From positions 5,445,001 through 5,509,000 of the forward strand of contig NZ_VAWE01000001.1 of NCBI RefSeq assembly GCF_005795905.1: a stretch of DNA of 64,000 nucleotides, read 5' to 3'. Below are positions 1 to 64,000 of this stretch, piece by piece. The notes below the pieces were generated by a model. It saw only the letters and a program-made list of their open reading frames with translations. It was not told the DNA's origin and made no database searches. The position numbers and the translations under genes are program-made. Within the stretch, counting starts at the first letter, position 1. Each line of letters begins with the position of its first letter. Origin of the DNA: Streptomyces marianii. GTDB lineage: Bacteria > Actinomycetota > Actinomycetes > Streptomycetales > Streptomycetaceae.

Positions 1-471
1 CGTGAGCTCGGGCGGGGCCATGAACCCCAGGTGCCGCACCAGGGCGGTCGACATGGCGCACTGGGTGGGCAGCCGCTCGCCCTGGATCAGGTCGTTGCCG
101 TACACGATGCCCGGCAGGCTCCGCAGGGCCTCGAGGTATGCCTTGTCCCAGCCCTTGGTGCGGGGCCGGTGGTCGTCGCCCATGAACCCCAGCGCGGCGG
201 GCGGCTCGTGGCCGTACGCGGCGCTCTGAGCGCCGCGATTGAGCGCGGACACCATCGTGCCCGGCGCCTGCTGCTCGGCCAGGCGCACGTCCCCGTACGC
301 GTCCTCGGCTGCCGCGCGGGCCAGCTGGTAGGCCTCGCGCTCCGGATCGTCGTCATCGATGACGAACAGCAGCTCGGTCTCCGCGGTGCACGTGTCCCGG
401 AAGGCCTCGGCCATCTGCTGCACGGTGTGCGGCCGGCCGCGGGACGGGACGATCACGAGGAGGTCAGGCAT
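1..471 (-). CDS. Glycosyltransferase-like phage protein, 3' end outside window
   Basis: The frame opens at ATG 471 and stays open to base 1, giving 157 codons without a stop. It begins MPDLLVIVPSRGRPHTVQ and carries an acidic IDDDDPE stretch near residue 40, then a GFMGDDHRPR segment; together these resemble the nucleotide-binding fold and metal-binding acidic motif of GT-A type glycosyltransferases. The start overlaps the end of the upstream gene by 8 bases, so the two are probably translationally coupled. The position just after the capsid gene suggests modification of a virion or host surface, which is inference. Function is not proven. Confidence 0.7.
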   Translation of the reverse strand, partial: MPDLLVIVPSRGRPHTVQQMAEAFRDTCTAETELLFVIDDDDPEREAYQLARAAAEDAYGDVRLAEQQAPGTMVSALNRGAQSAAYGHEPPAALGFMGDDHRPRTKGWDKAYLEALRSLPGIVYGNDLIQGERLPTQCAMSTALVRHLGFMAPPELT

Positions 472-1276
472 CGGCCACCTCCTTCAGCGGACCGGGCTCG
501 GCTCCGGCCGGTGGCTCAGGCGCGGGCGTGGGCACCGGGGCGTCCACCGGGACGGTGTAGTCCTCCGCGCCGATCCACACTTCCTTGTGGTGGGTGGTCT
601 TCACCCCGGTGTGGACGAACAGGGGGATCTGCAGCGTCGACAGGCGCCAGCAGAACGACAGGTCCTCCGACACCCACCGGCCGTCGGGGTACTTCACCGG
701 GTCGAACCAGGTGTCGCCGTGCTGGGCCCGCAGCTTCTCGGCCGCGGTGCGGTGGATGAGCAGGCAGGCCGCGCCCGTGCCGGCGACCTGCACCAGGGCG
801 TTGTCGGGGAACTCCCACCGGGTCGTGAACCCGATCTGCCCGTGCGGGTCCCTGGCGGGCATGTAGAGCGTCGGAACGGGCTTGAGGCGGCGCCCGCCCA
901 TGCCGTCCGCGCCCATCTCCCGCGCGGCGAAGCACAGGCCGCCGACGACCGGCCGCTCCGCCGGGTCGGCGGCCGCGACCAGGCGGTCCACGGTGTCGGC
1001 GTCGAACCCCATGTCGGTGTCGATGAACCAGAACCATTCGTGCGGCGTCTCGTCCAGCCACCGCCGTACGGCAAGGTTCCGCGACTCGACGAGGGCGCCC
1101 GTGCTGCACGAGATCATGTACGGGCCCTGAGTGCCCACGATCCGCCCGTTGTTGACCGCGTCGTACGCGGCCAGCCGCATGACCGACTCGTGCCACGAGT
1201 GGGAGACGGTGTGCGGGTGCAGATAGGCCATCTGCACCATGCCGTCGCCGGTGGCCGATGCGCTGGACTCACTCAC
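464..1276 (-). CDS. Glycosyltransferase family 2-like phage protein
   Basis: 270 residues. The N-terminal half contains an FWFIDTDMGFDADTV segment (about residue 80), a DxD-type acidic motif with preceding hydrophobic strand typical of GT-A enzymes, and later a WVSEDLSFCWR segment of the ED-type seen in family 2 catalytic regions. The C-terminus is proline-rich and low in complexity. It overlaps the small gene upstream by 8 bases and the partial glycosyltransferase-like gene downstream by 8 bases. Two such genes side by side behind a capsid gene suggest glycan decoration of the particle or of host teichoic material; this is inference. Confidence 0.7.
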   Translation of the reverse strand: MSESSASATGDGMVQMAYLHPHTVSHSWHESVMRLAAYDAVNNGRIVGTQGPYMISCSTGALVESRNLAVRRWLDETPHEWFWFIDTDMGFDADTVDRLVAAADPAERPVVGGLCFAAREMGADGMGGRRLKPVPTLYMPARDPHGQIGFTTRWEFPDNALVQVAGTGAACLLIHRTAAEKLRAQHGDTWFDPVKYPDGRWVSEDLSFCWRLSTLQIPLFVHTGVKTTHHKEVWIGAEDYTVPVDAPVPTPAPEPPAGAEPGPLKEVADA

Positions 1277-1631
1277 CAGACGACTCCTGCCCCGTGCCGT
1301 CGCCGCTCTGCTCCGCGGCCGCCGCGGCGTCGGACTCTGTCTTGCTGCCGCGGGGCTTGCTGCCGGACGGCTTCCGCCCGGACGACGGCTTGCTGGCCGC
1401 CCGGGGCGGCGTGACGCGCTGCTCGCCCGGCGCGCGGGTGGCGCGCTCGACGACCGGGGCGCCGCGGCCCGGCTTGGCCGGCATCTTGATGTCCGGTTCC
1501 GGCGACTCGGCCGTGAACAGGTCCGGCCGCTCCAGCGCCAGCGGGTGATCGTCCGCGATGGACTGGCCCGGGGACAGCACGGTCAGACCTCCGGACCAGC
1601 GCACGGCACCGGAGCAGTTGCTGTACTTCAT
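1269..1631 (-). CDS. Small phage head-region protein of unknown function
   Basis: 120 residues, starting MKYSNCSGAVRWSGG. The first half is compact and hydrophobic; the second half is a Lys/Pro/Ser-rich tail (many KPS and GSK steps), probably unstructured. No family is recognised. It sits 82 bases after the capsid gene and overlaps the glycosyltransferase-like gene by 8 bases, so it belongs to the head transcript. A capsid-accessory role would fit the position but nothing in the sequence proves it. Confidence 0.6.
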   Translation of the reverse strand: MKYSNCSGAVRWSGGLTVLSPGQSIADDHPLALERPDLFTAESPEPDIKMPAKPGRGAPVVERATRAPGEQRVTPPRAASKPSSGRKPSGSKPRGSKTESDAAAAAEQSGDGTGQESSGE

Positions 1632-1713
1632 GATCTTCTCCTCTCAGCCCAGGAGCGACCCGGGCCGCCACGCAGGCTGAGGTGCGTGGCGGCCCGGAGA
1701 AGGGGGATGTGCG

Positions 1714-3174
1714 TCAGGCAGACCGGTTGACGAGCAGCCGGAAGGCGTGGGGGTTGATGACGCCCGCGCCGACGCGCGCCCACGCGAACCATCCGCGCTG
1801 GCCGGTGGGCCTGTTGTTGGTGACGTCGAACAGCTGCGGGATGAACTCGACGGTCATGCCGGCGCGCTGGGCCACGAGGTAGCCCTTGAAGTCGCCGACC
1901 AGGAGCAGCGGCTGGGTGCCGGTGCCGGCGGGGTCGTCCTGCATGAAGTCGTTCATCGGGTACTCGCGCCCGAACAGCCGCGGGATCGCCTCCTGGGTGA
2001 TGTCCACGGTGAAGTTCGGGTCCGTGGTGCCCAGCTGGCGGATGGTGTTCTGGACGTCCGTGGACGACAGCCACGCCGTGGTGCCGCGCCGCCGGTACTT
2101 CTGCGGCAGCTGGTTCCACAGCCCGTAGATGTCCACGGCGCCGACGACGCCGGCGGTCGTGAGCTCGATGTTGGCCGGGTTGGTCGTGGCGTCGAGGGAC
2201 GAGACCAGACCGTTCGGCTCGTTGCTGCCGGAGGTGCCGGTGGTCAGCTTCTCCGCCAGCAGCTCGTCGTAGCCCTCGGCCAGCAGGTTGGACATCTGCT
2301 CGGCGAACCCGGGCCAGTCCTGCCCGATCTCGATCGAGAACGGGATGAAGCCGTCCGCGCGCCGGGTCACGACCTCGGGCTGCGCGATCGTCGGGGAGTT
2401 GTCCGTGGCCGCGGCGGCCTCGGCCTTGAACGACCACGACACACCAGCGCTGCTCAGGCCGCGCCACGTGTCGTTGGTGATTGTCTCCACGCGGGCCAGG
2501 CGGAGGATGTCGTTCTCGCTGCCCTGCGCCGTGAGGATGATCGTGGGGTCGATGAGCACCGGCACGGCGAAACCGCCCGACGCGTCGACACCGATGGACA
2601 TCGCACGCTTGATGAGCCCGACCTGCTCGATCGCGCGGGCCTCCTCCGGCGAGAACACCGGCGCCTGGCTCGCGGCGATCTTCTGGAACGCGCTGCGGTA
2701 GTGCGGGTTCTCGGTCGCCAGCATCAGGCGGCCGATGAGCTCACCGTTGGTGTCGCCGGTCTGGGTCCGCAGCAGCCGCTGCACGTGCGCCTTCTGGTCC
2801 GACTCGAGGTGCCGGCCGCCCTGCGAGGAGTCCACGACGGCCATCGACCGGTCGTAGACGGCGCGCCCGCTGAGGGTGCGCGGGTCCTCGCTGAACGGGT
2901 CCTGCTGCGGGGAGAACTGCGTGGAGCTCCACCGCTCCCGAGACTGCCGCAGGCGCTCGGTCCGCTCGAACGCGCGGACCTCCTGCTCGCGGAACTTCAG
3001 CTCTCCCTCGAGGTCGTCCCATGACCGCTGGGCGGACTCGTCGAGGTCACCGCCCTCGGCCTCCTGATCGAGGACCAGCATGTCCTCGTGGATCTGCTTG
3101 ACTCGCTCGCCAGCCGCCTTGAGGTCCTTCGACCGCTCGAACGTCGGCGTCTCGTCGTCCTTCTTCGGGGCCAT
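1714..3174 (-). CDS. HK97-family major capsid protein
   Basis: 486 residues. Residues 1-85 are highly charged and predicted coiled coil, matching the delta (scaffold-like) domain that HK97-type capsids carry before maturation. The shell domain opens at about residue 200 with GGFAVPVLIDPTII, the usual first strand of the family, and continues with a WRGLSSAGVSW segment and a QDWPGFAEQMSNLLAEGYDE helix. The prohead protease is encoded 7 bases upstream, as expected if the delta domain is removed during maturation. Length and order are ordinary for a siphophage head module. Confidence 0.93.
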   Translation of the reverse strand: MAPKKDDETPTFERSKDLKAAGERVKQIHEDMLVLDQEAEGGDLDESAQRSWDDLEGELKFREQEVRAFERTERLRQSRERWSSTQFSPQQDPFSEDPRTLSGRAVYDRSMAVVDSSQGGRHLESDQKAHVQRLLRTQTGDTNGELIGRLMLATENPHYRSAFQKIAASQAPVFSPEEARAIEQVGLIKRAMSIGVDASGGFAVPVLIDPTIILTAQGSENDILRLARVETITNDTWRGLSSAGVSWSFKAEAAAATDNSPTIAQPEVVTRRADGFIPFSIEIGQDWPGFAEQMSNLLAEGYDELLAEKLTTGTSGSNEPNGLVSSLDATTNPANIELTTAGVVGAVDIYGLWNQLPQKYRRRGTTAWLSSTDVQNTIRQLGTTDPNFTVDITQEAIPRLFGREYPMNDFMQDDPAGTGTQPLLLVGDFKGYLVAQRAGMTVEFIPQLFDVTNNRPTGQRGWFAWARVGAGVINPHAFRLLVNRSA

Positions 3175-3181
3175 CGCTGAC

Positions 3182-4012
3182 TCACCCTTCCCTTACGCCA
3201 AGAACCGTCATGCGACGACGTCGTGCCGCCGCGGAGAGTCCGTTGACGTGGCGGGCCGGTGAGCCACCGGGTGCCGGGGTCAGCGGTTCGGGCTTGTCTG
3301 CAGGAGCCGCGGGCCCGCCGTCGAGCGGGGTGCGGAGGCCGTGCATAGCCCGGAATGCTGCGAACGAGCGTACAAGCTCGTTGTGCTGGTCGTCGTCTCG
3401 CTCGGACAGGGCATCCATCAGCCAGTCCACGCCGGACCGCAGTCCGGCGGTCGCGTCCGGGTTCGCCGGCCACGTGACGGGCCCGGCCTCGAACAGCTTC
3501 ACCTCGGTGATGGTCCGCTCGGGGATGCCCTCCGGGTTGTCGTCAGACGCCTCGGGATCGTGGTTCCACTCGTCCCGGACGACCTCGAACATGAACGAGC
3601 TGCCGTAGGCGCCGGCGCGCAGACCCGGGATGAGGTCCCGGTTGTACGAGGTGTCCAGCAGCGGGACCTCCATGTACGGCGACGACTCCCGCTCCTCGAG
3701 GACGTTCGCCACACCGAGGACCTTCTGGTCGATCTGCATGTCCCGGCCGTGGTTGAACAGCACCTTCACCCCAGCCGGCCCCTGCGACTTGATCGTCCGC
3801 TTGAACGCGCCGCGCTTGGTGCGCTCGAGGAACCGGCCCTCCCACCACGAGTCGATCTCGTACCAGGTGTCGAACCGGGAGAACTCCACGGTCATGACCG
3901 GCATGACCTCGTCGTCGGTGTTCGCTTCGTCGGCGGGCTCGCCGTCGGCCCGGGCCAGCCGGGGCGCCATCACGGCGCCACGGATCAGTCGAAGTCCGCG
4001 GATCGCGGTCAT
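3182..4012 (-). CDS. HK97-family prohead (maturation) protease
   Basis: 276 residues. The frame is open far upstream into the portal gene; the ATG at 4012 is chosen because it follows the portal stop by 2 bases and has a GGAG ribosome site. The fold is that of peptidase family U35: a VKVLFNHGRDMQ segment with the candidate catalytic His at 88, and an AYGSSFMFEV segment with the candidate Ser near 138-139. The Pro/Gly-rich C-terminus is likely self-cleaved in the family. It would trim the capsid delta domain during head assembly. Confidence 0.9.
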   Translation of the reverse strand: MTAIRGLRLIRGAVMAPRLARADGEPADEANTDDEVMPVMTVEFSRFDTWYEIDSWWEGRFLERTKRGAFKRTIKSQGPAGVKVLFNHGRDMQIDQKVLGVANVLEERESSPYMEVPLLDTSYNRDLIPGLRAGAYGSSFMFEVVRDEWNHDPEASDDNPEGIPERTITEVKLFEAGPVTWPANPDATAGLRSGVDWLMDALSERDDDQHNELVRSFAAFRAMHGLRTPLDGGPAAPADKPEPLTPAPGGSPARHVNGLSAAARRRRMTVLGVREG

Positions 4013-4014
4013 GG

Positions 4015-5211
4015 TCACTCCTCCTGCTCGGGATCGTCCTCGGCCGGTTCCGTATCGCCCGCGGCCGGGCCGGGCGTGAACGGTGCGTCGCCCCACGCGA
4101 CGGGGGGCCTGTCCTCCAGCGCCCGCACCTCGTTGATCGTTTCCCAGTTGCTTCCGAGGGCCGAGGCGTGCGCGAGGTACCGCTGCATGGTGTTCGTCTC
4201 CAGCAGCGCGTCCCGATTGAGCTTCACGTACTGGGGCCGCGGCAGGAACTGAGACAGGAACCTCTCGGTGCGGCGGACCCACTTGCCCACCGCGTACTTC
4301 AGCAGGCTGATGTCCCGGTCGACGATGTTCGAGTACGTCATCGATCCGGAGCCGTAGCCGAGGATCTCCGCGATGCCCGGGCCGAAGATCCGAGCGCACT
4401 CCGCCTGGCTGTACTTCTGGGTCTCCAGGAACTGGCTCTCCTCGGGTGCGATCTGCAGGGGCCTGTAGTCCCAGCCCTTGCCGAACACCACCGGCTCCCG
4501 GGTGCCGCGCAGCGCCGCCATGAACTTCTGCTTCACCTTGGCGGCCTGGTCCTCGTCGAGGTTCGACTCGGAGTTGACCAGCAGCGCGTTCGGGTGCGCG
4601 CCGTCCTGGAACCACTGGAGCCCGAACTTGGTCGACGTCAGGGACAGCCCGATGGTGGACGCCACCAGCTGGATCGGGGAGAGGCCCTTCACCACGCCAG
4701 CGACCGGGTTCACCCGGCGGTGGACGAACTGGCCGCTGGGGATCGTGGATCCGTTGACGAGCCAGTGCACCTCGCCGTCCTCCACCGATCCGGACACCTT
4801 GTCCGGATGAAAGAGCTCCACCTGCTGCAGGAAGCCGGCGGTTGCGCGCTGCAGCTCCTCGCCGTACACGTTGCCCCGCAGCAGCCACGACATGACGCAC
4901 CGGTAGACCCAGTCCTCCCGGCCGTATCCGGATCCGTCCGGATCCTCCAACCACCACGGAGTCGCGAGCTCCTTTCGGTCCGGTCCCTTGCCGCGGAACA
5001 CGTCCGCCGGCAGTTCGCTCACGATGGAGGCGATCAGGTCGGTGGCCGCGTACACGGCGACCGACTGCAGCGAGGACTCCGCCGCCGACAGGTCGACGTG
5101 CGCGTAGCCGCTGCTCCCCTTCAGCTGCGCCAGCACCTGGTCCAGCGGAAGCGCCGGGAAGTTCCGACGCTCGGGTGCCCGAGCCGCACGGCCCCGCCTG
5201 AACACGCTCAC
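4015..5211 (-). CDS. Phage portal protein (HK97/SPP1-type)
   Basis: 398 residues from a GTG at 5211 that overlaps the stop of the small membrane protein by 4 bases (GTGA). Typical portal signatures are present: an early AAVYAATDLIASIVSELP helix, GYGREDWVYRCVMSWLLRGN, a GLSPIQLVASTIG segment and an EILGYGSGSMTYSN loop. The acidic C-terminal tail (DTEPAEDDPEQEE) is commonly disordered. It forms the ring through which the terminase packages DNA and sits between terminase and protease in the conventional order. In-frame codons continue upstream, but they lie over the neighbouring gene. Confidence 0.92.
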   Translation of the reverse strand: MSVFRRGRAARAPERRNFPALPLDQVLAQLKGSSGYAHVDLSAAESSLQSVAVYAATDLIASIVSELPADVFRGKGPDRKELATPWWLEDPDGSGYGREDWVYRCVMSWLLRGNVYGEELQRATAGFLQQVELFHPDKVSGSVEDGEVHWLVNGSTIPSGQFVHRRVNPVAGVVKGLSPIQLVASTIGLSLTSTKFGLQWFQDGAHPNALLVNSESNLDEDQAAKVKQKFMAALRGTREPVVFGKGWDYRPLQIAPEESQFLETQKYSQAECARIFGPGIAEILGYGSGSMTYSNIVDRDISLLKYAVGKWVRRTERFLSQFLPRPQYVKLNRDALLETNTMQRYLAHASALGSNWETINEVRALEDRPPVAWGDAPFTPGPAAGDTEPAEDDPEQEE

Positions 5212-5399
5212 GGCATCCTCCGATCCAGCAGCAGTAGGAAGGCCCCCGCCGTGACGAAGCCGAGAGGCTGCCATGCCAGCCACAGCCCGTACGACACCAG
5301 CGCCGCGCCGCCGACGCCGGGCAGGACCCGGGCCGTCATGCCGGCGAGCACGGCCAGGCGCTCCGTGGCCTTGCCCGCCCACGTCCGCGCGGCCTTCAC
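5208..5399 (-). CDS. Small phage membrane protein between terminase and portal
   Basis: 63 residues beginning at a GTG that overlaps the terminase stop (GTG at 5399, TGA at 5398-5396). After an amphipathic start (KAARTWAGKATERL) there are two short hydrophobic stretches, about residues 15-36 and 41-58, ending in RRMP. The stop shares bases with the portal GTG. The one-base and four-base couplings on both sides argue that it is a real gene. Function unknown; a membrane or head-neck role is only a guess. Confidence 0.65.
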   Translation of the reverse strand: MKAARTWAGKATERLAVLAGMTARVLPGVGGAALVSYGLWLAWQPLGFVTAGAFLLLLDRRMP

Positions 5400-6940
5400 C
5401 AGACGTTGGCCACCGGGTCGTAGTCGACGTCCACGAGCGGCCCCTTGTTGAGCAGCGCCCACCGCGCCTCGATCACGGCGACGAAGGGGGCGACGTCGCG
5501 CAGTGAGGCGGTGCGGTCCAGCGTCCATGCGTCTCCCACTCGTCGTGACCTCGCGCCGTTCACCGCGGCGGTCAGCGGCACCTGGTCCAGGTGCACGGCT
5601 GTGCCCTGCGTCATGGCGTCGGCCATCTGCCCGCACGCCTCCACGAGGTCGTTCGTCCTCATCACAGCCAGGTGGCCGCGGTGCGGCTTGCTCTTGTCCT
5701 CGGGCACCGTGATGCCCGCGGCGACGATGTCGTCGATGAGCGACCCGGCCGGCGAACCGGACGAGGCGATCGCCACCACGAGCGGCTGCCACAGCTTGTG
5801 CAGCCGCGTCAGGGCGGGCACGACCCAGTCCGTACCGGGGCGCCGGTCCATGACCTCCACGTGCACGCGGCCATCCAGCCGCCGCACTGCCATGGCGATG
5901 GTCGCCTGGCTGCGGTCCTGCGATACGTCCACCGCGAACGCCATCGGGCCGACGGGCTTGGACAGCTGATCGGCCAGGCCGGGCCACTTGGCCTTGGGCA
6001 CGTTCGGGTCCGCTGGCGGCGACTGCTTCCGCGTTCGGTTCAGATACGCCCGGTCGAACTCGGCCGGGTCCAGCGTCTCGAGCTCGGCGCGGATCGTCTC
6101 CTCTGTCACCGTGTAGCCGAGCGCGGGCAGAGTCGCCCACCATGTCGCCGGGTCGTCCCGCGGCATGTCCTCCGGGGCGAACCACTCGAAGTACGCGGTA
6201 CGGCCGTGCACCCCGGTGCGCCACAGCTGCTCGATCAACTCCCGGCCAGCCGTGCGCTTCTTGTTCAGGAACACGGACTTGTCCGTGCCGCCGGCGGACG
6301 CCCACCACAGCTGCGCCAGGGGCCGGGTCAGCATGGCCGGGCTGAACGCCTGCTCGAGGCGGTCATCCTCGTGCGCGAACGCCTCGTCGATGACGCCCAG
6401 GTCCAACGGCGGGCCGTGGCCTGCCTTCTCTGTGTTCGAGGTGATGCCGATGCGCGAGCGGGTGGCCCGACTGATGATCGCCTCGTGGCCGTTCTGCTTG
6501 CGGGCCACGAACCGGCGCGCGATCCGGGACGCCTCGATCGTGGCCCAGAACTCGTCCTCCCACCGCTCCCGCGCCATGCTCCGGGTCTGCGCCGCGTAGA
6601 CGATGCGCTGCCGCTTGTAGGCAGACGCGCGGTGAACCTTCACGGCGAGCAGGCCCTGGGTCTTGCCCTGCTGCCGGGGGACGCTGAGGCCCACGTTGCG
6701 GTAGGCGAACACACCGGTGGCCGGATCGATCTCCAGCGCGACGTCCCACACGTACCGCTGCCACGGCATCGGCGTGAAGCCGAGCGCCGTCATCACGCGG
6801 GCGACCTTGCCACCGAGCGTCGGGAACTCCGGCCGGCGCGGAGTGCCCCACATCGGCGGACACTCCAGCCCGTACAGCTCACGGCACTGCTCGACGAACT
6901 CAGTCGGGGGACGCCAAGTCGTCTCCGAGTTCGTCGTCAT
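5396..6940 (-). CDS. Phage terminase large subunit
   Basis: 514 residues from ATG 6940; codons further upstream in this frame are Arg/Pro-rich and overlie the XRE-like gene. ATPase: Walker A variant PRQQGKT at residues 88-94, Walker B LGVIDEAF with acidic pair 185-186. The nuclease half begins near residue 335 (AFAVDVSQDRSQ, Asp 338), with acidic and basic residues in the C-terminal part. It cuts concatemers and drives DNA into the portal. No conventional small subunit is recognised; the gene directly upstream, which overlaps by 41 bases, encodes an XRE-type HTH protein that may fill that place. Confidence 0.93.
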   Translation of the reverse strand: MTTNSETTWRPPTEFVEQCRELYGLECPPMWGTPRRPEFPTLGGKVARVMTALGFTPMPWQRYVWDVALEIDPATGVFAYRNVGLSVPRQQGKTQGLLAVKVHRASAYKRQRIVYAAQTRSMARERWEDEFWATIEASRIARRFVARKQNGHEAIISRATRSRIGITSNTEKAGHGPPLDLGVIDEAFAHEDDRLEQAFSPAMLTRPLAQLWWASAGGTDKSVFLNKKRTAGRELIEQLWRTGVHGRTAYFEWFAPEDMPRDDPATWWATLPALGYTVTEETIRAELETLDPAEFDRAYLNRTRKQSPPADPNVPKAKWPGLADQLSKPVGPMAFAVDVSQDRSQATIAMAVRRLDGRVHVEVMDRRPGTDWVVPALTRLHKLWQPLVVAIASSGSPAGSLIDDIVAAGITVPEDKSKPHRGHLAVMRTNDLVEACGQMADAMTQGTAVHLDQVPLTAAVNGARSRRVGDAWTLDRTASLRDVAPFVAVIEARWALLNKGPLVDVDYDPVANVW

Positions 6941-7448
6941 GCAGCGGCTCCTCCGGCGCCAGGGCCCGGAGCTCCTTGAGCACCTCGCGTAGCTCCTTGG
7001 CCAGTGAGTGGAGGGACGTGCCGGGGAGCGCGACCGGGGCGTCGATCTCGGTAGCCAGGCGTACGGCAACGGCGGCCAGAGTCGGCGCCATCCCGTCCAG
7101 GGCCTCGAGGTCCCCGAGCGCCTCGATGTCCTCCGTGACGCGCGCCCGCACGGAGCCCCGGCGCGAGGCCTCGTGGGCGTCGGCGAACGGATCGCGCTCG
7201 TCCTCGTCCAGCAGCACGGCGGGGGAGACCTCGAGCGCCGCGGCGAGCGCCACCAGGTCGTCGACGTCAACCCGCCGGGCAGCGGTCTCCACCTTGCCGA
7301 GCACCGAGGGACTCATCGGGCGGCCGGCGTCCGTCACACGCTGCGCGAGGGCGCGCTGGTCCCAGCCTCGGCGCTGACGGAGCGCGGTGACCTGGGAGGC
7401 CACCCGTCCGCCAGCCTCGCCAATCTCGACGGGGCGAGCCGCCATCAT
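6900..7448 (-). CDS. XRE-type HTH protein at the small-terminase position
   Basis: 182 residues. Residues 15-75 form a Cro/C1-type helix-turn-helix (RQRRGWDQRALAQRVTDAG followed by SPSVLGKVETAARRVD), and the rest is Glu/Leu-rich helix. DNA-binding proteins at this position are often small terminase subunits that recognise the packaging site, but XRE domains are also regulators, so the role is undecided. The end overlaps the terminase gene by 41 bases, which implies joint expression. About 180 bases without a gene lie upstream and hold a plausible promoter area. Confidence 0.75.
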   Translation of the reverse strand: MMAARPVEIGEAGGRVASQVTALRQRRGWDQRALAQRVTDAGRPMSPSVLGKVETAARRVDVDDLVALAAALEVSPAVLLDEDERDPFADAHEASRRGSVRARVTEDIEALGDLEALDGMAPTLAAVAVRLATEIDAPVALPGTSLHSLAKELREVLKELRALAPEEPLHDDELGDDLASPD

Positions 7449-7631
7449 CGCCTCCTCTATACGGCGAGGGCCGGTCCGCGATCATCGCGGCCGCCTGGCC
7501 GGCCCGGGGAGAGAAAAAGGAAAGGTGGGCGCGGGGCTGGGAAGCCGATCTCCCCAAAGATCGGAGCCGTCCGGAGCCCGGCCCAGACCGAGATCACTCC
7601 CAGATTGGGAGGATCAATGCAGGTCAGACGC

Positions 7632-8075
7632 CTAGTGAGCGAGCCCATCCCTGGTCAACGCGGGCGAGGCGGCGGACCTCAGCCTCGACGGCGTGGCGCA
7701 GCTGGGGGCGCGGAGGGCAGCCTCCAGCCAGCCGGCCGGGGGCTGCTCGCCGGGCGGCGTCCAGCCCAGCGTGACCAGTGCGGCCGCGGTCCCTTCCGGG
7801 ACGATGACCTGGGCTTGGCCGTCCATGGTGACCTCGTCGAGGCGCAGCTCGAGGACCAGGTGCGGGGTCATGTCGACGCTGGCGGACAGGCGCAGCCCGA
7901 CGGTCGCGTGGCTGACGTCCTGGCCGTCTACCTCGACTGAGCCGTGGGGGCCGTTCAGGTGGAGGCGTGCTGTGCGCCCTGGGTTCGCGATTGATGCGCT
8001 GGCTGGTCCGGCCGGTGGGGTGGCGGGCTTGGCTTCTTGCATGCGCTCGCGCTGCTTGGGCGTGGGGTAGCTCAT
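7632..8075 (-). CDS. Phage protein of unknown function
   Basis: 147 residues. Residues 30-105 look like a compact beta-rich domain (RTARLHLNGPHGSVEVDGQDVS, LVLELRLDEVTMDGQAQVIV), while the N-terminus is Pro/Ala-rich and the C-terminus basic. It starts 13 bases after the HNH gene ends and is probably co-transcribed with it. No family is recognised. A head accessory or DNA-packaging role would suit the neighbourhood but is unsupported. Confidence 0.6.
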   Translation of the reverse strand: MSYPTPKQRERMQEAKPATPPAGPASASIANPGRTARLHLNGPHGSVEVDGQDVSHATVGLRLSASVDMTPHLVLELRLDEVTMDGQAQVIVPEGTAAALVTLGWTPPGEQPPAGWLEAALRAPSCATPSRLRSAASPALTRDGLAH

Positions 8076-8088
8076 GGGTGCCTCCTCA

Positions 8089-8391
8089 TCAGGGGCCGGC
8101 GTACCAGTCGCGTGAGGTGACCAGCCGGAGCACCTCGGAGAGTGGCCGGTTGCCCTTGTCGTTGTTGCACTTGCGCAGGCAGACCGGGCATCCGTCGACG
8201 CCGTGGATGGGGGCGAGGTTGTCGGGGTCCAGCTCTGCGCCGCCGCGGCTTACGGCGTGGATGTGGTCGACGGCCTGTGAGCCGGGGTGGCCGCACATGA
8301 GGCAGACGTCGGACTCGGCCAGGATGCGGGCGCGCAGCTTGCGGTAGGCGTACGAGGTGAGGTCTGCGCGGCCTGCCACCCGCACCTCCAA
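8089..8391 (-). CDS. HNH endonuclease
   Basis: 100 residues. Two Cys pairs (CLMC near 30 and CPVC/C near 70-75) frame a beta-beta-alpha-metal core: VDHIHAVSRGGAELDPDNLAPIHG then CNNDKGNR. The DH pair and the terminal N-K-G-N fit HNH family catalytic and structural positions. HNH proteins encoded next to terminase genes are known to support cleavage at packaging sites in HK97-like phages, so a packaging role is likely, though a homing-type nuclease cannot be excluded. It is read divergently from the membrane-protein gene 41 bases away. Confidence 0.85.
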   Translation of the reverse strand: MEVRVAGRADLTSYAYRKLRARILAESDVCLMCGHPGSQAVDHIHAVSRGGAELDPDNLAPIHGVDGCPVCLRKCNNDKGNRPLSEVLRLVTSRDWYAGP

Positions 8392-8432
8392 AGCTGTGAC
8401 GTGACCGGGGAACGCCTGCTACATACGGGGTC

Positions 8433-9074
8433 ATGAGGATGAGTGAGGCATACGCGACGACGGTCGCAGCTGTCGCGCCGGTGATCTGGTTGGTCGGGGC
8501 TGTGGAACTACACCAGGTCGTCCAGCGGTTCGCTGCTGCGGCCACTGAGGGCGAGGCTCATGATGCTGAGTACCGGCGGCGGCTGGAGGCGTTTGGCGAC
8601 GACGCTACGTGGGCTGAACTGCGGGACTTGACCACGCGCTTCCGCCAGACACGGCCGAATCTTGCGGCTGTCAACACGCTGAATCGGATCGCCCATGTGA
8701 TCTGGACTGTGACGGTGGGCTGTTTGATCGCCGCAGAGGTCTTCGCGCTCGGCTGGTTGGGTAGCCAGCCTGGGCCGCAACCTGCGAGGGCCTACTTCTG
8801 CTTCTGGGCTTTGGTCCTGGGGTTCGCAGCGGTGTCGTATCTCCCGTTGGCCATCTCCATCATCCCCACGTTTCGGATCGCGCGGCGCCATCTGGAGCAC
8901 TCCGACACCATCCGGGACCGCCTGACACAGCACAGGACCAGCATCGACACCCGGATCGCCGCTCTCCAGGAACGCGTGGAGACTGCCCAAACCCCTGAGG
9001 ACTTGCAGGAGATCCGACGGCAGATTCGCCGCCTGAGGGGCGAGGCCGACGAACCACCGAGCCCTACCTCCTGA
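8433..9074 (+). CDS. Plus-strand phage membrane protein (moron candidate)
   Basis: 213 residues. A hydrophobic stretch near the start (AVAPVIWLVGAV) and two long ones at about 88-110 (VIWTVTVGCLIAAEVFALGW) and 125-150 (FCFWALVLGFAAVSYLPLAISIIP) are followed by a charged coiled-coil tail. A TACATA box sits at 8420-8425, seven bases before the ATG, so the message may be leaderless; a second ATG is at 8439. The gene runs against its neighbours and has its own terminator, the pattern of phage accessory genes expressed from the prophage. Superinfection exclusion is one possible role; no family is recognised. Confidence 0.7.
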   Translation: MRMSEAYATTVAAVAPVIWLVGAVELHQVVQRFAAAATEGEAHDAEYRRRLEAFGDDATWAELRDLTTRFRQTRPNLAAVNTLNRIAHVIWTVTVGCLIAAEVFALGWLGSQPGPQPARAYFCFWALVLGFAAVSYLPLAISIIPTFRIARRHLEHSDTIRDRLTQHRTSIDTRIAALQERVETAQTPEDLQEIRRQIRRLRGEADEPPSPTS

Positions 9075-9082
9075 CGTTGATC

Positions 9083-9112
9083 TGCCGCCCGGCCCCGCAC
9101 GGCCGGGCGGCA
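9083..9112 (+). terminator. Rho-independent-type hairpin after the membrane-protein gene
   Basis: Twelve-base-pair stem around the perfect arms CCGCCCGGCC (9085-9094) and GGCCGGGCGG (9101-9110) with a 6-base loop, 8 bases after the stop at 9074. No long U tract follows, as is common in Streptomyces. Confidence 0.75.
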
Positions 9113-9139
9113 TTCCCCTCCTCCACTCGCCCCGAGTGG

Positions 9140-9385
9140 TCAGTGGGCGCCGATGCCGACAAGGCGCAGGGCGCGCCTGCGGGTGGCGAGTTCGGCGCGG
9201 GCGACGTCGGCGAGGCGGAAGGCTTGGCGGCCGTCGTCGTCGAGTCCGGCGACCTGGAGGTGGCCGCGGTTCACCCAGGACCGGATCGTGCGTTCGGTGA
9301 CCTCTGCGGCACCGGCGCTTAGGAGCCGGCGGGCTCGGGTGGCGTGGGCGGCGGCCTGTTTGGCGTTCAGCCAGGTGGTGTCCAT
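9140..9385 (-). CDS. Small helix-turn-helix protein (MerR/excisionase-like)
   Basis: 81 residues from ATG 9385, which has a strong AGGGAGGT ribosome site; the longer reading frame upstream lacks one. The sequence reads MDTTWLNAKQAAAHATRARR, then a recognition segment TERTIRSWVNRGHLQVAG and RQAFRLADVARAEL, the layout of MerR-like winged-helix DNA-binding domains used in excisionases and small phage regulators. It is isolated between accessory genes, so it may control them. Which target it binds is not evident. Confidence 0.7.
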   Translation of the reverse strand: MDTTWLNAKQAAAHATRARRLLSAGAAEVTERTIRSWVNRGHLQVAGLDDDGRQAFRLADVARAELATRRRALRLVGIGAH

Positions 9386-9517
9386 GCGTACCTCCCTGGG
9401 CCTGGAATGCAGACAGCCCCCGCGTGATGGCGGGGGCTGGAGCGGCTGTGGGCACACGTGTGCCACTGGCAGGGAGTATGCGCTAACAGTCTGATCTTTG
9501 TCCAGTGCACGTGAGAG

Positions 9518-9552
9518 GGCCCGACCGTCACGGGGGTGAACGCGGTCGGGCC
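9518..9552 (-). terminator. Hairpin after first lipoprotein gene
   Basis: Arms GGCCCGACCG (9518-9527) and CGGTCGGGCC (9543-9552) pair perfectly around a 15-base loop, 17 bases past the lipoprotein stop at 9569 in the minus direction. Confidence 0.6.
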
Positions 9553-9568
9553 TGTCAGGGATATGCGG

Positions 9569-9904
9569 TCAGCCCTTCCAGCCGGCGTCGAGGCATGCCT
9601 TGGCGAAGGCGTCCGCGCCGAGCTGCCACGCGCCGGGGCCGCCGTCGGCACCGCGGGCGAGCGCAGTCGCGTTGTCCGCGATGCCGTTCGTCTGGGAGTC
9701 TTGCGCCCACTCGTTGACCTTGTTCGCCAGGTCGACTCGCGCTTGCTGGGTCTGTGCTGCCTTGTAGTCGGTGGCGAAGTCGGTGCAGGCGAGCTTGGCT
9801 GCGTTGTCGAGCTTCGTCGGGTCGGTCTGCTCGGGTTCGGTGCTGCACCCGGTGAGCACGGCCGCGGCGAGGAGTATCGCGGCGGGGATGGTGCGGGTAT
9901 CCAT
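9569..9904 (-). CDS. Prophage-encoded lipoprotein 1
   Basis: 111 residues from ATG 9904, preceded by a GGGGGGACC sequence. A basic-hydrophobic signal leads to the lipobox LTGC with the lipidated Cys at 20; the mature part is short, acidic and helical (ACTDFATDYKAAQTQQARVDLANKVNEW). A start 30 bases upstream is possible but weakens the signal peptide. The gene shares its start context with the second lipoprotein gene and has its own terminator. Surface lipoproteins made by lysogens can block superinfection; that role here is inference. Confidence 0.75.
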   Translation of the reverse strand: MDTRTIPAAILLAAAVLTGCSTEPEQTDPTKLDNAAKLACTDFATDYKAAQTQQARVDLANKVNEWAQDSQTNGIADNATALARGADGGPGAWQLGADAFAKACLDAGWKG

Positions 9905-9972
9905 GGTCCCCCCAAGGGATCGGGTGTGGGCCATGATGCGGGTTCGGTGCGCGGGTGTCAGGGGTATGGGTG

Positions 9973-9996
9973 AGGCCCACCGGATCGGGTGGGCCT
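9973..9996 (-). terminator. Hairpin after second lipoprotein gene
   Basis: Nine-base-pair perfect stem AGGCCCACC (9973-9981) / GGTGGGCCT (9988-9996) with a 6-base loop, located 29 bases after the lipoprotein stop at 10025. Confidence 0.6.
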
Positions 9997-10024
9997 GCGA
10001 CTGCGGCGGACGGCGGCGGCAGCG

Positions 10025-10438
10025 CTAGTCGCCCAGACCTTCCACCATCTTGAGCTTGTCGAACCGCCCGGCCTCGTCCGTCCACCCCAGACCATCGATC
10101 GACTTGGCCATCAGCAGCACCGTGTAGTCGTCCTCTGAGAGCGGCGCGCACGCCTCCGGCCGGCCCTTCCCGCCCTCCGTGGTCTTCTTCTCCGCTGTGT
10201 CGTACGCGTCCTTGGCCACGCCCTCGTACCCGGACCGGACCATGTCGGCGAGTGCCGTATCGAACGCGTGTACCCGCTCCTTGGCTTCGCTGATGGTCGG
10301 CGTGTCCGCAGGATCGCCGCCGGTCCGCTCGGTGAGCGCGGTGGCGCAGTCCTTGGCTTTCTCGTCGGCGGACTTCGAGCAGCCGACTGCCCCGACAGCG
10401 AGCAGGCAGGCGGCGAGCAGGGTGGTGGCGTGGCGCAT
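10025..10438 (-). CDS. Prophage-encoded lipoprotein 2
   Basis: 137 residues. The signal MRHATTLLAACLLAVGAVGC ends in a lipobox with Cys 20; the mature protein is charged and helical, with two possible disulfide cysteines (DCATAL and EACAPL). The 16 bases spanning the start codon and its upstream G-run are identical to those of the first lipoprotein gene, although the mature proteins share no obvious similarity. It is separately terminated. Cell-surface location is well supported; function is not known. Confidence 0.77.
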   Translation of the reverse strand: MRHATTLLAACLLAVGAVGCSKSADEKAKDCATALTERTGGDPADTPTISEAKERVHAFDTALADMVRSGYEGVAKDAYDTAEKKTTEGGKGRPEACAPLSEDDYTVLLMAKSIDGLGWTDEAGRFDKLKMVEGLGD

Positions 10439-10514
10439 GGTCCCCCCAAGGCGCGTGCGTGTTGTGCGCCGGATCGTAGTGGCCGGGACCGGTATTTCGC
10501 CTGGGAACGACGAA

Positions 10515-10541
10515 GCCCACCGCGACGGGGTCGTGGTGGGC
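10515..10541 (-). terminator. Hairpin after DUF6221-like gene
   Basis: Arms GCCCACCGCGAC (10515-10526) and GTCGTGGTGGGC (10530-10541) pair with one G-T and a 3-base loop, 38 bases beyond the stop at 10579 on the minus strand. Confidence 0.6.
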
Positions 10542-10578
10542 CTCGGGCCGGGCGGTCCCGGCGTGAACTCTCAGTGCG

Positions 10579-10998
10579 TCAGCTCGCCTCCCACTCGGTC
10601 CGGTAGTCCCGGTGGTTGCTGTAGAGCGCGGCCATTCTGCGAACGGCGATGCCGAGCCCGGCCGCGCGGCCGTACGCGAACTCGGGTTCCGACTCGCCTG
10701 TGTCCAGGTCGGCCACCTCGGCGTAGGCGTCCAGGACTGCCCGGTCGTTAGCGATGCGATCGAGCACGCGAGCCGGATCATGCCAGACGATGTGGTCGGC
10801 ATAGCTTGCGTCGGTGTCCCCGGTGATCGCTTCGTCGCCGCCGTTCGCGACGCATGCACGATCAGAGTTGCGGGGCTCATCGCTCGCTGAGCCTGCATAC
10901 CACCGGGGCGACTTGCCAGCGGCCATACGCGCGGTCCGCTCTTCCATGTCGAGTATGTCTCGGATGAACTGCACCAGATCGCTCATGCTCCTCATCAT
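10579..10998 (-). CDS. DUF6221-like protein
   Basis: 139 residues from ATG 10998, which overlaps the upstream stop as ATGA; a second start at 10986 (MSDLVQFIRDILDMEE) agrees better with the usual beginning of the family. The pattern DLVQFIRDIL at the start, HIVWHDPARVLDRIANDRAVLDAYAEV in the middle and an arginine-rich end with a late AALYSNH is what I recall of DUF6221 proteins, which are common in Streptomyces mobile elements and have no known function. The gene is coupled to a 40-residue reading frame upstream. Confidence 0.72.
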   Translation of the reverse strand: MMRSMSDLVQFIRDILDMEERTARMAAGKSPRWYAGSASDEPRNSDRACVANGGDEAITGDTDASYADHIVWHDPARVLDRIANDRAVLDAYAEVADLDTGESEPEFAYGRAAGLGIAVRRMAALYSNHRDYRTEWEAS

Positions 10999-11117
10999 CC
11001 CGACTTCGGTGGGCGGGCGTCGGTCTTCTGCTGACTGGCCTGCTCACGGCGGGCCGCCTTGCTGGCCTCGTTCCGCTCGCGCAGTTCTCCGACGGACATG
11101 GTCTTCTTCAGTGCCAT
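10995..11117 (-). CDS. Small basic phage protein (40 aa)
   Basis: Reads MALKKTMSVGELRERNEASK and continues Lys/Arg/Gln-rich to KSG. AGGAG lies eight bases before the ATG, and the stop overlaps the ATG of the DUF6221-like gene (ATGA), which supports translation. It is probably helical and highly charged. No family is recognised. Confidence 0.55.
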   Translation of the reverse strand: MALKKTMSVGELRERNEASKAARREQASQQKTDARPPKSG

Positions 11118-11197
11118 GATGGCGCTCCTGTCTCGTGATCGGGATGAGGGAACCGGGGCGGTCGGGATGCCTGGCAGCGATCGGCCGCCCCGGGGGT

Positions 11198-11860
11198 CTA
11201 GTTGCCGGCCTTGGTGACGCGCCAGCGGTGGTGGTTCACCGGGTCCTGCGTGATCGAGAACCCCTCTTCGGTGGACGCCTGGGCGTTGTTGTTGTTGCTC
11301 TGACCTGCGGCAACAACGCTCTCTGGGACGGGCTCAGGGTCGGGGGAGAGCGTGGGGAAGTCCGGGGCCCGTACGCCGGTCGACACGCGGCCCCCCATGC
11401 GCACCCCACCGGCGACCGGGATGCCGGCCCCGTCGCAGGCCTCCCGGAGCTGTCCGGAGGAGAGGCCGAAGTGGGCGGCGAGCGCCGTCAGATGGACGTG
11501 GGGAGCGGCCAGCTGGTGGAGCGCCGCGGCGAGCTCCTCGCGGGTGGGGAGCAGCTGCTCCTCCTCGGGCTCGGCGGACGGCTGCTCGCCGGGCTCCGGT
11601 GCGTCGTCGGCCGGGACTGGCGCGGTCTCCTCCGGGGCGCCCGCGCGGTACGCGGCGAGCGCCCAGGCGAGGGTGAGCGGGGTGCCGAGGATCGGCACGG
11701 CGCTGAGGACGTAGCCGAGGGCGGCAAGGCTGAGGGTGACCGCGATGTACGGGCCGAGCTGGTCGTCGTGCCGCTCCCCCGCGGCTCGCAGGCGGGTCCA
11801 GGTGCGCCACGCCAGGCGGCCGGTCCCTCGCGCCAGGCGTATGGCGATCACGAGGCCCAT
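11198..11860 (-). CDS. Membrane-anchored protein with C-terminal soluble domain (spread-protein-like block)
   Basis: 220 residues from ATG 11860; the open frame upstream is Arg-rich and lies over another gene. After a basic start (IRLARGTGRLAWRTWTRLR) there is a hydrophobic region at about 35-70 (YIAVTLSLAALGYVLSAVPILGTPLTLAWALAAY), an acidic Pro/Glu linker, and a helical domain (LAAALHQLAAPHVHLTALAAHFGLSSGQLREACD) resembling a small HTH. An Asn-rich run (SNNNNA) precedes the end. The gene overlaps its upstream neighbour by 13 bases. The block resembles Spd-type membrane proteins of Streptomyces conjugative elements by layout only. Confidence 0.6.
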   Translation of the reverse strand: MGLVIAIRLARGTGRLAWRTWTRLRAAGERHDDQLGPYIAVTLSLAALGYVLSAVPILGTPLTLAWALAAYRAGAPEETAPVPADDAPEPGEQPSAEPEEEQLLPTREELAAALHQLAAPHVHLTALAAHFGLSSGQLREACDGAGIPVAGGVRMGGRVSTGVRAPDFPTLSPDPEPVPESVVAAGQSNNNNAQASTEEGFSITQDPVNHHRWRVTKAGN

Positions 11861-12279
11861 CCGGTGGCCATGTCGGCGATCGACGCGGTGAGCATTGCCC
11901 AGCCGCCGCCGGTGAGGCTGAAGGCGCTGGCCATGGTGATGCCGAGGTATCCGGCGGTGCGGGCCTTGAGGTTGACCATGTAGGCGATCACGACGAGGAC
12001 GATCGAGACGGCCCCGAGGCCGATGTCTCCGAGGGCCTGCGTCTTCATCAGCGCGGTGAGGGCTTTGGACAGCAGGTCGTCGGGGACGCCCCAGATCTGG
12101 CCGGCGCTCATCCATACGACGCCGGCGACCAGGCAGACGGTGAGGGCGCGGTTGGCGTTGAGGGGGTGCTTGGAGTTCGGGCGGGTCCCGAGGATGAACA
12201 CGGTGGCGAGGATGAGGCCGAGGCCGGCCGTGCCGATGCTGCCGAGGATCTGGCCGCCGGTGGAGGCTGCGAGGATCAC
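11848..12279 (-). CDS. Integral membrane protein, four predicted helices
   Basis: 143 residues. Hydrophobic segments lie near 14-31 (TAGLGLILATVFILG), 45-62 (LTVCLVAGVVWMSAGQIWG), 85-104 (DIGLGAVSIVLVVIAYMVNL) and 110-132 (GYLGITMASAFSLTGGGWAML). The protein is almost all membrane, about the size of a holin or a small Spd protein, but the four-helix layout and the coupling to other membrane genes favour the latter. It follows the next gene upstream by 10 bases and overlaps the one downstream by 13. Role inferred from context only. Confidence 0.6.
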   Translation of the reverse strand: MILAASTGGQILGSIGTAGLGLILATVFILGTRPNSKHPLNANRALTVCLVAGVVWMSAGQIWGVPDDLLSKALTALMKTQALGDIGLGAVSIVLVVIAYMVNLKARTAGYLGITMASAFSLTGGGWAMLTASIADMATGWAS

Positions 12280-12289
12280 GGGGAGGCTC

Positions 12290-12745
12290 CTACAGGGGCT
12301 GTGCCCACAGGGCGAGGGCGAGGGCGGTGGAGGCGAGGGGGATCCGGGCGGCCCATCCGGCGACGCGCACGACCGTGTGGCGGCCGGGGGCGCGCAGGCC
12401 GTGCGTGCGCCACTCGATGCCGCAGGCGAGCAGGCACAGGCCGATGCCGACCCACACGCCGCGCTGGGTGGAGTGGGCGCCGTAGTGGGCGATGCCGGCC
12501 GAGGCCCAGTCGACGATGCCGAGGAGCCAACCGGCCCACGCCGCGGCGGCGTTGTAGGCGAGGTGGCGCAGGCGGTCGCTGCGGATGCCGTCGGGCAGTG
12601 CGGCGCGAGCGAGGCCGACGGCGTGGTCCGCGGCTTTCAGGGTCTGCTCGCGGGCGCGGCCGATGGTGACGTTTACCCGGACGTCGGCCTCGGGCTCGGT
12701 GTCGTCGTCGTACAGCTCGGACCACCAGCCGCGGGGCTCGGACAC
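12290..12745 (-). CDS. Membrane protein of the spread-protein-like block
   Basis: 151 residues from a GTG at 12745, two bases after the upstream stop. The first 60 residues are soluble and acidic (SEPRGWWSELYDDDTEPE, then VRVNVTIGRAREQTLKAADHAVGLARAALP); hydrophobic segments follow at about 70-85, 98-112 and 130-150. The start is chosen because upstream codons lie inside the neighbouring gene. It is probably translated with its neighbours as a set of interacting membrane proteins. No family is firmly recognised. Confidence 0.6.
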   Translation of the reverse strand: MSEPRGWWSELYDDDTEPEADVRVNVTIGRAREQTLKAADHAVGLARAALPDGIRSDRLRHLAYNAAAAWAGWLLGIVDWASAGIAHYGAHSTQRGVWVGIGLCLLACGIEWRTHGLRAPGRHTVVRVAGWAARIPLASTALALALWAQPL

Positions 12746-12747
12746 CG

Positions 12748-13581
12748 TCAGGCCCCTTTCCGGATCTCGCGGAGGTAGCGGTCCACGGTGTCCTGGCGGG
12801 CATCCGGATCGGCGACCTTGCGGACGTAGGCCAGGACCGAGGGCGAGTCGGCCATGCCGGAGGACCACGCGGTCTCGACGGCCTGGCGGACGCTCGGACG
12901 GATGGACAGGACGTCATCCGGATCCGGATCCGCCGTGTCCGGATCCGGGGCCTGGTCCCGGCCGACGGCGAGTGCGGCCTGCTCGGCCGCCACCATGCCC
13001 TGGGCGCGGAGGAGGTCACGTCGGACGGCGACCATGGCGAGCTGGCCGCCGACCTCCGCCCGCTGGATGTCGACCCACTGCTGGGTGCGCTTGTCGAGCG
13101 GGGTGGCGTAGTGGGCCAGGACCACGGTCCACAGGCCCTTGGCGAGGCCGGAGACGAGGGCGCCCACCAGGCCGATCAGGAACTCCTTCCTGATGTAGCC
13201 GTGGACCGCGACGGCGGCCATGGCGCAGCCGAGGGCGGCGTGGCCGGCGCGGCGGGGCAGTTGGGCACGGGCGGGGTCGTAGCGGGCGAGCCATTCGAGG
13301 GCCATGCAGGACATCCACACGGCGTCGAAGACGATCGCGGCGCCGATGGCCGCCGGTAGGACGACCACGAGTCCGAGGAGGCCGCTGATCGCGGCGGTGG
13401 ACCAGGCGACGGAAGCCACGCCGACGACCGCGGCGACCACGGTCACGCCGGTGCGGACGGTGCGGTCCCAGTCGCGCGGCGGGACGGGCACGTGGACGTT
13501 GTACGGATCGTCGACGAGGTGGGTGATGCCGCCGATGGTGTGCGGTACCTGGCGGGTTCGGGTCTCGGTGCGGAAGCGCAC
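12748..13581 (-). CDS. Multi-pass membrane protein with soluble tail, DUF2637/SpdB-like
   Basis: 277 residues. The N-terminus is soluble (RTRQVPHTIGGITHLVDDP), then come four hydrophobic segments between about residues 45 and 165 (TGVTVVAAVVGVASVAW, VVVLPAAIGAAIVFDAVWMSCMALEWL, AALGCAMAAVAVHGY, FLIGLVGALVSGLAKGLWTVVL), and a 100-residue charged C-terminal part with a winged-helix look (SPSVLAYVRKVADPDARQDTVDRYLREI). This architecture recalls DUF2637 and SpdB-type proteins of Streptomyces plasmids, where they help spread DNA through mycelium. The identification is by layout, not by a decisive motif. Confidence 0.6.
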   Translation of the reverse strand: MRFRTETRTRQVPHTIGGITHLVDDPYNVHVPVPPRDWDRTVRTGVTVVAAVVGVASVAWSTAAISGLLGLVVVLPAAIGAAIVFDAVWMSCMALEWLARYDPARAQLPRRAGHAALGCAMAAVAVHGYIRKEFLIGLVGALVSGLAKGLWTVVLAHYATPLDKRTQQWVDIQRAEVGGQLAMVAVRRDLLRAQGMVAAEQAALAVGRDQAPDPDTADPDPDDVLSIRPSVRQAVETAWSSGMADSPSVLAYVRKVADPDARQDTVDRYLREIRKGA

Positions 13582-13651
13582 GATGCTCCTCCGGAGCAGG
13601 GAAGGGGAGGGCCGGGCCCGCGGGGCGGTGCGGGCCCGGTTGGCTGGTGGG

Positions 13652-13774
13652 TCAGGCGCGGTGCGAGTCCTGCGTCCGGGCGGCCTGGGCGGCTGCGTAG
13701 TCGTCGTCGGCGCGCTGGCGCAGCTGCTCGGCGGTGGCGGTCGCGTCCTCGGTGACGGGTGTCGGCTCGCTCAT
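13652..13774 (-). CDS. Small acidic protein (40 aa)
   Basis: Starts MSEPTPVTEDATATAEQLRQ and ends QAARTQDSHRA. The ATG overlaps the upstream stop by four bases (ATGA, 13771-13774), a strong sign of coupled translation. Predicted helical and soluble. No family is recognised. Confidence 0.55.
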   Translation of the reverse strand: MSEPTPVTEDATATAEQLRQRADDDYAAAQAARTQDSHRA

Positions 13775-14085
13775 CGCAGGGCCTCCGCGGCCTTCCGGAC
13801 GCGGAGCGCGAACTCCCCGCGGGTGATGGACAGCGAGGGGACGGCCGGCAGGGCCTTGTACGCGCGGGCCAGGCTGTCCTCGTGGACGGCGTCCGGTAGG
13901 CGGCTGAGGATCGTGTCCGCGCCGATGTCCAGGGCCTGCTCGCGGGCGGTCTGGGTCATGGGCTGGTCGGCGTCGAGCTCGAGCATGCGGGCCGTGACGA
14001 GCAGCGTCTGCGCGGCGTAGCTGGGCTGGTTCAGCAGCTTGTGGAGGGCTTCGTCGATCGGGGTGAGGTCGGTACGCTCGGCCAT
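13771..14085 (-). CDS. First gene of the membrane-protein operon, unknown function
   Basis: 104 residues, mostly helical (IDEALHKLLNQPSYAAQTLLVTARMLELDADQ...), without membrane segments. It is the promoter-proximal gene of the block that runs to about 11.2 kb. A promoter with TTGCCA at 14205-14200 and TACGGT at 14182-14177 (17-base spacing) points at it, leaving a leader of roughly 85 bases. The -35 box lies inside the 30-bp palindrome, so this operon is the probable target of the HTH protein encoded on the other strand. Confidence 0.65.
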   Translation of the reverse strand: MAERTDLTPIDEALHKLLNQPSYAAQTLLVTARMLELDADQPMTQTAREQALDIGADTILSRLPDAVHEDSLARAYKALPAVPSLSITRGEFALRVRKAAEALR

Positions 14086-14176
14086 GGGCCTGCTCCCTTT
14101 GATCGCTTCAGAGTGGGTCCGCCCCCGGCCAATGGAGGTGCAACTCCGGCCGGGGGCTTACTTGTTGCTGAGAACG

Positions 14177-14213
14177 ACCGTAGCGACTTCCTTGCCATAT
14201 GGCAAGGAAGTCG
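14177..14213. promoter_or_regulatory. 30-bp perfect palindrome overlapping a promoter
   Basis: Bases 14184-14213 are a perfect palindrome: each 15-base arm reads CGACTTCCTTGCCAT, mirrored about the central AT. Read on the minus strand it supplies TTGCCA as a -35 box, 17 bases before TACGGT, facing the membrane-protein operon. On the plus strand it ends 41 bases before the ATG of a small HTH gene. Size, symmetry and position make it an operator for a dimeric regulator, most simply that HTH protein. Confidence 0.8.
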
Positions 14214-14254
14214 GGGAGGATGGTGCCGTGGCCGACGACGAAGGAGGGCCGGAC

Positions 14255-14482
14255 ATGGTCAGCTTCCGAGAGCTGGCGCGGCGGCTGGTCGCCGACGGCG
14301 TGGTGGAACGGATCACCCACCAGCGGATCTCGCAGATCCGCCGCGACGATCCGGACGGCTTCCCGCCCTGCGTGCCGGTCGGACGCTCCCTGGCCGTGGA
14401 CTACCGCAAAGCCCGCCCGTACTTCGCTACCCGGAAATCCCGCCAGGGCCAGCGAACGGACCTGAAGTCCTCAGAGGAGTAG
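14255..14482 (+). CDS. Small HTH DNA-binding regulator
   Basis: 75 residues from ATG 14255, preceded by AAGGAGG at ideal distance; a GTG at 14228 is a weaker alternative. The sequence has a helix-turn-helix layout (SFRELARRLVADGVVERITHQRISQIRRD) followed by a wing-like PPCVPVGRSLAVDYRKARPYF and a basic tail, similar to small plasmid and phage regulators that tell when a promoter is free. It is read divergently from the membrane-protein operon across the perfect palindrome, so autoregulation and operon repression are the natural reading. Confidence 0.72.
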   Translation: MVSFRELARRLVADGVVERITHQRISQIRRDDPDGFPPCVPVGRSLAVDYRKARPYFATRKSRQGQRTDLKSSEE

Positions 14483-14492
14483 CCTCACTCCA

Positions 14493-14522
14493 CCGGCCCC
14501 CGCCCGCTCGGGTGGGGGCCGG
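14493..14522 (+). terminator. Hairpin after the HTH regulator gene
   Basis: Thirteen-base arms starting CCGGCCCCCGCCC (14493-14505) and ending GGGTGGGGGCCGG (14510-14522), with one G-T pair and a 4-base loop, 10 bases after the stop. Confidence 0.7.
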
Positions 14523-14567
14523 TCGTGTCTAGATGCGTCCCGCTCCGTATGTGCCGATCATGAAGTT

Positions 14568-14870
14568 ATGGCTGACACTGCATCCAACGACGAGGATGAT
14601 CTCCCGGAGATCTACCGAGAGCTGCTCTCACAAGTACGTCTGGGCGAGATGACGTCAGGCACCCGAAGAGGTTCGGGAGATGCAGCGAAGGTCGAGTTGG
14701 AGCTGCGCGTCTCTCTGGAAAGGTTCAAGGCGTCCCGAGCAGAGGCAGAGGCGGCTCGCCAAGCGAGAAGGGCGGCGCAAACCGCAGCGTCAGGGCTTCA
14801 CTTTGCGACGTGGGTCCTTGCGGCTGCCACAATCGTTCTGGCGCTCGTGACCATCTTCAAACCTTCATAA
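14568..14870 (+). CDS. Small tail-anchored membrane protein
   Basis: 100 residues. The first 75 are charged and helical (LPEIYRELLSQVRLGEMTSG, then a coiled-coil run with FKASRAEAEAARQARRAAQ), and a single hydrophobic segment at about 78-97 (FATWVLAAATIVLALVTIF) closes the protein. This tail-anchored plan is seen in small phage exclusion proteins and in membrane-bound sensors, but no family is recognised. It has its own upstream terminator and runs against the main transcript, consistent with independent expression from the lysogen. Confidence 0.65.
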   Translation: MADTASNDEDDLPEIYRELLSQVRLGEMTSGTRRGSGDAAKVELELRVSLERFKASRAEAEAARQARRAAQTAASGLHFATWVLAAATIVLALVTIFKPS

Positions 14871-14925
14871 CCTCTACCGGCGCTCTCCGGATGCGCCCAC
14901 GGGCGCCCGGGCGGACGCTGGGCCC

Positions 14926-15147
14926 ATGTCCGCACCGCCAGTGATCGTGTATCCGCCGTCGCCCACCGGCGGCCGCCGGGTCCGCGTCGGCGGCGAGATC
15001 CTCGGGCTGGCCCACAGCCTCGGGGACGTCGTCGAGTTCCTGCGCCGCGCAGGCCTCGAGGGCCTGGACGAGGACGACGTGGCCCGGTCCGAGCTGATCG
15101 AGTGGCGCGGGGGCGGCCCGGGCGTCTGGCCCGAGCCGGCCGGGTGA
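14926..15147 (+). CDS. Small conserved-looking phage protein
   Basis: 73 residues starting MSAPPVIVYPPSPTGGRRVRVGGEI, then LGLAHSLGDVVEFLRRAGLEGLDEDDVARSELIEWRGG. The pattern (beta strand, GGRRVRV turn, amphipathic helix, IEWRGGGPGVW end) is one I associate with short proteins common in Streptomyces mobile elements. It stops one base before the end of the convergent zinc-ribbon-type gene. Function unknown. Confidence 0.6.
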   Translation: MSAPPVIVYPPSPTGGRRVRVGGEILGLAHSLGDVVEFLRRAGLEGLDEDDVARSELIEWRGGGPGVWPEPAG

Positions 15148-15148
15148 C

Positions 15149-15904
15149 CTACGCGGCCGTGCCCGCGGACTCCGCCTGCTGCAGGGCGATCCGCACGGCG
15201 AGGGCGGTGAGGGGCGGCAGGACCGTGGCGGCGTGTTCGGCGTACTCGGCCGCCGTGAGCGCCGTGCCGCAGGCCTCGCAGCGCACCGTCGGGTCGCCGT
15301 GGATGCTGACGAGGGCGAAGCAGGCGCACTCAGGGCACGGGGCGTCGCGGTCGGTGCGGCCCGGGCGGCTGCCGGTCTTGGACCGGATCTGGGACAGCAG
15401 CTGCTCGAGCTGCTCGTGCATGGCGGCGACCCACGGCTGGGTGCAGACGTACGGGACGTACGCGGTCAGCCAGGCGCACCATGCCGCGATGCCGTTGCCG
15501 CGGTGTGAGGCCGGTCCGTCGCACGGGCGGATCTGGATCGTGCCGTGCCGGTCCCGGCTCACAGACGGGTGCTGCTGGGCGATGTAGCGGGCCCACCCGT
15601 ACACCAGCGGGGCGATGGGGATGCCGTCGCTCTGGTCGCCGTGCGGGTCCTCGAGGGGGACGACTTGCCCGGGGCCGAGGAGGTCCAGGACGTCCAGGCG
15701 CACAGGCAGGGGCGAGTGTGCCCGGCCGGTGCCGCCGCGCTGGGCGGGTCCGCCGCCCGGGCGCAGCAGCTGCGCGAGGAGCGGCAGTTGCCGCGGCAGT
15801 TCGGTGAGCATGGCGCGCAGGCCGGCGGCGCAGGCGTCGCATGCGGTGAGGTCGGTGTCGTCGTCGAGGGCCCGGTGGCAGACCGAGCAGAGGGCTGTGA
15901 TCAT
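15149..15904 (-). CDS. Cys-rich (zinc-ribbon-like) phage protein
   Basis: 251 residues from ATG 15904, overlapping the upstream stop as ATGA. Two zinc-ribbon-like Cys sets are visible: CSVCHRAL...CDACAAG in the first 40 residues and CPECACF...VRCEACGTALT near the C-terminus. Between them is a tryptophan-bearing region (LVYGWARYIAQQHPS, AAWCAWLTAYVPYVC). The arrangement suggests a nucleic-acid-binding or scaffold protein. The same protein type recurs in actinophage early regions in my memory, always without a function. Confidence 0.65.
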   Translation of the reverse strand: MITALCSVCHRALDDDTDLTACDACAAGLRAMLTELPRQLPLLAQLLRPGGGPAQRGGTGRAHSPLPVRLDVLDLLGPGQVVPLEDPHGDQSDGIPIAPLVYGWARYIAQQHPSVSRDRHGTIQIRPCDGPASHRGNGIAAWCAWLTAYVPYVCTQPWVAAMHEQLEQLLSQIRSKTGSRPGRTDRDAPCPECACFALVSIHGDPTVRCEACGTALTAAEYAEHAATVLPPLTALAVRIALQQAESAGTAA

Positions 15905-16311
15905 TCGGTGTCCGATGGCTCGGTGCGCTGGCAGCGGGTGCAGCGCTGGTCGTACGTGCAGGTGCAGACGTCGAGGGGGCAGCCGTCGCCGTGCTCGGTG
16001 CCGTGGCTGGCCCACCACTGCAGGCAGCAGGCGGCCTCGAGGTCGTCCCAGCCGATGGCGATGTTGTCCGCGGCGGCCCGGGCCTGAGCGTCCTTCGGGC
16101 GGGCCAGGCGCTCGAGCTGGACGGCGAGCGCGCGGCGCTCGGCTGCGAGCTCGCGCACGTACAGCGCGGCCTCACCGCAGAGGACGGCGCTGGCGGCCAT
16201 TCCGATGGCCAGGGGCCACACGCCGGCGTAGGCGTAGACGCCGGCGAGGGTGGCCACCCCGAGCCCGGTGATGACCAGGCCCGCAGTGCGGGCGTAGTCC
16301 CGGCCGTTCAT
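15901..16311 (-). CDS. Membrane protein with Cys-rich tail
   Basis: 136 residues from ATG 16311. Hydrophobic segments at about 8-28 (TAGLVITGLGVATLAGVYAYAG) and 30-45 precede a coiled coil (YVRELAAERRALAVQLERLARP) and a tail with many Cys and His (DVCTCTYDQRCTRCQR). The start overlaps the upstream stop by four bases. The fusion of a membrane anchor to a metal-binding-type tail is unusual for so short a protein. No family is recognised. Confidence 0.62.
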   Translation of the reverse strand: MNGRDYARTAGLVITGLGVATLAGVYAYAGVWPLAIGMAASAVLCGEAALYVRELAAERRALAVQLERLARPKDAQARAAADNIAIGWDDLEAACCLQWWASHGTEHGDGCPLDVCTCTYDQRCTRCQRTEPSDTE

Positions 16312-16505
16312 GGCGTGACTCGGATCTCGCTCATGGGCACGCCCGTCGCGATCTGGCGGTGCAGCTCCCGGAGCCGGGCCATGGCGTGGGAGTCGCGGCG
16401 GTTCAGGGCGCGCCGGGTGAAGCCAGGGAGCGACGACCAGCAGGCGAGGCAGAGGTACTTGCCGCGGCCCTTGGAACCGCGGCAGCACGGGCAGGGAGTC
16501 GCCAT
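16308..16505 (-). CDS. Small zinc-finger-like protein
   Basis: 65 residues. MATPCPCCRGSKGRGKYLCLACW gives two CxxC pairs in the first 23 residues, followed by a helical basic part (RRALNRRDSHAMARLRELHRQIA). The stop overlaps the next start by four bases. Probably a nucleic-acid-binding helper of the early region; no partner is evident. Confidence 0.65.
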   Translation of the reverse strand: MATPCPCCRGSKGRGKYLCLACWSSLPGFTRRALNRRDSHAMARLRELHRQIATGVPMSEIRVTP

Positions 16506-16507
16506 CG

Positions 16508-16924
16508 TCAGCCCGCCCGGTGGTCGTCGCGGTCGCGCCAGTCGGCGAGGACCGCCTTGGGGATCTGACCGCGGTCCGGGACGTCGTAGCCGTTCGCCCG
16601 GGCCCAGGCGCGGACCTCCTTCGGGTCGTAGTCCCTGCTGGCGGCCTTGCCCTTCCGCTTGGGGAGCAGCTCGGCCTTGCGGCCGCGGAGCTCGGCCAGG
16701 CGCTGCTCGAGCTTGGCCTCCTCCGAGTCCAGCGCGGCGAGCTCCGTGTCCGCCTTGTGGCGGCGGCGCAGCGCGGTGATGCTGTCGCGGGCCTGCTCAG
16801 CCAGGTCCTGGACGGCCTTGTCCGGGTGTGCGGCTGCCCAGGTGAGGAGCGGCCCGAGGCCCAGTGCCTCGGGCTCGAGGTTCTGCGGGGCCTGTGCGGT
16901 TGCCACAGAGTAGGAGGGGGCCAT
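16508..16924 (-). CDS. Lsr2-type C-terminal domain protein
   Basis: 138 residues from ATG 16924, which has a strong AGGAG site. Residues 50-90 form a coiled coil with a basic end (KRKGKAASRD). Residues 101-128 read PKEVRAWARANGYDVPDRGQ and IPKAVLAD, matching the DNA-binding end of Lsr2, the AT-rich-DNA silencer of actinobacteria; the family's RGR minor-groove clasp is RGQ here (118-120). The usual Lsr2 N-terminal oligomerisation domain is replaced by a different helical part. It may silence prophage genes or interfere with host Lsr2; both are inference. Confidence 0.75.
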   Translation of the reverse strand: MAPSYSVATAQAPQNLEPEALGLGPLLTWAAAHPDKAVQDLAEQARDSITALRRRHKADTELAALDSEEAKLEQRLAELRGRKAELLPKRKGKAASRDYDPKEVRAWARANGYDVPDRGQIPKAVLADWRDRDDHRAG

Positions 16925-17028
16925 GGTTTTCTCCTGTCGCTTGGCTGCGGTGTGCGGGATCCAGGGGGCGTGGTGTCGGAGGACGTGCGGCTGCTCGGCG
17001 TCGAGGAGCGCGCGGAGCGCAGCGATGG

Positions 17029-17220
17029 TCACGGCCGGGCGCGGTAGAGGTGCCAGCCGAGGCACTTCATGCAGGGTTCGGGGACGTGGGCCTGGTTGGA
17101 CTGGCGCTGGCGGTCGACGACCGCCATGCGCGCGGCGAGCTCGTCCACGAAGCGGGGCCGGCCGGTCGGGCAGCCGACACGACGGTGCGGAACGGAAGGG
17201 CGTGCACGGCGACGGCTCAC
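17029..17220 (-). CDS. Small basic protein with CxxC
   Basis: 63 residues from a GTG overlapping the upstream stop (GTGA). Basic N-terminus (SRRRARPSVPHRRVGCPTG), a helix (FVDELAARMAVVDRQRQSNQ) and an EPCMKCLGWHLYRARP end with one CxxC. No family is recognised; the 4-base coupling and in-line position support it as a gene of the early transcript. Confidence 0.5.
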   Translation of the reverse strand: MSRRRARPSVPHRRVGCPTGRPRFVDELAARMAVVDRQRQSNQAHVPEPCMKCLGWHLYRARP

Positions 17221-17666
17221 GGGCTCTCCCCGGGCTCGTCGAGGGCGTGCTCGATGCGATCGGCCCAGTGGCGTGCGCTGCCGGAGCGCATCCGGGCGCA
17301 GATGTCGCGGATGCGCTCGTGAGCAGCCTCGGCAGCGGCCCTGCCGCGGGCACGCTGGCGGGCGCTGTGCCATGCGGCCCGGTACGTCTCCACCCGCTCG
17401 TACAGGGCGTCGAGTTCGTCGTCCGTGATGGTGTCGGCGGTGTGCCGGCGCGGCCGGTCGGCGGGGATGGCGAACGCGATGCAGCCGCAGCGCGTCTCCT
17501 CGTCGGCCCCGGCCTGGCATCCGTCGGCCTTGTGCCAGTTGTACGGGTGGGGGCAGGCGGCGCACGGCGTCGACAGAGTGAGTAGCGGTTTCCGGGGTTG
17601 GGCTTTGCGCTGTTCGCGTTCGGCGGCGGCCCGGCGGGCGGCGCCGATGGGTCCGAGGTCAGGCAC
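17217..17666 (-). CDS. Cys-containing early phage protein
   Basis: 149 residues. The middle carries CAACPHPYNWHKADGCQ and RCGCIAF, a likely metal site; the second half is helical and Arg/Ala-rich (ERVETYRAAWHSARQRARGRAAAEAAHERIRDIC). It overlaps the HNH gene upstream by 8 bases and the next gene downstream by 4. The cysteine layout resembles small actinophage proteins encoded near replication genes, but no function is known. Confidence 0.62.
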   Translation of the reverse strand: MPDLGPIGAARRAAAEREQRKAQPRKPLLTLSTPCAACPHPYNWHKADGCQAGADEETRCGCIAFAIPADRPRRHTADTITDDELDALYERVETYRAAWHSARQRARGRAAAEAAHERIRDICARMRSGSARHWADRIEHALDEPGESP

Positions 17667-18042
17667 GGGCTGCTCCCTTCGGTTCGGTGCCCAGGGCGAG
17701 CTGGCCGCCGGCCTCCAGCACCGCCCGGCGCGTAGCCGCGGCGGTCTGGCGGTGGTGGTCGCGGTCGTAGTGGAGGTGGCAGCCCTGGCACATGGCGCGC
17801 AAGTTGGCGTCGTCGCAGTTCTCGGGGGTGTGGTCCAGGTGGGCCACGGTGAGCACCACGCGGGAGCCGGTGCCGTACGCGGGCCGGCCGTTGCGGTTGG
17901 GGCATCGCCCGGCGTGGGTACCGCGGCCGCACTCGCCGTGGCATTCGCAGCGGCCGGCGGCGCGGACCGTACGGATACGGAGGCTGATCTCGGGCCAGTC
18001 CGCCGGGTAGCGGTTTCGGTTCTCGGGTCGGATGGGCATCAC
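17659..18042 (-). CDS. HNH endonuclease (second in element)
   Basis: 127 residues from GTG 18042 (GTGA overlap with the upstream stop) or ATG 18039. It carries CECHGECG and CPNRNG segments, then the catalytic core VAHLDHTPENCDDANLRAMCQGCHLHYD, with HNH-type His-Asp-His, Asn and terminal His, and paired Cys for zinc. The terminal part is helical. It lies within the replication/early cluster rather than beside the terminase, so its role may be DNA processing or host DNA attack. Metal and motif spacing are intact. Confidence 0.85.
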   Translation of the reverse strand: MMPIRPENRNRYPADWPEISLRIRTVRAAGRCECHGECGRGTHAGRCPNRNGRPAYGTGSRVVLTVAHLDHTPENCDDANLRAMCQGCHLHYDRDHHRQTAAATRRAVLEAGGQLALGTEPKGAARA

Positions 18043-18755
18043 GCGGCGCTCGCTTCCGTGGCGGCGCGCTTCGCGGCGGCCCTCCGCTCACGGCTGACGG
18101 CGGTGAGGTGGCCCTGCTGGCGGGCCAGGGCGACGGCGTGCGCGCGGGTGCGGGCGTCGAGTCGCGCGTAGGCGCGCTGCAGGTAGCGGTTGACGGACTC
18201 GGGGCTGATGCCGAGGTCCCTGGCGATCTGTGGGTTCGACCGGCCGGCGGCGGCTCCCTCGAGGGCCTGCAGCTGTCGGCGCGGGAGGTGGACCGGGTCC
18301 CGGGGCTCGGGGTGCAGGCCGGCCATCCACCCGAGGTCGTAGGCAAGGTCGACCGCGTGGGACGCGGACCGTGCGCCCATCCGGAGCCGGAGGCGGTAGA
18401 TGCGGTTCCGGACGGTCTTGACCGGCGTCCCGGTCTGCTGCGCGATCTCGTGGGTGCGGTAGCCGCGGGCGAGACCGGCGAGCAGCTGGAGGTCGTACGT
18501 GCGCAGCACCGGGGCGGCGGCTGAGTAGGCCGGGGCCCCGGGCTGGGTGGCGGTGGGAGGCATGGCGTCTCCGACGTCGTAGTGGGCGAGGGCGGTGATG
18601 TGCCAGCCGTCGCGGCGGATGCCCCGGACGGCGCGGCGGCCGATGGCGATGGCCTCGGCGGCGGTAATGCGGTCGGCGAGCTCCTCGACGGCCGCCGCGG
18701 CGATCGCAGCTGCGACGGCGTCGGGGACCAAGCCGAGGACATGAGGGGCGGTCAC
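18039..18755 (-). CDS. Regulator with two LuxR-type HTH domains
   Basis: 238 residues from a GTG that overlaps the upstream stop (GTGA). Two separate LuxR/GerE-like domains are visible: residues about 90-150 (DLQLLAGLARGYRTHEIAQQTG, then TVRNRIYRLRLRMGARS) and 170-225 (RRQLQALEGAAAGRSNPQIARD, then SVNRYLQRAYARLDARTR). The first 85 residues are Ala-rich helix with no sensor motif. Two DNA-binding domains in one chain could bridge two sites. It is embedded in the early operon and may switch on later genes, which is inference. Confidence 0.75.
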   Translation of the reverse strand: MTAPHVLGLVPDAVAAAIAAAAVEELADRITAAEAIAIGRRAVRGIRRDGWHITALAHYDVGDAMPPTATQPGAPAYSAAAPVLRTYDLQLLAGLARGYRTHEIAQQTGTPVKTVRNRIYRLRLRMGARSASHAVDLAYDLGWMAGLHPEPRDPVHLPRRQLQALEGAAAGRSNPQIARDLGISPESVNRYLQRAYARLDARTRAHAVALARQQGHLTAVSRERRAAAKRAATEASAA

Positions 18756-19063
18756 CGCGGCCACCCCTGCCAGTGCGGGGCGCGTACGCCGGTCCTCTGC
18801 CGGGGCACGCTGCTGCGCGGCGGCCGCGGCCGGGCGCAGGTGGCCACGTGGGGCTTGGCGAGCCACTCGGCGTGCTCGAGGGTGGGGCGCTCCGAGGACA
18901 GCCCGCGGGAGCGCAGGCGGCCGGTTCCGTCCCGGTACACGGCGGTGTTGCCGTCCTCGGCCGGATCGGCGTCGACCGCGAGGCGCTTGCCGGCGGCCGT
19001 GACCGTCCACCGGATCCGGGATCCGCAGGAGTCGCATGTCGTCACGTCGTGGTCACTGGGCAC
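18752..19063 (-). CDS. Zinc-ribbon-like protein
   Basis: 103 residues from GTG 19063. TTCDSCGSRIRWTVTAAGKR is the first half of a zinc-ribbon; the partner ligands may be the His and Cys of HVATC near residue 74-78. An LAVDADPAEDGNTAVYRDG segment resembles a beta hairpin. It overlaps the replication-initiator-like gene by 11 bases and the two-HTH regulator by 4. No function is recognised. Confidence 0.62.
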   Translation of the reverse strand: MPSDHDVTTCDSCGSRIRWTVTAAGKRLAVDADPAEDGNTAVYRDGTGRLRSRGLSSERPTLEHAEWLAKPHVATCARPRPPRSSVPRQRTGVRAPHWQGWPR

Positions 19064-20036
19064 GGGGTCCTCCGGTGCCGGTGTCGGTCGTGGGTTCGGG
19101 CAGGAGCGCCCAGACGCGGTGCCGGCCGTACAGGCGGACCGCTTCGGCCCGGCCGTGTTCGGCCATGGCGCGGCGTACGTCGTCGTCCGAGGCCGTGGTG
19201 GCGGTCTGCGCGTGGTCCTCGGGCATGTGCGGCGGCGTGCGGACGGAGATCAGGAGTGGCTGTTGCCGGGCCTCCCCGCTGCTGCCGGTCTTGGCCGGTC
19301 CGCGGGCGGCGCGGCGGCCGCCGGACGGCGGAGGGACGAGGCGGGGCTGCTGCGGCGCAGCTGCTGCCTGCTGCTCCTCGCGCGCGCCCGCGGTGGGTGG
19401 CTGAGGTGAGAGGCCAGCCAGAGTGTGGTCGGGGTGGGGGTCCCTACCGGAGGTAGGGGGGTACTGGTAGGTCCCGCCGGGGACGGGTTCCGGATCGCGT
19501 CCCGGGACGGGTTCCGGTGCCGTCCGCGGACGGGTTCCGGAGTCGGTTGGTGCCCCGCCGGGGACGGGTTCCGGATCCCCCGCCGGGGACGGGTTCCGGA
19601 CCGCGTCCCCGGACGGGTTCCGGGGATCGGCCTTGGCGGCGAGCTCGGCCGCCGCCTTCTCCTTGGCGAGGCGGCGGGCCTTGGCCTGCCGGGACTCGCC
19701 CCAGATGTGCATGTGGGCTGCCCAGTTGATCCGCTCTGTGGGGATGAGCAGCTGGTAGACGGTGCTCTGGTTCGGCCGGCGCTTCGCGGCCATCAGCTCC
19801 GTGGCCTTAAGCAGGCGCACGCAGCGGGTGACGGTCTCCTCCGTGCACCCGGCGATGGCCGACAGCGTGGCGGTGGACGGGAAGGCGTTGGAGCCGTCCG
19901 CGTCGGCGTACGTGGCGATGATGATGCCGACGTGGGCGGCCTTGGAGACCTCGGGGCGCCGCGCGCGCAAGGCCTCGTCCCGGACGCGGTTGATCCACGC
20001 GTTCCGGACGGACTGCACATGCTCGCTGCTGCTCAC
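19053..20036 (-). CDS. Replication-initiator-like HTH protein containing an iteron array
   Basis: 327 residues. Residues 1-110 form a winged-helix domain (SKAAHVGIIIATYADADGSN, FPSTATLSAIAGCTEETVTRCVRLLKATELM) like the N-terminal domain of phage and plasmid initiators. Residues 130-200 are low-complexity Pro/Gly/Arg linker built from PEPVPG and RNPS units that reflect six DNA repeats in two reading frames. The C-terminal part has an ARAMAEHGRAEAVRLYG-like helix (MAEHGRAEAVRLYGRH). The layout (HTH, repetitive linker holding repeats, C-terminal domain) matches lambda O in plan, not in sequence. Confidence 0.72.
   Translation of the reverse strand: MSSSEHVQSVRNAWINRVRDEALRARRPEVSKAAHVGIIIATYADADGSNAFPSTATLSAIAGCTEETVTRCVRLLKATELMAAKRRPNQSTVYQLLIPTERINWAAHMHIWGESRQAKARRLAKEKAAAELAAKADPRNPSGDAVRNPSPAGDPEPVPGGAPTDSGTRPRTAPEPVPGRDPEPVPGGTYQYPPTSGRDPHPDHTLAGLSPQPPTAGAREEQQAAAAPQQPRLVPPPSGGRRAARGPAKTGSSGEARQQPLLISVRTPPHMPEDHAQTATTASDDDVRRAMAEHGRAEAVRLYGRHRVWALLPEPTTDTGTGGPRAQ
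19475..19624. repeat. Six direct repeats (iteron-like) inside the initiator-like gene
   Basis: The 13-mer GGACGGGTTCCGG occurs six times in the same orientation; its GACGGGTTCCGG part starts at 19482, 19506, 19529, 19563, 19588 and 19612, so spacing is 24, 23, 34, 25 and 24 bases, close to two helical turns apart from one gap. Copies 1, 4 and 5 share a 20-base version beginning CGCCGGGGAC. Because the spacing is not a multiple of three the repeats are read in two frames, as PEPVP and RNPS, so selection seems to be on the DNA. This is the pattern of an iteron origin within an initiator gene. Confidence 0.75.
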
Positions 20037-20100
20037 GGGCTCTCTTTCTCGCGCTGGTGCGGGCGGGGGCCGGGACGGGCGTCCCGGCCCCGGCGGACGG

Positions 20101-20499
20101 CTACTGGCCCTGGAGGCGCTTGAGGAGCGCCCGGGGGATGACCAGCTGGACGTTCGAGCGCTCCCACTTCACGGCGCCGTCCTGCTTGATCCACCCCCTG
20201 GACCGGAGGGTGTTGAGGGCGACGACGACCTGCGGCTGATGCAGTCCGGACGCGTTGGTGAGGCCGGCCAGTCGGGGCTGAGAGGCGGCGGGGATGTTGC
20301 CCGTGTCCCAGTCGGCGTAGGTGGCCAGAGCGAGGCCGACCAGGCGGGTGTGCGGGTGCAGCCCGGACTGGGTCATGGCGCGCTCATACAGAGGCCGGAA
20401 CGGCTGGGTGAGTTCGTCGCGGCGGGCGGGCCGCAGCGGGTCGAACGCCGGCTTCGACGGCATGTTGTTCGGCGTCGGCCGGGCGGGGGCGGTGGTCAT
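20101..20499 (-). CDS. Winged-helix protein of the replication block
   Basis: 132 residues. An unstructured start (TTAPARPTPNNMPSKP) is followed by a winged-helix domain: HTRLVGLALATYADWDTGNIP, SQPRLAGLTNASGLHQPQVVVALNTLRSRGWIKQ. It resembles the N-terminal domain of the larger initiator-like protein downstream, so the two may be a related pair acting at the same origin. The start overlaps the upstream stop by four bases. It could instead be a helicase loader or a regulator. Confidence 0.68.
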   Translation of the reverse strand: MTTAPARPTPNNMPSKPAFDPLRPARRDELTQPFRPLYERAMTQSGLHPHTRLVGLALATYADWDTGNIPAASQPRLAGLTNASGLHQPQVVVALNTLRSRGWIKQDGAVKWERSNVQLVIPRALLKRLQGQ

Positions 20500-20714
20500 G
20501 ACGGCATCTCCTGTCCATCAGGGGACGGTGTTTCGGGATCGAGCTGCTGGCGGTGGATCGGCCAGCCGGGCCCGGGCGGGCTCTCCGGCCGGCCCTTCTC
20601 CGCAGCGGGTGTGTGCAACTCGCAGCGCCAGCCGAGGACGTACGGGCGGGCGCGCATAAGGCCGTGAGGCAGACCGAGGGAGCTACACGGCGGCGGCCGG
20701 CGTCGATTGCGCAT
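20496..20714 (-). CDS. Small basic early protein
   Basis: 72 residues from ATG 20714, which follows a GGAGAAGGA sequence. Arg/Pro-rich start (RNRRRPPPCSSLGLPHGLM), a short strand (RPYVLGWRCELHT), and a Pro-rich end (PGPGWPIHRQQLDPETPSPD). Its stop overlaps the downstream ATG by four bases. No family is recognised; it could be a short antirepressor-type peptide, but that is unsupported. Confidence 0.5.
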   Translation of the reverse strand: MRNRRRPPPCSSLGLPHGLMRARPYVLGWRCELHTPAAEKGRPESPPGPGWPIHRQQLDPETPSPDGQEMPS

Positions 20715-20785
20715 CGGGCGTCCTTCTCGGTGGTGGCCGGGCGAGCGGGACGGTTCGGGCCTCGGCCCGCCCGCCCGGCGGCTCA

Positions 20786-21163
20786 TCAGGGGATGGCGCG
20801 GATCTCGGCGAGGGCCTGGCCGTACCCGGCGCAACCCTGGGCGCAGTACCAGCGGGCGGGCTCCCGGGAACCGGGCTCCTCCACGCGGACCATGTGCGCG
20901 GCCGGCTGCGGCAGTTCGGCGAGCTGCCCGCACCCGGGGGTCACGCAGTCGCGGCCGACCGGCCGGGTCTCGCGCGCCTCCGGCTCGCCGGTGAGGCCCT
21001 TGTTCCAGGCCACTTGGGCCTGGGTGGCCGTACGGCGCGCCTCGCGGTTGTACTCGCGGATCGCGACCCGGCACGGCTCGCAGTACGGCACTTTCCGGGC
21101 CCGGTGCTGCCGGTAGCCCCGCGGTGTGCCGTGCTCGATCTCCGGTGCGGCGACAGTGCTCAC
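20786..21163 (-). CDS. Small Cys-rich protein with WhiB/HNH-like linker pattern, unknown function
   Basis: 125 residues. GTPRGYRQHRARKVPYCEPCRVAIREYNREARR is a short basic motif with one CxxC that I have often seen in Streptomyces phage proteins; later come DCVTPGCG and YCAQGCAG, giving enough Cys for one or two zinc sites. It overlaps the upstream gene by four bases. Likely nucleic-acid-binding, function unknown. Confidence 0.65.
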   Translation of the reverse strand: MSTVAAPEIEHGTPRGYRQHRARKVPYCEPCRVAIREYNREARRTATQAQVAWNKGLTGEPEARETRPVGRDCVTPGCGQLAELPQPAAHMVRVEEPGSREPARWYCAQGCAGYGQALAEIRAIP

Positions 21164-21558
21164 TCGTCCGCCTCCGGGTCGTAGGTGGCGGCGACCGTCA
21201 GCGCGGTGACTACGTACCCGGTGCCTCCTTCGGGGACGTCCCCGGTGCAGAGCTCCTCGGGTGCGTCGGGCGACTCGTCGTCCGGGATCCAGCCGAGCAT
21301 CGGCGCGTCGCCGACGTCGCGGCGGACGAGCGTCTCGCAGTGCTCGCGGGCGGCTTCGCGGGTCGTGTAGTGCCCGAAGACGATCGAGTCGTGCGAGGCC
21401 CGGTACACCGTGAGATCGGTCGCCTTGGTCGCGTCGACGAGGGCCAGCGTGGCGTGAGCGGCGGCGAGCTGGGCGAGGACGAGGGCGCCCGCCGGGTCGG
21501 CGATGGGCAGGGCCTGCCGGGCGCGCTGCTCGGCCTCGCGGTAGTGGTCGGTCGGCAT
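21160..21558 (-). CDS. Early phage protein, unknown
   Basis: 132 residues from ATG 21558, which shares one base with the upstream stop (TGATG). The first 50 residues are Ala-rich helix (YREAEQRARQALPIADPAGALVLAQLAAAHATLALVDATKA); the second half contains TVYRASHDSIVFGHYTTREAAREHCETLVRRD, which resembles a small alpha/beta fold that repeats in actinophage proteins, and an acidic end. Function unknown. Confidence 0.62.
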   Translation of the reverse strand: MPTDHYREAEQRARQALPIADPAGALVLAQLAAAHATLALVDATKATDLTVYRASHDSIVFGHYTTREAAREHCETLVRRDVGDAPMLGWIPDDESPDAPEELCTGDVPEGGTGYVVTALTVAATYDPEADE

Positions 21559-22010
21559 CAGGCGGCCGTCCTCTCGGGGTTCGGGTTGTACATGCGGATG
21601 CGGCGGGCGGGCTCGCGGAGCGTGAGGACGCCCTCGGCCTGGAGCAGCTCGAGGTCGCGGCGCGACGTGCTGTCGGAAGCGACGGCGTAGCCCGCGGCGA
21701 GACAGAGGCGGCGGGCCCGCAGCGTCGACCACACCCCGCCCTCGTCCCGGACCAGTTGCCGCAGGTACGCGCGGCGGGCGAACCGGCTGGGCATCACGCC
21801 GTTGGCGGGGCGGGCGCTGGCAAGCCCGGCGAGGTAGCCGGCCTGCGGGATGTGCGACGCCCGCGGGTGGCTGAGCTCGAGGTACCGAGCCTCGGTGTCC
21901 CGGCCGCGGGCGGTGTCATCGACGGCGCGGCGGAACCAGGTGAGGAAGACCTGGGCGTCGTAGCCCTGGAGGTGCGGGGCGTGTGCGAGCGCCCGCTGCA
22001 CGGGCGTCAC
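21558..22010 (-). CDS. Winged-helix-like early phage protein
   Basis: 150 residues from GTG 22010 with GTGA overlap. The first part (LQGYDAQVFLTWFRRAVDDTARGRDTEARYLELSHP) is helical; the second half has a winged-helix look (GGVWSTLRARRLCLAAGYAVASDSTSRRDLELLQAEGVLTLREPARRIRMY). DNA binding is therefore plausible. It is within the coupled early operon. No named family. Confidence 0.6.
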   Translation of the reverse strand: MTPVQRALAHAPHLQGYDAQVFLTWFRRAVDDTARGRDTEARYLELSHPRASHIPQAGYLAGLASARPANGVMPSRFARRAYLRQLVRDEGGVWSTLRARRLCLAAGYAVASDSTSRRDLELLQAEGVLTLREPARRIRMYNPNPERTAA

Positions 22011-22327
22011 GGCTTCGCTCCGTACGGTCTGTCCGCGCGGCGCTCCTGCCACAGGGAACCGGCGGCAACGGCGTCCGAGTTGAGACCGAGGGCGTCGTCG
22101 AGGCGGCGCTGCAGCTGGGCGTTGCGGCGCTCGCTGGCGGCCAGCGCCATGCGGTAGCGGGCGCAGGCGCGCAGGGCCCGGGCCAGGCGCGGGGCCATGC
22201 CGGCCGAGCGACGGTCCGCGTTCCTGACCATGGCCGCCACGGTGCGGCTGGCTGAGATCGCGGCCAGGCGGTGCGCCTCGCCACGCTGGATGATCGCCCG
22301 GTACGTGCGGCGGCGGATGAGCATCAT
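22007..22327 (-). CDS. Basic helical early protein
   Basis: 106 residues from ATG 22327 after a GGAGG site. The sequence is almost wholly helical and Arg-rich (MMLIRRRTYRAIIQRGEAHRLA, VRNADRRSAGMAPRLARALRACARYRMALAASERRNAQLQRRLDDALG), with features of a leucine-zipper-type coiled coil. It overlaps the 39-residue gene upstream and the next gene downstream by four bases each. Function unknown. Confidence 0.58.
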   Translation of the reverse strand: MMLIRRRTYRAIIQRGEAHRLAAISASRTVAAMVRNADRRSAGMAPRLARALRACARYRMALAASERRNAQLQRRLDDALGLNSDAVAAGSLWQERRADRPYGAKP

Positions 22328-22443
22328 CGGGGCCTCCGGGTTTGGCGGGGGAGGAGCTGAGGGAGGAGCTGGCGGGCGCCGCGTGCCGCGGGGTGGCGGA
22401 GGCCGGCGCAGAGGCGGCAGCGCTTCGGGTCGTGGGTGGCCAT
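22324..22443 (-). CDS. Tiny Cys-containing protein (39 aa)
   Basis: Reads MATHDPKRCRLCAGLRHPAA and continues Arg/Leu/Pro-rich to RRPR. Its ATG shares a base with the upstream stop (TGATG) and its own stop overlaps the downstream ATG, exactly filling the gap between two longer genes, which is the main reason to believe in it. One CxxC is present. Function unknown. Confidence 0.5.
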   Translation of the reverse strand: MATHDPKRCRLCAGLRHPAARGARQLLPQLLPRQTRRPR

Positions 22444-22760
22444 CAGTTGCCACCGCCGATCAGCGGCATGTCGTGCGGGATGCAGTGCGCGCGGTGGAGG
22501 GGGGAGTCGTGCGGGTCCTCCCAGCTGCGGTCCGCGAGCCGCTGCCGTACGGCGTCGGCCATGGGCGTGAGGGCGTACGGGATCGGGGCGTGCTCGAGCT
22601 CGGCCACGCGGGCGCGCAGCCTCTGCAGTTCGTCCGCGGTCTCCGGTGACTGGAGCAGCTGCGCGGCCTCGAGGGCCGCGGCGATGCCGGCGGCGGTCTG
22701 CCGGGTCTTCATGGCGGCGAAGATGACGCCGGCCGCGGCGTTCACCCGGCGGGCGTTCAC
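22443..22760 (-). CDS. Helical early phage protein
   Basis: 105 residues from GTG 22760 with GTGA overlap to the upstream gene. The first two thirds are Ala/Gln/Leu-rich helix including a coiled coil (LEAAQLLQSPETADELQRLRARVAELEHAP), followed by a conserved-looking DAVRQRLADRSWEDPHDSPLHRAHCIPHD. No family is recognised. Confidence 0.6.
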   Translation of the reverse strand: MNARRVNAAAGVIFAAMKTRQTAAGIAAALEAAQLLQSPETADELQRLRARVAELEHAPIPYALTPMADAVRQRLADRSWEDPHDSPLHRAHCIPHDMPLIGGGN

Positions 22761-23098
22761 GAGGACACCGACCCGGTGAGGCACCAGGCGCGGACCTGTA
22801 CGCCGTGGACGGTGCCTTCCGCCTTGACCTCGGATGCGCCGCTGGTGGTGATCCGCTCGGCCACGGCGAGGCCGAAGTGGGCGCCGAAGCGGCGCACGTC
22901 GTTGGGGGCGTCGTAGAAGAAGAGGTCGATGCCCGGCTCGTTGGTGGCCCATGAGCGGCAGCGGGTCGTGACGTCGGCGGGGATGACCGGGGAGCTGCTG
23001 ATGATGTGTTCGGCCGCGGCCAGGGCGGCGATGTGCCCGTTGCGCTGCGCGGTCTGCTCGAAGGCCGGCTGCACGTGGCGGGTAAGGTCGATACTCAC
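22757..23098 (-). CDS. Early phage protein, unknown
   Basis: 113 residues. Helical start (RHVQPAFEQTAQRNGHIAALAAAEHI) then a beta-rich half (GIDLFFYDAPNDVRRFGAHFGLAVAERITTSGASEVKAEGTVHGVQVRAWCL). It begins about 75 bases after the excisionase-like gene and seems to be the first of the long coupled series. No family is recognised. Confidence 0.6.
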   Translation of the reverse strand: MSIDLTRHVQPAFEQTAQRNGHIAALAAAEHIISSSPVIPADVTTRCRSWATNEPGIDLFFYDAPNDVRRFGAHFGLAVAERITTSGASEVKAEGTVHGVQVRAWCLTGSVSS

Positions 23099-23172
23099 GG
23101 TTACCTCTTCTCTCGGTGATGAGGTGTGCCGAGGGGCTGTCCGGATGGCCGTCCGGGCGGCCCCGATTTCGT

Positions 23173-23442
23173 TCAGCCGATGCGGACCGCGGCACCGCGC
23201 GGCGGCAGCGGCTTCAGATGCGCCATGGGGTGAGTGCCGGGCGCCGGCACGGGGAGGGTGGCCAGCGGGCTACTCGTCGGCTCGTGGTGGTGCAGGGCGT
23301 CGATGCGGTCGAGGTCCTCGTCGGAGAACGTGACGACCCGGCCCTTCTTGGAGTGCGGCAGGCGGCGGATGTTGCGGCGGAGCCAGCGCTCCTCTACGCG
23401 GAGGCGTTCCGCAGCCTCGGGGTAGGTGTAGCGGCGGCTCAT
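23173..23442 (-). CDS. Excisionase-like HTH protein
   Basis: 89 residues. MSRRYTYPEAAERLRVEERWLRRNIRRLPHSKKGRVVTFSDEDLDRI is the MerR-type winged helix typical of excisionase-family (Xis/AlpA-like) proteins: a tyrosine-bearing first helix, a recognition helix, a KGR wing and FSDEDLDRI as the third helix. The rest is Pro/His-rich tail. It overlaps the adjacent XRE-like gene by four bases and lies about 1.6 kb from the integrase, fitting an early gene that turns integration into excision. Confidence 0.75.
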   Translation of the reverse strand: MSRRYTYPEAAERLRVEERWLRRNIRRLPHSKKGRVVTFSDEDLDRIDALHHHEPTSSPLATLPVPAPGTHPMAHLKPLPPRGAAVRIG

Positions 23443-23726
23443 AGGGCCACCGCCGGCGCTCGGCCGGAGATGTGCTCCGCGGAGCGCCCTTCAGGAATCC
23501 ACAGGACGAGCACGTCCACGCCGATCGCTGCGGCGATTGAGTGGGCCGAGCTGGCCAGAACGGCTTCCTGTTCTCCGGTGAGGAGATTGCCGATCGTGCC
23601 GTGTGGGATGCCGGCGAGTGCGGCGAGCTCTCGGACGCTGACGGATGCACCAGTGCCGGTGCGGCGCATCAGCGTTCGGAGGAGGTCGGCGCTGACCAGG
23701 CGGTACAGCGGGACAGGGTGAGTCAT
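23439..23726 (-). CDS. XRE-type regulator, leftward control gene
   Basis: 95 residues from ATG 23726; the longer open frame upstream crosses the control region and is Arg/Cys-rich. An HTH is seen at residues about 25-60 (ASVSVRELAALAGIPHGTIGNLLTGEQEAVLASSAHSIAAAIG), followed by VDVLVLWIPEGRS. As the first gene leftward from the control region, before the excisionase-like gene, it is a Cro-like or early-operon autoregulator. The two 16-bp repeats at 23746-23786 lie directly in front of it. Confidence 0.72.
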   Translation of the reverse strand: MTHPVPLYRLVSADLLRTLMRRTGTGASVSVRELAALAGIPHGTIGNLLTGEQEAVLASSAHSIAAAIGVDVLVLWIPEGRSAEHISGRAPAVAL

Positions 23727-23745
23727 GTCCACCTCGTACAACGGT

Positions 23746-23786
23746 TCATTGCATTGCTTGGATGTCAGAAGCATTGCATAGCTTGG
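23746..23786 (-). promoter_or_regulatory. Paired 16-bp operator-like repeats in the immunity region
   Basis: On the minus strand CCAAGCTATGCAATGC (23786-23771) and CCAAGCAATGCAATGA (23761-23746) match at 14 of 16 bases, 25 bases apart and in the same orientation. They are A/T-richer than their surroundings and sit 20-60 bases upstream of the leftward XRE gene, between it and the rightward repressor-type gene. This is what an operator pair of a lysis-lysogeny switch looks like; which protein binds is unknown. Confidence 0.6.
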
Positions 23787-23984
23787 ACGGATCGTCCAGC
23801 CTGCTGGATGGAGTGTGGGGATTCGGTCAAATCCGCCGCGCGCCCTAGCGCGCGCCGTTGCCCTGCATGGACACTCTGTCCAAGGTGCGGGATGGCAGAC
23901 CTCGCACAACCAGGGGGGATGAACCCGGCGCCACCCTGGCCACATGGACACCCCACGGCCCATGCGACGACACGGAGTGGCAGG

Positions 23985-24395
23985 ATGAGCCTCATGGCGG
24001 CTGAGAAGGGCACCCCCACGCCCATCGAGCGACACCAGCTCGGAGACCTCGTGCTCGCACGAAAGGAGGCGCTCCGGCTCAGCTACGAAAAGCTGGCCGA
24101 GCGCTGCATCGACCCGCAGACCGGGGAGAGGACCGTCAAGTCGAGCTGGCTACACCGCATCGCCACCCGGCTCCCCGTCCAGGCTCCCGGGGTCGACCAG
24201 CTGCGAGGGATGGCCGCCGGCATGCAAGTGCCGCTGCGTACTGTCCAGGACGCTGCAGCAAGCCAGTTCTTCGGACTGGATTCCGTGTACAGCCCAGACG
24301 AGAACGTGCGGACCATGGTCCACCGATACGAGGACCTGAGTCCCGAAGATCAGCGCAAGGTGCTCGCCCTGATCGAGGCATTCCGCAACAGCTGA
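23985..24395 (+). CDS. XRE-family repressor-type protein, rightward
   Basis: 136 residues from ATG 23985 (or 23994). An HTH lies in the first 70 residues (GDLVLARKEALRLSYEKLAERCIDPQTGERTVKSSWLHRIATRLPVQAPGVDQLRGMAAGM), and the C-terminus has SPEDQRKVLALIEAFR, an end common to repressor-type XRE proteins that sense nothing obvious. It is read away from the early operon across the operator-like repeats and towards the integrase, the usual place of the immunity repressor in tRNA-integrated actinophages. Confidence 0.75.
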   Translation: MSLMAAEKGTPTPIERHQLGDLVLARKEALRLSYEKLAERCIDPQTGERTVKSSWLHRIATRLPVQAPGVDQLRGMAAGMQVPLRTVQDAAASQFFGLDSVYSPDENVRTMVHRYEDLSPEDQRKVLALIEAFRNS

Positions 24396-24567
24396 CGTTT
24401 CACCCCGTCTATAACTGACGCTTCGACACTTTCAGCGCTGACCTGTTGGAACTGTGGCGGTTGTGTGCATCATGGGTCCTCCGCCCGGGGGCGGATAAGG
24501 TTCCGGCTGCATGTCGTTTCGAACTGGCATGCGGATTGTGACGCGGGGCCTGGGGAGGAGCACCAGC

Positions 24568-25029
24568 ATGCCCAAAGTGATCGAAGTCTGCTTCAGGTTC
24601 GCCCAGCCAGGCGAACTACCCGCCGGTCGCATCGCCGACATCCGACCCGGCCCCGACGGCGGAACCATCCACGTCATCATTGAGCCCGGCCACGCCACTC
24701 AGCGGCTCCTCGACGAGTTCACCGCCCAGCAGGCATCCATGATGGCCACGGGGCAGTGGTACCGGGCGCCAGACACCCCCGAGAACCGGATCCACCCCCG
24801 CCGGGTCCTCCACGCCGCTTGGCAGCTCACACCCGCAGAGGCGTTTCCCACCGGCAGCCTGCTCCTGTCCATGGAGAGGCCGCAGCGGCATGTATGGCTC
24901 GTCCACGAAGGACACGCAAGCCCCGTCCTCGCTGCCGACATGACATGGATGCTCACCAAGATGGTCCGCACCGAGATCTGGATCACCCGAGGAACGGGCG
25001 GCGACACCGGCCAAGACGCACCCGGCTGA
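24568..25029 (+). CDS. Phage protein of unknown function beside the integrase
   Basis: 153 residues from ATG 24568 with a GGGGAGGAG site; an earlier ATG at 24511 would add 19 residues. It looks like a mixed alpha/beta domain (PKVIEVCFRFAQPGELPAG, GTIHVIIEPGHATQRLLDEFT, SLLLSMERPQRHVWLVHEGHA) and is not membrane-bound. It ends one base before the convergent integrase stop. The position between repressor and integrase is typical of lysogenic conversion genes. No family is recognised. Confidence 0.62.
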   Translation: MPKVIEVCFRFAQPGELPAGRIADIRPGPDGGTIHVIIEPGHATQRLLDEFTAQQASMMATGQWYRAPDTPENRIHPRRVLHAAWQLTPAEAFPTGSLLLSMERPQRHVWLVHEGHASPVLAADMTWMLTKMVRTEIWITRGTGGDTGQDAPG

Positions 25030-25030
25030 C

Positions 25031-26281
25031 CTACCCCACTGACCGAAGCCCTGCCCGCTGCTCCGGCACCCCGAGCGCGGCCTCGACGGCGTCCGCGATG
25101 TCGTCATCGAGGCTCAGCACCAGATGCCCGTAACGATCCACCGTGGTCTGGATGCTCTCGTGCCCGAGCCGAATCTGAATCGCCGGCAGCGGGATCCGCC
25201 CGGCGATCAACCACGACGCGTGCGTGTGCCGCAGATCGTGCAACCGCGGCTTCTTTGGGAGCCCCTTCGCCACCGCGGCCGCGACCGCCGGCTGCCACTT
25301 CCGGTGGTAGTAGTTCGAATGCCGCCAGTTCCGCCCCGTAGCCGTACGGAAAAGGAAGTCGTCAGGCTGGCGCCCCGCAGCGTGGCGCCGTGCCACCTCC
25401 ACCTGTGCGGGGGACAGTCGGATGACCCGCCGAGCCTTCTTGGTCTTGGGCGGTCCCAGGAAGAACGACCCCCCCGGCGCGCCCTTCTTGGCCTTCTTCC
25501 ACGCCCTCTGGACGCTCACGGTGGGCCTCTCGCCGTTCAGGTTCAGGTCGCTCACCCTGAGCGCCGACGCCTCGCCCCAGCGCATCCCTGTACCCACGAG
25601 CCAGTCCGCCAGGTCCCGCGCGTCGGGGTCCTTGATCTCAGCCGCGATGCGCTGGTACTCGTCGCGCTCCAGGAACGTCATCTCCTCCTCCACATGGTCG
25701 TCTGCGCGGGGGAGCTTGGTCCTCTTGCAACAGTTGGACGTCCGCAACTGCGGCTCAGCATCGATGGCGGCCTGGATGATGCAGTAGAGCAGCCCATGCC
25801 GGTTCGCGATGCTCTTGGGGTCTGCCGGCCGACGACGCCATCTCTCCGGGTCCTCGGGGTCCCGTTCGCCTGCCTCCTCGACGCGCACCCAGTCGGTCAC
25901 GTCTTCCTGGGTGAGGTTGCCGATGGTCGCGGAGTGTTCGCGGCCCGCATGGTCGGTGTGCCGTAGGAGAGAGAGGTGGATGCGCACCTCCCGGTGGTAG
26001 TCCTCGCGGGTGCGCTCGTCGATGCCGGTAAGCCGGTCGACGTAGCGAGTCGCGTAGTCGGGGAACGGGACGTCGCCGGGGATCGCGGGCTCCTCGACGA
26101 AGCCCAGCCCACGGACCCAGCCGTGCGGCCACTGCCCGCCGTGTGCCTCTACGAGGGCTTTGAACTGCTCCGCCGCGGGGCGCTCGCGGAAGTTCTCGGT
26201 CTGCCACTGGCCATCCTGACGCCATTTCACCTGAAAGGTGATGGCGCCGCTCTTCTTGGGGCGTTCCGCAATGCTCGCCAT
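25031..26281 (-). CDS. int: Tyrosine recombinase integrase
   Basis: 416 residues from ATG 26281. N-terminal arm-binding type region (SGAITFQVKWRQDGQW), SAM-like core-binding region at about 70-180, then the catalytic domain with Arg 234 (TGMRWGEA), a basic GPPKTKKARR beta-hairpin (candidate Lys 279), His 348/Arg 351 (HDLRH), His 374 (LGHESIQTT) and the nucleophile Tyr 384 (VDRYGHL). All catalytic positions are intact. The gene starts 111 bases from the tRNA-His 3' end and reads away from it, so that tRNA is the integration site. Confidence 0.95.
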   Translation of the reverse strand: MASIAERPKKSGAITFQVKWRQDGQWQTENFRERPAAEQFKALVEAHGGQWPHGWVRGLGFVEEPAIPGDVPFPDYATRYVDRLTGIDERTREDYHREVRIHLSLLRHTDHAGREHSATIGNLTQEDVTDWVRVEEAGERDPEDPERWRRRPADPKSIANRHGLLYCIIQAAIDAEPQLRTSNCCKRTKLPRADDHVEEEMTFLERDEYQRIAAEIKDPDARDLADWLVGTGMRWGEASALRVSDLNLNGERPTVSVQRAWKKAKKGAPGGSFFLGPPKTKKARRVIRLSPAQVEVARRHAAGRQPDDFLFRTATGRNWRHSNYYHRKWQPAVAAAVAKGLPKKPRLHDLRHTHASWLIAGRIPLPAIQIRLGHESIQTTVDRYGHLVLSLDDDIADAVEAALGVPEQRAGLRSVG

Positions 26282-26349
26282 GAGCAGACGATACGACCGG
26301 ATCACGGGGTCTGTGTTCCCGCTGTGTTCCCGAAGTTTCGACCATGACG

Positions 26350-26381
26350 AAGGCCCGGCCTGTTTTCGCAGGCCGGGCCTT
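26350..26381 (-). terminator. Strong hairpin between tRNA-His and the integrase
   Basis: Perfect 13-bp stem AAGGCCCGGCCTG (26350-26362) / CAGGCCGGGCCTT (26369-26381) with loop TTTTCG, 11 bases after the tRNA end. It ends tRNA transcription and shields int. Whether it belongs to host or element depends on where the attachment core ends. Confidence 0.85.
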
Positions 26382-26391
26382 GATCGTTCAG

Positions 26392-26435
26392 GGTGAGTGA
26401 CGGGACTCGAACCCGCGGCATCCTGGACCACAACC
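26392..26435. other. Probable attachment site (right junction) in tRNA-His 3' half
   Basis: Elements with tyrosine integrases usually recombine inside the 3' half of a tRNA gene and carry a copy of that half, so the host gene stays intact. Here int abuts the tRNA 3' end, so the core should lie between the anticodon arm and the tRNA end. The exact core cannot be set because the other junction is outside the window. Confidence 0.6.
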
Positions 26436-26465
26436 AGGTGCTCTACCAGCTGAGCTACACCCACC
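26392..26465 (-). tRNA. tRNA-His (anticodon GTG)
   Basis: The minus strand folds as a complete tRNA: acceptor stem GTGGGTG / CACTCAC (with one G-T), D arm GCTCAGCTGGTAGAGC, anticodon arm CCTGG-TTGTGGT-CCAGG with anticodon GTG at 26431-26429, and T arm GCGGGTTCGAGTCCCGT. A G stands at -1 (26465) as expected for tRNA-His, the discriminator is C (26392), and CCA is not encoded. The gene remains whole although the element is inserted at its 3' end. Confidence 0.97.
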
Positions 26466-27057
26466 ATGACCGGTCGTTCTCCCGACCGGCCGAGAAAAAG
26501 TGTACAGGGTCCTGGAGGGTGCTCGCGCCCGGGTTTACGTCGGCCTGGCGTGTACCCCGCGCGTGCTGCGGGACGGGCCGCGGGCCACGCTGCCGGAACA
26601 GGGTCCGGCGCGGGTGCCGCATGGGCGCCCCGTCCGCGGCGGCTGCGGTCTGTGCCCCGCATGGCACGGCCCCCGAGCGGGTCCGTGCCGCGCGGGGCGT
26701 GGGAGTGCGGACACCCGGTTGCCGGACCCCGGGCAGGCGAACGCGAGGCGTCCTGCACGGGTGCGTCGAGCCCCCGTGTGCAGGCACGCCGGGCGTGGAC
26801 CGTGATGAGCGGGACCCGGTCCGGGCGAGGCGATCCCGCACGCCCTCCGGGTGCGGGGATTCCGTACCAGAGCGCCCTGGAGCATGTGATGCTCCGGCCC
26901 CGGAGTGCCCGGGCGGGACGACTCCGTCGCACGGGCACCCGGGTGCCGGGACCGGGAAGACGGGCGGGAGCGGTGGGCGAGGTGCCCCGTCACCGGACCC
27001 CGGACACGCCCGCGCCGGGCGGGCAGCGGTCGCTGCGCCGCCCGGCGCGCGTGCGGC
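26466..27057. other. Gene-free stretch between tRNA-His and ornA
   Basis: No reading frame here has convincing codon use or a ribosome site; all long frames are Arg/Gly/Pro-rich. A TACACT box reading towards the tRNA (26506-26501, from GTGTACACTTTTT on the minus strand) may be its -10 element. The ornA stop is at 27058, and a run of GC-rich imperfect repeats (variants of CGGGACCGGG) fills the rest. Confidence 0.5.
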
Positions 27058-27663
27058 CTACTGCGCCGCGGGCACCACGTGGCGCGCCGCGATCGCCTTC
27101 GCCGCGTCCGAGTCCGGGCCCGGCTGGGGGACGAAGATCGCCTCGCGGTAGTAGCGCAGCTCGGCGATCGACTCGCGGATGTCGGCGAGGGCCCGGTGGT
27201 TGCCGTTCTTCTCCGGACTGTTGAAGTACGCCCTCGGATACCAGCGCCGGGCCAGCTCCTTGACCGAGGAGACGTCGACGATCCGGTAGTGGAGGTACTC
27301 CTCCACCTTCGGCATGTCGCGGAGCAGGAAGCCGCGGTCGGTTCCGACCGAGTTCCCGCACAGCGGCGCCTTGCCCGGCTCCTTGACGTGCTCACGCACG
27401 TACGCGAGGACCTGCTCCTCGGCGTCGGCCAGGGTCGTGCCGGCCGCGAGTTCGTCGAGGAGGCCCGAGGCGGTGTGCATCTGCCGCACCACCTCGGGCA
27501 TGGTCTCCAGCGCCGCGTCCGGCGGGCGGATCACGATGTCCACCCCTTCACCGAGCACGTTCAGTTCCGAGTCGGTGACCAGCGCGGCCACCTCGATGAG
27601 TGCGTCGTCGGCCAGCGAGAGCCCGGTCATCTCGCAGTCGATCCACACCATGCGATCGTTCAT
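27058..27663 (-). CDS. orn: Oligoribonuclease
   Basis: 201 residues from ATG 27663. DEDDh exonuclease motifs are complete: WIDCEMTGL (Asp 8, Glu 10), a central [14 protein letters not shown] with its Asp, and [13 protein letters not shown] with the His and last Asp. It degrades 2-5 nt RNAs and pGpG to mononucleotides in the cytoplasm. It begins 10 bases after adpA, and the adpA-ornA pair is the conserved Streptomyces arrangement; read-through from adpA is likely. S. coelicolor ornA mutants are delayed in development. Confidence 0.95.
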
Positions 27664-27673
27664 GCGTCCTACC

Positions 27674-28870
27674 TTATGGCGCACTCCGCTGGCCGGGGAG
27701 CGCCGGACGCCCGGGGGCGTAGGCATCCGAGCCGGGCCTGCCCGGTTCCGGGGGGCCGGGGGACGCACCCGTGGCGGCCGGATGCCTCCTCGTGTGCCCC
27801 GCGGACGCCTGGGCCGGTACGACCGGCTCTGACGCCCCGGAAGCCACCGGGTCGACCTGCGGACGCCTGGCCCGGTAGGCGGCCCGGTACGCGGCCGGGG
27901 AGGAGCCGAGCTGGCGGCGGAAGTGCCCGCGCAGCGCCACAGGGGAGCGGAAGCCGCACCGGCCCGCGACCTCGTCGACCGAGTAGTCGGAGGTCTCGAG
28001 CAGCCGCTGCGCCTGCAGCACCCGCTGGGTGATCAGCCACTGCAGGGGAGCGCTCCCGGTGAGCGAGCGGAACCTGCGGTCGAAGGTCCGCCTGCTCATG
28101 TACGCACGGGCCGCCAGGGTCTCCACGTCGAACTGCTCGTGGAGGTGCTCCAGCGCCCAGGCCACGACCTCGGCGAGCGGGTCGGAGCCGATCTCCTCCG
28201 GTAAAGACCTGTCGAGGTAGCGCTCCTGCCCGCCACTGCGCCGCGGCGGGACGACCAGCCTGCGGGCCAGTGCCCCGGCCGCCTCCGCGCCGTGGTCCGT
28301 CCGCACGATGTGCAGACAGAGGTCGATGCCGGCCGCGGTGCCGGCGGAGGTGAGGACGTCGCCGTCGTCGACGAACAGCTCCCGCGGGTCCACGTGGACC
28401 GACGGATAGCGTTTGGCGAGCGTCGGTGCGTACATCCAGTGCGTGGTCGCCGGGCGGCCGTCCAGCAGCCCCGCGGCGGCCAGTACGAACGCCCCGGTGC
28501 ACAGCCCCACGATGCGGGCGCCCTCCTCGTGGGCGCGGCGCAGCGCCTCGAGGGCCTCGGGTGGCGGTGGTGAGGTGATCGACCGCCAGGCCGGCACGAC
28601 GACCGTGCCCGCTCTGCCGATCGCCTCCAGCCCGTAGGGCGCGGTGAGTTCGAGTCCCCCTGTGGTCCGCAGGGGGCCCTCCTCACCGGCACATACGAGC
28701 AGCCGGTAGCGGGGAACTCCGGCATCCTGGCGGTCGATTCCGAACACCGAGAGCGGAATGGAACTCTCGAAGATGGGACCGCCGCTGAACAGCAGCACCG
28801 CGACGACTTCCCGGCGGCGGCGCCCGGACAGCTTCCTTACGGCCTCCGGCGCGGCGGAGTCCTGACTCAT
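27674..28870 (-). CDS. adpA: AdpA, pleiotropic AraC-family developmental activator (TTA-containing)
   Basis: 398 residues. Residues 22-190 are the DJ-1/PfpI-like dimerisation domain ([31 protein letters not shown]); 225-325 are the double AraC HTH ([42 protein letters not shown]). Codon 223, in the linker, is TTA (28204-28202), the rare leucine codon that makes AdpA depend on the bldA tRNA. The C-terminal 70 residues are Pro/Ala-rich and vary between species. AdpA binds many sites and drives aerial growth and secondary metabolism. A gene-free region of almost 400 bases lies upstream for complex control. Confidence 0.96.
28202..28204 (-). promoter_or_regulatory. TTA (bldA-dependent) codon in adpA
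   Basis: Leucine 223 of AdpA is read from TTA within GGTCTTTACCGGAG on the minus strand. TTA is the rarest codon in streptomycetes and needs the developmentally expressed bldA tRNA. Its place between the two domains is the known conserved one. Confidence 0.93.
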
Positions 28871-29256
28871 GACGCTAAGCCCCCCTCGGTGTTCGCGTCT
28901 CCCCGTTCTTGTCGGGCCTGTCGCTCCTGCACGTTTCCCCTCGGTTCTGCACGAGTCCCCAGCCTTCGATACTCATGATCGAATCTACTGCGTCCCGTGG
29001 TGCCGGCGTGACAAGTTCCGGAACCGGCACATTGTCGACAAGGTAACTTGGCGCGAAGCATTCGATCACGAAGCGTTGCATCCGGAGGCCGCGTAGGGAA
29101 GTGCGCGACGCATGCATGGCCCATCCCCGTAGGGTGCGAGCGGCGCGTGTGGTCCTTTCCTCCCTGGTCGCACGGGGGTTGACGGGCCATTTCTCCAAGG
29201 AACGCCCGAGCAGGCGAAGTTGGCCTAAAACATACGGGTGCGTGTGTGCGAATTCG
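28871..29256. promoter_or_regulatory. Upstream region of adpA, no gene
   Basis: 386 bases without a convincing gene. It contains a GTTCCGGAAC palindrome (29015-29024), a TGGCGCGAAG sequence near 29048 that differs by one base from the AdpA consensus TGGCSNGWWY, and AT-richer patches. AdpA is known to repress its own gene through several upstream sites, so this is the likely control region; the individual sites are candidates only. Confidence 0.5.
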
Positions 29257-29523
29257 TCAGTCCCGTGGAGTGGGCCGTGCCCGACGGCCGCCGCCGCGGC
29301 GTCCTCGTGCTCCCGCGATGCGCCGCGGAGCCCGTTCGGACCGGCGCATCAGCGCCCGGCAGGCGCCGGTCACGGCGGCCAGGCCGGCCGCGACCGCGAC
29401 CGCGCCGCCGACGGATGTGTCGTATGCCACAAGGACGACCGGGACGACGACACAGCCGAAAGTTGCCCATCGAACCACTTCGCCCGCGGAGTCGCCCGCC
29501 GGAGTGCCTGCGGCGGCACTCAT
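29257..29523 (-). CDS. Small membrane protein upstream of adpA
   Basis: 88 residues from ATG 29523. Two adjacent hydrophobic segments (VVRWATFGCVVVPVVLVAY and GGAVAVAAGLAAVTGACRAL) are followed by a basic Arg/Gly tail. The frame stays open to 29970 and could give 237 residues, but the extra part is Pro/Arg/Ala repeats with no domain and no clear ribosome site, so the short form is preferred. It resembles small membrane proteins that accompany adpA in other streptomycetes. Function unknown. Confidence 0.6.
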   Translation of the reverse strand: MSAAAGTPAGDSAGEVVRWATFGCVVVPVVLVAYDTSVGGAVAVAAGLAAVTGACRALMRRSERAPRRIAGARGRRGGGRRARPTPRD

Positions 29524-30161
29524 GGGCGTTCCGGGGCCCTCTCCGGTGGAGCGGTTGGCGGAGTCCGCGCGTCCGGCGGTTCGGCGGGACCTTGCGGAAG
29601 CCGCCGGGGCGTCCGGTGCCGGCACCGCCGCAGGGCGCGCGGCCGCCGTCCGCGGCGCCCTGCGGCGGCCCCGTGAGGGGGTCAGGCCGCGGGGCGGGGC
29701 GGAGGTGCGGGCGGCCGGTGAAGCGGGCACGGGAACTCCTCGGGGCGGAGGTGCGGCGGAGTCGGCGGATCCGTCCCGCCGGTGGGGCGACGGGAGACCA
29801 ACGAGGAGCGGAGCCCTCCGGTCACTGCCGCGTCTCCCGTTCCCCCGGCGGTTCCCCGGGGCCTTCCGCTCCTCTCCCGACTGCCGGCTCCGGCTCTGGA
29901 CGGGCGGGCTCGCGGGCGGTTCCGGTGGGCGTTCCGGGCGAAGCCTGTACGGTGCAGGCGCCATTGCCATACGGAGTGTGCTCGTGCATGCTCCCTGGGA
30001 CGCGTGCTCCGTCGGCTCGCCGGGAGTAGGAACCCCGAGCTCTGGGCAGGCGAGGAGTGGCGCCGTACCCTTGAGGGTATGGGGTTGGGAAGTTGATTCC
30101 CGGACAGAGCTCCGCAGCCAACCGTCGCCCTCCCATGAGGATCTGAACGCCGAGACAACCG
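29524..30161. other. Intergenic region before the universal stress gene
   Basis: Mostly noncoding unless the small membrane protein uses the long start. The last 120 bases before the stress gene include an AT-richer area and GTACCCTTGAGGGTATGGGG near 30065, with a short inverted repeat (TACCCT/AGGGTA, 30065-30079). No gene is supported. Confidence 0.4.
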
Positions 30162-30683
30162 ATGGCCGGTCACGAAATTCCCGAACCCGCGGACCGCAAG
30201 CAGGTCGCCGACCCCCTGTCGGATCTGCAGGCGGCGGAGCAGTCGCGCCCTTCCTGCGATCCCGCCTTCCGGCACGGCGTCGTGGTCGGTTTCGACGGAT
30301 CCACCTCGAGTGAGCGGGCGCTGGCGTACGCGATCGGGATGGCCGGGCGCTCCGGTTCGGGCCTGATCATCGTGCATGTCGCCAACCGCCTTCCCACCAC
30401 GGTGTGGGCGGGCTGTGAACCGCCGGTCTTCGTCGATGTCCCGGACCACCGCACCGAGGTACTGGGGCTCGAACTCGCCTGTGCCGACTACCTCTCCGAG
30501 GTTCCGTGGATCCTCGTGGAGCGCGGCGGCGACATCTGCCACGAACTCGAGGAGGTCGGCCGGGAGTATTCGGCCGACGCCATCGTGGTCGGCTCCACCC
30601 ACGGCATCGTGGGGCGCATTTTCGGCTCGGTCGCGGGGCGGCTGGCCCGCCGCGCGCAGCGGCCCGTCATCGTCATCCCGTAG
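30162..30683 (+). CDS. Universal stress protein (UspA family)
   Basis: 173 residues. A single Usp domain with a 37-residue N-terminal extension: GVVVGFDGSTSSERALAYAI opens the fold, and the C-terminal ATP-site loop reads VVGSTHGIVGRIFGSVAGRLARRAQRPVIVIP (the G-2X-G-9X-G(S/T) type motif). Such proteins bind ATP and are made under hypoxia or stationary-phase stress in actinobacteria. The gene stands alone, with 177 bases before the next gene. No membrane segment is present. Confidence 0.88.
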   Translation: MAGHEIPEPADRKQVADPLSDLQAAEQSRPSCDPAFRHGVVVGFDGSTSSERALAYAIGMAGRSGSGLIIVHVANRLPTTVWAGCEPPVFVDVPDHRTEVLGLELACADYLSEVPWILVERGGDICHELEEVGREYSADAIVVGSTHGIVGRIFGSVAGRLARRAQRPVIVIP

Positions 30684-30860
30684 CTCCCAAGAGGCCCCAA
30701 GAGCCCCTTCCGTACCATTGTTCTCGCAGGTTGGCGCGGGTTTTGTAACTTTTTGACGACCGTCATGGCTACTCGGTCGTACGGGGTGGATTGTGCGCTT
30801 GTGAAGGGTAGATAAGGGTGGCTGGGAATCAGCACCAAGCGCGCACGAAGGGAGCCCGCC

Positions 30861-31430
30861 GTGGACAAGGACGTCTCCGCGGGAAGCGCCACGACAACCA
30901 CTCTCGGCCACCTCGCACTGGGCCTGACGCTGCTGGCCTTCGGGATCGGCAACACCGGTGTGATCGACAATGTCGCGGCGTCCGACGCCGCACCCCTCGC
31001 GACCTGGGTGGGCGGGGTCGCACTGTTCGTCGTCGGGTTGCTCGAGTTCCGTGCGGGCAACGGCGGTACGGGTACGGCCTTCGCGGGCCTCGGCGCCCTC
31101 TGGTTCACCTGGGGGACCGGCACCGGCGCGGCGGTCTCGGCGGAGGCCGCCGGGCTGTTCATGCTCCTGTTCGCGCTTCTGGCGCTCACGCTCACCGCAG
31201 GAGCGTCCGGCAGCGGGATCCTCGGTCAGGGCGTGTACGGGCTGCTGTGCGTGTCGATGCTGCTCCTCGCGATCGCCTCGTTCGCGGGGAACGACGGGCT
31301 GGCGAAGGCCGGCGGCTGGGCCGCCGCGGTCGCGGGACTCGCGGCCTGGTACGGCGCCACCGCGGCGCTGGCGCACTGGCCCACCTTCTCCGGGCGTGCC
31401 GCAGGCCGGGGTGTGACGGCCACCGGCTGA
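30861..31430 (+). CDS. GPR1/FUN34/YaaH-family acetate/succinate transporter
   Basis: 189 residues from GTG with an AAGGGAG site. Six membrane segments are predicted, starting LGHLALGLTLLAFGIGNTGVI, with paired Gly motifs and an LALAYW-like position replaced by GLEFRAGN; the layout (short N-terminus with conserved Gly/Asn, six helices) is that of the SatP/AceP acetate uptake family. It would move acetate or succinate across the membrane. It is convergent with glmS over a strong bidirectional hairpin. Confidence 0.85.
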   Translation: MDKDVSAGSATTTTLGHLALGLTLLAFGIGNTGVIDNVAASDAAPLATWVGGVALFVVGLLEFRAGNGGTGTAFAGLGALWFTWGTGTGAAVSAEAAGLFMLLFALLALTLTAGASGSGILGQGVYGLLCVSMLLLAIASFAGNDGLAKAGGWAAAVAGLAAWYGATAALAHWPTFSGRAAGRGVTATG

Positions 31431-31476
31431 GCGGCGGGCCGTCGGCGTGAGTCGTCTCGGCGCCGTCGGCGAAAGG

Positions 31477-31520
31477 GGCGACCCCCTTGCGGCACTGGTG
31501 GCGTGCGCAAGGGGGTCGCC
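31477..31520. terminator. Bidirectional terminator between transporter gene and glmS
   Basis: Perfect 15-bp stem GGCGACCCCCTTGCG (31477-31491) / CGCAAGGGGGTCGCC (31506-31520) with a 14-base loop, 46 bases after the transporter stop and 26 bases after the glmS stop on the other strand. Confidence 0.85.
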
Positions 31521-31546
31521 GTCCGTAGGCGCCGGGCCGTACGGGA

Positions 31547-33364
31547 CTACTCCACGGTGACCGACTTGGCCAGGTTGCGCGGCTTGTCGATGTCCCGGCC
31601 GAGGGCCAGGGCCGTGTGGTAGGCGAGGAGCTGGAGCGGGATGCCCATGAGGATCGGGTCCAGTTCGTCCTCGTTCTTGGGCACCAGGATCGTGTGGTCG
31701 GCCTTCTCCTGCTCCTGGTGGGCGACCGCGAGGATCCGGCCGCTGCGGGCCTTGATCTCCTCCAGCGCGGCGCGGTTCTTCTCCAGCAGTTCGTCGTCCG
31801 GGACGATCGCGACCGTCGGCAGCGCCGGCTCGATCAGCGCCAGCGGGCCGTGCTTCAGCTCGGAGGCCGGGTAGGCCTCGGCGTGGATGTAGGAGATCTC
31901 CTTGAGCTTCAGGGAGGCCTCGAGCGCCACCGGGTAGCCGCGGACCCGGCCGATGAACATCATCGACTTGGCGTCGGCGTACTCGGCGGCCAGCTTCTTG
32001 ATCTCGTCCTCGGACTCGAGGACCTCGGAGATCTGGGAGGGCAGCCTGCGCAGGCCCTCGATGATCCGCTTGCCGTCGGCTACGGACAGGTCGCGGATGC
32101 GGCCCAGGTGCAGCGCGAGCAGCGCGAACGCGACCACCGTGTTGGTGAAGCACTTGGTGGAGACGACGCAGACCTCGGGGCCGGCGTGCACGTACACGCC
32201 GCCGTCCGTCTCGCGGGCGATCGCGGAGCCGACCACGTTCACGACGCCGAGGACGCGGGCGCCCTTGCGCTTGAGCTCCTGGACGGCGGCGAGCACGTCG
32301 TAGGTCTCACCGGACTGGGAGACGGCGATGTAGAGGGTGTCGGGGTCCACGACCGGGTTGCGGTAGCGGAACTCGGAGGCCGGCTCGGAGTCGGCGGGGA
32401 TCCGGGCCAGGGACTCGATGAGCCCGGCGCCGATCAGGCCCGCGTGGTACGAGGTGCCGCAGCCGAGGATCTTGACCCGGCGGATGCCGCGGGCCTCGCG
32501 GGCGTCCAGGTTCAGACCGCCCAGGTGCACCGTGGAGAACCGGTCGTCGATGCGGCCGCGCAGCACGCGGTCCACGGCGTCGGGCTGCTCCGAGATCTCC
32601 TTGTGCATGTACGTGTCGTGGCCGCCCATGTCGTACGAGGCGGCCTCCCACTCGACGGTCTCGGGGGTGGCGGTGGTCGTCGTGCCGCTGGTGGTGTAGG
32701 TCCGGAAGTCGTCGGCCTTGAGGGTGGCCATCTCGCCGTCGTTCAGGGTGACGACCTGGCGGGTGTGGGCGATCAGCGCGGCGACGTCGGAGGCGACGAG
32801 CATCTCCTTCTCGCCGATGCCGAGGATGACGGGGGAGCCGTTGCGCGCGACCACGATGCGGTCGTTGAAGTCGGCGTGCATCACGGCGATGCCGTAGGTG
32901 CCCTCGATGACCTTGACCGCCTCGCGGACCTTCTCCTCCAGGGTCTCGGCCTGGGAGCGGGCGATCAGGTGGGTGATGACCTCGGTGTCGGTCTCGGAGG
33001 CGAAGACGACGCCGTCGGCCTCCAGCTTGGCGCGCAGCTCGTCGGCGTTGTCGACGATGCCGTTGTGGACGACGGCGACCTTGTTCTCGGGGTCCAGGTG
33101 CGGGTGCGAGTTGATGTCGCTCGGGGCGCCGTGGGTGGCCCAGCGGGTGTGGGCGATGCCGGTGGTGCCGGTGAAGCGCTTGGGGACCCGGGCCTCCAGG
33201 TCGCGGACGCGGCCCTTGGCCTTGACCATTTTCAGACCGGTGCTCTTGGGGCTGGTGATCACCATGCCCGCGGAGTCGTAACCCCGGTACTCCAGCCGCG
33301 CCAGGCCCTCCAGCAGCAGCGGCGCGACGTCGCGCTTCCCGATGTAACCGACGATTCCGCACAT
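31547..33364 (-). CDS. glmS: Glutamine--fructose-6-phosphate aminotransferase (isomerizing)
   Basis: 605 residues, the normal size. The class II glutaminase domain starts MCGIVGYIG with catalytic Cys 2 (after Met removal Cys 1) and includes IAHTRWATHGAPS and HNGIVDN; two SIS sugar-isomerase domains follow (CGTSYHAGL, SQSGETYDVLAA; then AEAYPASELKHGPLALIE), and the end is DKPRNLAKSVTVE with the conserved Lys. It makes glucosamine-6-phosphate for cell-wall synthesis in the cytoplasm. S. coelicolor has two such genes; this neighbourhood matches the adpA-linked copy. Confidence 0.96.
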   Translation of the reverse strand: MCGIVGYIGKRDVAPLLLEGLARLEYRGYDSAGMVITSPKSTGLKMVKAKGRVRDLEARVPKRFTGTTGIAHTRWATHGAPSDINSHPHLDPENKVAVVHNGIVDNADELRAKLEADGVVFASETDTEVITHLIARSQAETLEEKVREAVKVIEGTYGIAVMHADFNDRIVVARNGSPVILGIGEKEMLVASDVAALIAHTRQVVTLNDGEMATLKADDFRTYTTSGTTTTATPETVEWEAASYDMGGHDTYMHKEISEQPDAVDRVLRGRIDDRFSTVHLGGLNLDAREARGIRRVKILGCGTSYHAGLIGAGLIESLARIPADSEPASEFRYRNPVVDPDTLYIAVSQSGETYDVLAAVQELKRKGARVLGVVNVVGSAIARETDGGVYVHAGPEVCVVSTKCFTNTVVAFALLALHLGRIRDLSVADGKRIIEGLRRLPSQISEVLESEDEIKKLAAEYADAKSMMFIGRVRGYPVALEASLKLKEISYIHAEAYPASELKHGPLALIEPALPTVAIVPDDELLEKNRAALEEIKARSGRILAVAHQEQEKADHTILVPKNEDELDPILMGIPLQLLAYHTALALGRDIDKPRNLAKSVTVE

Positions 33365-33449
33365 AGAGTCTCTGCCCCTCCGACGACGTTCCTGTGTGTG
33401 CCCGGCCGCGCCGCGCGGTGTGCGCGGTGCACGCGGCCTCCGCGGCGGC

Positions 33450-33725
33450 TCAGCCGTAGACGATGCGGCGCAGCTGCCTGAGCGAGAGGTCCGGGGGAGC
33501 CACCGCGCGGTGCGGCAGCTCGGCCGCGATCCGCTCGAAGATCTCCGTGTTCACGCCCCCGCCGGCCTGCAGCTCCCGGTGGCGGCGGCGCACGAACTCC
33601 TCGGTCGTCTCGTCGAAGAACGCCAGCACGTCCAGGACCACCCGGGCCGCCTCACCGCGCTGGAGCGCGGTGCTGCGCACCAGATGGTCGATGAGGTCGT
33701 CATGCGACGTGCGGCGATCGAGCAC
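33450..33725 (-). CDS. Small conserved protein with apparent leaderless start
   Basis: 91 residues from GTG 33725 (MLDRRTSHDDLIDHLVR...), helical with a basic ending LSLRQLRRIVYG. ATG 33800 gives a longer form, but its extra 25 codons contain a promoter-like sequence: TTGCGT (33761-33756), 18 bases, CAATAT (33737-33732), which would start RNA at or next to the GTG. A leaderless message is therefore likely. The protein resembles in layout the small HU-like or DNA-binding proteins but has no recognised family. It is 85 bases upstream of glmS. Confidence 0.7.
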   Translation of the reverse strand: MLDRRTSHDDLIDHLVRSTALQRGEAARVVLDVLAFFDETTEEFVRRRHRELQAGGGVNTEIFERIAAELPHRAVAPPDLSLRQLRRIVYG

Positions 33726-33731
33726 CCGTAG

Positions 33732-33784
33732 ATATTGGGGTGTCGCCCGGCCTGAACGCAAGATTCCTGCCCGAATTCGGGCAG
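33732..33784 (-). promoter_or_regulatory. Promoter plus 18-bp palindrome of the leaderless gene
   Basis: The -35 TTGCGT (33761-33756) and -10 CAATAT (33737-33732) are 18 bases apart. Directly upstream, 33767-33784 is the perfect palindrome CTGCCCGAATTCGGGCAG. This location suits an activator or repressor site. Confidence 0.65.
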
Positions 33785-33850
33785 AAGCCTGCGTGATCAT
33801 GGTTACAGTTGATATTTACGCCCGCTTTACGGCTTCGCTCTCCGGGTCGC

Positions 33851-34717
33851 TCACATGCGCTTGAGGACGGCCTGCTTGGCCGTGGAGAACTCCTCGTCGG
33901 TCAGTATCCCCGCCCGGTGCAGTTCGCCGAGCTCCCGCAGCCGCCGCAGCAGCACGTCGTGATCTTCGATCGCCGGGGCGGCGGCGGACGGCAGTTCCCC
34001 GGACGTCCGCGGCGGGGCGCTCGGGTGCGGGAGCCGGGCGGTCACGGCGGCGGCGACCAGGACGGCGGTGTACTCCTTGCGCGACATGCCCCACAGGTCG
34101 AGCGCGTACGGGTCGTGCTTGGCGGGCCGCTTGGCGGGTCGGCCGCTCAGCAGGAAGCGCAGATGGCCGCTCTCCAGGCCGATCGCCGGCAGCCAGCGCA
34201 CGCCGCCCACCTCGGAGAGCGGGAACGTGCTCGCCCCGGACGACGCCTTGGACTCCTCCGCCTTCCAGTTCCAGGTGAGGCGGATCGTGTCCCCGTCGAA
34301 GGAGGCCGTGCCGTCGCCCCCGCCGCCCGAGACCGGCACCGCCGGGCCCGGCAGCAGGAAGCGGTCCACCGGTCCGTCCGGGACCTGGTCCAGCAGCAGG
34401 GCGTTGCGCAGTTCGTCCACGAAGTACTCGGCCACACCGCAGCGGTCGTTCTCCACCGGCAGCCGGTAGGGGTCGCCGCTCTCCGGCAGTCGTCCGTCGG
34501 CGGCCAGCAGCAGCGGATCGCTGCCGTCCCGCAGCTTCAGCCGCAGCCGTCCGCCGCGGCGTCCGGGCTCGAACGCGACACCGGCCAACGCCTCCAGCGG
34601 GACGGCGAGTTCACCGAGCGCCTGCCGCAGGGGATGCGTCTTGCCGGTGCCGGGGACGATCCGCACGGTCCGCCCGTCGAAGGCCCAGATGCCGTCCTTC
34701 TGGATGATTTCCGCCAT
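33851..34717 (-). CDS. DUF4429 domain protein with C-terminal SHOCT
   Basis: 288 residues from ATG 34717. The beta-rich body starts MAEIIQKDGIWAFDGRTVRIVP and contains PLSEVGGVRWLPA, LRLTW-like strands and a second half of the same kind, the two-copy DUF4429 plan. The end is a SHOCT motif (DHDVLLRRLRELGELHRAGILTDEEFSTAKQAVLKRM), a short helix hairpin widespread in actinobacterial proteins of unclear role. Between them is a Pro/Ser-rich linker. Cytoplasmic; function unknown. It stands alone, with a terminator for desD upstream. Confidence 0.85.
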   Translation of the reverse strand: MAEIIQKDGIWAFDGRTVRIVPGTGKTHPLRQALGELAVPLEALAGVAFEPGRRGGRLRLKLRDGSDPLLLAADGRLPESGDPYRLPVENDRCGVAEYFVDELRNALLLDQVPDGPVDRFLLPGPAVPVSGGGGDGTASFDGDTIRLTWNWKAEESKASSGASTFPLSEVGGVRWLPAIGLESGHLRFLLSGRPAKRPAKHDPYALDLWGMSRKEYTAVLVAAAVTARLPHPSAPPRTSGELPSAAAPAIEDHDVLLRRLRELGELHRAGILTDEEFSTAKQAVLKRM

Positions 34718-34803
34718 TGCAGGATTGTCGCACCGCGGGTCGGGAGTCCGAAGACGGCGCGAAGGGAGCGGCCGACGGGCCCGCACGCGGGCGGGTGCCA
34801 AGA

Positions 34804-34848
34804 GGGCGGGCGCCCGGCGGAGGACCGTACTCCGCCGGGCGCCCGCCC
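34804..34848 (-). terminator. Terminator of the desABCD operon
   Basis: Perfect 18-bp stem starting GGGCGGGCGCCC (34804-34821) and ending GGGCGCCCGCCC (34831-34848) with a 9-base loop, 20 bases after the desD stop. Confidence 0.85.
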
Positions 34849-34867
34849 GGTCCGCGGCCTGTGAGGG

Positions 34868-36649
34868 CTACCGGAACCGCGCGATCGGGTTCTCCAGGTC
34901 ACCCACCAGCTGGAGGGCGCCCGACGGGTCGGCCAGGTCCACCATCTGCCTGTTGTCGCGCAGCTGGAGCCGGTTGAGGCAGGACAGCGCGAACTCCGGC
35001 GCGAACATGTCGTACTGGGCGAACTTCTCCCGCAGGTGCGGCATCGACTCCTGGTAGCCGGTGACGCACTCGGCGACCGTCCGCCAGAAGGCGTCCTCGT
35101 CCAGCACGCCCTCCGTGACCAGCGCGGCGCCGAGGAACCGGAAGAAGCAGTCGAAGACGTCCGTGAAGACCGACAGCAGCTTCATGTTCTCGGGGACCTC
35201 GGCGCGGACCCGCTCGACCGCGGGCGGAAGCACCGCGTCCGGGTCCATCACGCAGATCTCCTCGGCGATGTCCTTGAAGATCGCGCGCCGCACCGCGCCA
35301 TCCTCGCCGAGCACCAGGATGACGTTCTCCCCGTGCGGCATGTAGACGAGGTCGTACGCGTAGAAGCAGTGCAGCACCGGCAGCAGGTAGGCGTCCAGGT
35401 AGCGGCGCAGCCACACCTCGGGCGCCAGCCCCGACCCGGTGATGAGCGCGCCGGCGAAGGACTTCCCGGAGCGGTCGGTGTGCAGCAGCGAGGCCATCGT
35501 CGCCAGCCGCTCACCGTCCTCCAGGGTGTCCACCGGGCTCTCGCGCCAGAGCGCGGCCAGCATCTTGCGGTAAGGGGAGAAACGATCCGTCGCAGCCTCG
35601 TACTCCAGGTGCCGGTACCCGACCGCGGCCCGCTCGCGGATGATCGAGAAGCGCGCCGTCGTCAGTACCTCGTCGCTCTCGATCAGTCCGGCGAGCCAGT
35701 CGTTGATGGCGGGCGTGGCCTCCATGTACGCGGCGGACAGCCCCCGCATGAAGCCCATGTTGATGACGGACATCGCCGTCTTCACGTAGTGCTTCGACGG
35801 GTCGCTGGTGTTGAAGAAGGTGCGGATCGACTGCTGGGCCAGGTACGCGTCGTCGCCCTCCCCGAGCGGCACCAGCCGCCGCCGGGCCACCTCGGCGGCG
35901 AAGGTGACGGAGAGTTTGTTCCACCACTGCCAGGGGTGGACGGGCATCAGCAGGTAGTCCGCCGGGTCCAGCCCGAGGCCGCGCAGCCGGGCGTCGAACC
36001 GGTCGAGCGTCCCCCGGCCCAGCTCGGCCCGCATCAGGTTCTCGTAGCCGAGGTCCGTGCAGGAGGTGAACGCGGCACGCGAGCGGTGCGCGGCCACCCA
36101 CAGCAGCCGGACCGGGGCCGCGGCCTCCGGCGCGTACCGGTGGTACTCGTGGATGCCGAAGCCGAGCCGCCCGTTGTTGGCGACGAAGCAGGGGTGGCCC
36201 TCGGTCATCCCGGTCTCGATGTCCTGGAACCCGGCGCGGCTGAGCTCGGCGGCGGACACCTCGGGCTTGGTGAGCTTGTACGCCGCGCCGGACAGGGTGG
36301 AGGAGATCTCCTCCAGGTACACCGGCAGGATCTCGTCGGACAGGCCGAGCGCGCCGCGCAGCTCGGTGAAGAACTCCAGTGCGTCCAGCGGGAGTTCCGC
36401 GCCGTCGCGGTGGCGGGTCACGGAGTCCGCCTCGACCTGCCAGTGGTCGAGCGCCAGCCGCCCGGCGGCGAACCGGTACTCGGTCCTGCCGTCGTCGCTG
36501 AGCACCGCCCAGCGGCCGTCCCCGAGGTCCCTCGGCGCGAGCAGCCGCTCGTGGGAGAACTCGGCGAGACCCTTGCGGATCAGCAGCCGGTTGGCCTCCG
36601 ACCACAGCTCGGGGGTGAGGTGGGCGACGCTGTCGATCGCCGTGCTCAT
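34868..36649 (-). CDS. desD: DesD, NIS-family desferrioxamine synthetase
   Basis: 593 residues, normal for IucA/IucC-family (NRPS-independent siderophore) synthetases. The family segments are seen: GHPCFVANNGRLGFGIHEYHRYAPEA near 160-185, HPWQWWNK, then KHYVKTAMSVINMGFMRGLS and YMPHGENVILVLGEDGAVRRAIFKDIAEEICV in the C-terminal half. It activates succinyl-hydroxycadaverine with ATP and joins and cyclises three units to desferrioxamine E or related compounds. Last gene of desABCD; its start overlaps the desC stop by four bases. Confidence 0.96.
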   Translation of the reverse strand: MSTAIDSVAHLTPELWSEANRLLIRKGLAEFSHERLLAPRDLGDGRWAVLSDDGRTEYRFAAGRLALDHWQVEADSVTRHRDGAELPLDALEFFTELRGALGLSDEILPVYLEEISSTLSGAAYKLTKPEVSAAELSRAGFQDIETGMTEGHPCFVANNGRLGFGIHEYHRYAPEAAAPVRLLWVAAHRSRAAFTSCTDLGYENLMRAELGRGTLDRFDARLRGLGLDPADYLLMPVHPWQWWNKLSVTFAAEVARRRLVPLGEGDDAYLAQQSIRTFFNTSDPSKHYVKTAMSVINMGFMRGLSAAYMEATPAINDWLAGLIESDEVLTTARFSIIRERAAVGYRHLEYEAATDRFSPYRKMLAALWRESPVDTLEDGERLATMASLLHTDRSGKSFAGALITGSGLAPEVWLRRYLDAYLLPVLHCFYAYDLVYMPHGENVILVLGEDGAVRRAIFKDIAEEICVMDPDAVLPPAVERVRAEVPENMKLLSVFTDVFDCFFRFLGAALVTEGVLDEDAFWRTVAECVTGYQESMPHLREKFAQYDMFAPEFALSCLNRLQLRDNRQMVDLADPSGALQLVGDLENPIARFR

Positions 36650-37287
36650 CGCTCCGCCTCCACGTCGCCGACGGCCGCCTCGAACTGCTCACGCGTGCAG
36701 AAGCTCAGCAGCGCCGTCTTCTCGGGCTTCCGGATCTCGCGCTCGGGCACGAAGCCGACGGCCGCGTTGAGCGCGTGCACGGCCTTGTTGCCGACGTCCG
36801 GCTCGACGACGACCCGTCGCGTCGCCGGGTCGGCGAACAGCTCGCGCATCACGGCGGTGATCACGGCCCGGGTGAAGCCGTGGACCGGGGTGTCGGTCGG
36901 GGCGACCAGGAAGTGCATGCCGACGTCGCCCGGCTGGGGGTCGTAGAGACCGACCAGCTCCACGTGGCGCGGGTCGTAGCGCTCCATCAGGAAGGCCGGC
37001 TCGCCGTCGTGCAGCCCGATGAAGGCGTCGTGGTGCTCGTGCGCGGCGATCCTCGTGTACTCGCGCTCGACGTCCTGCAGCCTGGCGTCCTGCATCATCC
37101 AGAACGCGGCCTTCGGGTCGGTGACCCAGCGGTGCAGCAGCTCGGCGTCGCTCGGGGTCTCCCCACCTGAGGCAGGGGTTGGGGTCTCCCCACCTGAGGC
37201 AAGGGTTGAGGTCTCCCCACCGGAGGTAGGGGAAAGGTCGAGGGGACGGAAGGAGAACGTCCCCAGGGCGGGGGCGGTGGTGCTCAT
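36646..37287 (-). CDS. desC: DesC, N-hydroxycadaverine acyltransferase
   Basis: 213 residues from ATG 37287 (ATGA overlap with desB). After a 45-residue N-terminus made of three 9-residue units (variants of ASGGETPTP), there is a GNAT-like acyltransferase domain of the IucB/AlcB type: [90 protein letters not shown]. It transfers acetyl or succinyl from CoA to N-hydroxycadaverine. The repeated N-terminus is not part of the fold and looks like a recent expansion. Confidence 0.94.
37156..37236 (-). repeat. Three 27-bp tandem repeats inside desC
   Basis: Units begin at 37156, 37183 and 37210, each starting GGTCTCCCCACC on the plus strand; units 1 and 2 differ at 2 of 27 bases, unit 3 diverges more towards its end. 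Being multiples of three they keep the reading frame and encode the 9-residue steps SGGET at the N-terminus of DesC. Each unit contains an imperfect palindrome of the CCCCACCTGAGGCAGGGG type. Confidence 0.85.
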
Positions 37288-38564
37288 ACGGCGAACTCCT
37301 GGAATGCGATGGTCTTCTCCACGGGGTAGTACTCGCCGCCGAGCATCTCGGCGATGATGTACGCGTTGCGGTACGCGCCCATGCCCAGGTCGGGCGAGGT
37401 GATGGAGTGGGTGTGCACCCCCGCGTTCTGCAGGAAGACGCCACGCCCCGTGGTGTCGATCGAGTAGTTGCGGGCGACGTCGAAGCGGCCCCGGCCGTCC
37501 CGGCGCAGCCGGTCGAGCACGGGCTCCAGGTAGTCCGGGGTGACGTACTTGTAGCCCGTGGCGAGGATCAGGCCCTCGGTCCGGATCTCGAAGTCCTTCT
37601 CCTGCTCCTCCTGGCGCAGCCCCAGTGTGTACGCGCCGTTCTCGTACGCGGCCGTGCACAGCGCGGTGTTGGTGAGCAGACGGGTGGGCACCGGGCCGCC
37701 GAGGTTCTTCCGGTAGAGCAGGTCGAAGATCTCGTTGATGAGGTCGCCGTCGATGCCCTTGAAGAGGTTCTTCTGCTGGGTCTCCAGCCGGTAGCGGGTG
37801 GTCTCCGGCAGCGCGTGGAAGTAGTCGACGTACTCGGGGGAGGTCATCTCCAGGGTCAGCTTGGTGTACTCCAGCGGGAAGAACCGCGGGGAGCGGGTGA
37901 CCCAGTTGAGCCGGTAGCCGTGCACGTCGATCTCGGCGAGGAGGTCGTAGTAGATCTCCGCGGCGCTCTGACCGCTGCCGACGAGGGTGATCGACTCCTT
38001 CTTCCGCAGTTCCTCCTTGGCCTGGAGGTAGTGCGAGTTGTGGATGAAGTCGCCGCCGAGGCCCTGGCAGGAGTCCGGGACGTACGGCGGGGTGCCGGTG
38101 CCCAGGACGAGTCTGCGTGCGCGGAACGTCTCGCCGTCGGTGGTACGGACGGCGTAGACCTCGTCTTCCGCCTCGAACTCGACCCGGGCGACCGTGGTGC
38201 CGAAGCGGATGCTGCTCAGCTTGGCGGCGGCCCAGCGGCAGTAGTCGTTGTACTCGGTCCGCAGCGGGTAGAAGTTCTCGCGGATGTAGAACGAGTAGAG
38301 TCGGCCCTTCTCCTTCAGGTAGTTGAGGAAGGAGTACGGCGACGTCGGGTCGGCGAGCGTCACCAGGTCCGACATGAACGGGGTCTGCAGGTGGGCGCCG
38401 TCGAGGAACATGCCCGAGTGCCACTCGAAGTCCGGCTTTGACTCGAGGAAGAGGCCGTTCAGCTCGGCGACCGGCTCGGTCAGGCAGGCGAGGCCGAGGT
38501 TGAACGGACCGAGTCCGATACCGATGAAATCGTGGATGTCACGGCGCTCAGGAGGCGTGGACAA
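37284..38564 (-). CDS. desB: DesB, cadaverine N-monooxygenase
   Basis: 426 residues. FAD motif [12 protein letters not shown] at about 15-26, then [25 protein letters not shown], an NADPH motif [16 protein letters not shown] near 192-207, and the late [13 protein letters not shown] (the ATGY motif of the siderophore N-hydroxylases). It hydroxylates one amine of cadaverine. The only in-frame start before the FAD motif is TTG 38564, with GGGAGAG ahead, overlapping the end of desA by 17 bases; no ATG or GTG is available in frame. Confidence 0.95.
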
Positions 38565-40032
38565 GGTTCTCTCCCAGGTACTGCTCGGCGTGGCCGGCGA
38601 TGAGGTCGAGGACGGCGGCGATGTCGGCCACGGTCGTCTCGGGGTTCAGCAGGGTGAACTTCAGGTACTGGCGGCCGTCGACCTTGGTCCCGGCGACGAC
38701 GGCCTCCCCGGAGGCGAACAGGGCCTTGCGGGCGTACAGGTTGGCGCGGTCTGTCTCCGCGGCGGAGGTGACCCGCTCCGGGACGTAGCGGAAGACCAGG
38801 GTGGAGAGCCGGGGCTCGACCACGACGTCGTAGCGGGGGTCGGCGGCGAGCAGCCGCCAGCCCGCGGACGCGAGGTCGCACACCTCGTCGAAGAGCTGCC
38901 CGACACCGTCCGCGCCCATGACGCGCAGGGTCATCCACAGCTTGAGGGCGTCGAAGCGGCGGGTGGTCTGGAGGGACTTGTCCACCTGGTTGGGGATCCT
39001 GCTCCGTAGCCCTTCGGGCACGGGAGGTGCCCCCACCTCCACGGTCGGCGCGGGGTTGAGGTAGTCCGCGTGGTAGGTGGCGTGCCGCAGTGTGGCGCCG
39101 TCCCGCACCAGCAGGGCGGAGGAACTCACGGGCTGGAAGAAGGACTTGTGGTAGTCGACGGTCACCGAGTCGGCGTGCTGGACGCCCTCCAGGAGCCCGC
39201 GGCGGGTCGGCGAGGCGAGCAGCCCGCAGCCGTAGGCGGCGTCGACGTGCATCCAGGTGCCGTACTCGTCGCACAGCGCGGCGATCTCGGGCAGCGGGTC
39301 GATGGAGCCGAAGTCGGTGGTGCCGGCGGTGGCGACGACCGCCATCGGGACCAGCCCGGCGCGCCGGCACTTCTCCAGTTCGGCGGCGAGGGCCACGGTC
39401 TGCATGCGCCGGTCGCGGTCGACGGGCACGGACACGACGGCGTCCCGGCCGAGGCCGAGGAGGGTCGCGGACTTCTGGACGCTGAAGTGGCTGCACGCGG
39501 AGGAGAAGACGCGCAGCTTCGACAGGTCGTCCCTGTCGGCGGGCTTGACCTCCTCGCGGGCGAGCAGCATCGCCTGGAGGTTGGACTGGGTGCCGCCGCT
39601 GGTGAAGACGCCGTCGGCGGCGGGGCCGAGGCCGATCCGGCGGGTGGTCCAGTCGATGAGCCTGCGCTCGATCAGCGTGCCGCCGGCGCTCTGGTCCCAG
39701 GTGTCCAGCGAGGAGTTGACGGCGGAGAGGACGGCCTCGCCCAGCACGGCGGGGATGACGACCGGGCAGTTCAGGTGGCCGAGGTAGCGCGGGTGATGGA
39801 AGTAGACCGCGTCCCGCAGGTACACCCGCTCCAGCTCGTCCAGCGCGGCGGAGGAGTCGCCGAGCGGCTGGTCGAGGTCGACGGCGGCGATGGTCGGGGC
39901 CAGCTCGTCCGGGGTCACCCCCGTGAACGGGCGCCTGGTCGTGGCGAGTTTGTTCGCCACCCGCTCGACTCCTTCGGTCACGGAGCTGCGGTAGAGCTCC
40001 GCCGTTGTGCCGTTGAGCAGGTGCGAGCGCAT
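38548..40032 (-). CDS. desA: DesA, PLP-dependent lysine decarboxylase
   Basis: 494 residues. Group II (AAT fold) decarboxylase motifs: [12 protein letters not shown] at 144-155, [16 protein letters not shown] at 261-268 and DYHKSFFQP with the PLP Lys at 296. It converts L-lysine to cadaverine, the first step of desferrioxamine synthesis. An iron box is located 75 bases upstream, so the operon should be repressed by DmdR1 with iron. It is translated together with desB, desC and desD through overlapping starts. Confidence 0.96.
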
Positions 40033-40107
40033 GGTGGGGGTCCTCCCGGTGCGGGGACGTGACAGGACCGCCCCCTGGGCCGGGAGCGGAGAGTGGGCGG
40101 CTGGAAC

Positions 40108-40126
40108 TTAGGTTAGCCTAACCTGA
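40108..40126. promoter_or_regulatory. Iron box (DmdR1/IdeR site) upstream of desA
   Basis: TTAGGTTAGCCTAACCTGA is a near-perfect match to the 19-bp DtxR/IdeR-type consensus TTAGGTTAGSCTAACCTAA, 75 bases before the desA start. Iron-loaded DmdR1 would repress desABCD here. Confidence 0.9.
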
Positions 40127-40214
40127 ATCCTCGTCTCCGTCCGCCCCTACTTCACGGAAACGGCGTCGAGTTGGCTCACATCCGGCTCAGGCCGTCCGGA
40201 AGGGCGCACGGCAG

Positions 40215-40247
40215 CGCGGCCCCGTCGCAGGTGTCGACGGGGCCGCG
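40215..40247 (-). terminator. Terminator of the desEF operon
   Basis: Perfect 13-bp stem from CGCGGCCCCGTCG (40215-40227) to CGACGGGGCCGCG (40235-40247), 7-base loop, 36 bases after the desF stop. Confidence 0.8.
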
Positions 40248-40282
40248 GGCAACGGCGTGGAGCCGGGCGGAAGGCCCGGGGC

Positions 40283-41131
40283 CTACGCGTCGTCGTCGGG
40301 CGCCTCGCGCAGGGCGTCCTCGCTGAGGCCCTTGCGCCAGTAGCCGACGAACGTGACCCGGCGGCGGTCGAGTCCGCGCTCGTTCACGAGATGACGGCGC
40401 AGCGCCTTGACGGAGCCCGACTCGCCGGCGATCCAGGCGTACGGGGCGGAGCCGGTGAACTCGGCGGCGCGCAGGGCCTCGACGGCCGGTGGCGCGCCCT
40501 CGTCCCGTACCAGCCAGGTGACGGCGGCGTCGGCCGCGGTCTCCGGCTCGATCCGGTCACCGGCGTGCGGGACCTCGATCCAGACCTGCGCGCGGATCCC
40601 GGCGGGCAGCCACTCCAGGATCGCCGAGACGGCGGGCAGGGCGGTCTCGTCCGCCCAGATCACCACCGAGTCGGCGTCCTCCGGCAGCCGGAAACGCACC
40701 GCGGTGTTGTCGGCGGTCGCGGGACCGAGAACCGTCACCCGGTCGCCGGCGGAGGCCGTCTGAGCCCAGCGGCAGGCCGGGCCGCCGTCCTCGTGGACGG
40801 CGAAGTCGATGTCCAGTTCGCCGTGTTCACCGGCGTCGGGGCGCTGCTCGCGGACCGTGTACGAGCGCAGTACGGCCCGCTCGTCGTCCGGCAGGGCGCG
40901 CCAGGCGCCGAGCCGCGCGTACATGTCCTCCTCGCCGGGGAGCGGGATGACGGGTTCCTCCTGTCCCGGGTGCGGCAGGAAGAGCGAGAGCGACTGGTCG
41001 CGGCCGCCGGAGGCGAAACCCCGGAGGGCCTCCCCTTCGAAGGTGACCCGGATCAGCGACGGGCCGAGCCGCCGCGTCCGCACGACCTGGAGAGGGAAGA
41101 AGCGGAACGGGGCGGCTGCGGCTGTCGGCAT
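40283..41131 (-). CDS. desF: DesF, siderophore-interacting (ferric reductase-like) protein
   Basis: 282 residues of the SIP family. An FAD-binding barrel (LGPSLIRVTFEGEALRGF, LRSYTVREQRPD with the RxYT flavin motif, DIDFAVHEDGGPACRWAQTASAGDRVTVLGPA) is followed by a NAD(P)H-like domain (WADETALPAVSAILEWLP, WIAGESGSVKALRRHL, GYWRKG end). It probably reduces iron(III) in ferrioxamine to free it in the cytoplasm. Starts 3 bases after desE, so both come from the same iron-regulated message. Confidence 0.93.
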   Translation of the reverse strand: MPTAAAAPFRFFPLQVVRTRRLGPSLIRVTFEGEALRGFASGGRDQSLSLFLPHPGQEEPVIPLPGEEDMYARLGAWRALPDDERAVLRSYTVREQRPDAGEHGELDIDFAVHEDGGPACRWAQTASAGDRVTVLGPATADNTAVRFRLPEDADSVVIWADETALPAVSAILEWLPAGIRAQVWIEVPHAGDRIEPETAADAAVTWLVRDEGAPPAVEALRAAEFTGSAPYAWIAGESGSVKALRRHLVNERGLDRRRVTFVGYWRKGLSEDALREAPDDDA

Positions 41132-41134
41132 GGG

Positions 41135-42175
41135 TCAGGCGACCTTCTTCGCGTTCTCGATGGCCTTGGCCAGGTCCTCGAGGATCGGCGTGCACTTCTC
41201 GTACGAGTAGATGGGCTCGGTCACGCGCGGGATGACCTGGCCGGCCTTGACGGCGGGCAGCCGGGTCCAGGTCGGCTTGGACTTCAGGGCCTCGGGCTGG
41301 AGGGCCGAGGCGCGGTTGTCCATCATGATGATGTCGGCCTTGTACTTGTCCACGTTCTCCCAGCTGAGGCCCTCGAACCAGCCGCCGGCGTCGAGCTTGC
41401 CGGGCGTCACGAAGTTGACGCCGAGCTCCTTGAAGTAGAGCGTGTCGGTCGGCCGGCCCGGGGTGGAGACGTAGAACAGTTCGGCGCTCGCCGAGCCGAT
41501 CAGCACCTTGATCTCGGGCTTGGCCTTCGCGGCGGCGCGCAGCCGGGCGGCTGCCTTCTCGAAGGCGGCCTTGGCGTCAGTGACCTTCTTGGTACTGACG
41601 TCGGCGCCCAGGGACTCGGCCAGCTCGACGTGGCGCTGCAGGACCTTCGGCATGGAGTGGTCCGAGGCCCACAGGGCGACGCTCGGGGCCAGCTTCAGGA
41701 TCTTGTCCTTGGACTGGTCCGGCACGTACCAGAGGGCGTCCTTCTCCCACATGTCGGTGATGAGCACGTCCGGAGCCAGGGCCGCGTACTGCTCGATGTT
41801 GAACTCGCCCCAGACGTTGCCGAGGACCTTCACCTTGTCGATGTCGAGGTCGCCCGCCTGGACGTCCGGCGTCCTGGTGCCCTTGGCCCTGTCCTCGACG
41901 TAGGTGGGGCCGAAGACGCCCTTCACCTCGATGCCGAAGTCGTGGAGCGCGGCCGCCGTGCCGGTGAAGGCGACGATGTTCTTCGGCGTGGCCTTGGTCT
42001 TGGCGACCTGGCCGCGGTCGTCCTTGAACTGCCAGGGGCCGGACTGCTTCGCGTCCGAGGCCGACTCGCCCTTGTCTTCGGAACCGCAGGCGGAGAGGGC
42101 GGCGGTGAGGCCGAGAGCGCCGCCCGCGGCGAGCAGACCGCGACGGGTGAGGTGGGAAGCGCGGGCATGGGGCAT
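41135..42175 (-). CDS. desE: DesE, ferrioxamine-binding lipoprotein
   Basis: 346 residues from ATG 42175. A twin-arginine-type signal (LTRRGLLAAGGALGLTAALSAC) ends in a lipobox with Cys 30. The mature protein has the two-lobe FecB/periplasmic-binding fold: FTGTAAALHDFGIEVKGVFG, LAPDVLITDMWE, then IKVLIGSASAELFYVS and YKADIIMMDNRAS. It captures ferrioxamines outside the membrane for an ABC importer encoded elsewhere. An iron box stands 55 bases upstream. Confidence 0.94.
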   Translation of the reverse strand: MPHARASHLTRRGLLAAGGALGLTAALSACGSEDKGESASDAKQSGPWQFKDDRGQVAKTKATPKNIVAFTGTAAALHDFGIEVKGVFGPTYVEDRAKGTRTPDVQAGDLDIDKVKVLGNVWGEFNIEQYAALAPDVLITDMWEKDALWYVPDQSKDKILKLAPSVALWASDHSMPKVLQRHVELAESLGADVSTKKVTDAKAAFEKAAARLRAAAKAKPEIKVLIGSASAELFYVSTPGRPTDTLYFKELGVNFVTPGKLDAGGWFEGLSWENVDKYKADIIMMDNRASALQPEALKSKPTWTRLPAVKAGQVIPRVTEPIYSYEKCTPILEDLAKAIENAKKVA

Positions 42176-42230
42176 GAAAGGGTTCGCTTTCGGTGCGTGC
42201 CGGTGGGGGCGGCCTCTGAGCAAGTCGAAG

Positions 42231-42249
42231 GTAGGTTAGCCTAACCTCA
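42231..42249. promoter_or_regulatory. Iron box (DmdR1/IdeR site) upstream of desE
   Basis: GTAGGTTAGCCTAACCTCA matches the 19-bp DtxR/IdeR-type consensus at the central 15 bases and lies 55 bases before the desE start. It shares the same core as the box of desA. Confidence 0.88.
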
Positions 42250-42346
42250 GATCTTGTCGAGAGGCCGCCCCCACGTGACGCTGATCACCGCGCCGCGAGC
42301 AGGGCCTTCGACGGCGGGCAGGGCGCCGCCGGAAGGCCCGTGGGTC

Positions 42347-43513
42347 CTACGACTGCAACCCCAACTCGCGGGCGACCAGCATCCGCTGCACCTCGCTGGT
42401 ACCCTCGCCGATCTCCAGGATCTTGGAGTCGCGCCACATACGGGCCACCGGGTACTCGTTCATGAAGCCGTACCCGCCGTGGATCTGCGTGGCGTCACGG
42501 GCGTTGTCGACGGCGACCGTCGAGGAGTACAGCTTCGCCAGCGCCGCCTCCTTCTTGAACGGTTCGCCGAGGACGAGGCGCGACGCCGCGTCGCGCCAGC
42601 CGATCCGGGCCATGTGCGCCCGCATCTCCATGTCGGCGATCTTGAACTGGATGGCCTGGTTGTCGCCGATCGGACGGCCGAACGCGCGGCGCTCCCTGGC
42701 GTACTTGACGGACTCGTCGACACAGCCCTGCGCCAGACCCGTGGCGAGGGCGGCGATGGCGATCCGGCCCTCGTCGAGGATGCGCAGGAACTGGGCGTAG
42801 CCCCGGCCCTCCTCGCCCAGCAGGTTCGCGAAGGGCACCCGGACGTCGGAGAACGACAGCTCCCGGGTGTCCGACGCGTTCCACCCGACCTTCGAGTACG
42901 GGGCGGCGACGGTGAAGCCCGGGGTGCCCGACGGGACGATGATGGAGGAGATCAGCGGCTTGCCCGCGTCCGTGCGGCCGGTGACGGCGGTGACCGTGAC
43001 CAGGCCCGTGATGTCGGTGCCGGAGTTGGTGATGAAGCACTTGGAGCCGTTGATCACCCACTCGCCGGTCGACTCGTCGCGAACGGCCGTGGTCTTCGTA
43101 CCGCCCGCGTCCGAGCCGGCGTCCGGCTCGGTCAGCCCGAAGGCGCCGAGGATCTCACCGGAGCAGAGCCGGGGCAGCCACTCCCGCTTCTGCTCCTCGG
43201 TGCCGAACCGGAAGACCGGCATCGCGCCGAGCGAGACCCCGGCCTCCAGGGTGATGGCGACGGAGGAGTCGACGCGGGCCAGCTCCTCCAGGGCGATGCC
43301 GAGGGCGAGGTAGTCGCCGCCCATCCCGCCGTACTCCTCGGGGAAGGGCAGGCCGAACAGGCCCATCCGGCCCATCTCGCGGACGATCTCGTACGGGAAC
43401 TCGTGCCGCTCGTAGAAGTCGCCGATCTTGGGGGCGACCACGTCGTGGGCGAACGCCTCGACGGTGCGGCGCAGTTCCTCGTGCTCGGGAGTGAGGCGGT
43501 GGTCGAGCGACAT
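42347..43513 (-). CDS. Acyl-CoA dehydrogenase (isovaleryl-CoA type)
   Basis: 388 residues from ATG 43513. All acyl-CoA dehydrogenase signatures are present: FGLTEPDAGSDAGGTKTTA (FAD/substrate loop), WVINGSKCFITNSG, and the C-terminal QIHGGYGFMNEYPVARMWRDSKILEIGEGTSEVQRMLVAR. It oxidises acyl-CoA with FAD and passes electrons to ETF. Placed behind methylcrotonyl-CoA carboxylase-type genes and HMG-CoA lyase, isovaleryl-CoA is its probable substrate. Last gene of the operon; 123 bases beyond it come a gap and the desE iron box. Confidence 0.93.
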   Translation of the reverse strand: MSLDHRLTPEHEELRRTVEAFAHDVVAPKIGDFYERHEFPYEIVREMGRMGLFGLPFPEEYGGMGGDYLALGIALEELARVDSSVAITLEAGVSLGAMPVFRFGTEEQKREWLPRLCSGEILGAFGLTEPDAGSDAGGTKTTAVRDESTGEWVINGSKCFITNSGTDITGLVTVTAVTGRTDAGKPLISSIIVPSGTPGFTVAAPYSKVGWNASDTRELSFSDVRVPFANLLGEEGRGYAQFLRILDEGRIAIAALATGLAQGCVDESVKYARERRAFGRPIGDNQAIQFKIADMEMRAHMARIGWRDAASRLVLGEPFKKEAALAKLYSSTVAVDNARDATQIHGGYGFMNEYPVARMWRDSKILEIGEGTSEVQRMLVARELGLQS

Positions 43514-43515
43514 GG

Positions 43516-44469
43516 CTAGGACTCCTTGTGGGAAGCCGTGCCCGCGAGGGCGCGAACGGTGCGTGAAGGGCTGGGACGGCCCAGCCGCTCGGCCATCCAC
43601 ACGCTGGTGGCGGTGAGCCGGCCGAGGTCGACCCCGGTCTCGATGCCGAGGCCGTGGAGCATCCACACGAGGTCTTCGGTGGCGAGGTTCCCGGTGGCGC
43701 TCTTCGCGTACGGGCAGCCGCCGAGGCCGCCCGCGGAGGCGTCCACGGTGGTGACGCCGTGCTGGAGCGCCGCGAGGGTGTTGGCCAGTGCCTGGCCGTA
43801 GGTGTCGTGGAAGTGCACCCCGATGGCGCTGGTGGGCACACCCTCCTCGTTCAACCGGGCGAGCAGCGCCTGGACATGGCCCGGGGTGGCGACGCCGATG
43901 GTGTCGCCGAGGCTCAGCTCGTCGCAGCCCAGGTCCATCAGCCGCCGGGCCACGCGGACGACCTGGTGGACGGGCACCGCGCCCTCCCACGGGTCGCCGA
44001 AGCACATCGAGAGATAGCCGCGGACATGGACCTCGTCGTCCTTCGCCCGGGCCACCACGGGCTCGAACATGGCCAGCGACTCCTCGACCGTGCGGTTGAG
44101 GTTGCGCGCGGCGAAGGTCTCCGTCGCCGACGCGAACACGGCGATCCGCCGCGCGCCCAGCGCGAGGGCACGGTCGAGCCCGCGTTCGTTCGGTACGAGG
44201 ACCGGCAGGGCCACGCCCCCGATGTCCGCGAGCCGCGGGAACAGGTCCTCGGCGTCCGCGAGTTGGGGCACCCACCTGGGGTGGACGAAGCTGGTCGCCT
44301 CAACCGTCGTCAGCCCGGCCCCGGCGAGACGGTGGACGAACTCCGCCTTCACCTCGGTCGGGACGACCTCCTTCTCGTTCTGCAGACCGTCGCGGGGCCC
44401 GACCTCGTGGATCCGCACACGTGGCGGCAGACCGGCGACAGGCACCTCCATCGGCAGTCCCTCGGTCAT
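43516..44469 (-). CDS. Hydroxymethylglutaryl-CoA lyase
   Basis: 317 residues. DRE-TIM-type aldolase: [19 protein letters not shown] at the start, [35 protein letters not shown] with the metal-binding His pair, and [25 protein letters not shown] with the catalytic Cys loop. It cleaves HMG-CoA to acetoacetate and acetyl-CoA, the last step of leucine breakdown. Its ATG overlaps the stop of the carboxylase alpha gene by four bases. Confidence 0.94.
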
Positions 44470-46478
44470 GCCGTGTCCTCCTCGCCCTCGTCGTCGTGCG
44501 GGGCGACGACGGCCAGGACCTGGTCCATGACGACGGTCGTCCCCGGGGTGACGTCCAGTTCGGTGACGGTCCCGGCGTGCGGCGCGGAGATGACGTGCTC
44601 CATCTTCATCGCCTCCACGACGAGCAGGCTCTGGCCGGCGTCCACCGCGTCCCCGACCGCCACCTTCACGACCGTGACGGTGCCGGGCATCGGCGCGGCG
44701 AGCGTGTCGGCGCCCTGCCGGGCCGCCCCGCTCAGGCTCGCGGCGACCGGGTCGTGGTCCTGGACGTACCAGGAGTCGCCGTCGCGACCGAGCCAGGTCC
44801 CGCCGGGGGCGGCGGCGTGGTGGAGGGTGTGGGCGAGGCCGTCGATCTCGACACCGATCGTCGCGCTGCCCGCGCCCGCGTCCTTCGCGCGCCGGACGCG
44901 CCGGACGGGCAGCCCGTCCAGCACGGCCTCGGAGCCGCGTAGCCGGACCTCCACCGGGTCGTGGCCCGGCACCCGGAAGTGGTGGACGGTCCAGGCGGGT
45001 TCACCGCCGAGACGCCAGCCGCCGGGGACGGAGAACGGGTCGGTCCAGCCGGACGCGTCCACCGGCGCGGGCGCCTCCCGCAGCAGCGCGGCGGCGGCGT
45101 ACACCTCCGGGGGGACCGTGCCGTCGACGAGGGAGTCCGCCTCCCGCTCGACGAGGCCCGTGTCCAGGTCTCCCGCGACCACCTCGGGGTGGTCGAGCAG
45201 CCGGCGCAGGAAGCCCGCGTTCGTCGGCACGCCCAGGGTGACGTTGTCCGCCAGGGCCGCTCGCAGCCTGCGCAGCGCGGTCGCGCGGTCGGGGCCGTAC
45301 GCGATGACCTTCGACAGCATCGGGTCGTAGAGGCTGGAGACCTCCGTGCCCTCGCTGAGGCCCGAGTCGGTGCGCACCCCGTCGCCCCGGGGCTCGCTCA
45401 GGGAGAGCACCGTGCCGCCCGACGGCAGGAAGCCGCGCGCGGGGTCCTCCGCGCAGATACGGGCCTCGACCGCGTGGCCGGTGAGCGCGATGTCCTTCTG
45501 GCCGAAGGGCAGTTCCTCGCCCGCTGCCACCCGCAGCTGCCACTCCACCAGGTCCAGGCCGGTGACCAGCTCGGTCACCGGGTGCTCGACCTGGAGCCGG
45601 GTGTTCATCTCCATGAAGTAGTACGAGGACGGGTCGCCGCCGGGGACGATGAACTCGACGGTGCCCGCGCCCCGGTAGCCGCAGGAGCGGGCCGCCTGGA
45701 CCGCCGCCTCGCCCATCGCCGCGCGGATCTCCTCGTCCAGCAGGACGGAGGGCGCCTCCTCGATGATCTTCTGGTGGCGGCGCTGGAGGGAGCACTCGCG
45801 CTCTCCGAGGTGCACCACGTTGCCGTGGCCGTCCGCGAGGACCTGGATCTCGATGTGCCGGGGACGGTCGATCCACCGCTCCACCAGCAGGGTGTCGTCG
45901 CCGAACGACGCGCGCGCCTCCCGCCGGGCGGCCGCGATCTCCTCCAGCAGGGCGGACTCCACGCGGGTCAGCCGCATGCCCTTGCCGCCGCCGCCCGCGG
46001 AGGGCTTCAGCAGGACCGGCATGCCGATCTCCCGCGCCGCCTCGGCCAGTTGGTCGTCGGTGAGTCCCGAGCCGGAGGAGCCCGGCACAACCGGGACCCC
46101 GGCCGTCCGCACCGTCTCCTTGGCGCGGATCTTGTCGCCCATCAGGGAGATGGCGTCGGCGGGCGGCCCGATGAACACCAGGCCCGCCTCCTCGCAGGCG
46201 CGGGCGAATCCGGCGTTCTCCGCGAGGAAGCCGTAGCCCGGGTGGACCGCCTGGGCGCCGGCCCGGCGGGCCGCCTCCAGCAGGCGCTCGACGGAGAGAT
46301 AGCTCTCGGCGGCGGGCGCCGGGCCGAGCCGGACGGCGGTGTCCGCCTCGCGGACGTGCCGGGCGTCGGCGTCGGCGTCGCTGAACACGGCGACCGAGCG
46401 GACACCGAGGGCCCGCAGCGTACGGATGACGCGGACCGCGATCTCGCCTCGGTTGGCAACCAGAACGGTGTCGAACAT
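44466..46478 (-). CDS. Biotin-dependent acyl-CoA carboxylase alpha subunit (methylcrotonyl-CoA type)
   Basis: 670 residues from ATG 46478. Biotin carboxylase domain ([23 protein letters not shown]-grasp [58 protein letters not shown]), a 100-residue middle BT domain, and the C-terminal biotinyl domain with EAMKMEH around the modified Lys. The beta subunit is encoded just upstream. In this context the pair most likely carboxylates 3-methylcrotonyl-CoA; propionyl-CoA is an alternative. Confidence 0.94.
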
Positions 46479-46507
46479 CCGCTGTCCTTCGAACGTCACA
46501 GTGGTCC

Positions 46508-48139
46508 TCACATCCGGAATACGCCGAAGCCGGGCGCCGAGGCGTCCCTCTCGGGCAGCGGGGCGTTGGCACAGGCGGTCAGGGCGAGCCCCAGCACCTG
46601 CCGGGTCTCCAGCGGGTCGATAACCCCGTCGTCCCACAGCCGGGCCGTGGCGTAGTACGCGTTGCCCTGCTGCTCGTACTGGGCGCGGATCGGGTCCTTG
46701 AACGCCTCCTCCGCATCGGCGGGCCACTCCTCGCCACGCGCCTCCAGCTGGTCCCGCTTGACGGTGGCCAGCACGGACGCGGCCTGCTCGCCCCCCATCA
46801 CCGAGATCTTGGCGTTGGGCCACATCCACAGGAAGCGGGGCGAGTAGGCGCGGCCGCACATGGAGTAGTTGCCCGCGCCGTACGAGCCGCCGACGACGAC
46901 GGTCAGCTTCGGCACCCGGGTGCAGGCCACGGCCGTGACCATCTTGGCGCCGTGCTTGGCGATGCCGCCCGCCTCGTAGTCCCTGCCGACCATGAAGCCG
47001 GAGATGTTCTGCAGGAACACCAGGGGGATGCCGCGCTGGTCGCACAGCTCGATGAAGTGGGCGCCCTTCTGGGCCGATTCGGCGAACAGGATGCCGTTGT
47101 TGGCCACGATGCCGACCGGGTGGCCGTGGATCCGGGCGAAGCCGGTGACCAGCGTGGTGCCGAACTCGGCCTTGAACTCGGCGAAGCGGGAGCCGTCCGT
47201 GACGCGGGCGATGATCTCCCGGACGTCGTACGGCGTGCGGGAGTCCACCGGCACCGCCCCGTACAGCCCGAACGGGTCCGCCTTGGGCTCCTCGACCGGC
47301 TCCACCGACCAGGGGAGCGGACCGCGCCCGGGGAGGGTGGACACGATGCTCCGCACGATCCTCAGGGCGTGCGCGTCGTTCTCCGCGAGGTGGTCCGTGA
47401 CACCGGAGACCCGGGAGTGGACCTCGCCGCCGCCCAGCTCCTCGGCCGTGACGACCTCACCGGTCGCGGCCTTCACCAGCGGTGGGCCGCCGAGGAAGAT
47501 CGTGCCCTGGTTCCGCACGATCACGGCCTCGTCGCTCATCGCGGGGACGTAGGCGCCGCCGGCCGTGCAGGAGCCGAGCACCGCGGCGATCTGCGGGACG
47601 CGCGCCGCGGAGAGCCTCGCCTGGTTGTAGAAGATCCGGCCGAAGTGCTCGCGGTCGGGGAAGACCTCGTCCTGCATCGGCAGGAACGCGCCGCCCGAGT
47701 CGACGAGGTAGACGCACGGCAGCCGGTTCTCCAGGGCCACCTCCTGGGCGCGCAGGTGCTTCTTCACCGTCATCGGGTAGTACGTGCCGCCCTTGACCGT
47801 GGCGTCGTTGGCGACGACGACGACCTCGCGGCCGCCGACCCGGCCGATGCCGGCGATCACCCCGGCCGCCGGGGCCTGCCCGTCGTACATGCCGTCGGCC
47901 GCGAGCGGTGCCAGCTCGAGGAAGGGCGAGCCCGGGTCCAGGAGCGTGTCCACCCGGTCGCGCGGCAGCAGCTTCCCGCGCGCGGTGTGGCGCGCCCGGG
48001 CCTTCTCGCCACCGCCGAGCCGGGCCGCCGCCAGCTTCGCGCGCAGGGTGTCGGCCAGGGCGTGGTGCGCCGCCTCGTTGGCCTGCCAGGCGTCCGAGGC
48101 GGGATCCTCCGCACTCGTCAGCACAGGTGCTTGCCGCAT
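46508..48139 (-). CDS. Acyl-CoA carboxylase beta subunit (methylcrotonyl-CoA type)
   Basis: 543 residues. Two crotonase-fold carboxyltransferase domains: N-terminal with [37 protein letters not shown] and [21 protein letters not shown]-terminal with [32 protein letters not shown] and [34 protein letters not shown]. The FMVG and MCGRA patterns are those of methylcrotonyl-CoA rather than propionyl-CoA carboxylases. It is the first gene of the operon, divergent from the TetR regulator. Confidence 0.94.
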
Positions 48140-48171
48140 CGTGTCGTGCCCCCTGTCAGAGCATCGTTCGT

Positions 48172-48215
48172 GTTAATGGGCGTTAACCCACGCGTTCAGG
48201 TTAACGATCGCTAAC
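48172..48215. promoter_or_regulatory. Two palindromic operators between tetR and the carboxylase operon
   Basis: GTTAATGGGCGTTAAC (48172-48187) and GTTAACGATCGCTAAC (48200-48215) are inverted repeats with GTTA/TAAC ends, 28 bases apart, in the 98-base divergent region. The second is nearly a perfect palindrome (two mismatched positions). They are natural sites for the adjacent TetR-family protein. Confidence 0.8.
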
Positions 48216-48237
48216 AGTCTTGTCTAGAATCAGTGGC

Positions 48238-48828
48238 ATGAGCACCAGGACCGACGCTCCGACCCGTCGCGAGCAGATCCTCAAGGAGGCCGCGCGCCTC
48301 TTCGCCGAGCGCGGCTTCCACGGCGTCGGCGTCGACGAGATAGGCGCCGCCGTCGGTATCAGCGGCCCCGGGCTGTACCGCCACTTCCCCGGCAAGGACG
48401 CGATGCTCGCCGAACTGCTGGTCGGCATCTCCGGCCGGCTCCTGGACGGCGGCAGGCGCCGGGTCGCCGAGGCGGACGGCATCCCCGAGCAGGTGCTCTC
48501 CTCGCTCATCGACGGGCACATCGACTTCGCCCTCGACGACCGCCCGCTGATCACCCTCCACGACCGGGAGCTGGACCGGCTGCGGGACAGCGACCGCAAG
48601 CTGGTGCGCCAGCTCCAGCGCCAGTACGTCGAACTGTGGGTGGACGTCGTCCGCAAACTGCACCCCGGGACCGGCGAGGGCCAGGTCCGGGCGGCCGTCC
48701 ACGCCGTCTTCGGCCTGCTGAACTCCACCCCGCACCTGGGCTCGTACGGAAACGGGCTGCCGGGCCGCGCGGCCATGGAGGACCTGCTGCGCAGGCTCGC
48801 CCACGGGGCGCTCGCCTCGCTGCCGTAG
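48238..48828 (+). CDS. TetR-family regulator of the leucine-catabolic operon
   Basis: 196 residues from ATG 48238. N-terminal HTH (RREQILKEAARLFAERGFHGVGVDEIGAAVGISGPGLYRHFPGKDAMLAELL) and a helical ligand domain with a C-terminal hydrophobic pocket (AVHAVFGLLNSTPHLG). Divergent from the methylcrotonyl-CoA carboxylase operon with two operator-like palindromes between; an acyl-CoA of the pathway is a likely ligand. No membrane or other domain. S. coelicolor has a TetR gene in the same place. Confidence 0.92.
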   Translation: MSTRTDAPTRREQILKEAARLFAERGFHGVGVDEIGAAVGISGPGLYRHFPGKDAMLAELLVGISGRLLDGGRRRVAEADGIPEQVLSSLIDGHIDFALDDRPLITLHDRELDRLRDSDRKLVRQLQRQYVELWVDVVRKLHPGTGEGQVRAAVHAVFGLLNSTPHLGSYGNGLPGRAAMEDLLRRLAHGALASLP

Positions 48829-48917
48829 GGGGTGGCCCCCGGCGGCCGGCGGTGCCCCGGGTGTCCGGCCACCGGGACGCCGGGCACGCTCCGCACACCT
48901 GGCGGCACAATGGGCGC

Positions 48918-49697
48918 ATGCCGATACCGAACCGCGCCGCCCTCGTCGACCATCTCGTCCGCACGCGTATCGCCGGAGAGGTCGCCACCCCGCGCGACAA
49001 CAACCTCTCCCACTACCGCAAGCTCGCCAACGGGGACCGCCACTACTGGCTGGGCCTCGAACTCGGCGACCGCTGGAGCGACGAGCAGGACGTCCTGGCC
49101 GTCATGGCCGAGCGCTGCGGCGTCAACGACGACCCGCAGTACCGGTACGGCCAGGACACCATCGACCCGGAGCTGACCGTCGACGCCCTGGACCGGATGG
49201 CGGCCCGGCTGAAGCAGGCCGCCGCCGGACGGGAGTCGGTCCTCTTCGCCACCGGGCACCCGGGCGGGCTGCTCGACGTCCACCGGCAGATCGCCGACGC
49301 GCTCAGATCCACGGGCTGCGAGATCGTCCGGATCCCCTCCGGGCTCACCGCGGACGAGGGCATGGTCTACCAGTTCGCCGACGTGGCCGTGCTGGAGCGC
49401 GGCGCGACCCTGTGGCACACGCATTCCCCCGCGCCGATGGCCGCGATCCTGGACGGGCTGGAGCGGGACGGACGGGCCCGGCCCGACCTGGTCGTCGCCG
49501 ACCACGGCTGGGCGGGCTGCGCGGGACAGCGGGGCGTCGACGCGGTCGGCTTCGCCGACTGCAACGACCCGGCCCTGTTCATCGGCGAGGCGGAGGGCAC
49601 GGTCCGGGTGACGGTCCCGCTGGACGACCATGTCACGGACCCGCGCTTCTACGACCCGATGACGGCGTATCTCCTGGACGCGGCCGGTCTCCTCTGA
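48918..49697 (+). CDS. Phosphatase-annotated protein (Streptomyces conserved)
   Basis: 259 residues from ATG 48918. It starts MPIPNRAALVDHLVRTRIAGEV and contains an LFATGHPGGLLDVHRQIADALRSTGCEIVRIPSG segment, VLERGATLWHTHSPAPMAAILDG and LVVADHGWAGCAGQRGVD. Homologues are usually named phosphatase, and the GHPGG and H-H-H-type loops could bind a phosphate or metal, but I cannot confirm the reaction. The last 65 bases overlap the convergent CDF gene. Cytoplasmic. Confidence 0.7.
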   Translation: MPIPNRAALVDHLVRTRIAGEVATPRDNNLSHYRKLANGDRHYWLGLELGDRWSDEQDVLAVMAERCGVNDDPQYRYGQDTIDPELTVDALDRMAARLKQAAAGRESVLFATGHPGGLLDVHRQIADALRSTGCEIVRIPSGLTADEGMVYQFADVAVLERGATLWHTHSPAPMAAILDGLERDGRARPDLVVADHGWAGCAGQRGVDAVGFADCNDPALFIGEAEGTVRVTVPLDDHVTDPRFYDPMTAYLLDAAGLL

Positions 49698-50748
49698 GTC
49701 CCGGCGGCTCCCCGGCCGACACCGGCCGCACCCGGTGCACGGCCGGTGTCGGGTCGAGGTACACCCGGCGGATCGCCGGGAAGCGCTGGCGCAGCTGCTC
49801 CTCGGCGTCCTCGCACGCCCACTCCACCTGCTCCGCCGACGCGACGTCCCGGAAGTTCACCTTGGCCGCGATCAGGGTCTCGGCCGGCCCCTGGACCAGG
49901 GTCGTCAGCTCCAGCACCTCCACGATGTGCGGGACCGTGAGCAGTTCCTCGTGCACCGCCCTGCGCATCCGGGGCGGCAGCGGCCGGCCGATGAGCAGTT
50001 GGGCGTTGCTGCGGACCAGCACCCAGGCCACGTACACCAGCAGCAGGCCGATGAGGATGGAGGCGATCCCGTCCGAGACCGAGGAGCCGGTGAGCTGGGC
50101 GCCGACCAGGCCGCCCGCCGCGAGCAGCAGCCCGCTCAGCGCCGCGGAGTCCTCCATGACCACGGCCTTGACCGCCGTGTCGGGGGTGTAGCGCAGATAG
50201 CGGCGCGCGGGCGTGCCGAAGCGGGCCGCCTCGCCGCGGATCTGCCGGACGCCGGTCCGCAGCGAGTAGCCCTCCAGCACGGCGGCGACGGCCAGAACGA
50301 CGTACGAGGGCAGCGGATTGCCGAGCTTCTCGCTCTGCGTGAGGGTGTGGACGCCGTCGTAGACGGAGAAGACCGCGCCCCCGACGAAGGTGGCGACGGA
50401 CGCCAGCATCGCCCAGACGTAGCGCTCGGGGCCGTAGCCCAGCGGGTGCTCCTCGTCGGCGGGTTTCGCGCTCCGCCGCAGGCCCGTCAGCAGCAGCAGC
50501 TCCGTCACGGTGTCGGCGACCGAATGGGCGGCCTCGGAGAGCATCGCGCTCGATCCGCTGATGACGCCCGCGACGGCCTTGGCCACGGCGATGCCGAGGT
50601 TGGCGAGCGCCGCGACGATCACGGTGAAGGTGCTCTCCGGCGCCTTGTCGGGTTCGATCCGCTCCGGCGCAGGCACGGGGGCGTCGGCGGGCCCGCCGGG
50701 CACACGCGGTGTCCCGGACGGGCCGCCGGTGCTCTCTTCGCTCGCCAT
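49633..50748 (-). CDS. Cation diffusion facilitator (CDF) transporter
   Basis: 371 residues. Membrane helices start at about 40 (STFTVIVAALANLGIAVAKAVAG) with the CDF metal-site SAMLSEAAHSVADTVTELLL (His-X3-Asp) in TM2 and a second site in TM5 (VVMEDSAALSGLLLAAGG). A cytoplasmic ferredoxin-like domain follows (VPHIVEVLELTTLVQGPAETLIAAKVNF). N- and C-terminal tails are Pro/Gly-rich. It would export Zn, Co, Fe or Mn against protons. The gene runs into the end of the phosphatase-type gene and its terminator sequence is inside its own tail. Confidence 0.92.
   Translation of the reverse strand: MASEESTGGPSGTPRVPGGPADAPVPAPERIEPDKAPESTFTVIVAALANLGIAVAKAVAGVISGSSAMLSEAAHSVADTVTELLLLTGLRRSAKPADEEHPLGYGPERYVWAMLASVATFVGGAVFSVYDGVHTLTQSEKLGNPLPSYVVLAVAAVLEGYSLRTGVRQIRGEAARFGTPARRYLRYTPDTAVKAVVMEDSAALSGLLLAAGGLVGAQLTGSSVSDGIASILIGLLLVYVAWVLVRSNAQLLIGRPLPPRMRRAVHEELLTVPHIVEVLELTTLVQGPAETLIAAKVNFRDVASAEQVEWACEDAEEQLRQRFPAIRRVYLDPTPAVHRVRPVSAGEPPGLRGDRPRPGDTPSSGRRSAGP
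49716..49752. terminator. Hairpin after the phosphatase-type gene, inside the CDF coding end
   Basis: Perfect 13-bp stem CCGACACCGGCCG (49716-49728) / CGGCCGGTGTCGG (49740-49752) with an 11-base loop, 18 bases after the phosphatase-type stop and within the last codons of the CDF gene, where it codes RRVYLDPTPAVHRV-like residues. Confidence 0.7.
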
Positions 50749-51066
50749 GAGGGGAGCGTATGTCTGTTATGCCCCCCTCGCTCGGGCGCGGCGCCGCCCC
50801 CTCGGAGTGCCACCCGCGCGTCTCGGGCGCGGCCCGCCGGGTGCCGCCCGGTGGAGCCGGCCCGCGATCGCAGCAGCCGCCGCCCGGTGCCGGACTGACG
50901 ACGAACCTCTTCGTTCGCGGGCCTGTCGCCGCGGTCGCCCGGCGGCCCGCGGCGGCAGACGGCCGGGCCGACGCGCTCCGCAGCCGCGGGTGCGCACCGC
51001 GGACGTCGCGGCGGGGACTGGACGGGGCCCGGACGCGACGGGCGTCGCCGGTCGCCTCGGACGCGG
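50749..51066. other. 318-base stretch without a supported gene
   Basis: The region between the CDF start and the thioesterase end holds short frames with Arg/Ala-rich translations only and no ribosome sites. It likely contains the CDF promoter near 50760-50830, but no strong -10/-35 pair is seen. Confidence 0.4.
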
Positions 51067-51942
51067 TCAGTCGTGCGGGACGCGGACGACGCCCTCCTGG
51101 ATCACCGAGATCGCCAGCCGCCCGTCCTGGGTGTAGATGCGGGCCTGGCCGAGGCCGCGGCCACCGTGCGCGCTCGGCGACTCCTGGTCGTACAGGAGCC
51201 ACTCGTCGGCGCGGAACGGGCGGTGGAACCACATCGCGTGGTCCAGCGAGGCCCCGACGACGTCCCCGACCGCCCAGCCGCCGCGCCCGTGGGCCAGCAG
51301 CACCGAGTCGAGCAGTGTCATGTCGGAGACGTACGTGGCGAGGCAGACGTGCAGCAGCGGGTCGTCCGCGAGCTTGCCGTTCGTGCGGAACCACACCTGT
51401 GAGTGCGGCTCTCGCCGCTCACCGATGCTCGCGTACGGGGGCCGGCCGACGTACCGGATGTCGACCGCGGCACGGGCATCGAGCATGCGCCGCACGATCT
51501 CCGGGTGAAGGGGGTTCCCCGCGTACTGGGGCAGCCGCTCGGCGGCGGTCGGCAGGGTCTCCGGGTCCGGCGCGTCGGGCATCACCGCCTGGTGGTCCAG
51601 CCCGTCCTCCCAAGCCTGGAAGGACGCCGAGAGGTGGAAGATCGGCTGGCCGTGCTGGACGGCGACGACCCGCCGGGTGGTGAAGGACCGGCCGTCGCGG
51701 ATGCGGTCGACCGTGTAGACGATCGGCGCGCCAGGATCGCCCATGCGCAGGAAGTACGCGTGCAGGGAGTGCGCCGCACGGTCCTCCGGCGCGGTGCGGC
51801 CCGCGGCGACGAGCGCCTGGGCCGCGACCTGTCCGCCGAAGACGCGGGGCACGATCGTGGAACGCGAGTGGCCGCGGAAGATGTCCTGCTCGATCCGCTC
51901 CAGGTCGAGCAGATCGAGCAGGTCGTCAAGAGCCTCGCTCAC
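51067..51942 (-). CDS. tesB: Acyl-CoA thioesterase II (TesB)
   Basis: 291 residues forming a double hotdog: first half DIFRGHSRSTIVPRVFGGQVAAQALVAAGRT ... HSLHAYFLRMGDPGAPIVYTVDRIRDGRSFTTRRVVAVQHGQPIFHLSASFQ, second half SLDHAMWFHRPFRADEWLLYDQESPSAHGGRGLGQARIYTQDGRLAIS with the usual Asp-Thr/Ser-Gln active-site pattern. It hydrolyses acyl-CoA to free acid and CoA. It follows the acyl-CoA dehydrogenase by 4 bases and is surely in its operon. Confidence 0.94.
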   Translation of the reverse strand: MSEALDDLLDLLDLERIEQDIFRGHSRSTIVPRVFGGQVAAQALVAAGRTAPEDRAAHSLHAYFLRMGDPGAPIVYTVDRIRDGRSFTTRRVVAVQHGQPIFHLSASFQAWEDGLDHQAVMPDAPDPETLPTAAERLPQYAGNPLHPEIVRRMLDARAAVDIRYVGRPPYASIGERREPHSQVWFRTNGKLADDPLLHVCLATYVSDMTLLDSVLLAHGRGGWAVGDVVGASLDHAMWFHRPFRADEWLLYDQESPSAHGGRGLGQARIYTQDGRLAISVIQEGVVRVPHD

Positions 51943-51946
51943 AGGG

Positions 51947-53104
51947 TCAGAGGCCCATCGACTTGGCGATGATCGACTTCATGACCTCGCTGGTGCCGCC
52001 GTAGATCCGGTTGACGCGGTTGTCGGCGTAGAGGCGGGCGATCGGGTACTCGTTCATGTAGCCGTAGCCGCCGTGCAGCTGGAGGCACCGGTCGATGACG
52101 CGGTGGGCGACCTCGGTGCAGAAGAGCTTCGCGGAGGCGGCCTCGGCCGGGGTCAGCTCGCCCGCGTCCAGCGCCTCCAGGGCGCGGTCGGCGACGGCCT
52201 CGGCGGCGTCCACCTCGGCCTGGCAGGAGGCCAGTTCGAACTTCGTGTTCTGGAAGGACGCGACCGTCTTGCCGAAGACCGTGCGGTCCTGCGTGTACTC
52301 CTTGGCGAACCGGATCGCGGCCTTGGCCTGCGCGTAGGCGCCGAAGGCGATGCCCCAGCGCTCCGACGGCAGGTTCTGGCCGAGGTAGTAGAAGCCCTTG
52401 TTCTCCTCGCCCAGCAGGTCCTCGACCGGGACCTTGACGTCGACGAACGCCAGCTCGGCGGTGTCGGAGGTGCGCAGGCCCAGCTTGTCCAGCTTGCGGC
52501 CGATGGAGTAGCCCTCGGACTTGGTGTCCACCGCGAAGAGGGAGATGCCGAAGCGGCGGTCGTCCTCACGCGGGGCGGAGGTGCGGGCGCAGACGATCAC
52601 GCGGTCGGCGTGGACACCGCCGGTGATGAACGTCTTGGCGCCGTTCAGGACGTAGTGGCTGCCGTCCTCCGACAGCTTGGCCGTGGTCTTCATGCCCGCG
52701 ACGTCCGAGCCGGTGCCCGGCTCGGTCATCGCCAGCGCCCACATCTCCTCGCCGGTGACGAACTTCGTCAGGTAGCGCTTCTTCTGCTCGTCGGTGGCGA
52801 GCATCTTGATGTACGGCAGGGCCAGCAGCACGTGCACGCCGGAGCCACCGAAGTTGACGCCCGCACGCGCGGTCTCCTCGTAGAGGACGGCCTCGAACTT
52901 GTGGGTGTCCAGACCCGCGCCGCCGAACTCCTCGGGCACGTTGATGCCGAATATGCCGAGCTCACCGAGCTTGTAGTAGAAGTCGCGCGGCGCCTGGCCG
53001 GCGGCGAACCACTCGTCGTAGACGGGGACGACCTCGGCCTCGATGAAGGCACGGACGGTCTCCCGGAACGCTTCGTGGTCCTCGTTGAATACGGTCCGGC
53101 GCAC
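51947..53104 (-). CDS. Acyl-CoA dehydrogenase
   Basis: 385 residues from GTG 53104, preceded by GAGGAGG; the longer frame upstream has no site and covers the promoter. Signatures: MTEPGTGSDVAGMKTTAKLS, VLNGAKTFITGG, and CLQLHGGYGYMNEYPIARLYADNRVNRIYGGTSEVMKSIIA at the end. The FAD- and acyl-CoA-binding residues are intact. It oxidises acyl-CoA esters of unknown chain length; the operon with TesB suggests a role in turning over medium or long chains. Confidence 0.92.
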   Translation of the reverse strand: MRRTVFNEDHEAFRETVRAFIEAEVVPVYDEWFAAGQAPRDFYYKLGELGIFGINVPEEFGGAGLDTHKFEAVLYEETARAGVNFGGSGVHVLLALPYIKMLATDEQKKRYLTKFVTGEEMWALAMTEPGTGSDVAGMKTTAKLSEDGSHYVLNGAKTFITGGVHADRVIVCARTSAPREDDRRFGISLFAVDTKSEGYSIGRKLDKLGLRTSDTAELAFVDVKVPVEDLLGEENKGFYYLGQNLPSERWGIAFGAYAQAKAAIRFAKEYTQDRTVFGKTVASFQNTKFELASCQAEVDAAEAVADRALEALDAGELTPAEAASAKLFCTEVAHRVIDRCLQLHGGYGYMNEYPIARLYADNRVNRIYGGTSEVMKSIIAKSMGL

Positions 53105-53429
53105 GGACGCCTCCTCGGCACGGTGTCGGGTCACTGGCTGGGCACAGACGAGCACACAGAGCTGTCTAAGCGCTTGCTCAGAATAAGTTACCCGGCGGTT
53201 GTTGAAACTGTCCAGAGTGATGCGGGGCACGTGCGGGGCGGCGGCCGGACGGGGCGGCCGAGCGTGACGGCCGGTCGTGACGACGGGAACGTGACGACGG
53301 CCCCGTCACACGACGGGGCCGGTTGCGGAGCCCATTCGCTGCCCTGGTGGTCGGGGAGGTGGACGGGGCGTGCCCGGATCGAGCCGCTGTCCTTCGCGGC
53401 CACTACTCTGGCGGCGGAGAGGGGTCGGC
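53105..53429. promoter_or_regulatory. Divergent region between acyl-CoA dehydrogenase and AAA ATPase
   Basis: 325 bases with no gene. CTAAGCGCTTGCTCAG (53166-53181, AAGCGCTT perfect core) 60 bases before the dehydrogenase GTG has the look of operators of TetR-type fatty-acid regulators. The AT-richer GAATAAGTTACC next to it may contain the promoter. Nothing convincing is seen close to the ATPase start. Confidence 0.5.
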
Positions 53430-54767
53430 ATGCTGCTGAGATTCCGTACAGCGAACGTGCGGTCACTGCGCGACGAGCAAGAGCTGACGTTCGTCGTGCC
53501 CGAAGACGACGCGGGCACGTCCGCACGCCCGGTGAGACTCGCGGGCGACCAGTCACTCGCCGTGCTTCCACTGATCGGAATCTTCGGAGCCAACGCCTCC
53601 GGCAAGTCGAACGTGCTGGCCGCGATGACGGACATGCGTGCCGCCGTCATGAATTCGTACGCACGCTGGGCGGCCTTCGACGGGACCGCGCGCATTCCCT
53701 TCGCCCTGGACGGCAAGGACGGGCAGGAGTCGGCCAGCTTCTTCGAGGTGGACCTCGTCCTGGACGGCGTGCGCTGGACGTACGGCTTCGAGCTCGGGAC
53801 GGAGCGGGTCGAAGCCGAGTGGCTGCACAGCTACCCCCGGGGCCATCGGCAGGTGTGGCTGGACCGCGACGCCGCCCGTGCCAAGGTCTACGACTGGCCG
53901 GGAAACCGTGTGAAGGACCGAGCCGGACTCGAGCGGCGCACCCGGCCCAACGCCCTGCTGCTGTCCACGGCCGGCACGGACAACCATCCGCAGTTGACCC
54001 CGCTCTTCCACTGGTTCCGCCGCAACCTCTGGCTGATCAACCCGGAGGACGAGCGCGAGCAGCGCGAGGCCTTCACAACGCGGGAGTTGACCGGCAGCCG
54101 CGCGCGCCGCATCAACGAACTGCTGCGGGTCGCGGACCTCGGAATCACCGGTGCGGAGATCGACCAGGAGGGCCGGGGACCTGCAACGGTCAAGCTCACC
54201 CACCGCTCCGCCGCGGGAGACGTGGCCTTCGACTGGACTCAGGAGTCCTTCGGCACCCGCTCCTGGTTCGCTCTGCTCGGTCCCCTGCTCCTCGCCCTCG
54301 ACGAAGGCGCCGTCCTGCTCGTCGACGAACTGGACGCCAGCCTGCACCCGCGCTTCGCCGCGGAGGTCGTCCGGCTGTTCCACGACCCGCAGGCGAATCC
54401 GCGGGGGGCGCAGCTCGTCTTCACTTCGCACGACCCCTCCGTGCTCAGCACCCCGAGCGGCGGCCGGCTGCTGGAGCCCGGACAGGTATGGCTGACGGAG
54501 AAGGACAAGGAAGGCGCGACGGATCTGTATCCGCTGACAGCAGCGTCCCCGGGGGAGGACGAGGACCTGATGAAGTCCTACCTGGCGGGTGCCTTCGGCG
54601 CGGTGCCCTCTCTTCTGGAGGGTCAGATCGCGCGGCGGCTGCTGGCGGCGAACGAACGGGAACGCGAGTATCGGGAGCGAGCGAGAGCAATTGGCGAAGC
54701 TGCGAACGCTCAAAGTAGGGCTTGTGGACGATCTGTTGAGCGGAAGGGGCTGACCAGGAGCTGTTGA
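53430..54767 (+). CDS. AAA15/OLD-like ATPase with altered C-terminus
   Basis: 445 residues from ATG 53430 after a GGAGAGGGG sequence. It is an ABC/SMC-type AAA protein: Walker A GANASGKSN at 53-61, Walker B AVLLVDELDASLHPRF near 293-305, and LVFTSHDPSVLS (His switch) after it; the insert between them (100-250) is the usual dimer part. Such ATPases occur in abortive-infection and RM-linked systems, often with RloB. Here RloB is missing, and the last 25 residues (EAANAQSRACGRSVERKGLTRSC) follow a frame change from an HsdS tail, so the gene may be damaged. Confidence 0.82.
   Translation: MLLRFRTANVRSLRDEQELTFVVPEDDAGTSARPVRLAGDQSLAVLPLIGIFGANASGKSNVLAAMTDMRAAVMNSYARWAAFDGTARIPFALDGKDGQESASFFEVDLVLDGVRWTYGFELGTERVEAEWLHSYPRGHRQVWLDRDAARAKVYDWPGNRVKDRAGLERRTRPNALLLSTAGTDNHPQLTPLFHWFRRNLWLINPEDEREQREAFTTRELTGSRARRINELLRVADLGITGAEIDQEGRGPATVKLTHRSAAGDVAFDWTQESFGTRSWFALLGPLLLALDEGAVLLVDELDASLHPRFAAEVVRLFHDPQANPRGAQLVFTSHDPSVLSTPSGGRLLEPGQVWLTEKDKEGATDLYPLTAASPGEDEDLMKSYLAGAFGAVPSLLEGQIARRLLAANEREREYRERARAIGEAANAQSRACGRSVERKGLTRSC
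54679..54753 (+). pseudogene. 3' remnant of a type I restriction HsdS gene
   Basis: In a different frame from the ATPase, bases 54679-54753 read EREQLA then KLRTLKVGLVDDLLSGRG and stop. This helix-plus-terminus (KLRxLKxGLxDDLLSGR) is the characteristic end of HsdS specificity subunits. No other part of an hsdS gene is present, so it is a leftover joined to the ATPase by deletion. The hsdR remnant 2 kb away agrees. Confidence 0.72.
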
Positions 54768-54772
54768 GTCGC

Positions 54773-54994
54773 TCAGGGCGTCAAAGCGCCAGCCTTGACA
54801 GCATCCACGAATGAGGCCCACCCGATTGCAGGGATCACCAGTGCGGGACCGTGTGGGGTCTTGGAGTCGCGGACTGGGACGCCCTGCGGGTAGTCGTCCA
54901 GCACCTCGACGCAGCTGCCGGCGTCGGACCCGCTGTGGGAGGACTTGCGCCAGCCGGTCAGCAGGGACGCGTCCGGGATGGTGCGCTTAGCCAT
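54773..54994 (-). CDS. DUF397 protein
   Basis: 73 residues. The DUF397 signature is complete: LLTGWRKSSHSGSDAGSCVEVLD, then VPVRDSKTPHGPALVIPAIGWASFVDAVKAG. These small proteins pair with Scr1-type XRE regulators in Streptomyces and some act as toxin- or anti-sigma-like partners. It overlaps the XRE gene by 8 bases, which is the usual coupled order. Confidence 0.9.
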   Translation of the reverse strand: MAKRTIPDASLLTGWRKSSHSGSDAGSCVEVLDDYPQGVPVRDSKTPHGPALVIPAIGWASFVDAVKAGALTP

Positions 54995-55781
54995 GATGCT
55001 TGTGGTCCTTCGCTGCTGCTTTCATAAGGGCGAGCGACTCCTTCAACGGCAGTGCGTCGCTCAGGGCAAGATCGTAGGCACCTTGCAGCTGTTCGACCAG
55101 GGCTGGGGCGTCGTGCACCCTGCCAATGTGTAGGCCCTCCGTATAGGCGACCGGTGGCTGGTCTTCGAACCACATCAGCGTCAGCATGCTCTGCAGCAAC
55201 GGGTGGTGTCCAAGCGACAGAGGCAGGACGTGTACGCGTACGCGCTTGCACTCTGCCAAGCGGATGAGGTGGGTGATCTGCTCCGCCATCACCTCAGCGC
55301 TGCCGATCGGACGCCGGAGCACTGCTTCGTCGATTAGCGCCCACACTACGGGCGTCACGGGGTTGGCCAGGATCCTCCCTCGCTCCAGACGTGTGACAAC
55401 GGTCCTGTCACATTCCTCTTCACTCCTGGGAGGGAAGGCAGAACCGAGAACCGCACGTGCGTAGCGCTCCGTCTGGAGGACGCCCGGTACGAAGGAGAGG
55501 GCGAACTCTCGGATCGTTGTCGCCTGTTGTTCGAGATGGAGCGCCGCAGCGAAGCGATCGGCGACCGCCACGTCCTCCTGCGGCAGGAAGCTGCTCAGTA
55601 CATCCCTCGTGTCCAGCGCCCGGTCCAGCCGCCTCGCGTCCTCCTTCGACGGGATGCGGCGTCCCGCCTCGATGTGGGCGATGTGCGATCGGGTCATGAT
55701 CGCGGCGTCGGCCAACTCCTGTTGGGTGAGGCCGGCGATCTCGCGTTGGGCCTTCAGCCATTCCCCATAGGTGTTGCTCAT
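54987..55781 (-). CDS. Scr1-type XRE regulator (HTH plus DUF5753)
   Basis: 264 residues from ATG 55781, with GGGAG six bases ahead. HTH at residues 8-65 (WLKAQREIAGLTQQELADAAIMTRSHIAHIEAGRRIPSKEDARRLDRAL), then the DUF5753 domain (LEQQATTIREFALSFVPGVLQTERYARAVL, ...DEAVLRRPIGSAEVMAEQITHLIRLAECKRVRVHVLPLSLGHHP). Forms the XRE-DUF397 pair with the next gene. These modules control local genes or development; the target is unknown. Confidence 0.9.
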   Translation of the reverse strand: MSNTYGEWLKAQREIAGLTQQELADAAIMTRSHIAHIEAGRRIPSKEDARRLDRALDTRDVLSSFLPQEDVAVADRFAAALHLEQQATTIREFALSFVPGVLQTERYARAVLGSAFPPRSEEECDRTVVTRLERGRILANPVTPVVWALIDEAVLRRPIGSAEVMAEQITHLIRLAECKRVRVHVLPLSLGHHPLLQSMLTLMWFEDQPPVAYTEGLHIGRVHDAPALVEQLQGAYDLALSDALPLKESLALMKAAAKDHKHHG

Positions 55782-55961
55782 CGTCAACTCCCTTGCGACA
55801 AACGCTCTGTCACATCGAACCCCCTGGTCAGGGTAGCCCGACCAGCCTCAGGCTGTGAGGGAATCGCTACAGAGTGAAGTTCGCCGGAGAGGCAAGACCC
55901 CCGCGACCGACGCGAACGGTCCGGGGGCGTGGCCCTCAACTAGCCAGGAGTTGACGACGCG

Positions 55962-56339
55962 TTGCACTGTATCGCCCGACTGCTTGATCCGCTCCTGCGG
56001 CTCCTGCGGCTCCTGCGGCCCCCGTCGCCCGCACGCCCCTGTACACCGCACGCAGACAGCCCGGGCCATGCCGCACCCCGCCCGCCCCGCCCCACCCGAG
56101 CCCCCGCCCCGTACTACCGAGGCGAGGACAGCCCTCTCGTCCGTCCCTACCTCCTCGCCCACGAGCGCCGCCAGGCCGAGGCCCGCCGCCAGCACCCCCG
56201 TCGCCGGGCCCTCTGGTTCGCGGTCCACGGCGTCGACATCGGCCCGCGAGCCATCCACGGACGGAAGGTCCCTGCCCCACCCGCGCTGTCCCGGGTTTGC
56301 GAACTCACGGGTCGCACTCAAGAAGGTAGGGCGGCGTGA
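55962..56339 (+). CDS. Small Streptomyces protein of regulatory type, start uncertain
   Basis: Up to 125 residues. The recognisable part starts at about 50: YYRGEDSPLVRPYLLAHERRQAEARRQHPRRRALWFAVHGVDIGPRAIHG, a pattern recurring in small proteins next to XRE-DUF397 genes. The first in-frame start is TTG 55962, preceded by AGGAG at long distance; the Leu/Arg/Pro-rich first 40 codons may not be translated. Divergent from the XRE gene. Its stop overlaps the next start (GTGA). Confidence 0.6.
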   Translation: MHCIARLLDPLLRLLRLLRPPSPARPCTPHADSPGHAAPRPPRPTRAPAPYYRGEDSPLVRPYLLAHERRQAEARRQHPRRRALWFAVHGVDIGPRAIHGRKVPAPPALSRVCELTGRTQEGRAA

Positions 56340-56647
56340 GCCGTCACACCACGGAGGCACTTCGCCTGCTCCCCTGGACCGGCGCCGAGGGTAAGCCCTG
56401 CTACCTCATCGGCGACGGCGACGGCTATGTCTCACGCCTCGCCGACAACATCGAGAGCGTGCAGCTCGGCATGGCCGCCGATCTCCTCGATCACACCGAC
56501 GACCTGCTGAGCGACCGCTCCGCCACCCCCGAACAGCTCCGCTATGTCATCGCCCGCCTCGCGGAGTCCCTGCGCGACGTGCACCGCATCGCGCGGAGCC
56601 GGTGTGCCCGGCACACCGTTCCCGGCCGCGCCGACCACCCCGAATAG
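56336..56647 (+). CDS. Small conserved Streptomyces protein
   Basis: 103 residues from GTG with GTGA overlap to the previous gene. LRLLPWTGAEGKPCYLIGDGDGYVSRLADNIESVQLGMAADLLDHTDDLLSDRSATPEQLRYVIARLAESLRDVHRIA is a well-defined domain which I have often seen paired with the preceding protein near Scr1-type regulators. Probably soluble; function unknown. Confidence 0.68.
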   Translation: MSRHTTEALRLLPWTGAEGKPCYLIGDGDGYVSRLADNIESVQLGMAADLLDHTDDLLSDRSATPEQLRYVIARLAESLRDVHRIARSRCARHTVPGRADHPE

Positions 56648-56699
56648 CAGGTGGCCCAAGCGGCCGAAACTCTCGCCCGCCGTTCGCCCGTCACGCAGA

Positions 56700-57958
56700 A
56701 TGGATCAGCTGAAGGGGCGCGGCGGGCGAGGGGCGTGGGGCATGGCGGCGATGCAGGTCGAGCGGGACGAGGTGGAGCGGCCGACCGTCGCGCAGCTCCG
56801 GGCGATGGGCTGGACGCACGTTCCGGGTAAGGACGTCGGCACCCTCGAAGCCGATGCCCCGTTCCTCGTGGACTCGCTCGGCAAGGCGCTGCGCCGCATC
56901 AACCTCCGTGCCGCCGACGGCGAGCCGTGGATGGACGAGACGGACGTCAGACGCTCCATCAGCGAGCTTGCGTCCGTGTCCCTCGGCGCCGGCATCGACA
57001 AGGCCAATTTCGCCGCGACCGACCTGCTCCTCGCCGGTCCCTCCGCCGAGCACGGCGGGCCCTCCGCCATCGTCCAGTATCGTCGACTTCGCCGCCGTGC
57101 GCTCCGCCGCCCTCGCCTTCGACGACGAATCGACCCGCCAGGGTTTCGACGACGTGTTGCACCACTTCCTCACCGTCCTGGAGCGGGTGCTGCCGCACGA
57201 GGACGGCCTGGACCATGTGGGCGACGCAGGTCGCTGGGGCCTGCTGCATCCGCACCCTCCACCGTGACGCGGCGGGCGGGTCCTTCACGATGCGCGCATA
57301 CGGGCGCAAGGTGCGCGCGCTGATCGCCGAGCATCTGGAGGGCCCCGAGAGCGACCAGGTGATCGCACCGGTGTCATTGGCGTCGCCGCTGTTCGACGAG
57401 AGGCTATGCGCCATGCCCCCGCGTGAGGCGGCCGCCGAGATGGGGCATGCCCTCCGCTTCCACCTGGAGGAGCGGATCAAGCGGGAGGACCCGGAGAAGT
57501 ACGTCCGGCTCTCGCAGCGGCTGGAGGAGATCCTGCGGGAGATGCCCGGGCGGTTCGAGGAGCAGATCGAGGCCTTCGGGCCGCTCATCGAGCAGGCCCG
57601 GCAGGAGGACGAGGAGGATCCCAGGCTTGCGGGACTCTCCCCGCTGGAGCAGCGTCTGTATCGGCTGCTGGACAGGGAGGCGGTGGAGAACCCGGACATC
57701 GACACGAGCGCGGCGGACCTGCGGTCGGTAGTCGGAACGGTGTGTGACACGGCGGCCCACACCATGGCCAAGGCCGCGTACCAGGGCCAGCACCAGGACC
57801 TGGCCCTCCTCGCCGACAAGATCAGGATGGACCTGGTCAAGGGCCGGCTGCGGCCGGTGTGCACGGAATGGACGGCACTGCGCGATCTCGCGGAACGGCT
57901 CGCCGCCTACGCCGCGCAGAACCGGGCGTCCTTTCTGGCCAGGCTGAGGGGAGAATAG
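56700..57958 (+). pseudogene. hsdR: Broken hsdR (type I restriction subunit R)
   Basis: Three frames in succession carry pieces of one protein. Frame A from ATG 56700 to about 57075 reads VERPTVAQLRAMGWTHVPG and ELASVSLGAGIDKANFAATDLLL, the HsdR N-terminal nuclease end. Frame B (about 57077-57265) has VRSAALAFDDESTRQGFDDVLHHFLTVLERVLPHEDG. Frame C (about 57250-57958) reads KVRALIAEHLEGP ... EMGHALRFHLEERIKREDPEKYVRLSQRLEEILRE, the DUF3387-type HsdR C-terminus. The whole helicase motor is missing, so the gene is inactive; the original should be 2.5-3 kb. Frameshifts occur at about 57075 and 57250. Confidence 0.82.
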
Positions 57959-57963
57959 GCGGC

Positions 57964-58749
57964 GTGACTGCCGCCACCGCCGATCCGGCCGAACCGATCG
58001 CTCTCGCCGAGGGGGATCGGCTCGCTGTCGACGGGTTGGAGCTCGACGTGCGCGTCAGCGCCCGGCGCAAGAGGTTCGCGCTCACGGTGGAGATGGACGC
58101 CGCGGTCACCCTGCACGCGCCCCGGGGACGCCCGGCGGCTGACGCCCTCGCGTTCGTCCGGGCTCACCGGGCATGGGTGGTGGCCAAGACGGCGCAGAGG
58201 GAGCGAACCCGACCGCTCAACCCGCCCAAGCGTCTCGTCGAGGGCGAGGCGTTCCGGTATCTGGGGCGGACGTATCGACTGGCCGTCGACGCCGAGCGCC
58301 CGGAGGACGCCGACGTCCGGCTCGTCGCCGGGCGCCTTCTCCTCAGTCGGGAGCAGGCCGGGAACCCGGTCCGGGGCCGGTCTGCGCTCGTCGCCTGGTA
58401 CTGCCGCGCGGGCAGCGAGTGGGCCGGGGGCAGGCTCCAACCGTGGGCGGCGCGCATGGGAGTCGCGGAGCCGGCGCTGGACGTGTCGGATCTCGGCGGC
58501 CGCTGGGGCAGCTACCGACCGTCCGACGGCGGAGTCGGAGCCGGGCGGATGAGTCTGGGCTGGCCGCTGTTCCAACTGCCCATGCACCTCGTGGACTATG
58601 TCGTCGCGCACGAGCTCGCACATGTACGCGTCTCGGGGCACGGGGAGGCCTTCTGGCGGTTGCTGGGGCACGCCCTACCTGAGTACGAGGAGCGGCGGGT
58701 CGAGCTGGACGAACTGGGCCGGCGCATGTGGATGGGGGAGATCGTCTAG
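57964..58749 (+). CDS. YgjP-like (DUF45/SprT-type) metallopeptidase
   Basis: 261 residues from GTG 57964, five bases after the hsdR remnant. The N-terminus is beta-rich with VRVSARRKRFALTVEMDAAVTLHAPRGRP; the catalytic site is VVAHELAHVRVSGHGEAFWRLL, His 216, Glu 217, His 220 and the third ligand His 226. YgjP-like peptidases are often encoded as the last gene of type I R-M operons, which explains the close spacing. All motifs are intact although the R-M genes are broken. Confidence 0.88.
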   Translation: MTAATADPAEPIALAEGDRLAVDGLELDVRVSARRKRFALTVEMDAAVTLHAPRGRPAADALAFVRAHRAWVVAKTAQRERTRPLNPPKRLVEGEAFRYLGRTYRLAVDAERPEDADVRLVAGRLLLSREQAGNPVRGRSALVAWYCRAGSEWAGGRLQPWAARMGVAEPALDVSDLGGRWGSYRPSDGGVGAGRMSLGWPLFQLPMHLVDYVVAHELAHVRVSGHGEAFWRLLGHALPEYEERRVELDELGRRMWMGEIV

Positions 58750-58799
58750 TCGGCCGCTCGAGCAGCTCCGTTCCGTTGACTCCAGTCGCCGCTGTGCGC

Positions 58800-59282
58800 T
58801 CAGCCCGCCGTGACCGACGGCTGCCCCGGCTGCGGGTCCTCGCCGTAGTACGCCGACAGGGCGGCGAGGCGGTGCTGCAGTAGTTCCGCCAGGTCCGCGG
58901 GGGTCGTGTGCGACTGCGCCAGTTTCACCGCGGCCCGGCCCTCCACGTCGGCCCACGCGTGCCGGGCGCGTTTGTTGGCCCGGCAGCGGCTGGCGCTCCG
59001 CAGGAATCCCGCTCCCGCGGCGAATCCAGCGGATGCGAGAGCCAGCAGCGCGGCGGGGATGCGGGCGTCTGCGGTGGCCAGCCCCGTCGCTCCGGCGACG
59101 CCGGCGAGCAGCGCCGCGGGGAAGCCCAGCGCGACATCGGCCCTGGCCCAGAACTCGGCCCTGCGGTGGGCCAGATTCTTCTGCCGTGTCGCCTCCTCCC
59201 GCAGCCCTTGGATCTCGGCGCGCAGGCGACTGCCGGTCCCGTCCGGGGCCGGGGTGATGGTTCCGTCGACGGAAGAAGCCAT
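58800..59282 (-). CDS. SLATT-like two-helix membrane protein
   Basis: 160 residues. A coiled coil at the start (SRLRAEIQGLREEATRQKNLAHRRAEFWARAD), two membrane helices at about 48-65 (VALGFPAALLAGVAGATGLA) and 75-92 (PAALLALASAGFAAGAGFL), then a helical, positively charged part (ASRCRANKRARHAWADVEGRAAVKLAQ). This is the SLATT-type plan, a pore-forming candidate effector seen in nucleotide-signalling and other conflict systems. No cyclase or sensor is nearby in the window. Assignment by layout. Confidence 0.68.
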   Translation of the reverse strand: MASSVDGTITPAPDGTGSRLRAEIQGLREEATRQKNLAHRRAEFWARADVALGFPAALLAGVAGATGLATADARIPAALLALASAGFAAGAGFLRSASRCRANKRARHAWADVEGRAAVKLAQSHTTPADLAELLQHRLAALSAYYGEDPQPGQPSVTAG

Positions 59283-59404
59283 GCCGGCATTCCAACACAG
59301 CTTTTGCGCAAGGGACTTGGGGCGGAGCGACAGCCTTGGGGCGGCAGAATCGTGGCTTCACCACGGAACCGCGGGCCGCATTCCGCAACGCGACCCGCCC
59401 GGTC

Positions 59405-60967
59405 TCACGCGTACCGCAGCGCGAACCACAGCTCCATCCGTACGTCCGCGTCGTCCAGGTCCACGCCCAGCAGCGAGCCGCACCGCGCGATGCGCTGGCG
59501 GACGGTGTTGCGGTGGACGCCGAGGGCCACCGCCGTACGGTCCCAGCTGCCGTGGAGGGAGAGCCAGACCCGCAGCGTCTCGGTGAGTGCGGGGGAGCCG
59601 GCGACCGGCGCGAGCAGGGTGCGCGCGTGGACGGCCGCCTCGTCGGGCGCGACCAGCCCGCTGAGGCCCGCGTCGCGCTGGCGGGCGAGCGGGACGCGGT
59701 TGGCCTCCGCGCGGCGCAGGGCGCGGGCGGCCGCGGTGTCGGCGGTGCCCAGGTCCTCCGCCGGGGCCGGGGCGCTCACGCCCAGGGTCCATCCCGGCTG
59801 CGGCTCGATGCCCCGGTCGCCGGAGAGCAGGACCCGTACGGTCTCCCCGTCCGTGTCCACCAGTGTGCTGCCCAGGACCGCGCCGAGGGCCGAGGCGGCG
59901 ATCCGGTCCGGCTGCCCCGGCCGATTCCCGTGCACGACCGTCCAGGGGCCGGGGCCGAGGTCCCGGGCGACCTCCGCGGGCGTGCCGCCGAGCAGCAGCC
60001 TCACCAGCGCGGTGGTCCGCCCGCTCGCGTCGGCTCCCCGGTGCGGCGCGGTGAGCAGGGATAGCAGGACGACGGCGACCCCGGCCACGGTGTGCCCGCC
60101 CGGTTCGCGCCCCTCGGCGGCGACTCCGAGGACCAGGCCCTCACCGCCGCCGAGCGCGTAGGCCGCGAGGTGCGCCTCCCCGACGGTGTCGGTCGCCGAC
60201 GAGGGCGCCCGGCGCCCGGCGCCCGCCGGTGCGCCGGGCGCCCTCCGGGCGGCGGCCGCCCGGAGGGCCGGGGGAGCGTCCGCTTCCCCGGCGGGCTCCT
60301 GCTCCCCGGGCTCCGGGCTCACCACTCGCGCCAGCCGTCCCAGGGCCTCGCGTGCCTCCCGGGACGGTGCCCGTCCGGCCATGTGCAGGGCCGAGCCGTC
60401 CGGCGCCAGCAGCACGGCCCAGCCGCCGAGGCGGGAGGCCAGCTGCTGCAGCACCGCCGGCACCGGGTCGGGGCGGGCCGCCGCGCGGGCGAGACCCTGC
60501 TGGGCCTCGCTCACCCGGCGCACCTCCCGGAGCCGGGCCTGGGCCATCAGGCCCCAGACGGCACGGGCGATCGCGGTGAACGGGGTCTGCGGCGGCACCT
60601 CGAGCAGCGGCAGCCCGCGGCGCTCACACGCCGCGACCAGCGCGTCCGGGACGGTGTCGTACACCGGAGCCACCCCGAAGCCGATCGCCGCGCCGCCCGC
60701 CTCGACGACCCGCGCCGCGTACATCTCCGGGTCCTTCAGCAGGACCCCGGCCGTCAGCAGCAGCTCACCGCCCAGGAGGTAGGGGTACGGATCGGCCATC
60801 TCCGAGGTGTGCACCCACTGGATGCGGACGCTGTCCGCGCCCCCCGGCTCGGGGGCGCCCGCGACCAGCCGCAGCCCGAGCTCCTCCCGGGCCAGCAGTG
60901 CGGCCAGTGGTACGGGCGGGGTCGGCGGGGCCGAAGGGGCGCCCTGGGGAGCGGTGGGGTCCGGCAT
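59405..60967 (-). CDS. PucR-family transcriptional regulator
   Basis: 520 residues from ATG 60967. N-terminal PucR domain (LAALLAREELGLRLVAGAPEPGGADSVRIQWVHTSEMADPYPYLLGGELLLTAGV), a long middle part and the C-terminal HTH_30 domain (LSLHGSWDRTAVALGVHRNTVRQRIARCGSLLGVDLDDADVRMELWFALR). The family controls purine and nitrogen catabolism. It is divergent from the agmatinase-type operon with about 210 bases between them and is its probable regulator. Linker residues 250-290 are Ala/Gly/Pro-rich. Confidence 0.92.
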   Translation of the reverse strand: MPDPTAPQGAPSAPPTPPVPLAALLAREELGLRLVAGAPEPGGADSVRIQWVHTSEMADPYPYLLGGELLLTAGVLLKDPEMYAARVVEAGGAAIGFGVAPVYDTVPDALVAACERRGLPLLEVPPQTPFTAIARAVWGLMAQARLREVRRVSEAQQGLARAAARPDPVPAVLQQLASRLGGWAVLLAPDGSALHMAGRAPSREAREALGRLARVVSPEPGEQEPAGEADAPPALRAAAARRAPGAPAGAGRRAPSSATDTVGEAHLAAYALGGGEGLVLGVAAEGREPGGHTVAGVAVVLLSLLTAPHRGADASGRTTALVRLLLGGTPAEVARDLGPGPWTVVHGNRPGQPDRIAASALGAVLGSTLVDTDGETVRVLLSGDRGIEPQPGWTLGVSAPAPAEDLGTADTAAARALRRAEANRVPLARQRDAGLSGLVAPDEAAVHARTLLAPVAGSPALTETLRVWLSLHGSWDRTAVALGVHRNTVRQRIARCGSLLGVDLDDADVRMELWFALRYA

Positions 60968-61178
60968 GGTGGACGTTCCATCCCTGATCGTCTTCGAGAA
61001 TGGAGGAAACGTACACTTCATCGTTGCTTTTCGGCCACCTATCGTCGAGTCGTCCAGCGGCCGCGGGTACGGGCCGACCGCACCCGAGTCGGTCCCGGCC
61101 ACCCCGTGACCCCCGTTACAGTCAAACGACTGCAAACCGACGGATAAGCAGAAAAACGCAGGAAGAAGAAGGATGGTC

Positions 61179-62150
61179 ATGAGCAGCAACGAGACGCCGC
61201 GCGGCCCCATCGACTCGTCCCGCATCCCGCGGTACGCCGGACCCGCGACGTTCGCCCGGCTGCCCCGGCTCGACGAGGTCGGCAGCACCGATGTCGCCGT
61301 CGTCGGCGTGCCCTTCGACGCCGGGGTGTCCTACCGACCCGGCGCGCGCTTCGGCGGCAACGCCATCCGCGAGGCGTCGAGGCTCCTGCGGCCGTACAAC
61401 CCGGCCCAGGACGCCTCGCCCTTCGCGCTCGCCCAGGTGGCGGACGCGGGCGACATCGCCGCCAACCCGTTCAACATCAACGAGGCCGTCGAGACCGTCG
61501 AGGCCGCCGCCGACGACATCCTCGGCACCGGCGCCCGCATGATGACCCTCGGCGGCGACCACACCATCGCGCTGCCGCTGCTGCGCTCGGTCGCCAGGAA
61601 GCACGGCCCCGTGGCGCTGCTGCACTTCGACGCCCACCTGGACACCTGGGACACCTACTTCGGAGCCGAGTACACCCACGGCACCCCGTTCCGCCGCGCC
61701 GTCGAAGAGGGCATCCTCGACACCGAGGCCCTCTCCCACGTCGGCATCCGCGGCCCGCTCTACGGCAAGCAGGACCTGACCGACGACGAGAAGATGGGCT
61801 TCGGCATCGTCACCTCCGCCGACGTCTACCGCCGCGGCGCCGACGAGGTCGCCGACCAGCTGCGCCAGCGCATCGGCGACCGCCCCCTCTACATCTCCAT
61901 CGACATCGACTGCCTCGACCCGGCGCACGCCCCCGGCACCGGCACCCCCGAGGCAGGCGGCATGACCTCCCGCGAACTGCTGGAGATCCTGCGCGGGCTC
62001 GCCTCCTGCAACCTGGTCTCCGCCGACGTCGTCGAGGTCGCCCCGGCCTACGACCACGCCGAGATCACCTCGGTCGCCGCCTCCCACACCGCGTACGAGC
62101 TCACCACGATCATGGCCCGCCAGATCGCCGCGTCGAGGAACGGCAAGTGA
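61179..62150 (+). CDS. speB: Agmatinase/guanidinobutyrase family ureohydrolase
   Basis: 323 residues from ATG 61179, following AAGAAGG; ATG 61173 is also possible. The binuclear Mn site is complete: [26 protein letters not shown] and [22 protein letters not shown]. It cleaves a guanidino compound (agmatine or 4-guanidinobutyrate) to urea and the amine. It is coupled (GTGA) to a ThDP-dependent enzyme. The genuine substrate cannot be told from the sequence. Confidence 0.92.
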
Positions 62151-63829
62151 CCCACGACCACGACCTCGTGCTGCGCCCCACGGCGCGACAGGTCGCCGCC
62201 GCGCTCAGCCCGCCACCCGGCCGCAACGGAGGGGACCTCGTCGTCGAGTCCCTGGCCGGGCTGGGCGCCACCACGGTCTTCGGTCTGCCCGGCCAGCACG
62301 CCCTCGGCATGTTCGACGCGCTGCGCCGCTGCGACCTGGAGTACGTCGGACTGCGTGTGGAGAACAACGCGGGCTTCGCCGCCGACGCCCACGGCCGGAT
62401 CACCGGGCAGGCCACCCCGCTGCTGCTCTCCACCGGGCCCGGCGCGCTCACCTCGCTGGCGGCCCTCCAGGAGGCCGCCGCGGCCAGCGCACCCGTCCTC
62501 GCGATCTCCAGCCAGGTGCCGAGCCCGGGCATCGGCGGCGGCCGGCACGGCTATCTGCACGAGTTGCGCGACCAGAAGGCGTCCTTCCGGGACGTCGTGA
62601 AGTCCGTGCACACCGTGCGTACCGCCTCGCAGATCCCCTCGGCGATCGCCGCCGCCTGGCAGTCCGCGCTGACCGCCCCGCACGGGCCGGTCTGGGTGGA
62701 GATCCCCCAGGACGTGCTGCTCGCCGGGACGACCCTGCCGGTCGTCACGTCCCTGGACGCCACCCCGCACGACCTCGTGCCCCGCCCGGAGCTCACCGCC
62801 GTCGCCGCGCACCTGCTCCGGAACGCCGAGCGCCCCGCGATCATCGCGGGCGGCGGTGTCGTGCGCTCCGACGCCTCCGGCAAGCTGCTCGCGCTCGCCG
62901 AGAAGCTGGACGCGCCCGTCGTGACCACCTTCGGCGGCAAGGGGGCCTTCCCCTGGGAGCACCCGCTGTCGATGCAGTCCTGGCTGGAGGACCGGCACAC
63001 CACCGACCTCCTGGAGGACGCCGACGTCCTGCTCGTCGTCGGCTCAGGCCTCGGTGAACTCTCCTCGAACTACCACACGTTCGCGCCGCGCGGCCGGGTG
63101 GTCCAGATCGAGGCCGACCTCGGCAAACTGGAGTCCAACCACCCCGGGCTCGGGATCCACGCCGACGCCCGGATCGCGCTCACCGCGCTGCTGGAGACGG
63201 TGGGGGAACGCCGTGATCCGTCGGCCGCCGAGCGGGTCTCCGCGCTGCTGGCGAAGGTCCGGGAGCGGATCGCCGGCCAGGAGCTGACCCTGGAGCAGGA
63301 GGTGCTCGCCGCGGTCCGCGAGGCCCTGCCGGACGACTCCCCGAGCTTCTGGGACATGACGATCCTGGCCTACTGGGCCTGGTCCGCCTTCGACGCCCGC
63401 CTGCCGAACACCATGCACTCGGCGCAGGGGGCGGGCGGCCTCGGCTACGGCTTCCCCGCCGCCCTCGGCGCGGCAGCCGCGGACCGCACCAGGCCGGTGC
63501 TCGCGGTCTCCGGTGACGGCGGCGCGATGTACTCCATCGCGGAGCTGGCCGCGGCGAAGCAGTACGCGCTGCCGGTGACCTGGCTGATCGTCGACGACGG
63601 CGGCTACGGCATCCTGCGCGAGTACATGACGGACGCCTTCGGCGAGGCCACCGCGACCGAACTGTCCCGCCCGGACTTCGTGGCGCTCGCCGAGTCCTTC
63701 GGCGTACCGGCCGTGCGCACCACCACGCATTCGCTCCGCGAGGACCTCGCCAAGGCCCTGGCGCAGCCCGGCCCCTCGGTGGTCGTGCTGCCCGCGGTGC
63801 TCAGGATGTTCGCGCCGACGCATCTGTAG
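62147..63829 (+). CDS. Acetolactate synthase-like ThDP-dependent enzyme
   Basis: 560 residues from GTG 62147. Three ThDP-enzyme domains: PYR ([42 protein letters not shown] with the catalytic Glu in VENNAG), a central domain ([16 protein letters not shown]) and the PP domain with the ThDP motif [35 protein letters not shown]. It is larger in the N-terminus than usual ALS catalytic subunits and has no small subunit nearby, so it is unlikely to be valine-biosynthetic. Coupled to the ureohydrolase gene it may process the carbon skeleton of the amine; unknown substrate. Confidence 0.88.
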
Positions 63830-63919
63830 GAGGGCGCTCCGGGGCACCTCCTCGTGGCGGGCCCAGGGCGACGGGGCGACGGGGCAGCGCATCCGGTCGC
63901 ATTCGCAGGACGGCGCGGC

Positions 63920-63956
63920 GGCGCACCCGGCCACCCCAGGGGTGACCGGGTGCGCC
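63920..63956. terminator. Hairpin between convergent genes
   Basis: Arms GGCGCACCCGG (63920-63930) and CCGGGTGCGCC (63946-63956) pair perfectly, with an inner CACCCC/GGGGTG extension after a one-base offset on each side, 90 bases after the ThDP enzyme gene and 3 bases from the end of a minus-strand frame. Confidence 0.75.
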
Positions 63957-63958
63957 GC

Positions 63959-64000
63959 TTACGTGTCCTCCTGCGTCTCGGAGCCGGCGCGGAGCTGCTT
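63959..64000 (-). CDS. C-terminal end of a further gene (partial)
   Basis: The minus strand from 64000 reads KQLRAGSETQEDT and stops with TAA at 63961-63959, immediately before the hairpin. Only 13 codons are visible, so no function can be given. Confidence 0.35.
   Translation of the reverse strand, partial: KQLRAGSETQEDT

Follow-up and report, generated by a model that had tools for sequence, protein, structure and literature searches.

Does a short DNA word that recurs six times within the coding sequence of a single prophage gene serve the encoded peptide or the DNA itself, and, if the DNA, which protein reads it and to what end? Replication origins that lie inside a gene have been described in a few model phages and plasmids. 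Here we examine such a locus in Streptomyces marianii, within the 64,000-nucleotide stretch of an 8.40-Mb contig that was analysed as a whole (the window), and conclude that the repeats are probably iterons bound by the N-terminal winged helix-turn-helix (HTH) domain of their own gene's protein, most likely as a phage origin.

The repeat array and the gene that carries it

The array and its carrier gene comprise the following features.

19053..20036, minus strand: initiator-like winged-HTH gene, 327 aa, with the array inside (HTH_36 PF13730, phrog_1032, phrog_391)
19803..19931, minus strand: HTH, residues 36-78 (residue 55 at 19872-19874, residue 66 at 19839-19841)
19611..19623, plus strand: iteron copy, first in gene order, frame RNPS
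19587..19599, plus strand: iteron copy, second in gene order, frame RNPS
19562..19574, plus strand: iteron copy, third in gene order, frame PEPVP
19528..19540, plus strand: iteron copy, fourth in gene order, frame GTRPR
19505..19517, plus strand: iteron copy, fifth in gene order, frame PEPVP
19481..19493, plus strand: iteron copy, sixth in gene order, frame PEPVP

On the plus strand, six exact copies of GGACGGGTTCCGG start at 19481, 19505, 19528, 19562, 19587, and 19611, with start-to-start spacings of 24, 23, 34, 25, and 24, and all six fall in the linker region of the minus-strand open reading frame at 19053-20036. Their reading frames in gene order are 2, 2, 0, 1, 0, and 0, giving RNPS twice, PEPVP three times, and GTRPR once. 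In 2,000 synonymous-codon shuffles of the gene, the commonest exact 13-mer reached three copies in 13 shuffles and never exceeded three, against the six observed; under the looser count of 12-mers with one mismatch allowed, seven copies are present and 60 shuffles gave a maximum of five, reached once. The 9.01-Mb host genome contains eight exact copies of GGACGGGTTCCGG, six of them in the array, and no copy of the reversed pattern. The first-pass annotation, which had described six same-direction copies in the linker of an HTH gene, was thus right about the repeats, which are exact and lie beyond the reach of synonymous shuffling, and its PEPVP and RNPS readings were borne out, but the two frames that it gave are in fact three, GTRPR being the additional one.

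The array gene belongs to a 42.3-kb integrated prophage (contig positions 5429130-5471413), whose head genes (terminase, portal, maturation protease, and major head protein) lie at 1.7-6.9 kb of the window. On the other side of the array are the following features.

20101..20499, minus strand: small winged-HTH gene, 132 aa, neighbour of the initiator-like gene (44% identical to Chymera gp44)
23173..23442, minus strand: excisionase (phrog_1840, 3e-15)
25031..26305, minus strand: tyrosine integrase (phrog_1, 5.2e-57)
26373..26413, no strand: 41-bp att repeat overlapping tRNA-His (26391-26464)

The second att copy lies 42.2 kb leftward, beyond the window edge (L060 4130-4170). The locus had been proposed to come from an actinophage or a phage-plasmid; the integrase, excisionase, and 41-bp att repeat at tRNA-His bear out the actinophage, whereas a phage-plasmid would be maintained extrachromosomally and this element is integrated, so that part of the proposal is unsupported. 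The window protein had no match at E values up to 1e-5 in 72,556 plasmid records or in phage records, and a DNA search found nothing in the plasmid records and, among phage records, reached Chymera via the neighbouring gene. The part of the prophage inside the window has 41 called genes, 26 of which were profiled with PHROGs (15.9 kb of the prophage lies outside the window); no helicase or loader profile was found in these 26 of 41 genes or in five neighbours of relatives, from four loci. As a separate observation, the product of a small prophage gene (window 16508-17032) matches Lsr2-like DNA-bridging families through its C-terminal part, and it also matches a family labelled WhiB.

The carrier protein matches HTH_36 (PF13730) in Pfam above the cutoff (5.4e-6), and its HTH region matches the replication-initiation family phrog_1032 (1.5e-5) and the O-like family phrog_391 (3.3e-5); for the relative at L050, the replication-initiation and O-like matches are 4e-8 and 1.1e-6. 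By these PHROG profiles, the protein resembles phage initiators. A structure model with a mean pLDDT of 74 is confident over residues 11-130, where block means are 86-97, with helices at 10-25, 28-43, 55-62, and 66-78, two strands forming a wing, and further helices at 105-112 and 116-136, and is disordered in the array-bearing linker (block means of ~50-64). In this model, residue 55 begins one of the two HTH helices (55-62) and residue 66 the other (66-78). A fold search with the model gave no match with an E value below 0.001; a MarR regulator ranked first, and most listed matches were transcription regulators, MarR type above all, with centromere-binding proteins also present. The entries 4pql, 5kbj (“Rep-DNA complex”), and 4pt7 (“initiator”) ranked 2, 3, and 13 (E of 0.017-0.07).

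Conservation of the array and its flanking hairpin

Relatives were sought with a six-member alignment of the N-terminal domain, three members of which had been recruited through the repeat pattern. Genome contigs yielded 14 loci, of which 12 belong to Streptomyces and 2 to Kitasatospora, and viral contigs a further 26; removing six duplicates, four distant relatives (L052-L055), and the truncated L028 from these 40 loci, and adding the window, gave 30 genes. The array is present in all 30, with at least five sites per gene at up to three mismatches to the gene's own core, a setting at which some weak sites may be chance, and at least three sites within one mismatch. Sites occupy three frames in 16 of the 30 genes and two in 14. 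Gene-strand cores are CCGGACAGCGTCC in 17 genes, CCGGAACCCGTCC (the window type) in 6, CCGGAACCCGTTC in 3, and four others in one gene each, and the three variable bases of GGACG-NNN-TCCGG change together across the copies (GGT, CTG, ACT, CCT).

Spacing is similarly regular. Among 148 adjacent spacings between sites with at most two mismatches, 96 are 23-25, 23 are 32-34, 25 are 43-47, 2 are 56-58, and 2 are 12-13. The steps of 24, 34, and 45 differ by about one helical turn, and three sites spaced 23 + 24 occur in 27 of 30 genes, the remaining three retaining the 47-bp outer distance; these bands were taken from the same data, a missed site would also turn 23 and 24 into 47, and the genes share ancestry. 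Core mismatches are spread over codon positions (37/880, 36/816, and 57/891), and N-terminal substitutions in eight close pairs favour third positions (36/24/142). The earlier view that the DNA rather than the peptide is conserved is supported across the family, the array being kept in every gene as DNA, in two or three frames and at near-constant spacings; no close homologue among the 30 lacks the repeats while keeping the peptide.

A search that started from the repeat pattern recovered 25 viral stretches in which one of four cores occurs as a close pair (5 + 18 + 1 + 1), 22 of them within such an initiator gene, with most of the contigs already known from the protein search; L068 was counted as in-gene, as it is on the same contig as L050 with the same spacings, and the frame flagged for it is spurious. 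The other three (L067 1956, L070 2769, and L077 13552) are pairs of CTG-type cores, spaced 24, 24, and 34, outside initiator genes. Across 392 genomes of the genus, the exact pair pattern matched in three: the window's own array and L008 and L009, which were rejected as further arrays, the pairs lying in repetitive-looking sequence outside such a gene. The N-terminal piece gave four matches in 61 genomes, its own (4e-81) and three weak ones. The distant relatives, kept out of the family counts, are mixed: L052 (110 aa) is without an array, L053 and L054 have five copies each of other repeats (maxima of 4 and 3 in 60 synonymous shuffles), and L055 has three copies, a number also reached by 3 of 60 shuffles.

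Two further elements follow the array in gene order.

19442..19458, no strand: hairpin or palindrome CCCTACC-NNN-GGTAGGG, conserved with compensating changes
19397..19408, minus strand: conserved block CACCTCAGCCAC after the hairpin, with at most two mismatches in 27 of 30 genes, window included

The hairpin, with a stem of 6-8 bp and a loop of 3-4 bases (usually CCCTACC-TNC-GGTAGGG), is found in 30 of 30 genes. Choosing the longest stem within 70 bases (from a start set by hand in L016) guarantees that every gene shows a stem, but not that sequence and pairing are shared. Compensating changes affect seven of eight stem pairs (8 cells over 26 distinct rows, several of them from L021 alone), which none of 500 shuffles reaches. 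The hairpin occurs at one place in the host genome and could act as DNA or as RNA. The CACCTCAGCCAC block was not found at up to two mismatches in L030, L032, and L050; in L037, its automatic placement was wrong, and the block is nevertheless present. A stretch resembling it can be seen by eye in phage Chymera. Near the iterons there is no AT-rich unwinding region, G+C content being 65-85% in 100-base windows, and the highest 25-base mean over the 30 genes is 39% A+T, just after the hairpin.

Co-variation of the iteron core with two HTH residues

Since each core gives distinct peptides in its frames, the core can be decoded from protein sequence. From searches and loci we assembled 202 proteins (one search listing 120 of its 202 matches), of which 195 were clear and 191 remained after four duplicates were removed. 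Among the matches listed, the third variable base on the gene strand (n3) is C in 47, G in 142, and T in 2 of the 191 clear proteins, and mutual information with the triplet places columns 55 and 66 as the top two of 130 (195 proteins). Among these listed matches, R55 is present in 139 of 142 proteins with n3 = G versus 0 of 47 with n3 = C, and position 66 is E or D in 45 of 47 n3 = C proteins versus 13 of 142 n3 = G proteins. The rule “R55 or R/K66,” framed after the data had been seen, covers 144/144 proteins with n3 = G or T and 0/47 with n3 = C among the matches listed, two of the latter 47 having K55. In the presence of R55, and again among the matches listed, Q66 accompanies CAG in 100 of 104 proteins and K66 accompanies AGG in 5 of 7, at least three of these five being in one clade. 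One K66 protein, P0157, has earlier sites that read as the AGG type and a last two of the CAG type, and its array has possibly been caught mid-switch.

A tree of 102 representatives was built with columns 55 and 66 left out. On the best tree n3 changes eight times, at least three of which are forced by well-supported (starred) branches. Seven independent pairs could be drawn, and all seven fit the rule in each of 300 random pairings; with tree-independent pairs, the first and second places among the 130 columns again go to 55 and 66. Restricted to starred branches, there are only three independent pairs, and the rule with K55 runs the same way in a mean of 2.8 of 3, never the opposite way. Four loci found later by a CAG-core search (L064, L069, L078, and L080) have R55 in 4/4, L064 and L069 being near-identical. 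Within clades, no column separates the core types fully in clade A, where 66 is best; nine columns do so in clade B, of which only 55 and 66 separate fully by charge group; and clade C (4 rows), with 36 separating columns, is uninformative.

A comparison of the family profile with Escherichia coli CRP, weak in itself (E of 0.17), aligns 66 with Arg180, 67 with Glu181, 71 with Arg185, and 55 with Arg169; according to PMC12531629, Arg180, Glu181, and Arg185 contact bases and Arg169 contacts a phosphate, and the bases contacted are given in PMC11253593. Among the matches listed, 181 of 191 proteins have E67 and 173 have R71. The co-variation lends indirect support to binding of the iterons by the initiator, and the repeats are very likely sites bound by the product of the gene in which they lie. 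New here is a sizeable family in which the specificity code linking iteron and HTH can be read, and in the open-licence PMC literature we found no paper describing this initiator family or its arrays.

A candidate phage origin among known systems and rival readings

The array is most likely the replication origin of a temperate Streptomyces phage. After induction, the early operon would be transcribed and the initiator made, copies of which would bind the phased repeats inside their own gene via a CRP-like recognition helix. The complex would then open DNA close by, the probable site being the conserved hairpin with the block that follows it, and the C-terminal part of the initiator, or a partner, may recruit the host helicase. 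Beyond this, we tentatively suggest, as a possibility that we rate below even, an actinophage origin family in which reader and address share bases in three frames, the CRP-like helix and the iterons have switched together, residues 55 and 66 predict much of the triplet, and a covarying hairpin, instead of an AT-rich region, is where this very GC-rich DNA opens or the primer is loaded.

The closest precedents are lambda ori and SPP1 oriL. According to PMC7466680, the lambda iterons lie mid-gene in the initiator gene O and are imperfect inverted repeats. The annotated lambda iterons start at O positions 348, 368, 392, and 415 (20, 24, and 23 apart; frames 0, 2, 2, and 1), and our control recovered all four with a 13-mer and two mismatches and three with a 12-mer and one mismatch. 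The parallel with lambda drawn in the first-pass annotation is therefore sound as to several direct repeats inside an initiator gene. The window family differs in its repeat, in its usual copy number of six to seven, in having a separate conserved hairpin in place of any AT-rich region, in the presence of several core types within one family, and in that no P-like loader was recognised among the genes profiled. For SPP1, PMC6316719 describes oriL repeats within gene 38, whose product gp38 binds them, as well as a second origin, an AT-rich unwinding element, the loader gp39, and the helicase gp40. Origin repeats inside the binding protein's gene are the shared feature, whereas no second origin, AT-rich element, loader, or helicase was recognised in the parts of the window family examined; the gene adjoining the initiator in L050 belongs to the uncharacterised family phrog_8924, and its candidacy as an SPP1-type loader is unsupported. 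Although the array may work like lambda ori and SPP1 oriL, we do not file it as a lambda-type origin, because it is without an AT-rich region and no loader was recognised in 26 of 41 genes, nor do we count it as a member of the SPP1 type.

Three other systems share parts of this arrangement. The fold-search entries 4pql, 5kbj, and 4pt7, which we take to be staphylococcal RepA proteins with iterons inside rep, link the window protein to RepA-type plasmid initiators by their ranks, but their E values are high, Pfam gave HTH_36 and HTH_Crp_2 only, with no RepA_N match at E values up to 1, and the window element is an integrated phage rather than a plasmid. The likeness to CRP/FNR-type proteins lies in the aligned residues 66, 67, and 71 and is confined to the HTH, and the window sites lie in the protein's own gene. 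Finally, gp45 of the isolated Streptomyces venezuelae phage Chymera (KU958700; L063 2889-3971), a hypothetical gene, contains six copies of GGGGGACAGTGCC in two frames, with spacings of 36, 36, 36, 25, and 24. The array has the same place, adjoining the relative of the window's small HTH gene, but the repeat is different and the gene has no detectable similarity to the window gene (E of 0.18); the gp45 array is possibly an origin of its own type.

Which protein reads the window array, and for what purpose, could be construed otherwise. The small winged-HTH protein encoded at 20101-20499, or a host factor, might read the sites, and a second HTH gene does adjoin the array. However, its Chymera relative adjoins an unrelated array in a dissimilar gene, which on comparative grounds makes it improbable that this neighbour reads the array or sets its repeat; the residues that the core follows are those of the array-bearing gene itself, and a host factor would not account for several cores within one host genus. 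We regard reading by another protein as very improbable. A more serious alternative, if still an unlikely one, is an operator cluster, in which the HTH protein, bound within its own gene, represses the early operon or sets its timing and replication starts elsewhere. Autoregulation fits an HTH protein that binds its own gene, an AT-rich region is absent, the fold matches are mostly transcription regulators, and the results here do not separate binding for transcription from binding for replication. Yet six or more phased copies lie mid-gene rather than at the gene start, the profiles are those of replication initiation rather than of repressors, and the prophage has no exact GGACGGGTTCCGG copy besides the six of the array.

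We give hardly any credence to either of the two remaining readings. If a proline-rich linker were selected as protein, the DNA repeats would be a by-product, and the linkers are indeed low-complexity and proline-rich; against this, three frames give unrelated peptides, just 70 of the 148 spacings are multiples of three, synonymous shuffles do not produce the array, and the linker is disordered in the model. Frames, spacings, and shuffles together refute the peptide reading of the complete array. Phased direct repeats are likewise a mark of partition sites, and centromere-binding proteins are among the fold matches, as would suit centromere-like or packaging repeats lying in the gene by chance; however, the prophage is integrated with att sites present, and profiling of 26 of the 41 prophage genes in the window gave no match to a partition profile.

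If the array is a phage origin bound by its own gene's product, it would define origins for a group of Streptomyces prophages in which the gene has been named at most “helix-turn-helix protein,” and it raises the question of how an origin without an AT-rich region opens. The roughly two hundred natural relatives form a data set on initiator and origin specificity changing together in the same bases, and the specificity question is testable with natural proteins and arrays.

Elsewhere in the window, a 27-bp GC-rich repeat (~2.9 copies; 37154-37232) falls within the N-terminal portion of a gene resembling acetyltransferases (36646-37287), whose AAC(6') model matches are far below cutoffs. The surrounding cluster is presumably a desferrioxamine-type siderophore cluster. 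The GGGTCTCCCCACC stretch of this repeat occurs twice in the genome, both times here.
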